Below, piece by piece: positions 1 through 35,891 of a stretch of 35,891 nt of DNA. The notes under the pieces were generated by a model. That model was not told the DNA's origin. It made no database searches and saw nothing but the letters and a program-made list of their open reading frames with translations. Origin of the DNA: Verrucomicrobiota bacterium (GTDB lineage: Bacteria; Verrucomicrobiota; Verrucomicrobiia; Verrucomicrobiales; Akkermansiaceae); NCBI GenBank assembly GCA_016871685.1, contig VHCM01000010.1, positions 1 to 35,891 of the forward strand. The letters run 5' to 3'. The first letter of the stretch is position 1; each line of letters opens with the position of its first letter. The position numbers were made by a program, and so were the translations under genes.

Positions 1-173
1 AGCACGCCGAGGGCCGCTGGATCACCCTGTATCTCCGCGACGGCCATGTCTTCATGACCGTGGCCGGTCTGCGACTCGACACCGGCGGCGGCGACCAGCG
101 CACCGGTCCGCGATGGAAACCGGAAACGCGTCAAACGCGCGGCCACTACATGCGCCACCCGCGCGGCCTGTGA
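1..173 (+). CDS. C-terminal fragment, possibly of a cell-wall peptidase
   Basis: An open frame runs from the window edge to a TGA at 171-173, giving about 56 residues with no start inside the window. The visible peptide has the pattern GHVFMTVAGLRLDT, a Gly/Asp-rich turn, then GPRW and a terminal RHPRGL. From memory this resembles the last segment of some NlpC/P60-type (C40) peptidoglycan endopeptidases, where a His begins the GHV strand. That link is inference; the catalytic Cys would lie upstream of the window. It converges on rfbA with a 34-base gap. Confidence 0.55.
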   Translation, partial: HAEGRWITLYLRDGHVFMTVAGLRLDTGGGDQRTGPRWKPETRQTRGHYMRHPRGL

Positions 174-195
174 CGAACCGCGGCGCTCACGACTC

Positions 196-210
196 GAGCA
201 ACATGCTCTA
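196..210. repeat. Solo repeat end: GAGCA-ACA-TGCTC-TA
   Basis: The 15 bases form a small inverted repeat (GAGCA/TGCTC, 3-base loop) followed by TA. It nearly matches the right terminus of the MITE-like element at 10297-10500: read outward-in, 13 of the first 14 bases agree. Similarity ends further inward, so this is at most a solo or decayed terminus. It overlaps the rfbA stop codon at 208-210. Confidence 0.4.
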
Positions 211-1098
211 ACGCCGGTCCTCCAGCAGGCGCAGAAGGTATCGTCCATAGCCGTTGTTGGAAAACGGCTCGGCGAGCATCGCCAATTCACGATCGTTGAT
301 CCATCCCTGACGCCAGGCGATTTCCTCGGGACAGGCGACCTTGAGCCCCTGGCGATGCTCGAGCGTGGCGATGAATTGGCCGGCCTGCAGCAGGCTGTCG
401 TGCGTGCCGGTGTCCAGCCACGCATGACCGCGCGGCATGATGCGGACGTCGAGCAAACCGCGATCCAGATACGCCTGCAGCACCGAGAGAATCTCGAGTT
501 CTCCACGCGCACCGGGTTTCACGCCGCGCGCGATCTCCACCACGTCGCGGTCGCAAAAATACAAGCCGGTCACCGCGTAGGAACTTTTGGGCCTCGCCGG
601 TTTTTCCTCGAGCCCGGTGGCCCGGCCCGCGGCATCGAAATCCACCACCCCGTAGCGGCCCGGGTCGTTGACGTGATACGCAAACACGGTGGCGCCGGTC
701 GTCCGCGCGGATGCCGACACGAGCAGACCACTGAGGTCGTGCCCATAAAAAATGTTGTCGCCAAGCACCAGCGCGCACGAGGAATCCGCGATGAAGTCGG
801 CACCAATCAAAAACGCCTGGGCAAGCCCCTCGGGCTTCGGCTGGATGGCATAGTCGATCGAAATCCCCCAGGCACTGCCGTCGCCGAGCACCTGCTCGAA
901 CCGCGGCGTGTCCTGCGGCGTGCTGATCACCAAAAGCTCGCGGATGCCCGCCAGCATCAGCGTGGTGAGCGGATAGTAGATCATCGGCTTGTCGTACACC
1001 GCGAGCAGTTGCTTGCTGATGCCCAACGTCGCCGGATGCAGACGGGTGCCCGCGCCACCGGCGAGGAGGATGCCTTTGCGGGATGGTGCGGTTTGCAT
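208..1098 (-). CDS. rfbA: Glucose-1-phosphate thymidylyltransferase
   Basis: RmlA/RfbA joins glucose-1-phosphate and dTTP to give dTDP-glucose, the first step to dTDP-L-rhamnose for surface polysaccharides. The 296-residue protein has the nucleotidyltransferase signature [11 protein letters not shown] at residues 14-24, the catalytic-type Lys at 29, the family sequence [18 protein letters not shown], and LGDNIFYGH with the metal-binding Asp at about 114. Length fits the family (about 290). I chose the ATG at 1098; an upstream in-frame ATG at 1134 would add 12 residues of non-conserved sequence. It lies 105 bases downstream of queG on the same strand. The partner genes rmlB, rmlC and rmlD are not in the window. 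The TAG stop overlaps a small palindromic repeat. Confidence 0.95.
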
Positions 1099-1203
1099 GA
1101 CGGGTTCGGCGGCGCGGAGTCCCACCCGCGCCACATCGTCTGTCTAACGCATCCGGCGCGGTCTGCGCCACCCGCAAATGCGCGGATGACGCAATTACCG
1201 CAA

Positions 1204-2250
1204 TCACGCCACGCCACGCGCGCGGATCCGCCGCACCGCCCATGCGGCGTGCTCGGCAACGAGCGGGTCGGCATCGGCGCAGGCCCGCTCGAGCGCGGGC
1301 AGATCCCCCGCCCCGCCGGTATTGCCCAGCGCGACGCAGACGTTGCGCAGGAACCGGCCACGCCGGATGCGCTTGATCGGCGATCGCGCGAAGAGCTCGC
1401 GGAATCCGGCGTCGTCGAGATCGAGAAAATCACGCAGGCGGTGGCGGAACACGCGCTCGCGCGCTTGGAATGCCAACTCGCGGGAACGCACCGCGAAACG
1501 ATTCCACGGGCAGGCATCGAGACAATCGTCGCAACCGTAAATGCGGTCGCCCACCGCCTCGCGCAACTCCTCGGGGATCGACCCTTTGTGCTCGATCGTC
1601 AGATAGGAAATGCAGTGGCGCGCGTCGAGCCGGTGCGGCGCGGTGATCGCTCGCGTCGGACAGGCGTCGATGCAGCGCGTGCATTTGCCGCAGTGGTCGG
1701 CGGACGGCGGATCGGGCCGCAGCTCGAGCGTCGTGAGGATTTCCGCAAGGAAAAACCAGGTGCCGAGGCGGCGGTGGATCTGCATCGTCGATTTGCCGTT
1801 CCAGCCGAGGCCCGATGCGCTCGCGAAATCCCGCTCGAGCACCGGACCGGTGTCGACGTACGGTTTGTGCGCGCCGCCGAGCGTCGACAATCGCCCGACC
1901 ATCTCGCGCAACCGCCCGCCGATGAGGTCGTGGTAATCGTCGTTCCACGCATAGCGCGCGACCCGGTAGCCTCCCGGATGCCCCTCGGTGTCCGGCACGT
2001 CGCCGGGAAAGTAGTTCATCGCCAGGCAGATCACCGATCGACATCCGTCGAGCACCTCGCGCGGATCGCAGCGACGCTCGGGCGCACGCTCCATCCACTC
2101 CATCGTCGCATGGCGTCCTTCGTCGAGCCATGCGCGGAACTCCGCCGCATGCGCGGCCTCGCCCGCCGCCGCAATCCGGCAATCGCCGAACCCGAGCTCA
2201 AGCGCCCACGCGCGGATCCGCTCCTCCATCGCACCGATGCTCGTGCTCAT
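1204..2250 (-). CDS. queG: Epoxyqueuosine reductase
   Basis: QueG reduces epoxyqueuosine to queuosine in the anticodon of tRNAs for Tyr, His, Asp and Asn, using cobalamin and two 4Fe-4S clusters. The 348-residue protein shows the active-site Asp in YVDTGPVLER (about residue 133), GLGWNGKST near 148, a first cluster motif CGKCTRCIDACP (Cys 187, 190, 193, 197) and a second, YGCDDCLDACPWN (Cys 240, 243, 247). The C-terminus has HEAT-like helices. The chosen ATG at 2250 overlaps the aroK stop as ATGA, which supports translational coupling; a start at 2280 would add ten residues. No other queuosine gene is visible. Confidence 0.95.
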   Translation of the reverse strand: MSTSIGAMEERIRAWALELGFGDCRIAAAGEAAHAAEFRAWLDEGRHATMEWMERAPERRCDPREVLDGCRSVICLAMNYFPGDVPDTEGHPGGYRVARYAWNDDYHDLIGGRLREMVGRLSTLGGAHKPYVDTGPVLERDFASASGLGWNGKSTMQIHRRLGTWFFLAEILTTLELRPDPPSADHCGKCTRCIDACPTRAITAPHRLDARHCISYLTIEHKGSIPEELREAVGDRIYGCDDCLDACPWNRFAVRSRELAFQARERVFRHRLRDFLDLDDAGFRELFARSPIKRIRRGRFLRNVCVALGNTGGAGDLPALERACADADPLVAEHAAWAVRRIRARGVA

Positions 2251-2798
2251 GACCGGTCCGCGAAAAAATACCGCGCGCACTCGATGATGCCGGTCGCGAT
2301 CTCCGCCGACGACAATCCGTCGCCGTCGATGCGCAGATGCGCGACCTCGTCGTAGAGCGGCTCGCGCTCGCTCATCAACTCGCGGATGCGGGCCTCCGGG
2401 TCGCCGGTGCGCAGCAACGGCCGGTTGCGGTTGCGCGAAGTCCGCTCGAGGATCGTCTCGAATGGCGCATCGATCCAGACGACATAGCCGAGCCGACGCA
2501 GCAACGCGCGGTTCGCGGCACGCCCGACCACGCCGCCGCCGGTGGACACGATGTGGCGTTGCAGGCCGTCGGCCACAAACGACTCAAGCAATCGGCTTTC
2601 CATGTCGCGAAACACCTCCGCGCCATCGTGCTCGAAAATCGCAGGAATGCCGCGGCCGGCCCGGTGCTCGATTTCGCGATCCATGTCGACCAACCGGTAG
2701 CCAAGCCTCGCGCCGATCTCGCGGCCCACGGTGGATTTGCCGCAGCCCATGAATCCGATCAGCACGATGTTCTCAGGCGGTTTTTCCGCAGCGTCCAC
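2247..2798 (-). CDS. aroK: Shikimate kinase
   Basis: Shikimate kinase phosphorylates shikimate at the 3-hydroxyl with ATP in the chorismate pathway. The 183-residue protein has the Walker A loop GFMGCGKST at 15-23, the shikimate-binding Asp in LVDMD (38/40), an Arg in FRDME (64), the Gly triplet in STGGG (87-89) and the lid-region RNRPLL near 124-129. Length is normal. It is the first gene of the aroK-queG pair, overlapping queG by four bases. It diverges from the sua5-like gene with 82 bases between the starts, which probably hold both promoters, though I could not assign them. Confidence 0.95.
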   Translation of the reverse strand: MDAAEKPPENIVLIGFMGCGKSTVGREIGARLGYRLVDMDREIEHRAGRGIPAIFEHDGAEVFRDMESRLLESFVADGLQRHIVSTGGGVVGRAANRALLRRLGYVVWIDAPFETILERTSRNRNRPLLRTGDPEARIRELMSEREPLYDEVAHLRIDGDGLSSAEIATGIIECARYFFADRS

Positions 2799-2880
2799 CC
2801 GACCACCCTAGGCGGCACACCGCGGCGGGAACAGAAAAATGAGGATCGCCCGCATCGTCGGCATCTGTCAGAACCCGCGC

Positions 2881-3924
2881 ATGAACGAAACACGCGTCAT
2901 CCAGACCGCCGACGACGACTCCAAGGAGGCCGTGCGCGAGGCGGCCGCCGTGCTGCGGTCGGGCGACATCGCCGCGCTGCCCACCGAAACCGTGTACGGC
3001 CTCGCCGCCGACGCCTTCGACGCCGATGCGGTCGCCAAGGTATTCGCCGCGAAAGAACGACCGTCGTTTGATCCACTCATCGTCCACATCGCCACCCGCG
3101 GCGATCTTGCCCGCGTCGCCGTGGTGCCCGACGCCATCGCCGCCACCGTGAACCAACTGACCTCCGCATTCTGGCCCGGCCCGCTCACACTGGTGCTGCC
3201 GCGCCATCCCGACATCCCGGACATCGTCACCAGCGGACTGCCCACCATCGCCGTGCGGCAAAGCGCACACCCGGTGATGCGCGCGGTGATCCGCGAACTC
3301 GGCCGGCCCGTCGCCGCACCCAGCGCCAACCGGTTCGGGCGCATCTCGCCGACCTCGGCATCGGCAGTGCTCAAGGAACTCGGCGGACGCATCCCGTTGG
3401 TGATCGACGCAGGCGCGTGCCGCGAGGGACTCGAAAGCACCATCGTCTCGATCGAACCGCGCGAAGGAAAAAAACCGGTGCTGCGCCTGCACCGCGCCGG
3501 CCCCGTCACCAAGGAAATGCTCCAACCTTTCGGCAAGGTGGAAAAACCCAAGGCCGACCCCGGCAGCGCGCCACAGACCCCCGGCCAGTTGCCCGGGCAC
3601 TACGCGCCGAGCACGCCGCTCGTGCTGATGGAATCCGCTCGCGACTTCCATCCCGAGCCGGGAAAACGCTACGGCCTGCTGAGCTATCGCGGCGACGGCC
3701 CGTGGGTGGATCTCCACCACTGGGATCGCATCGAAACGCTCAGCCCCGGCAGCGGCAAACTCGCCGAGGCCGCCGTGCGATTGTTTCACTGCATGCGCAC
3801 ACTCGATGAAGCCGGACTCGACACCATCGTCGCCGAACCGGTCAGCGAAACCGGACTGGGCGTCGCGATCATGGACCGCCTGCGCCGCGCCTCGACCGGG
3901 GCCCCCGACGACCATCGGGATTGA
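2881..3924 (+). CDS. L-threonylcarbamoyladenylate synthase, Sua5 type
   Basis: The YrdC/Sua5 enzyme makes threonylcarbamoyl-AMP from Thr, bicarbonate and ATP for t6A37 modification of ANN-decoding tRNAs. The 347-residue protein has the YrdC core at about 15-205, with PTETVYGL at 34-41 and the KxR motif in KERPSFDPL (Lys58, Arg60). A Pro-rich linker with the typical PGHYAP follows, then a C-terminal Sua5 domain (about 230-340). This makes it the long Sua5 form, not the short TsaC form. The ATG at 2881 was chosen because the 14 residues before it (from 2839) are not family-like. It is single, divergent from aroK, and converges toward the groEL terminator. Confidence 0.93.
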   Translation: MNETRVIQTADDDSKEAVREAAAVLRSGDIAALPTETVYGLAADAFDADAVAKVFAAKERPSFDPLIVHIATRGDLARVAVVPDAIAATVNQLTSAFWPGPLTLVLPRHPDIPDIVTSGLPTIAVRQSAHPVMRAVIRELGRPVAAPSANRFGRISPTSASAVLKELGGRIPLVIDAGACREGLESTIVSIEPREGKKPVLRLHRAGPVTKEMLQPFGKVEKPKADPGSAPQTPGQLPGHYAPSTPLVLMESARDFHPEPGKRYGLLSYRGDGPWVDLHHWDRIETLSPGSGKLAEAAVRLFHCMRTLDEAGLDTIVAEPVSETGLGVAIMDRLRRASTGAPDDHRD

Positions 3925-3966
3925 ACCGCTGATGGATGCTGATCGACCCGGATACGGATGAGCGGC
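3922..3966. repeat. Degenerate GATGGATGCTGATC-type word repeat
   Basis: Immediately after the sua5 stop comes a run built from related words: CTGATGGATGCTGATC, CCCGGATACGGATGAG and CGG. This short quasi-periodic text resembles dispersed intergenic repeats that I recall from planctomycete and verrucomicrobial genomes. Only one copy is in this window, so calling it a repeat family member is partly from memory. Confidence 0.35.
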
Positions 3967-4265
3967 AGCACGATGCAGCAACTTCACGACCTGGTGATGC
4001 TTTCCGGATAGGGGACGAACTCATTGGTCTCCTTGGTGAAGCGACATCGTCTCACCACAGGACGATCAACTTCACTTTCCGAGCAATCCAGTCTTCGCCG
4101 AAGCTGCGGTTGGCAGGCCGATCCCGCCGGATCGCTGTTCGGTGAACCTTCCGCAAAAAAAAGAAAAATTCCCGCCGACACCCGAACGCAAATCAGCCGG
4201 GCAGGTTGCCCTGCCCGGCTGATCGAATCGGTTCCAACGCGTGAGACGCATCGGAAACGGGAGCA
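3925..4265. other. Convergent intergenic region between sua5 and groEL
   Basis: 341 bases without a convincing gene. The left end carries the GATGGATG word repeat and the right end holds the groEL terminator hairpin (4192-4223), with an A-rich run at 4154-4169. The middle (about 3970-4150) shows no codon bias, RNA-gene fold or repeat that I can recognise; short open frames here have no family resemblance. Confidence 0.6.
4192..4223 (-). terminator. Hairpin terminator of the groESL transcript
   Basis: A perfect 13-base-pair inverted repeat (ATCAGCCGGGCAG against CTGCCCGGCTGAT) with a 6-base loop lies 42 bases beyond the groEL stop. On the minus strand only TTT follows directly; a stronger T-rich run (complement of 4154-4169) follows about 22 bases later. 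It reads as a strong stop structure for the chaperone operon, but it is not a textbook hairpin plus U-tract. Confidence 0.75.
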
Positions 4266-6275
<2,010 letters not shown>

Positions 6276-6354
6276 GAACCCACCCCCTTGCGGGGATGGA
6301 AAGTGTTTCAGTGACCGGGCAGGAGTCATTGCGTCACAGGAAACGACGGCTCGA

Positions 6355-10243
<3,889 letters not shown>

Positions 10244-10296
10244 GGCGTGCTTCAGCGCCGCTGCATTCCGGATTGGCAGTGAACGCCGGGCCGACC

Positions 10297-10500
10297 AGAG
10301 CAGTTTGCGAAAAGGTGTCGCCGGTGGAGCGAGAAGATGTTGGCTAGAGCAAGGCGTTGCGATGGAGTGGATCGACATCCACGACTGAGCAACAACGCAG
10401 CGATGGACAAAAGATTCCGCTTCTTTTACAAATCCGGCGAAGCCGCAACTGTTCCACACCCAACTCCAACCACCGGCGACAAATTTGAGCAAAATGCTCT
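10297..10500. mobile_element. MITE-like element with 31-bp terminal inverted repeats
   Basis: The 31 bases at 10297-10327 (starting AGAGCAGTTTGC, ending TGTCGCCGGTGG) match the reverse complement of 10470-10500 at 26 of 31 positions, giving a 204-bp element with no coding potential. Inside are a perfect hairpin GTGGAT-CGAC-ATCCAC, a second TAGAGCA word at 10345-10351, and two related direct words: GAGCAAGGCGTTGCGATGGA and GAGCAACAACGCAGCGATGG. No clear target-site duplication is visible. It fills most of the recJ-mpl gap and ends 22 bases before the mpl start codon. Confidence 0.7.
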
Positions 10501-10522
10501 AGTTTCGCCCATTCACAACGGC

Positions 10523-11902
10523 ATGAGGAAATTTCATTTTACCGGCATCTGCGGCACGGCGATGGGGGCGGTGGCCGCCGCGATGAAGCGCCGCGGCTTC
10601 GAGGTCAGCGGTTCGGACGCTAACGTGTATCCACCGATGTCCGACTTCCTGCGCTCCCAGGAAATCCCGATCCGCGAAGGGTACCATGAGGAGCACCTTG
10701 CGCCCGACACCGATGTGGTGGTGATCGGCAACGCCGTGTCGCGCGGCAACCCGGAGGCCGAGGCCGCGTTGTCCCGCAAGCTGCTCTACCAGTCGCTGCC
10801 CGAGGTGATGAAAGAGCACTTCCTGCGCGGCAAACGCAATTTCGTGGTCACCGGCACGCACGGCAAGACCACCACCTCGTCGATGTTGGCCTGGCTGATG
10901 CGTCATGCCGGACTCGATCCCGGATTCATGATCGGCGGACTGCCGAAGAACCTCGGCTGCGGCGCGGTGTTCACAGAATCGGAGTTCAACGTCCTCGAAG
11001 GCGACGAATATGACACGGCCTTCTTCGACAAGCGCGCGAAGTTCCTCCACTACCTGCCCGAATGCGTGGTGATCAACAACATCGAGTTCGATCATGCGGA
11101 CATCTACGCGTCGCTCGATGAGATCCAACTGGCGTTCCGTCGCCTGCTCCACATCGTGCCGCTCAACGGGATGGCCTTCATCAATGGCGACGATCCGGCC
11201 TGCCTCGCGATCGCGCGCGACGCGCCGTGTCCGGTGACCACCGTCGGCTTCGGCGAGACGTGCGCGTTGCGGATTCGCGGCGTCGAATGCACGCCGGACC
11301 GCAGCTCGTTCGATCTCGAAGGCCGCCGGTACTCGGTGCGTATGACGGGCGAATTCAACATCCGCAACGCGGCGATGGCCGCAGCGGCCGCGGGCTTCGC
11401 CGGAATCGCAGCGGATGACATCCGCGACGGACTCGAGCGCTTCGACGGCGTCGCCCGGCGCCAGGAAATCCGCGGCGAGGCGCGCGGCGTCACGGTGGTC
11501 GACGACTTCGCGCATCACCCGACGGCGATCCGGCTGGCGGTGGAAAGCCTCAGGCAGCGCCATCCCGGAAGGCGCTTGTGGATCTTGTTCGAGCCGCGCT
11601 CCAACACCACGCGCCGCGCCGTGTTCCAGCAGGAACTCGCCGCGGCACTCGCGTCGGCCGACCTCGCGGTGATCGCCGCGATGCCCGACATGCACAAGAT
11701 CCCGGCCGGCGACCGGCTCGACCCGCAACGGCTCGCGCACGACATTGGTCGACTCGGCGGCAGCGGACGGCACCTCGACAGCACCGAGGCGATCGTCGCC
11801 GCGGTGTGCGACGAAGCCGCGGCGGGCGATGTCGTCGCCGTCCTCTCCAACGGCGGATTCGACGGCATCCACGACAAGCTGCTCGCCGCACTTGCGTTGT
11901 AG
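10523..11902 (+). CDS. mpl: UDP-MurNAc:L-Ala-D-Glu-meso-DAP ligase Mpl (MurC-like)
   Basis: Mpl attaches the recycled tripeptide L-Ala-gamma-D-Glu-meso-DAP to UDP-MurNAc. The 459-residue protein has the N-terminal GICGTAMGAVAAAMKRRG loop, SGSDANVYPPMSDFL (Mpl-typical; MurC differs here), the ATP loop GTHGKTTTSS at 111-120, EGDEYDTAFFDKRAKF, and DDFAHHPTAI in the C-terminal domain. The ATG at 10523 fits the family start; the longer open frame from 10337 runs through the repeat element. MurC is the alternative, but the DANVYPPMS and EYDTAFFDKRAKF blocks favour Mpl. It lies far from the dcw cluster. Confidence 0.88.
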   Translation: MRKFHFTGICGTAMGAVAAAMKRRGFEVSGSDANVYPPMSDFLRSQEIPIREGYHEEHLAPDTDVVVIGNAVSRGNPEAEAALSRKLLYQSLPEVMKEHFLRGKRNFVVTGTHGKTTTSSMLAWLMRHAGLDPGFMIGGLPKNLGCGAVFTESEFNVLEGDEYDTAFFDKRAKFLHYLPECVVINNIEFDHADIYASLDEIQLAFRRLLHIVPLNGMAFINGDDPACLAIARDAPCPVTTVGFGETCALRIRGVECTPDRSSFDLEGRRYSVRMTGEFNIRNAAMAAAAAGFAGIAADDIRDGLERFDGVARRQEIRGEARGVTVVDDFAHHPTAIRLAVESLRQRHPGRRLWILFEPRSNTTRRAVFQQELAAALASADLAVIAAMPDMHKIPAGDRLDPQRLAHDIGRLGGSGRHLDSTEAIVAAVCDEAAAGDVVAVLSNGGFDGIHDKLLAALAL

Positions 11903-11945
11903 GGAATCACGAGCGGGCAGCTTGTGCTCCTTAATGCTTCGCGCG

Positions 11946-12040
11946 TTTCTTCCTCTTTCCTCTTTCCTGATCACCGATAACCGATCACCCCTTGCCCCAT
12001 CTGCTTCCCTCTTGAAACTGAACACTGAACACTTGAAACT
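11946..12040. repeat. Pyrimidine + ATCACCGAT + TTGAAACTGAACAC dispersed repeat, copy 1
   Basis: Three blocks in order: a TTCTTCCTCTTTCC pyrimidine tract, a TCACCGATAACCGATCACC block, and CTTGAAACTGAACACTGAACACTTGAAACT. The same three blocks in the same order and orientation recur at 35706-35788. The sequence is non-coding and internally repetitive. I associate the TGAACACTGAACAC wording with dispersed repeats of Planctomycetes and Verrucomicrobia (from memory). Confidence 0.65.
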
Positions 12041-12054
12041 GGAAGCTCTGCCAT

Positions 12055-12142
12055 GGCCAATTCGGCAAACGCACCAAAGCCCGCGTCCGGCAGATCGATG
12101 AGATTCTCAAGACCCTGGAGAACTTGGGGAGATCGCGAGGAA
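12055..12142 (+). pseudogene. Possible 3' remnant of a lost gene
   Basis: In one frame the segment reads GQFGKRTKARVRQIDEILK followed by TLENLGRSR, an amphipathic, Lys/Arg-Glu-rich helix unlike random translation. It resembles the short C-terminal helix of some DNA methylase or helicase subunits, but I cannot name a family with confidence. There is no start, and repeats lie on both sides (ending 12040, beginning 12131). It may be a leftover from insertion or deletion in this island, or chance. Confidence 0.25.
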
Positions 12143-12252
12143 TGGTGTGGCTGCCTCCGGGCAGCCATGAATCGCAGATGCGGCTTTCGAGCCGCACGAC
12201 GACGGCCGGAAAGCCGTCTTTGCCAATCATGGCGGCTTCAAGCCGCCACTCC
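12131..12252. repeat. 122-bp four-hairpin repeat, copy 1
   Basis: Four hairpins lie in a row: GGCTGCC/GGCAGCC (12149-12166), TGCGGCT/AGCCGCA (12179-12196), GACGGC/GCCGTC (12201-12218) and GGCGGCTT/AAGCCGCC (12231-12247). A second, same-orientation copy of equal length lies at 13614-13735. The left part of this copy includes the stop codon of the minus-strand gene at 12227-13564, so the last residues of that protein are encoded by the repeat. Confidence 0.85.
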
Positions 12253-13564
12253 AATGGCGCAGGAAGGCGGTGGTGAGGGGCACGGCGCTCGGATAGGCCG
12301 CCTTCATTTCCTCGATGGTTGAGAACACCCAGGGTGTCGCGGGCGACGGGCCGTTTTTGGTGAAGACGATGTCGTCGGCGATGTAGACCGCGGAATGGAT
12401 GCTGGAGCCATCGGGCTCGTTAAGCATGACGAGGTCGCCGAAGCGCGGATTGCCGGAGATGGGGCGGTAGTTTTCGCGGATCTCGCGCTCGATCGCCGCC
12501 GCATCGTGAAAGGCATCGTCGGGCATGCCGCGGGTGAAGACGTTGAGTGAAGACCAGTGGCAGGCAGGTAGCGGCGCTCCGGGCGCGGGCGGCTGGGGAA
12601 AGCGATTGAGGTATTCGCGCACGAACGGCGGCATCAGGTTCATGATGCCGATGGTGGCACCACCCGACGCGGCCGTGGAGGAGAGGATCGGCAGCACGTC
12701 CTCGCCTCTTCCAGCGGCTCCCCAGTAGGAGGCCAGTGCCGGCACATCGGCATCACGGGGGATCTCGATGCGCAGGAACAAGGAGACTTTTTGCGCAAGC
12801 CACTGTTGGAAGGCGACGCGCTCCGACGGCCGGGTCATCCGCGAGGCGAGCAGGTTGTAATCGGAGAACATCAAGGTGTCGCCCGAACGCCAGAGCAAGT
12901 CGCGCACCACGCGTTCGTGCGCCGGGTCGAATCCGTCGCTGCGCATCCACGCCTGGAGGTGTCTCTCCGCCATGCGGAACGGATGGCGTTGCGCGAAGTT
13001 GGCATCGAGCATCGCCAGACGCGTGTAGAAGAGCGACCGGACGTCGGGCGACAGATCGAGCACGAGATCGGCCGGCGGCGCGACAGAGAGCAATCCCGGC
13101 CTGCCCTCCGCGGGTTTGAGCAACGACAAGAGGGTCGATGCCTGCTCTTGCGAAAACCCACAGGACTCGAGCAAGGTCCGGATGTCCGCAAGTGGCGCGT
13201 TCTCGAAATACCACTTGCCGTCACCGAGCGTGAAGGCCGGATCGAACACGCGCGCGGGCGGGGTCAGCAACACCGGCCTTGCCAGCAGGCGGCCCCATGG
13301 ACCGGCGCTCAACCGGAATTCGCGGCCGACATTGCCGCGGAGATCCTGGCTTTCATGACGACGCCAAGCGGTCGTGCCGGCGACCACCAGCGCGGCGACC
13401 ACCATGACCACCAGCGACCGCCGGAGAAAACGACCCGAGAAGCGGAGCCGCAAGTAGCTCTTGCCGGTCCGCGACCTGAGGTCGATGTAAGGTTGATTTA
13501 GGATATTGCTCGTTCCTTCCACGCCACACGCCAAGCCACCTGCCGCACTTTTCACGCCAATCAT
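12227..13564 (-). CDS. Membrane-anchored protein with NlpC/P60-like C-terminus
   Basis: I do not recognise the full protein. From the ATG at 13564 it has 445 residues: a basic N-terminus, one transmembrane helix (about 50-67, SLVVMVVAALVVAG), a long helical periplasmic region (LDLSPDVRSLFYTRLAMLDANFAQRHPFR), and a C-terminal part with a Cys in PACHWSSLN (about 335), a GDLVMLN strand, and a His in SIHSAVYIADDIVFTKNG (about 390). The Cys, GD, His, polar order matches papain-like NlpC/P60 peptidases (inference). The start is uncertain: no Shine-Dalgarno sequence precedes 13564. The final GGLKPP and TGA lie within a hairpin repeat, and another copy lies upstream. Confidence 0.7.
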   Translation of the reverse strand: MIGVKSAAGGLACGVEGTSNILNQPYIDLRSRTGKSYLRLRFSGRFLRRSLVVMVVAALVVAGTTAWRRHESQDLRGNVGREFRLSAGPWGRLLARPVLLTPPARVFDPAFTLGDGKWYFENAPLADIRTLLESCGFSQEQASTLLSLLKPAEGRPGLLSVAPPADLVLDLSPDVRSLFYTRLAMLDANFAQRHPFRMAERHLQAWMRSDGFDPAHERVVRDLLWRSGDTLMFSDYNLLASRMTRPSERVAFQQWLAQKVSLFLRIEIPRDADVPALASYWGAAGRGEDVLPILSSTAASGGATIGIMNLMPPFVREYLNRFPQPPAPGAPLPACHWSSLNVFTRGMPDDAFHDAAAIEREIRENYRPISGNPRFGDLVMLNEPDGSSIHSAVYIADDIVFTKNGPSPATPWVFSTIEEMKAAYPSAVPLTTAFLRHWSGGLKPP

Positions 13565-13613
13565 CAAGCAGTCGGCGTGCCAATGCAAGTCGATTCGACA
13601 GGATGAATTGCCC

Positions 13614-13735
13614 GATCGCGCAGGATTGGTGTGGCTGCCTCCGGGTGGCCATGAATCGCAGATGCGGCTTTCCAGTCGCACGACGACGGCCGGAAAGCCG
13701 TCTTTGCCAACCATGGCGGCTTAAGCCGCCACTCC
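13614..13735. repeat. 122-bp four-hairpin repeat, copy 2
   Basis: Direct copy of 12131-12252, beginning GATCGCG and ending CCGCCACTCC, with scattered substitutions. The last hairpin is the perfect palindrome GGCGGCTTAAGCCGCC. The first two stems carry mismatches (GGCTGCC against GGTGGCC; AGTCGCA instead of AGCCGCA), so this copy looks older or less constrained. It ends eight bases before the GH130 stop codon. Confidence 0.85.
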
Positions 13736-13743
13736 ACGCACCG

Positions 13744-14964
13744 TCACTTGCGCTGCAGGCGCTTCAGCAGCAATTCGAGCGACAGGCTCGCCAGTGCCGT
13801 CGCGCGATCGCTCATCGCGTAGGGCAGGATCAAACGCCGCGCATGAACCAGACAGCCGCAGCTGTATACGACATTCGGCACATAGCCTTCGTGTTCGTTT
13901 CCTTCCGGGACGATGAGCGGATCGTCGAGACGGCCGATCACTTTCGACGGGTCGTGCAGATCGAGCAAGGCGGCGCCGATGAGCGTGAGGATGTTGAAAT
14001 TGGCAAAATCGCGGGTTTCGATGAGCTGCGGCAGGATGGCATGGCCGTTGTACGCCGTGTAGGTGGCGTAGTAGGTGACGCAGCCGTCGTCGTCGGTGAA
14101 GCGCACAAAGCGCGCGTCCTCGATGCCGTTGCTCTCGTTGGCCGACACCGGAAACAGGATGCGCTCGCTAAGCGCGAGCTTGGTCGGGAATCCCAGTTCG
14201 TAGTTCGACTGGGCAAGCCAGCGGATGCGTTCGAGCGTGCGCGACAGACCGATCGTGACGGGGTCCACCTCGTTGCGGACGCGCGCGATGGACTCCTCGA
14301 GTTCGCTGAGCGTGAATGAATCCCCCAGCGGTTCCATCACAGCCGCGCAGGAGGTGACTTCTTCGGACATCTCGCGCAGCTTGTTGACGAACAACCGCTT
14401 CCGATAGCGCGGATTGGGCAGGATGTCCGGTGCCGAGACAAAGCGCGACACCGGATCGATCGTCACACAGCCTGAATCGCTGATCACTCCGCTACGGAAT
14501 TCAATCGACGAGATGTGCCCTTCTCCTGTCGCGCGCAGGCTCATGATGAAGCGGAGCGATCCGTCCGGCACGCCGTCCTGATCGGGATGCGGCACGATCG
14601 ACGGGTTGAACAGCGCGGCGGATTCGAGGGCGTATTCGCCGGAAAACATCGCGCCGATCAGCAATTGACGCTCGCGGGTGAGCAGCAATCCGGCCGAGAC
14701 ATGACCGCGCACCCTGTCGTAGTGCCGCAGCAGGACTTCCTCGATGTCGAAGTGCCGGCCGTCGAATTCCTCAAGCAGAGTGCGCAATCTCGACGACACC
14801 TCGGCTTCATCGAGATCGAGCACCCGGCCGATGATCCGCGCGACGCTTGCTTCATCCACCGGGACGAAGGGGCGGATGATCACACGTGAGCTGTCCGGGT
14901 GCAGCATCAGGTCGTGGCGACACAAGATCAGCGGATGGCCGTGATCGTGATGATCGTTCTTCAT
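13744..14964 (-). CDS. GH130-like glycoside phosphorylase/hydrolase
   Basis: The 406-residue protein resembles glycoside hydrolase family 130, whose members phosphorolyse or hydrolyse beta-mannosides and fold as a five-bladed propeller. Visible signs are ESNGIEDARFVRF with the candidate acid Asp of the EDAR motif, YYATYTAYNG, and GSLRFIMSLRATGEGHISSIEFR. The N-terminal 100 residues (DHHDHGHPLILCRHD and a helical stretch) lie outside the typical propeller. Substrate cannot be read from sequence; beta-mannoside is the family expectation only. Its ATG overlaps the stop of the upstream glycosyltransferase as ATGA, so both are made from one message and likely act on the same glycan. Confidence 0.8.
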   Translation of the reverse strand: MKNDHHDHGHPLILCRHDLMLHPDSSRVIIRPFVPVDEASVARIIGRVLDLDEAEVSSRLRTLLEEFDGRHFDIEEVLLRHYDRVRGHVSAGLLLTRERQLLIGAMFSGEYALESAALFNPSIVPHPDQDGVPDGSLRFIMSLRATGEGHISSIEFRSGVISDSGCVTIDPVSRFVSAPDILPNPRYRKRLFVNKLREMSEEVTSCAAVMEPLGDSFTLSELEESIARVRNEVDPVTIGLSRTLERIRWLAQSNYELGFPTKLALSERILFPVSANESNGIEDARFVRFTDDDGCVTYYATYTAYNGHAILPQLIETRDFANFNILTLIGAALLDLHDPSKVIGRLDDPLIVPEGNEHEGYVPNVVYSCGCLVHARRLILPYAMSDRATALASLSLELLLKRLQRK

Positions 14965-17222
14965 TGCAGCGCAAGCACGGGTTCACGGTGGCACGGCTCG
15001 ACTTCCGCAAGCATCCATCGCGCCAGGGGAATCAGGCAGGCGAGTGTGGACTCGGCACCTTGGTTTTCATTCGGTCGATGTTCGTGCAGCCCGTCGCGAC
15101 AGCCGCCGGTATCCTCCACGTACAACGGCACGCCGAGATGGTTGCGCCCGAGGAACCAATCAAAGGCGCGGCGTGCCTCGCGCTGCCACGCGTCGTCTCC
15201 GGTCACCCGCCAGGCATCGATGCAGGCGTCGATCATCGCTTGCGCCTCGACCGGCTGCTGGTCGAACTCCGCGCGTTCGCCCCGGCGCTGATGGAAGCCA
15301 TTCGTGCCGACCGGCCGGAAGCACCCGTCGTCGCCGACATGATTCTCAACCAACCAGGCGAGGCTTTCCAACCCCGCATCGATCCACGCGCCCTGCCGCG
15401 CGGTGGTGCCGCACCGGATCAACGCCTGGCTGAGCCGGGCGTTCTCGTAGGTCACGTGATCCTCGAACCAGCGCCAGTCCCCATCCCCGCAAGCATGCCA
15501 CAGCGACATCAATCGCCCGGCCAGCAAATCGCGCACGGCGGTGTCGTCGGGATCCGGTCGGCCTAGGCGCAGGCGTGCGTCAATGCCGAGCATCGCGAAG
15601 GCCCAGGCGCGCGGCGAGGTGAAGCCGATCACCGCCGGCATGCCGCAAACGAACAGCCGTTGCGCGAGGCGCCGCCGGCCGGGAGAGAGCGAGCCACAAC
15701 CGACGCCCAGGGCCCACAGCGCGCGGCCGTGGCTGTCCTCGCTGCCGAACTCCTCGAGCCAATGCCGCTCGTAGTTCATGAAATTGCGGAAGCGGCCGGA
15801 CGATTCATGCCATGCCGCCGCGAGGAACGCCAGATAGCGCGTGGCCAGCCGATCCACCGTGCGTCGCGTCGCAGGATCCGGCAATCGCTCGAGCAAGGTG
15901 CACAACACCAGCGCGCGCGCGTTGTCGTCGGTGCAGTACCCGTGATGGTAATCAGGCACATCGAAAACCGTGTGTTGAAACAATCCGGTGTCATCCGTCA
16001 TCCGCAGGAGATGATCGAGCCGCAATGGAGGAAGAGCTTCCGATTCCTCCGCGAGCGGCTCGGCGATCTGTGGCAGCAGGATCGCGCGACTCGCTTCGGC
16101 CGCACGATCGAACACGCCGAGATACGCCCACGCCACCTCGGGCCAGATCATGTGGCGGCTCACCGCATGGGCCGTGCGTCCGATGCGGTCCATGCGGGCA
16201 CGGTCGTCGAGCAGCCCGCACACCGCGCCGGCGATCGCCGAGGGATCGCCGAACGGGACGAGCACCTCCGCACCGCGGGAAAACAACTCCCTCGCATGCC
16301 AGAACGGCGTGGACACCACCGGCTTGCCCGCGCCGACAGCCAGCGAGAGAGCGCCCGATGTCACCTGCGCTTCGTGGATGTAAGGGGTCGGGCAGATGTC
16401 CGCCCGTCGCACCCGACCGCACAGTTCCTCATCGGACAGATAGCGGTTTTCAAATCCGATCCGATCGGCGACCCCGAGGTCCCGCGCGAGTTGTTCGAGC
16501 GACCCGCGATAGCGCTCTCCCTCGCGTGCCAGCAGCTTCGGATGGGTCGCGCCCGCCACCTGGTATCGCGTCCGGGGATGGCGCGCGAGGATGTCCGGCA
16601 TCGCACGCAGGACATGCTCGATCCCCTTGCCCGGTCCGAGCAATCCAACCGTGAGCAACAACGCGTCCCCGCTGGATGCGGCACCATCGACCCATTCCAT
16701 GTCGGGAATGCCATGGGGAATCACCTTGGCCTCATGCACCGCGTGATGCTTGCGCAGGACCCGCAGGCCCACCCGGCTCATCACGACGACACAAGCACAG
16801 CGATCGACCAGCTCCTCCATCACGCGGTGTTGCGCGGGATCAGGCCGGTCGAGCACCGTGTGCAGCGTCAGCACCACCGGCAACTCCAGCGCATCCACCA
16901 GCTCGAGCAGATGGGATCCGGCATCGCCACCATAGATGCCGAATTCGTGCTGGATGCAGACGACCCGCACGCCGCTTTGGTTGAGCCACTCCGCGGCCCG
17001 GCGGTAGGAGGCAGCGTCATCCTGGTCGATGCGCTGGCGGACTTCCGGCGGATAGGCAGGCGGCTCGCGCTCATCGTCGACGGCGATCACCGGCAAATCC
17101 GCCGACGGGCGAATCGCGCGCACCGAGTGACGCAGGTCGCGGGTGAACGTGGCGATGCCGCAGCAACGCGGGACGTAAGTACCGACAAACCCCACATCTC
17201 CATCACCATCATCGGGATTCAT
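14961..17222 (-). CDS. GT4-type glycosyltransferase fused to a helical-barrel domain
   Basis: A 753-residue two-domain protein. The N-terminal half is a GT-B glycosyltransferase of family 4 type: GTYVPRCCGIATFTRDLR at 14-31, QHEFGIYGGDAGSHLLEL, VIPHGIPDMEW, VGLLGPGKGIEHVLRAMP and HEAQVTSGALSLAVGAGKPVVST. Residues from about 400 on form an all-helical region with YHHGYCTDDNARAL, MNYERHWLEEFGSEDSHGRALWALG, WFEDHVTYENARLSQAL and NENQGAESTLACL. It looks like an alpha/alpha-barrel of the kind seen in sugar epimerases and glycoside hydrolases (inference). It is first in an operon with the GH130-like gene. It is divergent from valS, 157 bases away. Confidence 0.85.
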   Translation of the reverse strand: MNPDDGDGDVGFVGTYVPRCCGIATFTRDLRHSVRAIRPSADLPVIAVDDEREPPAYPPEVRQRIDQDDAASYRRAAEWLNQSGVRVVCIQHEFGIYGGDAGSHLLELVDALELPVVLTLHTVLDRPDPAQHRVMEELVDRCACVVVMSRVGLRVLRKHHAVHEAKVIPHGIPDMEWVDGAASSGDALLLTVGLLGPGKGIEHVLRAMPDILARHPRTRYQVAGATHPKLLAREGERYRGSLEQLARDLGVADRIGFENRYLSDEELCGRVRRADICPTPYIHEAQVTSGALSLAVGAGKPVVSTPFWHARELFSRGAEVLVPFGDPSAIAGAVCGLLDDRARMDRIGRTAHAVSRHMIWPEVAWAYLGVFDRAAEASRAILLPQIAEPLAEESEALPPLRLDHLLRMTDDTGLFQHTVFDVPDYHHGYCTDDNARALVLCTLLERLPDPATRRTVDRLATRYLAFLAAAWHESSGRFRNFMNYERHWLEEFGSEDSHGRALWALGVGCGSLSPGRRRLAQRLFVCGMPAVIGFTSPRAWAFAMLGIDARLRLGRPDPDDTAVRDLLAGRLMSLWHACGDGDWRWFEDHVTYENARLSQALIRCGTTARQGAWIDAGLESLAWLVENHVGDDGCFRPVGTNGFHQRRGERAEFDQQPVEAQAMIDACIDAWRVTGDDAWQREARRAFDWFLGRNHLGVPLYVEDTGGCRDGLHEHRPNENQGAESTLACLIPLARWMLAEVEPCHREPVLALQ

Positions 17223-17379
17223 CCAGCGATCTTAGGCCGGATCGGGTCGGCAGCCGTAGACCGCGATCGCGTGCTTCACACGGTCACACGGCGGGGAAAT
17301 CGCCGGATGGCCATCGCGCGGGACGCCATTCCTTCCCCTGCTGGACAAATCCGGTCGGCTCTGACAAGCATCCGCCGTC

Positions 17380-20055
17380 ATGTCTGAACTGCCGAAGGCC
17401 TACGAACCGCGCGCCGTCGAGGAAAAGTGGTACGCCGCCTGGATCGAGGGCCGCTGCTTCGAGGCCGACCCGTCGTCGGCGAAGCCCGGCTACTCGATCG
17501 TCATCCCGCCGCCGAACGTCACCGGCATCCTGCACCTCGGCCACGTGCTCAACAACACGCTGCAGGACATCCTCGCGCGCCGTGCGCGCCAATCGGGCAA
17601 GGAAGTGCTGTGGCTGCCGGGCACCGACCACGCTGGCATCGCGACCCAGGCGAAGGTCGAGCGCGTACTGCGCGAAAGCGAGGGGACGACGCGCCACGCA
17701 CTCGGGCGCGAGGAGTTCCTCAAGCGCGTCTGGGAATTCAAGGACACCCACGGCGACATCATCATCCGCCAGCTCAAGCGGCTCGGCTGCTCGTGCGACT
17801 GGAGCCGCGAGCGATTCACCATGGACGAGTCGTACTCGCGCTGGGTGAGCCACGTGTTCGTCGAACTGTTCAAGGAAGGGCTGATCTACCGGGGACGCCG
17901 CATCGTCAACTGGTGCCCGGTGTCGCTCACCGCGCTGTCCGACGAGGAGGTGATCATGACGCCGCGGAAATCGAAGCTCTACTTTGTGCGCTACGAGCTT
18001 GCCGACGGATCGGGCCGTCACCTCGCGGTCTCGACGACCCGCCCCGAGACGCTGATGGGCGACGTCGCCGTGGCGGTGAACCCGAAGGACCCGCGCTACG
18101 CGGAGTTCGTCGGACTCACCGTGCGCCGACCGTTTCCCGCGGCGGAAATTCCGGTGATCGCCGACGAGCATGTGGACATGGAATTCGGAACCGGCGCGCT
18201 CAAGATCACCCCTGCACACGACAAGGCGGATTTCGAGATCAGCCTGCGCCACGGCCTCGAGATCATCGACGTGCTCACGCCCGACGGGCGGATCGACTGC
18301 CCGCAATGCCCGGACCTCCACGGACTCGACCGCTTTGAGGCCCGCAAGGTGGCGGCGGCCAAGCTCGAGGAGTTGGGATTGCTCATCAAGGTCGAGGACT
18401 ACGAGAACAGCGTCGGCTATTCCGAGCGCGCGCAGGTGCCCGTCGAGCCGCGCATCTCGATGCAGTGGTTTCTCCGATACCCGTGCGCGGGCGAGGCGGC
18501 CGATGCCGTGGCCGACGGGCGGATCACCTTCCGCCCCGCGCGCTGGGCGAAGACCTACGCCCACTGGATGGAACATCTGCAGGATTGGTGCATCAGCCGT
18601 CAGCTTTGGTGGGGCCACCGCATCCCGGTCTGGTACCGCAAGGACAAGCTCGATGCATTGAAACAGGCCGCCGCACTCGGGATGGAGGATTTCACCCGCG
18701 GCGACATCCACGTGGCGATCGACCCGCCGGACGACTCCGACGACTGGGTGCGCGACGACGATGTGATGGACACTTGGTTCTCGTCCTGGCTCTGGCCATT
18801 CGCGACGATGGCGGAACCCGGCGGGAACAGCGCGTTGCTGCGCAAGTTTTATCCGACCGATGATCTCGTCACCGGACCGGACATCCTGTTCTTCTGGGTC
18901 GCGCGCATGATCATGGCCGGGCTGCGCTTCACCGGTGACATCCCGTTCCGCAACGTGTTCTTCACCTCGATCATCCGCGACCTGCAGGGCCGCAAGATGA
19001 GCAAGTCGCTGGGCAACTCGCCCGATCCGGTCGAGCTGATGGACCGCTATGGCGCGGACGGCCTGCGCTTCGGGCTGATGCGGATCGCGCCGGTGGGCAG
19101 CGACCTGCGCTTCGACGAGCACTCGGTCGAGGAAGGCCGCAACTTCGCCAACAAGCTCTACAACGCCTGCCGGCTGCGCCAGATGGCCGGCGGCGGATGC
19201 GTCCCGCCCGCGGATCCGCAAGATCTCCCGCCGTACCACATCGACATTCTGGCGAAACTCGACGCGTTGGCGGAGGATCTCGTCGCCGGCTTCGCCGGAT
19301 ATCGCTTCGGCGAGATCGCGCAGCGTCTGCATGAATTCCTCTGGAGTGAATTCTGCGACAAATTCCTCGAAGCGGTGAAGCCCGACCTGCGCGACGGAGC
19401 GTCCGAGGCGGCGCGCAACGCCACGCTCGCCACCTTCGATGCGGTGATGAGCCGCTACCTGCAGTTGCTCAGCCCGTACATGCCGCACATCGCGGAGGAG
19501 TTGTCGGCCCGCATGGGCTACATCAGCGACGGCGAATTCGTCATGAACCGGCGGCTTCCCGAGACGCGACTGGTTGATTTCGACGCCGATGTGGCGCAGG
19601 CAAAAGCCGCCGCCGTCTATGAATCCGCGGGCCGGTTGCGCAACCTGAAGACCGAATGCAACGTCGCGACCCGTCGCGACCTGCGCTTCATCGTGAGAAA
19701 CCACCCGGCCTGGATCGATGCCGAAAGCCGCGTGCTGGCGATGCTCGCCGGTGCCGCCACGATTTCGCTCGAGCCGGATTACGATCCACCAAAGGGCACG
19801 CCCGCGGCCGTCACGCCGTGCGGCGAATGTTACCTGCCGCTCGAAGGACTCGTCGATGTCGCGGCCGAACGCGCCCGGCTCGAAAAGGAAATCGCGAAGA
19901 TCCGCGGCGAAGTCGCCCGCTGCGAAGCCAAGCTCGGCAATCCGGGATTCGTCGACCGGGCGCCGGCCGATGTGGTCGATCAGGAAAAAGCACGCCTGGC
20001 CGACTGGATCGGCAAGCTCGACCGCCTGCAGGCGATGCTCGACGCGTTGTCCTGA
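17380..20055 (+). CDS. valS: Valyl-tRNA synthetase
   Basis: ValRS charges tRNA-Val and edits mischarged Thr. The 891-residue protein has the class I HIGH motif in PPPNVTGILHLGH (about 47-54), GTDHAGIATQ, the editing domain with TTRPETLMGDVAVAVNP, WCISRQLWWGHRIPVWY, the KMSKS loop in GRKMSKSLGNSPDP (about 538-542), an anticodon-binding helical domain, and a C-terminal coiled coil (ERARLEKEIAKIRGEVARCEAKL). Length is normal. The ATG at 17380 is the first in frame with family sequence. It is followed after 58 bases by ychF, probably co-transcribed. Confidence 0.98.
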   Translation: MSELPKAYEPRAVEEKWYAAWIEGRCFEADPSSAKPGYSIVIPPPNVTGILHLGHVLNNTLQDILARRARQSGKEVLWLPGTDHAGIATQAKVERVLRESEGTTRHALGREEFLKRVWEFKDTHGDIIIRQLKRLGCSCDWSRERFTMDESYSRWVSHVFVELFKEGLIYRGRRIVNWCPVSLTALSDEEVIMTPRKSKLYFVRYELADGSGRHLAVSTTRPETLMGDVAVAVNPKDPRYAEFVGLTVRRPFPAAEIPVIADEHVDMEFGTGALKITPAHDKADFEISLRHGLEIIDVLTPDGRIDCPQCPDLHGLDRFEARKVAAAKLEELGLLIKVEDYENSVGYSERAQVPVEPRISMQWFLRYPCAGEAADAVADGRITFRPARWAKTYAHWMEHLQDWCISRQLWWGHRIPVWYRKDKLDALKQAAALGMEDFTRGDIHVAIDPPDDSDDWVRDDDVMDTWFSSWLWPFATMAEPGGNSALLRKFYPTDDLVTGPDILFFWVARMIMAGLRFTGDIPFRNVFFTSIIRDLQGRKMSKSLGNSPDPVELMDRYGADGLRFGLMRIAPVGSDLRFDEHSVEEGRNFANKLYNACRLRQMAGGGCVPPADPQDLPPYHIDILAKLDALAEDLVAGFAGYRFGEIAQRLHEFLWSEFCDKFLEAVKPDLRDGASEAARNATLATFDAVMSRYLQLLSPYMPHIAEELSARMGYISDGEFVMNRRLPETRLVDFDADVAQAKAAAVYESAGRLRNLKTECNVATRRDLRFIVRNHPAWIDAESRVLAMLAGAATISLEPDYDPPKGTPAAVTPCGECYLPLEGLVDVAAERARLEKEIAKIRGEVARCEAKLGNPGFVDRAPADVVDQEKARLADWIGKLDRLQAMLDALS

Positions 20056-20113
20056 GGTCCGGCGGAGATTTTCCTCGTCCTGACGCGGCGATCGCGTCCA
20101 CCCTCCCGCCGCC

Positions 20114-21235
20114 ATGCTCAAGGCCGGAATCGTCGGGCTGCCCAATGTCGGCAAGTCCACCCTCTTCAATGCCGTCACCCGCACCCGCAAGGCGGAGGCG
20201 GCCAACTACCCGTTCTGCACCATCGATCCGAACGTCGGCATCGTCACCGTGCCCGATCCGCGTCTCGACGTGCTCGCCAGGCTCTCGGGATCGCAGAAGA
20301 CCGTGCCCACCGCCATCGAGTTCGTCGACATCGCGGGACTGGTCAAGGGCGCGTCCGAAGGCGCGGGCCTCGGCAACCAGTTCCTCGCCAACATCCGCGA
20401 GACCGACGCCATCGTCCAAGTCGTGCGCTGCTTTGAGAACGACGACATCATCCACGAACTCGGCCGCGTCGATCCGGTGCGCGACATCGAGATCATCAAC
20501 TCGGAGCTGATCCTCGCCGACATCGCCTCGCTCGAAAAGCGGCGCGCCTCGCGCGAGAAGAAAGCGAAAGGCGGCGACAAGGAGTCCGCGAAGGAGGTCG
20601 AACTGATCAGCCGCATCCTGCCGCACCTCGATCAGGGAAAACCGGCGATCACCTTGGAGTTCAGCGACGAGGACATGGCATTGGTGCGCGACTTTTTCCT
20701 GCTCTCGAACAAGCGCACGATCTACGCGTGCAACGTCGCCGAGAACGAAATCGCCGCGGCCACCGCCGATCCCGACTCCCATCCGCTGGTGGCCGCCGTG
20801 CGCCGCTTCGCCGCCGAACACAGCGGATCCGAGGCGGTGGTGATCTCCGCGCGCATCGAGGAGGAACTCGGTGAGCTGCCGCCCGAGGAGGCGGCCGAGT
20901 TTCTCAAGGATATGGGCGTCGGCGACTCGGGCGTTTCGGCGCTGATCCGCGCGGTCTATCACCTGCTCGGCCTGCGCACCTACCTGACCACCGGCGTGCA
21001 GGAAACGCGCGCGTGGACGATCCGCGACGGCGACAAGGCCCCGGCGGCGGCGGGCGTGATCCACACCGACTTCGAGCGCGGATTCATCGCGGCGGAGGTC
21101 GTGCATTACGACGATCTCACGACGCTCGGATCGAAACAAGCGGCCAAAGAGGCTGGCAAGCTGCGCATCGAGGGCAAGGAGTACGTCGTCAGGGACGGCG
21201 ATGTGATCGAGTTCCGCTTCAACGTCTCGAAATGA
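20114..21235 (+). CDS. ychF: Redox-regulated ATPase YchF (Obg-like GTPase family)
   Basis: YchF is a universally conserved P-loop ATPase linked to ribosomes and stress responses. The 373-residue protein has G1 GLPNVGKST (8-16), G2/G3 including FVDIAGLVKGASEGAGLGNQFL, the altered G4 NVAENE that explains ATP preference in the family, a central coiled coil (LEKRRASREKKAKGGDKESAKE), and a C-terminal TGS domain with TYLTTGVQETRAWTIRDG and a terminal VIEFRFNVSK. Length is normal (family about 363). It lies downstream of valS and converges on ftsW with a 31-base gap. Confidence 0.97.
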   Translation: MLKAGIVGLPNVGKSTLFNAVTRTRKAEAANYPFCTIDPNVGIVTVPDPRLDVLARLSGSQKTVPTAIEFVDIAGLVKGASEGAGLGNQFLANIRETDAIVQVVRCFENDDIIHELGRVDPVRDIEIINSELILADIASLEKRRASREKKAKGGDKESAKEVELISRILPHLDQGKPAITLEFSDEDMALVRDFFLLSNKRTIYACNVAENEIAAATADPDSHPLVAAVRRFAAEHSGSEAVVISARIEEELGELPPEEAAEFLKDMGVGDSGVSALIRAVYHLLGLRTYLTTGVQETRAWTIRDGDKAPAAAGVIHTDFERGFIAAEVVHYDDLTTLGSKQAAKEAGKLRIEGKEYVVRDGDVIEFRFNVSK

Positions 21236-21247
21236 CCGGGCACTCAC

Positions 21248-21262
21248 GGCATCGGCGATGCC
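21248..21262. terminator. Small hairpin in the ychF/ftsW convergent gap
   Basis: GGCATC-GGC-GATGCC is a perfect 6-base-pair hairpin with a 3-base loop in the 31-base gap between the convergent stops. It is followed by only TT on plus and has no T-run on minus. It is a plausible but weak bidirectional stop signal. Confidence 0.35.
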
Positions 21263-21266
21263 TTGG

Positions 21267-22403
21267 TCACAGCCTCACGGCGTATCGTTTCTCCGCCTTG
21301 AGCGGCATCACCGGCAGGCCGACCGCAGAGCGCGCGCGCCGGTGGATCCCGGCGAGCATGCCGATGCCGGCAAGGCTGATGACCAGACTGGTGCCACCGT
21401 AACTCACGAAGGGCAGCGGCAGGCCGTCGTTGGGGATGGCGGCGGTGGTCACCGCGATGTTCACGATGGCCGGGACGACGATCATGCTGGTGATCCCCAC
21501 GGCCAGGCAACGGCTGAAGATGTCGCGCGCCTGCATCGCAATGCCGTAGCCGGCCATCGCGATCAAGACGAAGGCGAGCACGACGGTGAGCGTGCCGGGC
21601 AGGCCGAGTTCCTCGCCGATGATCGGGAAGATGAAGTCGGACTCGCAGTGTTCGAGGTTGGCGAATTTTTCGGATCCGTTGCCCAGTCCGGTGCCGGTCG
21701 GTCCGCCATTGCCGAAGGCAACCAACGAGCGCCACTGCTGCATCCCGGTGCCGAGCTTGTGGGTCTCGAGATCCGTCCATGCCTCGATGCGCTTCCAGCG
21801 GACCGGGTCATTGCCGACAAACCAGGCGGCACCGAGCATCGCGGACGCGGCGACCGGCAGCATGAAGCGCAGCCGCACGCCGATGCAGAACATCATCGCG
21901 CCAACCGTGGCGGCCAGCGCCAGCGCCGAGCCCACATCGGTTTCAATCGCAATGAGTCCCAAGGGGATTGCGGCGATCATGCCGGGCACGACGAATCCGC
22001 GCCAAAATGATCCGACGCCGGGCTGCCAGCGGGCGTACCAGGTCGCCAGGCAGAGCACGACCACCAGCTTGGCCAGCTCGGATGGCTGGAAGTTGCCGAT
22101 CAGCGGCAACTGGATCCACCGGTTCGATCCGTAGAGCGGCGCGGCCACTCCGGGAACAAAGCAGAGGATGAGCAACACGCAGGCAATGGCGTAGGCGAAA
22201 GGCGCCAGCCTGCGCAGCGGGTCCTGTGGAAAACGCGCGGCGACCAAGCCCGCGACAACTCCGCACACCGCCATCACCGCCTGACGCAACGCAAGATCTT
22301 TTTCATCGGTCACCCACGGCGAAATGGTGGCCAACATCACCAACCCGAGCACGAGCAACACCGCGACCGCGGCGGCAAGCAGGACTGTGCAGTGGCGGGC
22401 CAT
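21267..22403 (-). CDS. ftsW: Peptidoglycan glycosyltransferase FtsW
   Basis: FtsW is the SEDS-family septal peptidoglycan polymerase that works with FtsI. The 378-residue polytopic protein has about ten membrane helices, SNRWIQLPLIGNFQPSELAK near 125, the loop GNGGPTGTGLGNGSEKFANLEHCESDFIFPIIGEELG, and the signature PLPFVSYGGTSLV near 340. RodA is the alternative; position in the dcw cluster supports FtsW. The ATG at 22403 follows the LysM gene by 12 bases. It is the last gene of the cluster here; murG, normally next, is missing. Confidence 0.95.
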   Translation of the reverse strand: MARHCTVLLAAAVAVLLVLGLVMLATISPWVTDEKDLALRQAVMAVCGVVAGLVAARFPQDPLRRLAPFAYAIACVLLILCFVPGVAAPLYGSNRWIQLPLIGNFQPSELAKLVVVLCLATWYARWQPGVGSFWRGFVVPGMIAAIPLGLIAIETDVGSALALAATVGAMMFCIGVRLRFMLPVAASAMLGAAWFVGNDPVRWKRIEAWTDLETHKLGTGMQQWRSLVAFGNGGPTGTGLGNGSEKFANLEHCESDFIFPIIGEELGLPGTLTVVLAFVLIAMAGYGIAMQARDIFSRCLAVGITSMIVVPAIVNIAVTTAAIPNDGLPLPFVSYGGTSLVISLAGIGMLAGIHRRARSAVGLPVMPLKAEKRYAVRL

Positions 22404-22415
22404 GACCGGACGACA

Positions 22416-23201
22416 TCAAGGGGCTTTGGGAATCACCAGCGTCATGCCGCTTCTCAGCTTGCGCGCATCATCAAGACCATTGGCTTTCATCAGCTCCTGC
22501 TGGTCCACCTTGTGGGTGTTGGCGATGCGCCAGATGCTGTCGCCGGGCTTCACGACGTAGCGGGCACCTTGGGCTGTGGTTGGCGATTTGGCCGATGCGG
22601 TTGCCACGGCGCGCGCCTTGGGCGCGTCCTTCACATCGACGGCGGGCACCAGCCCTTCCTCGGTGGCGGGCTTGGCCGCGGTGCGCACCACTGCGGCGGC
22701 GGGAGCGTCCTCGGGTTCGGTCGGCGCAAGGGCCGGATCCGGCCTGCTCGCGATGGCCGACGACGACTTGGGAATGCCGACGATCAGTCCTTTGCGCAGC
22801 GTCGCATGCCGATTGGTCACGCGCAGTGCGGCCTCATCGACCCGGTGGGCGGCCGCGATCGATGTGTAGGTATCGCCCTCCTTGACGATGTAGGTGATCC
22901 GCACCTCCTCGGCGGGCGCGGAACTCCGGGATTCCGCAGGTGCCGTCGCGACGGGAGTCACGGGCGAGCGGTGCTTGAGGTATTTGTGATGGGTGAACAC
23001 CAAGGCACCGGCGAGCAGATGGATCGCGAAGATGATCAACAACGCGCGACCGATCCGGGCGTCGCTCTCCTCGTCGTCGATGTCGACCGATGGCGCGCCG
23101 GCGGCCACACGCTGCCTGCGTCTGGCGACGGCCGCGCTGAGGCGATGGAACATGCCGTGCGATCGGTTGCGGCGTTTGACTGGGATGATGCGGTTTTTCA
23201 T
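22416..23201 (-). CDS. Membrane protein with two LysM domains
   Basis: The 261-residue protein has a basic cytoplasmic N-terminus (residues 1-50), one transmembrane helix (about 52-70), a first LysM domain at 102-144 (YIVKEGDTYTSIAAAHRVDE, ending GLIVGIP), an Ala/Pro-rich linker, and a second LysM at 213-258 (YVVKPGDSIWRIANTHKVDQ, ending GMTLVIP). LysM binds N-acetylglucosamine polymers, so it should hold peptidoglycan from the inner membrane. No catalytic domain is present. It lies between murD (30-base gap) and ftsW (12-base gap), suggesting a structural role at the division site (inference). Confidence 0.93.
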   Translation of the reverse strand: MKNRIIPVKRRNRSHGMFHRLSAAVARRRQRVAAGAPSVDIDDEESDARIGRALLIIFAIHLLAGALVFTHHKYLKHRSPVTPVATAPAESRSSAPAEEVRITYIVKEGDTYTSIAAAHRVDEAALRVTNRHATLRKGLIVGIPKSSSAIASRPDPALAPTEPEDAPAAAVVRTAAKPATEEGLVPAVDVKDAPKARAVATASAKSPTTAQGARYVVKPGDSIWRIANTHKVDQQELMKANGLDDARKLRSGMTLVIPKAP

Positions 23202-23231
23202 GGTCTTGGGATCAATGGGTCGGATTCGATG

Positions 23232-24542
23232 TCAATGAAGCTGGTGGACGAGATCACGGAACGAGTCGCCTCGTTGCTCGTAGCCGGTGAATTGGTCGAA
23301 CGACGAGGTGCCGGGCGAGAGTAGGACACAGGAGCCGACGGGCGCAAGGGTGCGGGCGACTTGCACGGCTTCCTCAAGAGTCGCGACCGCCTCGGTTCTC
23401 ACGGCATCCGAAAAAACCGCCGCGAGCGGGCGCGAGATCTGACCGAACGTCACCGCGGTCAGCACTTTCTCGCGCAGCAATGGCAACACCGTTGAATAAT
23501 CGAGCCCTTTCTCCTTGCCGCCGGCGATCAGCACGACCGGACGGGTCTGCGACCGCAACGCGCTTTCGAGCGCGTGCAGGTTGGTGGCCTTCGAATCATT
23601 GAGGTATTCGACTCCATCGAGCGTGCGCACCCATTCACATCGATGCAGCGGAGGCGCGAACCCGCGCAGTGCTTCGCGCATCACTTCCGGCGCGATGCCA
23701 AGCGCGGCGCAGGAGGCCATCGCGGCCATCACGTTCTCGGCATTGTGCAGCCCGCGCAACGCGGTATCGCGGTCGAGCGAAAGCACCACCGACCCTTGAT
23801 GCCGGATGTCATGGCCGTCCGAAAACCAGTCGGCCCCCGGATCGGTGGTCGAGAAGGTCGTCACCCGCGCCGCCAGCGGCGGCAACTCTTCACCACCGCG
23901 CACCACCGCGACGTCATCGCTCGTCTGGTTGATGAAAATCCGGGATTTCGCCGCGTGGTAAGCGGCGAGATCCGGATAGCGGTCCATGTGGTCGGGGGCG
24001 AAGTTGAGCCACACGGCGACGTGCGGGCGCAGCGTGCGGATCGTTTCAAGTTGGAACGAACTCAGCTCGAGCGCCACGGCACGCGGCGGATCCGCGCGCA
24101 TCACCACCTCGGCGAAAGGCGTGCCGAAATTGCCGCATGGGGTGCCCCCCATCCCGGCGTGCTCGAGGATGCGGCCGATGATGGCCGTGGTCGTCGTCTT
24201 GCCGTTGGTGCCGGTGATGCCGACCATCGTGCCGCCGTAGTGGCGCGATGCCAACTCGACCTCGCCGATCACCTCACCCGCGCCCGTGGCAAAAGCCGAG
24301 GCGAACGGACCGTCGGTCTCGATGCCGGGGCTCAGCACCAGTAGGTCGCAGACGAGCGCGCGGCCGTCGGCGATATCGGCGTCCGGATGAAGTTCGACAC
24401 CCTCGGGCATGTCGGCGAAGGCGTCGATGCCCGACGAGTCCCACGCCGAGACGCGCGCGCCCTCACGCAGCGCGAGCGCAGCCGCGGCCCGGCCGCTGCG
24501 GCCGACACCGAGGATCGCGACATGTGTTCCGGCAAGAGTCAT
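23232..24542 (-). CDS. murD: UDP-MurNAc-L-Ala:D-Glu ligase
   Basis: MurD adds D-glutamate to UDP-MurNAc-L-Ala with ATP. The 436-residue protein has the N-terminal Rossmann loop AILGVGRSGRAAA, the ATP loop GITGTNGKTTTT (109-118), ELSSFQLETI, NFAPDHMDRYPDLAAYHAAKSRIF with the Lys that is carbamylated in the family, and NDSKATN plus SPGTSSFDQFTGYEQRGDSF in the C-terminal domain. The ATG at 24542 lies two bases after the mraY TGA; a TTG at 24548 overlapping mraY is also possible and would add two residues. Confidence 0.97.
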   Translation of the reverse strand: MTLAGTHVAILGVGRSGRAAAALALREGARVSAWDSSGIDAFADMPEGVELHPDADIADGRALVCDLLVLSPGIETDGPFASAFATGAGEVIGEVELASRHYGGTMVGITGTNGKTTTTAIIGRILEHAGMGGTPCGNFGTPFAEVVMRADPPRAVALELSSFQLETIRTLRPHVAVWLNFAPDHMDRYPDLAAYHAAKSRIFINQTSDDVAVVRGGEELPPLAARVTTFSTTDPGADWFSDGHDIRHQGSVVLSLDRDTALRGLHNAENVMAAMASCAALGIAPEVMREALRGFAPPLHRCEWVRTLDGVEYLNDSKATNLHALESALRSQTRPVVLIAGGKEKGLDYSTVLPLLREKVLTAVTFGQISRPLAAVFSDAVRTEAVATLEEAVQVARTLAPVGSCVLLSPGTSSFDQFTGYEQRGDSFRDLVHQLH

Positions 24543-24544
24543 TG

Positions 24545-25738
24545 TCAAAGGATCTTGAGTACGGCGACACCGAAGAGCGCGAGCATGATCGACAGGATCC
24601 AGAAGCGCACGATCACCTGGCTTTCGTGCCAGCCGAGCAACTCGAAGTGGTGGTGGATCGGGGACATGCGGAAGATGCGCTTGCCGCGCAGCTTGAAGCT
24701 GCCGACCTGCAGGATCACCGAGAGCGCCTCCATCACAAACACGCCGCCGATGATCACCAGCAGCAGTTCCTGGCGTGCGCAGATCGCCGCGGTGCCGAGC
24801 GCGCCGCCGATGGCGAGCGAACCGGTGTCACCCATGAACATCCGGGCCGGATGGCAGTTGAACCAGAGGAACCCGAATCCCGCGCCGGCCAGCGCCATCA
24901 GGAACACGGAAAGCTCGCCCAACAACGGATGATGCGGAATCACCAGGTACTCCACCGCCATGAAATAATGTCCGGCCAGATACGCCAGCAACGCGTAGGC
25001 CAACGCGGTGCTCACGGTGCATCCGGCCGCAAGCCCGTCGAGCCCATCGGTCAGGTTCACCGCGTTCGAGCAGCCGACGATCACCAATGCGAAGAACGGG
25101 ATGATGAACGGGCCCAGATCCACCAGCGGTGTCTTGAACAGCGGAAAGCACACGGCTCCGATCCCGATGGGCGTGTGTTCGCCGAGCAGGTAGCCGGTGA
25201 CACCGCCCCTGCCGGAGATTTCCGGTTTGAAGTACAGGAACGCGGCGGCGGTAAGCGCGATGACGAATTGCCACAACAACTTCGTCCGGCCGTTGATCCC
25301 GTCGGATTTCCGCTCCATCACCTTCTTCGAGTCGTCGCAGAGCCCGAGCAGCCCGCAGGCGGTCATCGTGCAGGCGCAAACGGCGACAAACGGATTGAGC
25401 ACGCGCGCGCAGACGAGCGTGGCGGCGAGCACCGCACCGATGATCAGCACGCCGCCCATCGTGGGCGTGCCGATCTTGCCGCCGTGGAGTTCGGCCAACC
25501 GATGCACTTCCTCGGCGGTGCGGATCGGCTGACCCACCTTGAGCGAGATGAGCTTGCGGATCACCGCCGGACCGGCGAGGAGCGAGATCACGAAGGCGAG
25601 CAGCCCCGCGGCGGCCGCGCGGAACGTGATGTACTGGAAGAGGTTGAGGAAGGAGAGGGCGTGCGCCCAGCCTTCGCGTCCGGCGGCTTTCTCGGCCTCG
25701 AACGCCTGGAACCAGAAATCGTAAAGGGCGGGAAGCAT
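24545..25738 (-). CDS. mraY: Phospho-MurNAc-pentapeptide transferase
   Basis: MraY transfers phospho-MurNAc-pentapeptide to undecaprenyl phosphate, making lipid I. The 397-residue polytopic protein has GGKIGTPTMGGVLII (87-100), the catalytic-type pair in CDDSKK (135-136), SNAVNLTDGLDGLAAG (224-239), FMGDTGSLAIGG and the late HHHFELLGW motif. The ATG at 25738 overlaps the murF stop (TGATG), giving the family-like start MLPALYDFWF; an open frame continues to 25843 inside murF but is not real. An N-terminal extension of about 35 residues before KLISLKVGQPIRTAEE is somewhat long and shared with relatives carrying an extra first helix. Confidence 0.97.
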   Translation of the reverse strand: MLPALYDFWFQAFEAEKAAGREGWAHALSFLNLFQYITFRAAAAGLLAFVISLLAGPAVIRKLISLKVGQPIRTAEEVHRLAELHGGKIGTPTMGGVLIIGAVLAATLVCARVLNPFVAVCACTMTACGLLGLCDDSKKVMERKSDGINGRTKLLWQFVIALTAAAFLYFKPEISGRGGVTGYLLGEHTPIGIGAVCFPLFKTPLVDLGPFIIPFFALVIVGCSNAVNLTDGLDGLAAGCTVSTALAYALLAYLAGHYFMAVEYLVIPHHPLLGELSVFLMALAGAGFGFLWFNCHPARMFMGDTGSLAIGGALGTAAICARQELLLVIIGGVFVMEALSVILQVGSFKLRGKRIFRMSPIHHHFELLGWHESQVIVRFWILSIMLALFGVAVLKIL

Positions 25739-27108
25739 CAGGTGGATTGGGGGAATGCGGCATGCATCACGCGCTCGACGGCGGCGGCGCGGCTGCCCTT
25801 GAACAAGACGATATCGCCGAGGCGGACTTCCTCGCGCAGCCACTTCGCCGCTTTGGAGACATCGGGAAAATGTTTGGCACCGCCCGCACCCTCGGCGATT
25901 CCCTCGGCACCCTCGCCCACGGCCACCACGGTGAGCCCGCGCCGCGCGGCCAAGGCGCCGGTCTGCCGGTGCGCGGTCGGCGCATGGCTGCCAAGCTCGC
26001 CCATGCGGCCCAGCACGATGATGCGCCGCGCGCCGCCTTCAGGCACCGGTGCCTCGGCCAGCGTCTCGATCGCCGCGGCCATCGACTCGGGATTGGCATT
26101 GTAGGTGTCGTCGATCACGACAACTCCATCGCAAACATGCCGGTTCAGCCTGCCTCCGCCGAGGCTCGCCTGCGATAGCGCGTCGGCGATCTCGTCGATC
26201 GGCACGCCGAGCTTCCATCCCACACCTGCCGCGAGCAGCGCGTTGGTCACCATGTGGCGGCCCGGCACCGGCAGCCTCACGTCGGCGGATCCCACACCGT
26301 CGATGACCAGTCGGAAATCCGTGCCGTGTTCGCCCGGCGTGAGTCCCTCGGCGCGCACGACGCCGCGTCCGTTGCCCACCGAAACGATCGACGCCTTGGT
26401 GCGCTGGCGCAGCGATTCATGATAATCCGATGACGCGGGAAGAAACAGGATGCCGTCGGCAGGAAGCGCGCGGGCCAGCATTCCCTTCTCCTCGGCGATC
26501 GCGTCCCGGCTGCCGAGGAATTCGATGTGGGCGGTGCCGATGTTGGTGATGATGCCGTATTTCGGCCGGGCGATCTCGCACAGCGGCGCGATCTCGCCCG
26601 CGTGGTTCATGCCCATCTCCCAGACGGCCGCGGTGTGCCCGGGCGTCGTCGCCAGCACGGTGAGCGGCACACCGATGTGGTTGTTCAGATTGCCCCGCGT
26701 TGCGGAAACCCGGAAGCGCTTCGAAAGCACCGCCGCGGTGAAATCCTTGGTGCTCGTCTTGCCGTTGGATCCGGTGATCGCCACCACCGGCAAATCCAGC
26801 TGCCTGCGCCAGATGTGCGCGAGCCGCTGCAACGCAAGCAACGGGTCGCCCACCGTGATCACCGCGGTGCCCGGCGGCGGCGTGCCGTCCCAATGACCGC
26901 AGATCGCGACCCGCGCGCCACGCGCCAGGGCTTCGGCGACAAACGCGTCGCCATCGAAGCGCTCTCCTTTCAACGCGACGAACAACGCGCCGGCGGAAAT
27001 CGTGCGCGTATCGGTCGAAACGCCGCCGTCGGCCAACGCGCCGCCATCCCCGGCGGCCACTCGCGTGCCGAGGAGTGCTGCGATCTCTGATGCGGTCAGC
27101 GGATTCAT
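25738..27108 (-). CDS. murF: UDP-MurNAc-tripeptide:D-Ala-D-Ala ligase
   Basis: MurF adds D-Ala-D-Ala to the UDP-MurNAc tripeptide. The 456-residue protein has the N-terminal substrate domain with STDTRTISAGALFVALKGERFDGD (31-54), the ATP loop ITGSNGKTSTKD (111-122), GNLNNHIGVPLTVL, EMGMNHAGEI, TNIGTAHIEFLGS and IDDTYNANPESM in the C-terminal part. The ATG at 27108 overlaps the murE stop as ATGA. The stop shares one base with the mraY start, so the chain is translationally coupled on both sides. Confidence 0.97.
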   Translation of the reverse strand: MNPLTASEIAALLGTRVAAGDGGALADGGVSTDTRTISAGALFVALKGERFDGDAFVAEALARGARVAICGHWDGTPPPGTAVITVGDPLLALQRLAHIWRRQLDLPVVAITGSNGKTSTKDFTAAVLSKRFRVSATRGNLNNHIGVPLTVLATTPGHTAAVWEMGMNHAGEIAPLCEIARPKYGIITNIGTAHIEFLGSRDAIAEEKGMLARALPADGILFLPASSDYHESLRQRTKASIVSVGNGRGVVRAEGLTPGEHGTDFRLVIDGVGSADVRLPVPGRHMVTNALLAAGVGWKLGVPIDEIADALSQASLGGGRLNRHVCDGVVVIDDTYNANPESMAAAIETLAEAPVPEGGARRIIVLGRMGELGSHAPTAHRQTGALAARRGLTVVAVGEGAEGIAEGAGGAKHFPDVSKAAKWLREEVRLGDIVLFKGSRAAAVERVMHAAFPQST

Positions 27109-28604
27109 CGTTGGGTTGCAATCGCCTGCGCCTTTTCGCGCAACGCCTTCGCCGCATGCCTGCGGTCGTCGAACTCGATCGTCCGGTCGGCGAACTGCTG
27201 GGTCGTCTCGTGGCCCTTGCCGGCGATCAGGATGATGTCGCCCGAGCGCGACTCGGCCACCGCCCGTGCGATCGCCTCGGCGCGGTCGGCAATGCACGCG
27301 TGCCTCGCGCCGCCGATGCCCGCCTCGATCTCGCGGATGATCGCAAGCGGATCCTCGGATCGCGGGTTGTCGGAGGTGATCACACATGCGTCGCTGTGAA
27401 CGGCGGCGGCGGCCGCCATCAGCGGACGCTTGCCACGATCGCGGTCGCCACCGCAACCGAACACGGTGATGAGGCGGCGCGGATCGAGTTCGCGCAGCGT
27501 GCGGCACGCGTTTTCAAGCGCGTCGGGCGTGTGCGCGTAATCAACGAAAACGGTGGCCCCACCCGCGTTGCCGACGTTTTCCATGCGCCCGGGCACCTGC
27601 GGCGCATCGGCCACCGCCGCGACCGCGTCGCGCAGGCTGATCCCGCACGCACTCGTCGCGGCAAGCGAGCCCAGCAGGTTGTGAACATTGAAGCGGCCGA
27701 TCAACGGCGCGCGCACAAGGAACTCGCGCCCTTTCGCCGCAAGGCCGAACTCCATCCCGCGCGCGTTCTGGCGAAACTGCAACGCCCGGAAATCATTGTG
27801 GACGTTGAAGCCGAACCGCAACACCGGCATGCGCCCGTCAAGCTCCGCGGCCAAGGCTGCTCCGCGCGCGTCATCGGTGTTGATCACCGCCACCGGCTTC
27901 TTGCCGCGCCCGTCCGCCGCCAGCTCGCGGAACCATGAGGCCTTCGCATCGAAGTACGCGTCGAGCGTGCCATGATAGTCGAGATGATCCTGCGTCAGGT
28001 TGGTGAAGACACACGCATCGAAACCCAGCGCATGCACGCGCTTCTGGTCGATCCCGTGCGAGGACACCTCCATCGCGACACCACGGCAGCCGTGGTCGCG
28101 CATGCGCGCGAGCAATGCCGCCAGCCCGACCGGATCCGGCGTCGTGTGCGACGCCGCCGTCACCGACTCGCCGTCGTCCACGCAAATCGTGCCGATCAAT
28201 CCGGCCCGGTGCCACGCGGACTTCATGATGTGGTGGATCAAAAACGCGCTGGTGGTCTTGCCGTTGGTACCGGTCACGCCGACGAGCGCCATCGTCCGCC
28301 ACGGATCTCCCGCGAGCGCCGAAGCGATCGATGCGGCCGCCGCGCGCGTGTCCGGCACGCGCACCCAGGCCAGCGACGGATCAAGATCGGCCGGCCGTGG
28401 CGTCTCGGCCAAGACCGCGGAGACACCGCGCTGCCATGCCTCCGGGATGAAGCGATGACCATCCGTCGCCGCACCGCGCATCGCGGCGAAGATCGCGCCC
28501 GGCCCGGCATCTTGCGACGACAACGCCAGCGCGGTGATCTCGATCGCCCCCGACCCGGAGAGCCCGGCCTGCGGCAACCTGCAGACGATTTCCTGCAACG
28601 TCAT
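27105..28604 (-). CDS. murE: UDP-MurNAc-tripeptide synthetase, meso-DAP type
   Basis: MurE adds the third residue of the stem peptide. The 499-residue protein has the ATP loop GVTGTNGKTTSAF (109-121), TTPDP, EVSSHGIDQKRV, FTNLTQDHLDYHGTLDAYFDAKASWF with the carbamylated-type Lys, VDYAHTPDALEN, FGCGGDRDRGKRP, and DNPRSEDP (DNPR at 412-415). DNPR is the family marker for meso-diaminopimelate, pointing to a Gram-negative wall. The ATG at 28604 overlaps the ftsI stop as ATGA; the longer open frame to 28736 lies inside ftsI. Confidence 0.97.
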   Translation of the reverse strand: MTLQEIVCRLPQAGLSGSGAIEITALALSSQDAGPGAIFAAMRGAATDGHRFIPEAWQRGVSAVLAETPRPADLDPSLAWVRVPDTRAAAASIASALAGDPWRTMALVGVTGTNGKTTSAFLIHHIMKSAWHRAGLIGTICVDDGESVTAASHTTPDPVGLAALLARMRDHGCRGVAMEVSSHGIDQKRVHALGFDACVFTNLTQDHLDYHGTLDAYFDAKASWFRELAADGRGKKPVAVINTDDARGAALAAELDGRMPVLRFGFNVHNDFRALQFRQNARGMEFGLAAKGREFLVRAPLIGRFNVHNLLGSLAATSACGISLRDAVAAVADAPQVPGRMENVGNAGGATVFVDYAHTPDALENACRTLRELDPRRLITVFGCGGDRDRGKRPLMAAAAAVHSDACVITSDNPRSEDPLAIIREIEAGIGGARHACIADRAEAIARAVAESRSGDIILIAGKGHETTQQFADRTIEFDDRRHAAKALREKAQAIATQR

Positions 28605-30526
28605 GGGTCGGCGGTGTTGCGGACTTGCGCGGTGACGGGAGCGGCTCCGGCAGGCTTGAGGTTCAGATGCACGGCGGCGCGCGCAGCGATACGGCTGAAC
28701 ACCGGCGCGGCAATCGTGCCGCCATAGTGCCGGCACTTGGTGGTGCGCGGGTCGTCCACCACGACGATGCAGACAAACGCGGGCTCCTCCGCAGGCATCA
28801 TCCCAACGAAGGAAACGATGTATCGTCCGTTGAGGTATCCGCCCTTCGGGTTGTGCTTGACCACCGTTCCCGTTTTCCCCGCCACGCGGAAGCCGGGCAC
28901 CGTCGCGCGCGTCGCGGTGCCGCCTTCCTCGGTCACTTTCTCGAGCGCGCCGCGCATCGCGGCGGCGGTCCGCTCGTTGATCACGCGGTGCACCACCTCC
29001 GGGCCGAACGACTCGACCACCGATCCGTCGCCGGCAACGAGTTCGCGGACGATGAGCGGTTTGCGCAGATTGCCGTCGCCGGCAATCACCGAGTACGCGC
29101 AGGCGAGCTGCAACGGCGTGACGTTCACCGCATAACCATAGCAGGCCCGTGAAAAATCCAGCGGGTTGTTGGTGTCGCGGGCCGTGCCGGATGACTCGCC
29201 GCTCAACTGGATGCCCGTCCTGCGGCCGAATCCGAAACGATGCATGTATTCGTAGAACTTCTTCGCGCCGACCTGACGCCCCAGCATGTAGGTGCCAATG
29301 TTGTTTGATTTCTGGATCACGCCCTCAACCGTCAGTGATCCCGCCGGATGATCGTCCCTGACGACGACCTTGCCCGATTGGAACAACCCGTTGTGGCAGT
29401 TCACCTTGCTCTGCGGCCCGACCTTCCCCTCGTTGAGCGCAGCCGCGGCGGCCACCACCTTGATGGTCGATCCGGGTTCGTAAATCGTTTGCAACGCATA
29501 ACTCGCACCGGCGTCCTTGACGGTCGTCAGATCCGCCAGGTTGAAATTCGGACGACTCGCCATCGCCAGCACCTCGCCGCTCTTCGGATCGATCATCACC
29601 ACCGCTCCCCGCTTCGAGTCGAACTCCGCAAGCCCCCAGTCCAGCTCTTCTTCGACAATCCGTTGCAGACCGAGGTCGAGGGTCAGCCGCACGTCGAGTC
29701 CCGTTTGCGGGGCCATCCGCTCTTCGGTGCCACCGGGAATGAGCTTGCCATTCACACGGTTGCCGCGCTGCCAGCCGTCGGTGCCGCGCAACCTCGCGTC
29801 CATCACCGCTTCGACTCCGAACTTGCCGCTCTCGCGAATGACCAGGCCGCCGCGGCCGTCGTCCTCCTCGCTCTCGCCGGTGTAACCGACGAGATGGGGT
29901 GCCATGTCGGGCGAGGGATACCAGCGGCGGAATCCGCGCTCCATCCGGAATCCGCGGATGGCATGAGCCGCGATCGCCTCGCGGACCTTGTCGGCTTCGT
30001 CCTCAGCGAGGTTTCGCGCGATCGGAAACCATTGGGCACGCGCGTTCTTCACCATCGAACGGATTTCGGCGCGCTTCATGCCCAAGGGCCGCGCGAGCAC
30101 GTCCGCTGCATGATCGAGATGGGCGGCGGACACGTCCTCCTTCGGCATCTCCGTCTTGAGTCGCTTGACGATTCGCTGCACCGCGCGGCTCCTCGCCTCC
30201 TCACCCAGCGCGTGCCAACCGGGATCCATCGCCGCCTCCTTGAGCGCCAACGCCCGCAGCCGTCCCGGATCGTTGCGCAGGTGGTTCATGTCGATGTACA
30301 CCGTGGTCGCGGGAATGCTCTGCGCCAGCGGCACGTCGTTGCGATCGAGGATGTTGCCACGCATCGCCGGCAGCACTTCGGTGCGCTGATACGAACGGCG
30401 CGACTCATCAACAAAGCGTCCGCGGTCGAGCCACTGGATCTCCAGCAGCCGGCCGGACAGCAACCCCAGCGGGAAGACTAGGATCCCGCAGAGGATCGAA
30501 CAGCGCAGTTGGAATGCCTTGTTCAC
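28601..30526 (-). CDS. ftsI: Division transpeptidase FtsI (penicillin-binding protein 3 type)
   Basis: FtsI is the monofunctional class B transpeptidase that cross-links septal peptidoglycan. The 641-residue protein has a short cytoplasmic tail, a membrane anchor (about 8-27), the RGNILDRN pedestal motif (56-63), and the three penicillin-binding motifs: STIK (Ser353 nucleophile, Lys356), SNN (407-409) and KTGT (551-554). No PASTA domain follows. An insertion of about 90 residues (90-180, charged helices) sits between the RGNILDRN block and YPSPDMAPHLVGY. The start is a GTG three bases after the ftsL stop. The stop overlaps murE. Confidence 0.96.
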   Translation of the reverse strand: MNKAFQLRCSILCGILVFPLGLLSGRLLEIQWLDRGRFVDESRRSYQRTEVLPAMRGNILDRNDVPLAQSIPATTVYIDMNHLRNDPGRLRALALKEAAMDPGWHALGEEARSRAVQRIVKRLKTEMPKEDVSAAHLDHAADVLARPLGMKRAEIRSMVKNARAQWFPIARNLAEDEADKVREAIAAHAIRGFRMERGFRRWYPSPDMAPHLVGYTGESEEDDGRGGLVIRESGKFGVEAVMDARLRGTDGWQRGNRVNGKLIPGGTEERMAPQTGLDVRLTLDLGLQRIVEEELDWGLAEFDSKRGAVVMIDPKSGEVLAMASRPNFNLADLTTVKDAGASYALQTIYEPGSTIKVVAAAAALNEGKVGPQSKVNCHNGLFQSGKVVVRDDHPAGSLTVEGVIQKSNNIGTYMLGRQVGAKKFYEYMHRFGFGRRTGIQLSGESSGTARDTNNPLDFSRACYGYAVNVTPLQLACAYSVIAGDGNLRKPLIVRELVAGDGSVVESFGPEVVHRVINERTAAAMRGALEKVTEEGGTATRATVPGFRVAGKTGTVVKHNPKGGYLNGRYIVSFVGMMPAEEPAFVCIVVVDDPRTTKCRHYGGTIAAPVFSRIAARAAVHLNLKPAGAAPVTAQVRNTADP

Positions 30527-30529
30527 GGG

Positions 30530-30877
30530 TCAGGGTGCGGCGGCCGCGACACCACGGCGCGGCACGCGATCGGCGGCAGGCATCACCTCCTCGATCACGC
30601 CGGAGGAAACGGGCTGCAGCGCGGAGCGATTCGCCCGCAGCGATTCGGTCATCTTCACGTGATGAAGCAATTCGTCGATGCGCATGCCATCGCCGGTCAT
30701 CTCGTAACGAAGCTTGTCGATGTCCTGCCGCACGCGCTCGATCTGGCGCTGGGTCTGGATCTGACGGTTCTTCAAGCGGACGTACTGCGTGCCGCCGTAG
30801 ATGCAAAGGACCAGGCAGCAAATCCATGCGCCGACCACGGAGGCCGGCGTGCGTGGTTGGTCCCGGCGGCGGTTCAT
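30530..30877 (-). CDS. ftsL: FtsL-like bitopic division protein
   Basis: A 115-residue protein with a charged N-terminus (MNRRRDQPRTP), one transmembrane helix (about 14-30, VVGAWICCLVLCIYGGTQ), then a coiled-coil periplasmic part (LKNRQIQTQRQIERVRQDI, DKLRYEM) and a low-complexity Ala tail. Size, topology and location between rsmH and ftsI match FtsL, which links FtsB/FtsQ to FtsW/FtsI. FtsL sequences diverge widely, so the name rests on context and architecture. The ATG at 30877 overlaps the rsmH stop as ATGA; another ATG at 30886 is possible. Confidence 0.8.
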   Translation of the reverse strand: MNRRRDQPRTPASVVGAWICCLVLCIYGGTQYVRLKNRQIQTQRQIERVRQDIDKLRYEMTGDGMRIDELLHHVKMTESLRANRSALQPVSSGVIEEVMPAADRVPRRGVAAAAP

Positions 30878-31875
30878 GGCTGGCATTCGGAAAGTCGTGC
30901 GACACGCAGTTTCGCACTGCGGGCCCTCGGGTTGGCGCGGATCTCCTCCGCCGACGGCTTCACCGCGCCACGCACGGGAAGATCGAACCGCCGCTCCGGA
31001 TTCGGACGTGGCGCGGGCCACGACGGATCGTCGAGCATCGCTTGCGAATGACGGCGCAGGAAACGCTTCACCAAGCGGTCCTCCAGGCTGTGAAACGTGA
31101 TCACCAGCAACCGACCGCCCGGCTTGAGCACGCGCGGCGCCATCTCCAACGCGGCAGCCAGCGAATCCAACTCGTCGTTCACCGCCATGCGCAAGGCCTG
31201 GAACGCACGCGTCGCCGGATGCACGCGGCCGCGGCGACCGACCACCCGCTCGATGCAACCGGCAAGATCGGCGGTCGTCGCAAACGGCCGGCTCTCACGA
31301 TGAGCGACGATCGCCGACACGATGCGCCGCGCCGCGGGCTCTTCGCCATACTCACGCAGGATCCTCGTCAGCTCGTCCGCGCTCCACGTGTTGACCACCT
31401 CGGCGGCGGTGCGGCGGCTCGACGGCCCCATGCGCATGTCGAGCGGACCATCGCGCAAAAAAGAAAACCCGCGCGCCGCGCTGTCGAGCTGGCGCGTCGA
31501 CACACCGAGATCGAGCAGCAACCCATCGGCACGCATCCCCGCACGCAACTGCGGCGCATGCTCGGCATCCGCCACGTTGCCCTCCCAAGTTGTGAAACGC
31601 CCGCCGAAGCGCGCAAGCCGCCGACGCGCGTGCGCCAACGCCTCGGGATCGCGATCGACCCCCAACACACTCGCGCCCGCCTCGAGAAACCGTTCGCTGT
31701 GACCACCACCACCCAGCGTGCCGTCGATGATCCACGCGCCCTCGCCGGCACCCATCCACCCGCACACCTCGTCGGCCATCACCGGCACGTGGTAGCCACC
31801 CACACCGCCATCCGCATCGCACGATTCTCCCGCCTCATCCGCCCCGCACTCCGCCACGCTCGCGGAAAAACTCAC
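30874..31875 (-). CDS. rsmH: 16S rRNA (cytosine-1402-N4)-methyltransferase
   Basis: RsmH (MraW) methylates C1402 in 16S rRNA with S-adenosylmethionine. The protein has GYHVPVMADEV, the SAM loop IIDGTLGGGGHSERFLE, LGVDRDPEALAHARRRL, LLLDLGVSTRQLDSAARGFSFLRDGPLDMRM, ALRMAVNDEL and the late ITFHSLEDRLVKRF. I chose the GTG at 31875 (333 residues): it has GGAG nine bases upstream, though about 30 residues precede the conserved start, so a later GTG is possible. Upstream, the frame stays open through a tandem repeat with no family sequence. The proposed ribosome-binding site lies inside a hairpin of that repeat. Confidence 0.93.
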   Translation of the reverse strand: MSFSASVAECGADEAGESCDADGGVGGYHVPVMADEVCGWMGAGEGAWIIDGTLGGGGHSERFLEAGASVLGVDRDPEALAHARRRLARFGGRFTTWEGNVADAEHAPQLRAGMRADGLLLDLGVSTRQLDSAARGFSFLRDGPLDMRMGPSSRRTAAEVVNTWSADELTRILREYGEEPAARRIVSAIVAHRESRPFATTADLAGCIERVVGRRGRVHPATRAFQALRMAVNDELDSLAAALEMAPRVLKPGGRLLVITFHSLEDRLVKRFLRRHSQAMLDDPSWPAPRPNPERRFDLPVRGAVKPSAEEIRANPRARSAKLRVARLSECQP

Positions 31876-32076
31876 GGACACCCGCTCCGACAACCAGCCG
31901 GGAGCGGAGCGGGTATCCGCGTCACTTGCGGTGCCGCGCGCCGTCCCTTGCGCACCACACCGCATCCCTGGGAAAAACCGCGGACGCCGCCCCGCCAACC
32001 AGCCGGATGCGGAGCGGACGCCCGTTCGTGAAGGATGACGCGCCGCCGTCCCTTGCGGCGCGGCCATCCCGAAAAT
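31864..32076. repeat. Two tandem ~105-bp direct repeats at the rsmH 5' end
   Basis: Blocks recur at a steady offset: GGAAAAA at 31864 and 31971, CAACCAGCCGG at 31891 and 31996, and CGCCGTCCCTTGCG at 31939 and 32044. The offset is 105 bases for the last two. Both copies contain inverted arms around CCAGCC. Copy A covers the rsmH start; copy B lies in the mraZ-rsmH gap, which is enlarged to 332 bases. The rest of that gap (32077-32207) shows nothing I recognise. Confidence 0.8.
31876..31918 (-). promoter_or_regulatory. 14-bp stem-loop covering the rsmH ribosome-binding site
   Basis: Arms GGACACCCGCTCCG (31876-31889) and CGGAGCGGGTATCC (31905-31918) pair at 13 of 14 positions around a 15-base loop. 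In the minus-strand mRNA the GGAG used for the GTG at 31875 lies within the 3' arm, directly before the start codon. Folding would hide the ribosome-binding site. Confidence 0.55.
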
Positions 32077-32207
32077 GATCGCAGACCAGCCGCCGACCCG
32101 TGTCCCGGCAAGCACGCCCGGCGCGCCTGAAAAACGGATTGTCGGTTGCGGCCACATGAATGGAATCCCTGTCGATGATGATCCGGAATGATGGGGTTTG
32201 AGAAATT

Positions 32208-32660
32208 TCAGAAAATGCCGAGATCGTCGTCCTCGTCCTGCGCGGTCTCGATCGCCAGCACCTGGTCGAAATGCTCCTTGCTCCAGATTTCAAAGTGAAT
32301 GCCACGACCCGCGAGCACGACATCCGAATCCGCCGCAATGCCCGCCTTCTCGCTCAAATCCTTCGGCACCAGCAACTTGCCCTGGTCGTTGATCGTCACC
32401 TCGCGACACAACATCGCCAGCCGACCCAGCAGCCGACCCTTCTCCGCCGGCGACTTGCCGCTGTCGCGGATCAGCCCGACCTTCTCGCCGTAGGCCTCGC
32501 AACCCAACACCTTGACCACCGGCATCGCATGCACCTGCGAAAACAACAGGTACAAGCCCTCGCCCGACGGCGGACGCCACGCCATCGGAATGGATACCCG
32601 AAACTTGGGATCCATCTTGTAGGGGTGAAACCCCGTGTGGCGCTGGGAATGACAATTCAC
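32208..32660 (-). CDS. mraZ: Transcriptional regulator MraZ
   Basis: MraZ is the AbrB-fold DNA-binding protein that opens dcw clusters and controls them. The 150-residue protein starts with GTG at 32660, giving MNCHSQRHTGFHPYKMDPKF, with GAGG seven bases upstream; the open frame to 32804 runs through the promoter and is not real. The first repeat keeps the DxxxR motif (DPKFR, then VSIP). The second reads NDQGKLLVP, with Asp and Arg of the usual motif replaced by Asn and Lys. Length fits the family. The gene is divergent from a zincin gene. Confidence 0.92.
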   Translation of the reverse strand: MNCHSQRHTGFHPYKMDPKFRVSIPMAWRPPSGEGLYLLFSQVHAMPVVKVLGCEAYGEKVGLIRDSGKSPAEKGRLLGRLAMLCREVTINDQGKLLVPKDLSEKAGIAADSDVVLAGRGIHFEIWSKEHFDQVLAIETAQDEDDDLGIF

Positions 32661-32692
32661 TGGAATGACCTCGGACTGCACCCGAGTGGGTG

Positions 32693-32721
32693 TGAAGTAC
32701 ACTGAAATACACCAAACCCAC
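32693..32721 (-). promoter_or_regulatory. 10-bp-period GTG repeats: probable MraZ boxes
   Basis: On the minus strand three words follow each other: GTGGGTTTG, GTGTATTTCA and GTGTACTTCA. The last two are 9/10 identical. Known MraZ operators are short G-rich direct repeats at about 10-base spacing near the mraZ promoter. These lie downstream of the candidate -10 element and upstream of the mraZ GTG. Confidence 0.6.
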
Positions 32722-32742
32722 AAGAGGAAAATTCGAAATCGC

Positions 32743-32771
32743 TCATAAATTTTTAAATGCCTGATTTTCAA
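32743..32771 (-). promoter_or_regulatory. Candidate promoter of mraZ/dcw operon
   Basis: On the minus strand TTGAAA (32771-32766) and TTATGA (32748-32743) are separated by 17 bases, within an AT-rich pocket. This is a good sigma-70-type -35 with a moderate -10. Transcription would begin near 32736, giving a leader of about 75 bases containing the putative MraZ boxes. Confidence 0.55.
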
Positions 32772-32927
32772 CGGTTTTTCGCCAAAACCTCCCGTCAATC
32801 CCACTTGATCAGCGGCTTTTTCTCGAATCCGCAGTTCTTTTTTGAAAAAATTGCCCGGTGACCCGTTGGGGTGGAGATCGGACAGACGTTGAGTTCACGG
32901 GGGGTTCGTGACAAATCCTCCCGCGCG

Positions 32928-33302
32928 ATGAACCGGAATCTGGCAACGCTGTGCCAATGGGCCTCGGAGGAAATCGACGCGCTGATCGCCACGCTGCCTA
33001 CCGATGTCATGGCAGCGGCCGAACGGGTCGCCCTGTCGCTCGAACAGATGTCGGATCAGGCCGACCCGACCGATGAAGGTCTGGTCGGCGACGAACTCGG
33101 GCTCTTCGAGGGCTCCGACGCCTCTTGTGACGACGACCCCTCCGATCTGCCGCGCATCCGCTTGTTTCTCGACAACCTGTGGGACTGGGTCGATTGCGAC
33201 GAACGGGGGTTTCGTGACGAAGTCGTCATCACCTATCTCCACGAACTCGGCCACTACCTCGGCTGGGACGAGGACGATCTCGCCGATCGCGGATTGGAAT
33301 GA
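32928..33302 (+). CDS. Small zincin-type metallopeptidase family protein
   Basis: The 124-residue protein has a helical N-terminus (EEIDALIATLPTDVMAAAERV), a strongly acidic middle, a strand-like DEVVITYL, then HELGHYLGWDEDDLADRGLE. The HExxH motif is at 105-109, with a downstream acidic cluster. This is the pattern of the small bacterial zincin_1 family (PF06262), whose members are short cytoplasmic proteins of unproven activity. I chose the ATG at 32928; a GTG at 32871 would add 19 non-conserved residues. No Shine-Dalgarno sequence is clear for either. It is divergent from mraZ. Confidence 0.85.
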   Translation: MNRNLATLCQWASEEIDALIATLPTDVMAAAERVALSLEQMSDQADPTDEGLVGDELGLFEGSDASCDDDPSDLPRIRLFLDNLWDWVDCDERGFRDEVVITYLHELGHYLGWDEDDLADRGLE

Positions 33303-33311
33303 TGCCAGAGC

Positions 33312-33434
33312 ACGGGCATCACTGCCTGTCAGATCCACCACGGGAGGGACCAGCGGCCCCGCTTGTCCAACTCGCCCCTTGATTGGAAGACAGGCATCCC
33401 TGCCTGTCGCGGACCGCGGGCTTCCAGCCTGCGG
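33312..33434. repeat. Cluster of CAGGCATCCCTGCCTG-type hairpins
   Basis: Three hairpins of one style lie in the 189-base gap: ACGGGCATCACTGCCTGT (33312-33329), ACAGGCATCCCTGCCTGT (33390-33407) and CCGCGGGCTTCCAGCCTGCGG-like sequence at 33414-33434. The first two are near copies. A related stem, CACGGGCA/TGCCCGTG, is at 35666-35684. The rest of the gap (33303-33491) has no gene. Confidence 0.65.
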
Positions 33435-33491
33435 CATCTGCTGCACGACACACCTTCGCATCACCTCGCCGCGCCCTCACACCTCCACAGC

Positions 33492-34274
33492 TTACACTTC
33501 TGCCTCGTGTGTTCGCAGCCTCGCCTTTGCCGGATCGCAAACAAAATTCAGATACGTCGCACCGATCCATCCCAGCACTGCGAGCCAAAGCGCCTTGCGC
33601 ACGGCGTGCTGAGCGTGCGACTGACCATCGCGCGGTTTCGATTGTAGCGTCGTGAGCAGAAACCAGGACACGACGAGTGCGATCAAGGCCGCGCCCACGC
33701 GTGCTTGCCACACAATGCACCAAGAGCGCGCACCCAACCCCGGGTTGAGGCGCGCAGCCGCATGCGCCTGCAACGCCAGCCACGCAACGGGAAATATCAA
33801 CATTGCCAAGGTGGCCGGATCTTCGTCGGACTCGCGCACCGCACGGGATTCTCCATTGCCGCCAAGGAGAAAGAGAATGGCAAGCAACAAGACCGGCGGC
33901 AGGATTGCCCATGCCACGACATGACGCCGCTTGGTGTACACCGTCCAACCTTCGCGATGGCATCGCTTCACACAGGCCACACCCAGCCAGTACGGCACAC
34001 CGATCGCGACCAGCAACACCGCAAGCAACCACGCACGATCACCGGGAGCGGCAGATGCCCCGGAACCATCGGCCACATCATCAGCAACCGGATTCTTCGG
34101 CTCATCAACTGCCGACTCCATCCCGATCGATCCATGGGGCTCCATCCCGCCCACCATCGATGCGGGAACGAAGCGCTGCTCGACGAGCGGTTGCGCGACT
34201 GCGGGCGCCGCCACCCACACAAACGCCAGCACGCCAACGAGCCACAGGCAGATCGCGAACCTCGTGAATTTCAT
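33492..34274 (-). CDS. Hypothetical multi-pass membrane protein with signal peptide
   Basis: I do not recognise a family. The 260-residue protein begins with a signal-peptide-like segment (1-27, ending APAVAQ), an extracytoplasmic stretch of about 55 residues rich in Asp, Gly and Pro, then about five hydrophobic helices (near 82-102, 119-138, 155-173, 188-210 and 227-245). The loop CVKRCHREGWTVYTKRRH is basic and likely cytoplasmic. The tail is charged. The sequence is Ala/Leu/Val-rich with no catalytic motif. It stands alone between a hairpin cluster and a word repeat. Confidence 0.75.
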   Translation of the reverse strand: MKFTRFAICLWLVGVLAFVWVAAPAVAQPLVEQRFVPASMVGGMEPHGSIGMESAVDEPKNPVADDVADGSGASAAPGDRAWLLAVLLVAIGVPYWLGVACVKRCHREGWTVYTKRRHVVAWAILPPVLLLAILFLLGGNGESRAVRESDEDPATLAMLIFPVAWLALQAHAAARLNPGLGARSWCIVWQARVGAALIALVVSWFLLTTLQSKPRDGQSHAQHAVRKALWLAVLGWIGATYLNFVCDPAKARLRTHEAEV

Positions 34275-34342
34275 GATGCTTGGATTTCGTTAGCGCCAAC
34301 CCAGTCGATCAAGTCCGATATTTGCCCCGGCGGAATCATTTC

Positions 34343-34373
34343 TTCCATCCGTGAATTCCGTGCCATCCGTGGT
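34343..34373. repeat. CCATCCGTGAATTCCGTG word repeat
   Basis: The text CCATCCGTG, AATTCCGTG, CCATCCGTGG contains three near copies of a 9-base word in a row, in the 194-base gap between the membrane protein and the cupin. It resembles intergenic word repeats I recall from Planctomycetes and Verrucomicrobia. A short inverted pair (CCGGTCG/CGACCGG) lies at about 34393-34411. Confidence 0.5.
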
Positions 34374-34468
34374 TTGATGATTTCTGCGTCACGGCCGGTC
34401 GAAGCGACCGGAATTCCCGCAGTGTCAGTTGCAGTGGCTGCCGAGAGCGGGCGTCGGCGGAATGGCGG

Positions 34469-34822
34469 TCAGTCGAAATAGGTATCCTCGTGCGCATAGG
34501 GGGGTGCGCAGCAGCAGAGGAATTGCAGAGCCGAGTCCGCGCGGATCCGGTGCCATGCGCCGGCGGGAATGAGCACGGCATCGCCCGCGATCACCGGGTG
34601 CTCCATGCCATCGATTTCCATCGTGCCGCTTCCCGACAGGATGTAGTAGAACTCCTCGCTGAGTTTGTGGTGATGGAGTTCCGTCACCGCTCCGGCGGGC
34701 AGCATCGCCTCGGCGAGGCTTTGGTTGGTGACCGGCGCGTTCGACTTGTCCAGCAGGCTGCGGATGGTCGATCCGTCCTTGGTGGTGAATGGCGTCTGGT
34801 GCTCGCGGTTGCGTATCTGCAT
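34469..34822 (-). CDS. Single-domain cupin protein
   Basis: The 117-residue protein is a small one-domain cupin. Motif 1 is LHHHKLSEEFYYILSGSG (His 50-52, Glu 56-57), motif 2 is PVIAGDAVLIPAGAWHRI (Gly 80, Pro 87, His 91). These supply the usual metal ligands, two His, Glu and a second-motif His. Proteins of this type range from sugar isomerases to oxygenases and sensors, and the substrate cannot be read here. A short Cys-rich run FLCCCAPPYA follows motif 2. I used the ATG at 34822; one at 34831 adds three residues. No Shine-Dalgarno sequence is clear. Confidence 0.85.
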   Translation of the reverse strand: MQIRNREHQTPFTTKDGSTIRSLLDKSNAPVTNQSLAEAMLPAGAVTELHHHKLSEEFYYILSGSGTMEIDGMEHPVIAGDAVLIPAGAWHRIRADSALQFLCCCAPPYAHEDTYFD

Positions 34823-34889
34823 GCGGCACACATCAGCAGAGGCATGGGGCGGCGATCAAGCGTCACCGGGATTTCCCAATCCGCTGCGC

Positions 34890-35108
34890 TCAATTCCCGG
34901 AGCCTCCGCGCGTACGGCGGGGTTTCTTGCGACGCAATGCCGAGGTCGGATCTTGGGTCGGCCTCTCCTTCATTCTCGCCTCGATCCAGGCGAGGGCAGC
35001 TTGGCGCAAGGCATCCTCATCGCATTCGAATCCAAGCGCTTTGAGTCCGTCGAGCAGGCGCTGTTCTTCCGCATCCAATCGGAATCGGATTTTTTCCATG
35101 CGCACCAT
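34890..35108 (-). CDS. Small ribbon-helix-helix-like protein
   Basis: A 72-residue protein: a short strand EKIRFRLD, helix AEEQRLLDGLKALG, then helix CDEDALRQAALAWIEARMKE, ending in a basic tail (RRKKPRRTRGG). This strand-helix-helix order fits RHH DNA-binding proteins of the Arc/MetJ kind, but I recognise no named family. The start is either the ATG at 35108 (MVRMEK) or 35099 (MEKIRF). An open frame extends to 35330 but covers the divergent gene. It faces a second RHH-like gene across 69 bases. Confidence 0.6.
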   Translation of the reverse strand: MVRMEKIRFRLDAEEQRLLDGLKALGFECDEDALRQAALAWIEARMKERPTQDPTSALRRKKPRRTRGGSGN

Positions 35109-35135
35109 GTTGCACCGATTCGCACCGAATGCGAG
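35102..35135. promoter_or_regulatory. Three 10-bp-spaced GCACC direct repeats: candidate operator
   Basis: GCACC occurs at 35102, 35112 and 35122, an exact 10-base period. The last is part of TCGCA-CCGAA-TGCGA (35120-35134), a small inverted repeat. The array lies between two divergent RHH-like genes and touches the minus-strand start codons. RHH dimers typically bind such helically phased direct repeats. Confidence 0.5.
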
Positions 35136-35177
35136 ATCATCTTGAAGCCAAATTCCTGATCCTTCATCATTGCCGCT

Positions 35178-35477
35178 ATGGCTGGAAGGAATGCGGGCAA
35201 GAAAGGGATCACGGTTCGCTTCGAGGACGAGGAAATGGCGCGGCTGGAGGAGCTGGCGCGATGTTATCAGGTCAGCTCCGCGACGATTTTGCGCTGGGCG
35301 CTGCGGGCGCTCGCCGAGTACGTGCGCCACAAGGGCGGCAAACTCGTCCTGCCGCTGGATTTTTCAGAGCTGGAATGCAAAGAAACCGGCTATGCCGAGG
35401 CCAGTCGCCGGGTGTTGGCGCAGCAGCGCGTGGCGGAGGGAGAAGCAAGACTTCAAGACGCAAGACGCAAGAGTTGA
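35178..35477 (+). CDS. Ribbon-helix-helix (CopG-type) protein
   Basis: A 99-residue protein with a strand KGITVRFEDEE, helix MARLEELARCYQVS and helix SATILRWALRALAEYVRHK, a typical RHH fold within residues 8-52. A hydrophobic stretch GGKLVLPLDF follows, then an acidic-basic helical tail (AEASRRVLAQQRVAEGEARL). It may be an antitoxin or a regulator, but no toxin gene is adjacent; the next gene is a cut-off one on the other strand. The ATG at 35178 has no clear Shine-Dalgarno sequence. It is divergent from the other RHH-like gene. Confidence 0.7.
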   Translation: MAGRNAGKKGITVRFEDEEMARLEELARCYQVSSATILRWALRALAEYVRHKGGKLVLPLDFSELECKETGYAEASRRVLAQQRVAEGEARLQDARRKS

Positions 35478-35665
35478 AGAACGAGGAAGAGGTGCTGCGC
35501 GAGTGCGGTCCGCGGGCTGGGTGCGATTGCCTTTGGGCGTTCCCTGCTTGTCTTTCGCGCTCCCGTTTGCCGCCCCGCGGGACGCAGGGCGATGCCGGCA
35601 AGGATGCCGACGCTCCCCGGGCTGCGCGCGGATCGATCACTAGGATCGATTGCTTTGAAGAAGAT

Positions 35666-35684
35666 CACGGGCAAGCTGCCCGTG
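35666..35684. repeat. CACGGGCA-AGC-TGCCCGTG hairpin
   Basis: A perfect 8-base-pair stem with a 3-base loop. It resembles the ACGGGCATCACTGCCTGT stem at 33312 in sequence and style, and is followed by CCCCCC and a pyrimidine tract. It may act as a terminator for the cut-off gene to the right (minus strand), but it has no T-run on that strand. Confidence 0.45.
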
Positions 35685-35705
35685 CCCCCCTTTCTCCTCC
35701 GCACA

Positions 35706-35788
35706 TCTTCTTTCTCTTCCTCTTCCCTAATAACCAATCACCAATCACCGATCACCCTCTTCATCCTTGAAACTGAACACTTGAAACT
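35706..35788. repeat. Pyrimidine + ATCACCGAT + TTGAAACTGAACAC dispersed repeat, copy 2
   Basis: Same block order as 11946-12040: a TCTTCTTTCTCTTCC tract, AATCACCAATCACCGATCACC, and CTTGAAACTGAACACTTGAAACT. Block copy number differs: the ATCACC word repeats more often here and the GAACACT word less. Variation in unit number between copies suggests slippage-prone growth. Confidence 0.65.
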
Positions 35789-35808
35789 CTCTACCCCCCT
35801 TCCCGACT

Positions 35809-35891
35809 TCAGCGCACTTCGAGCTGCAGAGGTGCCGGGCCATGACTGCTCCACTCGATCGTGAATCCCTCGTGCAGCGGAGCGCTGCGGC
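35809..35891 (-). CDS. C-terminal fragment of a gene cut by the window edge
   Basis: On the minus strand a frame open from the window edge ends at TGA (35811-35809). It encodes 26 full residues: RSAPLHEGFTIEWSSHGP followed by APLQLEVR. The peptide looks like a final beta-rich domain (FTIEWSS, LQLEVR). I do not recognise the family from this fragment. It converges on the RHH gene across the repeat-bearing gap. Confidence 0.55.
   Translation of the reverse strand, partial: RSAPLHEGFTIEWSSHGPAPLQLEVR

Follow-up and report, generated by a model that had tools for sequence, protein, structure and literature searches.

A 202-bp MITE in the promoter of mpl carries a hairpin core that is found in at least four bacterial phyla

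The interior of a bacterial MITE is usually regarded as arbitrary, and the element itself as the decayed remainder of an IS. RUP, from Streptococcus pneumoniae, is a MITE related to IS630-Spn1, and a review of it reports no functional motif in its interior (PMC2229807). Correia elements (NEMIS) of Neisseria are 105-155 bp long, intergenic and flanked by TA, and contain an internal IHF site that is bound in vitro (PMC2229807, PMC10969869). REP and REPIN sequences, including CGTC-REPs, are 20-40 bp long with a GTAG or CGTC tag, and stems in the CGTC class measure 8-9 bp (PMC3733652).

The element examined here lies in a 35,891-nucleotide stretch of Verrucomicrobiota DNA, which is called the window. 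Our main reading is that it is a MITE, that it inserted into the mpl promoter and that it has an affinity to IS630; these three statements are given a joint probability of about 0.85. It is close to certain that window positions 10298-10499 are a 202-bp non-coding MITE (GAGC...GCTC) directly upstream of mpl. Its main parts, and the gene that follows it, are:

10298..10499, plus strand: MITE
10298..10327, plus strand: left terminal inverted repeat, GAGCAGTTTGCGAAAAGGTGTCGCCGGTGG
10470..10499, minus strand: right terminal inverted repeat, which reads GAGCATTTTGCTCAAATTTGTCGCCGGTGG on that strand
10435..10445, plus strand: CGGC-GAA-GCCG, a small right-arm hairpin recognized by reading the sequence; hairpins like it appear in other Verrucomicrobial families
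10523..11902, plus strand: mpl, UDP-N-acetylmuramate:L-alanyl-gamma-D-glutamyl-meso-diaminopimelate ligase (TIGR01081, 414.9 bits, cut-off 388.7)

The terminal repeats were located with inverted-repeat and end-pattern searches. The arms (10294-10327 and 10470-10503) are 34 nt long and 82% complementary, in agreement with the imperfect terminal inverted repeats of the initial annotation. A 204-bp query generated 18 full or partial matches in the 2.27-Mb Verrucomicrobiales genome that contains the window (E <= 1.7e-5). 11/18 matches, the window copy included, run from end to end or fall short by no more than 1-2 terminal bases, and the others have 88-93% identity. The terminal repeat pattern gave 27 matches in the same genome vs 0 for the reversed control. 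When 13 copies were aligned, the pairwise difference was about 0.6 in the flanks vs 0.05-0.15 within the element. Since the flanks are unrelated among copies while the element stays similar, the borders are sharp, with similarity dropping abruptly at both ends. The element was initially placed at 10297-10500; its presence stands and its borders were corrected to 10298-10499, with the mpl ATG at 10523. It had also been suggested that a further copy lies at 196-210. That site has 3 mismatches in 15, 12 such sites occur in the window vs 5.7 expected by chance, and neither whole-genome search returned it, so the suggestion was dropped.

No gene lies within the element itself, as first annotated, and a single frame (ORF 10337-11902) stays open across the greater part of the element and on through mpl. 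This ORF has 521 aa vs 459 for mpl, and the MITE could give an N-terminal extension if translation started inside the element. In another locus, L016 (1013-1543), a partial MITE right end encodes the last residues of an ORF resembling a toxin-antitoxin type PIN protein (putative). The internal structure noted initially was also borne out: the element strand folds much more stably than shuffled sequences (z -5.0). In summary, the sequence is multi-copy, lies within 50-500 bp, lacks a transposase gene and has terminal inverted repeats, a target-site duplication and empty sites in relatives. The family occurs in congeners with patchy copy number. End matches numbered 31 in the sister species G069 and 8 in G031, with fewer in G015, G007 and other congeners; the full-length query had matches in relatives as well. 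Family copies are ~10% diverged, which was counted against our reading as regards present activity in the own genome.

The insertion site was defined by comparison with relatives, from which mpl was collected and 32 upstream regions were read, those of G069 and G031 among them. The parts of the site in the window are:

10273..10278, plus strand: TTGGCA, the -35 hexamer of the ancestral mpl promoter, now separated from its -10
10279..10295, plus strand: ancestral promoter spacer of 17 nt, equal in length to the spacer of the relatives
10296..10297, no strand: left TA target dinucleotide, now CA (TA in most other family copies)
10500..10501, no strand: right TA target dinucleotide, from the sequence and the copy alignment
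10500..10505, plus strand: TAGTTT, the retained mpl -10 hexamer, from the sequence and the promoter of the relatives

TTGGCA-N17-TANNNT precedes the mpl ATG in 28/32 orthologues from relatives. The spacer is 17 in all 28, and the -10 box is TAGNNT save for one TATCCT. The window reads, in order, TTGGCA, 17 bases, CA, the MITE, TAGTTT and the ATG. It is therefore close to certain that the MITE splits the mpl promoter within the TA of the -10 box, with the -35 and spacer upstream and TAGTTT downstream. The earlier statement that the element supplies the local 5' region of mpl was correct and understated, as the element parts a -35 from its -10. A MITE copy was found at this site in none of the 32 orthologous upstream regions. 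Since G069 and G031 contain the MITE family elsewhere and have an uninterrupted mpl promoter, these are empty sites. Both outcomes that the initial annotation had named as fatal to its proposal failed to appear: copies with matching ends do occur in the own genome and in relatives, and the orthologous gaps do not share the sequence, as 28/32 show the site without the element. TA is present at both ends of most full copies, and the targets are YTAR. The MITE most likely inserted in the TA of (C/T)TAG, with which the mpl -10 box began, and the TA was duplicated.

Two further observations concern this region. In 28/32 relatives (L336-L366) a mere 10-20 nt or so separate the highly conserved promoter from the likely ATG; with a promoter so near the ATG, the mpl mRNA may be nearly leaderless in the genus. 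The recJ gene is directly upstream of mpl in the window (8372-10522), and in the relatives examined the roughly 1.5 kb preceding mpl showed no recJ.

With the MITE in place, the ancestral -35 is now about 220 bp upstream and the right end of the MITE precedes the old -10. One further feature is relevant here:

10476..10481, plus strand: GCGACA, a weak -35-like hexamer inside the MITE end, 18 nt before the retained -10, read from the sequence as part of a candidate hybrid promoter

The arrangement suggests that the insertion changed mpl expression. The gene may be down-regulated, driven by the weak hybrid promoter, or driven by read-through from recJ. A simple promoter scan upstream of mpl reported nothing. 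It is also conceivable that the insertion silenced mpl, with no hybrid promoter and with expression only via recJ read-through or not at all. The native -35 (5/6 match) is gone and its replacement GCGACA is poorer (4/6, spacer 18), and mpl serves a cell-wall recycling function that is usually dispensable. The mpl reading frame, however, is intact and full length, which argues against a long-lasting silence. We felt that silencing was a serious candidate, if the less probable outcome.

IS630 was considered because the target is TA, and seven genomes were searched for IS630-type DDE domains. In the sister species G069, one IS630-type gene (L368) lies between inverted repeats that start with TAGAGCATTTT. 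This element is about 1,000 bp long, has TA on both flanks and has the terminal repeats GAGCATTTTAAATAAATTTGTAGCC and GAGCATTTTAAAAAATTTTATAGCC. Its transposase is in two overlapping frames, and the second part belongs to IS630 family NF033545 (108 bits). The left end of L368 and the usual right end of the MITE family are identical at 20/25 bases (80%) in a by-eye comparison, which is a partial match only. The hairpin core of the MITE, described below, is absent from L368. In the own genome, an IS630 remnant at the end of contig C106 is 74% identical over 235 bp and has an end of the L368 kind, AAGAGCATTTTAAATAAA; this same remnant carries GAGCATTTTAAATAAA. The end-pattern search of the own genome found no intact IS630 with the exact MITE ends. 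Mobilization by an IS630-family transposase was for this reason graded likely only. Most likely, such a transposase acting in trans recognized the terminal repeats and inserted the element. The MITE resembles RUP in its TA target and in ends partly common with an IS630-family element. The initial annotation had left the family unnamed and had proposed a search for a transposase gene with the same termini. No gene with identical ends came to light, near-matching ends did in L368, and the ends now point to IS630.

The interior of the MITE contains a second structure:

10351..10401, plus strand: conserved hairpin core AAGGCG...AACGCAGC (covariance-model match at 10335-10416, 59 bits, E 1.4e-13)

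These inner 51 bp are common to the window MITE and to a different MITE family in the congener G033, whose ends are CTAGTGTTCTGAAAATC. Among copies of the window family, divergence is lowest in the core (0.046 vs 0.065-0.146 elsewhere). 37 diverse core sequences were aligned (A1), and a covariance model (R1) was built from the alignment. The proposed pairs were formed in 83.0% of the cells of A1 vs 60.2% in shuffles. The covariation score was 0.557 vs 0.183 for shuffled alignments, of which 0/500 reached the observed value, and slid versions gave at most 0.223. At one inner pair (columns 26-62) G-C, C-G, A-T and T-A all occur. RNAalifold, run with no structure supplied, predicted 24 pairs, 19 of them changed on both sides, and its structure largely overlaps the proposed one. 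Conserved G and A residues between the paired positions form G.A-rich internal loops, which could contain tandem sheared G.A pairs. The search pattern fixed some invariant core positions while the covarying stems were free; the invariance of the fixed positions is therefore no evidence.

The structure belongs to one strand and not to its complement. In the stems G.T exceeds A.C, 54 vs 20 in all sequences and 31 vs 14 in the non-redundant set (p 0.016), and among mismatches G.A exceeds C.T by 33 to 1. A variant core, AAGGCGAAGCCGAGGGAG...GACCGAGG.TGAGTCCGC, is present in many copies in genomes of the Verrucomicrobiota family f20 (L251, L254, L258).

A search pattern derived from the cores of both families was found in at least 119 stretches of a species-level genome collection, in which about one or two chance matches of the core pattern are expected by a rough estimate. 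The core was counted in at least four phyla: Verrucomicrobiota, Acidobacteriota, Pseudomonadota and Bacteroidota. The Pseudomonadota are sphingomonads, including Sphingomonas isolates, and gammaproteobacteria. Bacteroidota are represented by one contig (L082), on which one gene ends in an apparent Bacteroidota sorting domain. Model R1 located the core 13 times in the genome of the window and matched 26/288 (9%) Verrucomicrobiota genomes, often in multiple copies and with a patchy distribution. Planctomycetota were left uncounted. The contigs labelled Kuenenia have 60-70% GC, which we take to be far above the GC content of Kuenenia, and were not counted; the contigs L113, L120, L140, L147 and L154 of this MAG, labelled Candidatus Kuenenia stuttgartiensis, are probably misbinned. 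A single 4-kb Eremiobacterota contig was likewise left out of the phylum count.

Rfam gave no match for the window copy at E <= 1 and, for 14 loci with the core, nothing on the element at the gathering threshold. The core pattern had no exact match in viral contigs. Among plasmids neither the core nor the window element was matched, and two sphingomonad elements gave short weak matches only. The core motif strings were not found in the main text of the open papers searched. The core may have been described earlier, for example among the multicopy sequences of Geobacter, for which the main text gives no sequence.

Core-bearing elements are flanked by TA and have 43 different terminal repeats. 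Inverted repeats in the flanks exceeded the 99th percentile of mismatched flanks in 26/48 (54%) non-redundant core loci. The distance from the left end to the core is 55-61 bp in 57/69 (83%) elements at a lower cut, and in these 69 the right-arm lengths cluster near 57, 100-110 and 160-167. Several long right arms hold a second, inverted core, as judged by eye. The long forms L106, L174, L184, L245 and L248 have two inverted cores, which recalls REP doublets; the looser among the second cores were in part seen by eye only. For some MITE families no partner transposase was found. In G053 the ends AGAACCTGTTTGGATAAA occur 68 times, and the unpaired ends that were checked had no apparent transposase next to them. 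Two candidate partners were discarded: the Acidobacterial ends near L299/L300 enclose ordinary genes, and an IS4-type (PF01609) gene in L393 merely adjoins a MITE core.

We propose that the hairpin at 10351-10401 is an old module of many MITEs across phyla, with little variation in its spacing to the left end. It may help transposase-less elements to be mobilized, with the folded DNA (or RNA) being recognized by the transposition machinery or by a widespread host factor. A role of the hairpin in mobility is advanced tentatively, at a little under even odds. The orientation of the core relative to flanking genes has no clear bias (17 vs 12 co-directional; the left gene reads into the core in 33 vs 19), and the local GC skew around the core has none. 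For these reasons selection at the level of the element was favored, with moderate confidence, over a host regulatory RNA.

Alternatively, the hairpin could act as an RNA that is co-transcribed with its neighbors, where it would serve for processing, stability or protein binding and so either render insertions tolerable or regulate the host gene. The presence of one structured strand, recognized by G.T over A.C and G.A over C.T, speaks for such a role, and NEMIS/Correia transcripts have been proposed as RNase III targets (PMC2229807). The lack of a clear orientation bias does not fit this role. The likely mpl start point is downstream of the whole MITE, which places the hairpin outside the mpl transcript. 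An RNA role was considered unlikely.

The hairpin could also be a REP-like unit in its own right, acquired many times over by unrelated MITEs. In the Kuenenia-labelled contigs the core is part of a hairpin of some 105 bp that lacks clear terminal inverted repeats, and some elements have paired inverted cores, arranged like REP doublets. Repeated capture, however, does not predict the near-constant distance between left end and core, and we felt it was quite improbable. The core, the spacing and the unrelated ends are best accounted for if the elements descend from a single MITE type in which the core was constrained while the ends turned over. On this basis the elements may form an ancient IS630-type MITE superfamily in at least four phyla, in which a functional hairpin with G.A-rich loops keeps almost the same spacing to the left end, and with terminal repeats that turned over as they followed different transposases. 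We hold this possibility at slightly less than an even chance. Finally, the idea that the MITE is an immobile regulatory or structural repeat fixed in the genus, which its intergenic position and structure might suggest, was set aside as almost impossible, being refuted by the empty orthologous sites among the 32 mpl upstream regions and opposed by the patchy copy number between species and the unrelated flanks of the copies.

A covarying hairpin that crosses phyla at near-constant spacing, within unrelated ends, suggests that the interior of these MITEs is under selection. The core and its covariance model provide a concrete object for testing what lets transposase-less elements persist. The mpl locus offers a clear example from nature of insertion into the TA of a -10 box, and 28 relatives show what the ancestral promoter looked like.

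Among described elements, the MITEs of Candidatus Thiomargarita nelsonii are similarly abundant and structured, and the paper that describes them draws a comparison between one family, with TATA-type ends, and IS630 and Correia elements; unlike here, no cross-phylum core was described for them (PMC4853749). REP, REPIN and CGTC-REP sequences share with the core short palindromic hairpins that span phyla, singly or as inverted pairs. They have not been described inside elements with terminal inverted repeats and TA (PMC3733652), whereas the core is about 50-85 nt long, has G.A-rich loops and lies inside such an element. Assignment of the core to REP or CGTC-REP was rejected, since it is not a 20-40 bp palindrome with a GTAG or CGTC tag.

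The nearest known kinds are RUP and Correia elements. Like the window MITE, RUP is about 100-200 bp long and intergenic, uses a TA target and has ends resembling an IS630-family element (PMC2229807). The window MITE differs from RUP in its covarying hairpin core, common to several phyla. Correia elements are, like the window MITE, TA-flanked and intergenic, lie next to promoters or supply them, and contain an internal module. The ends of the window MITE, as read, differ from what we take to be the Correia ends. Correia elements were described from one genus and their module is an IHF site, whereas the window MITE has as its module a structured hairpin that recurs across several phyla within unrelated ends.
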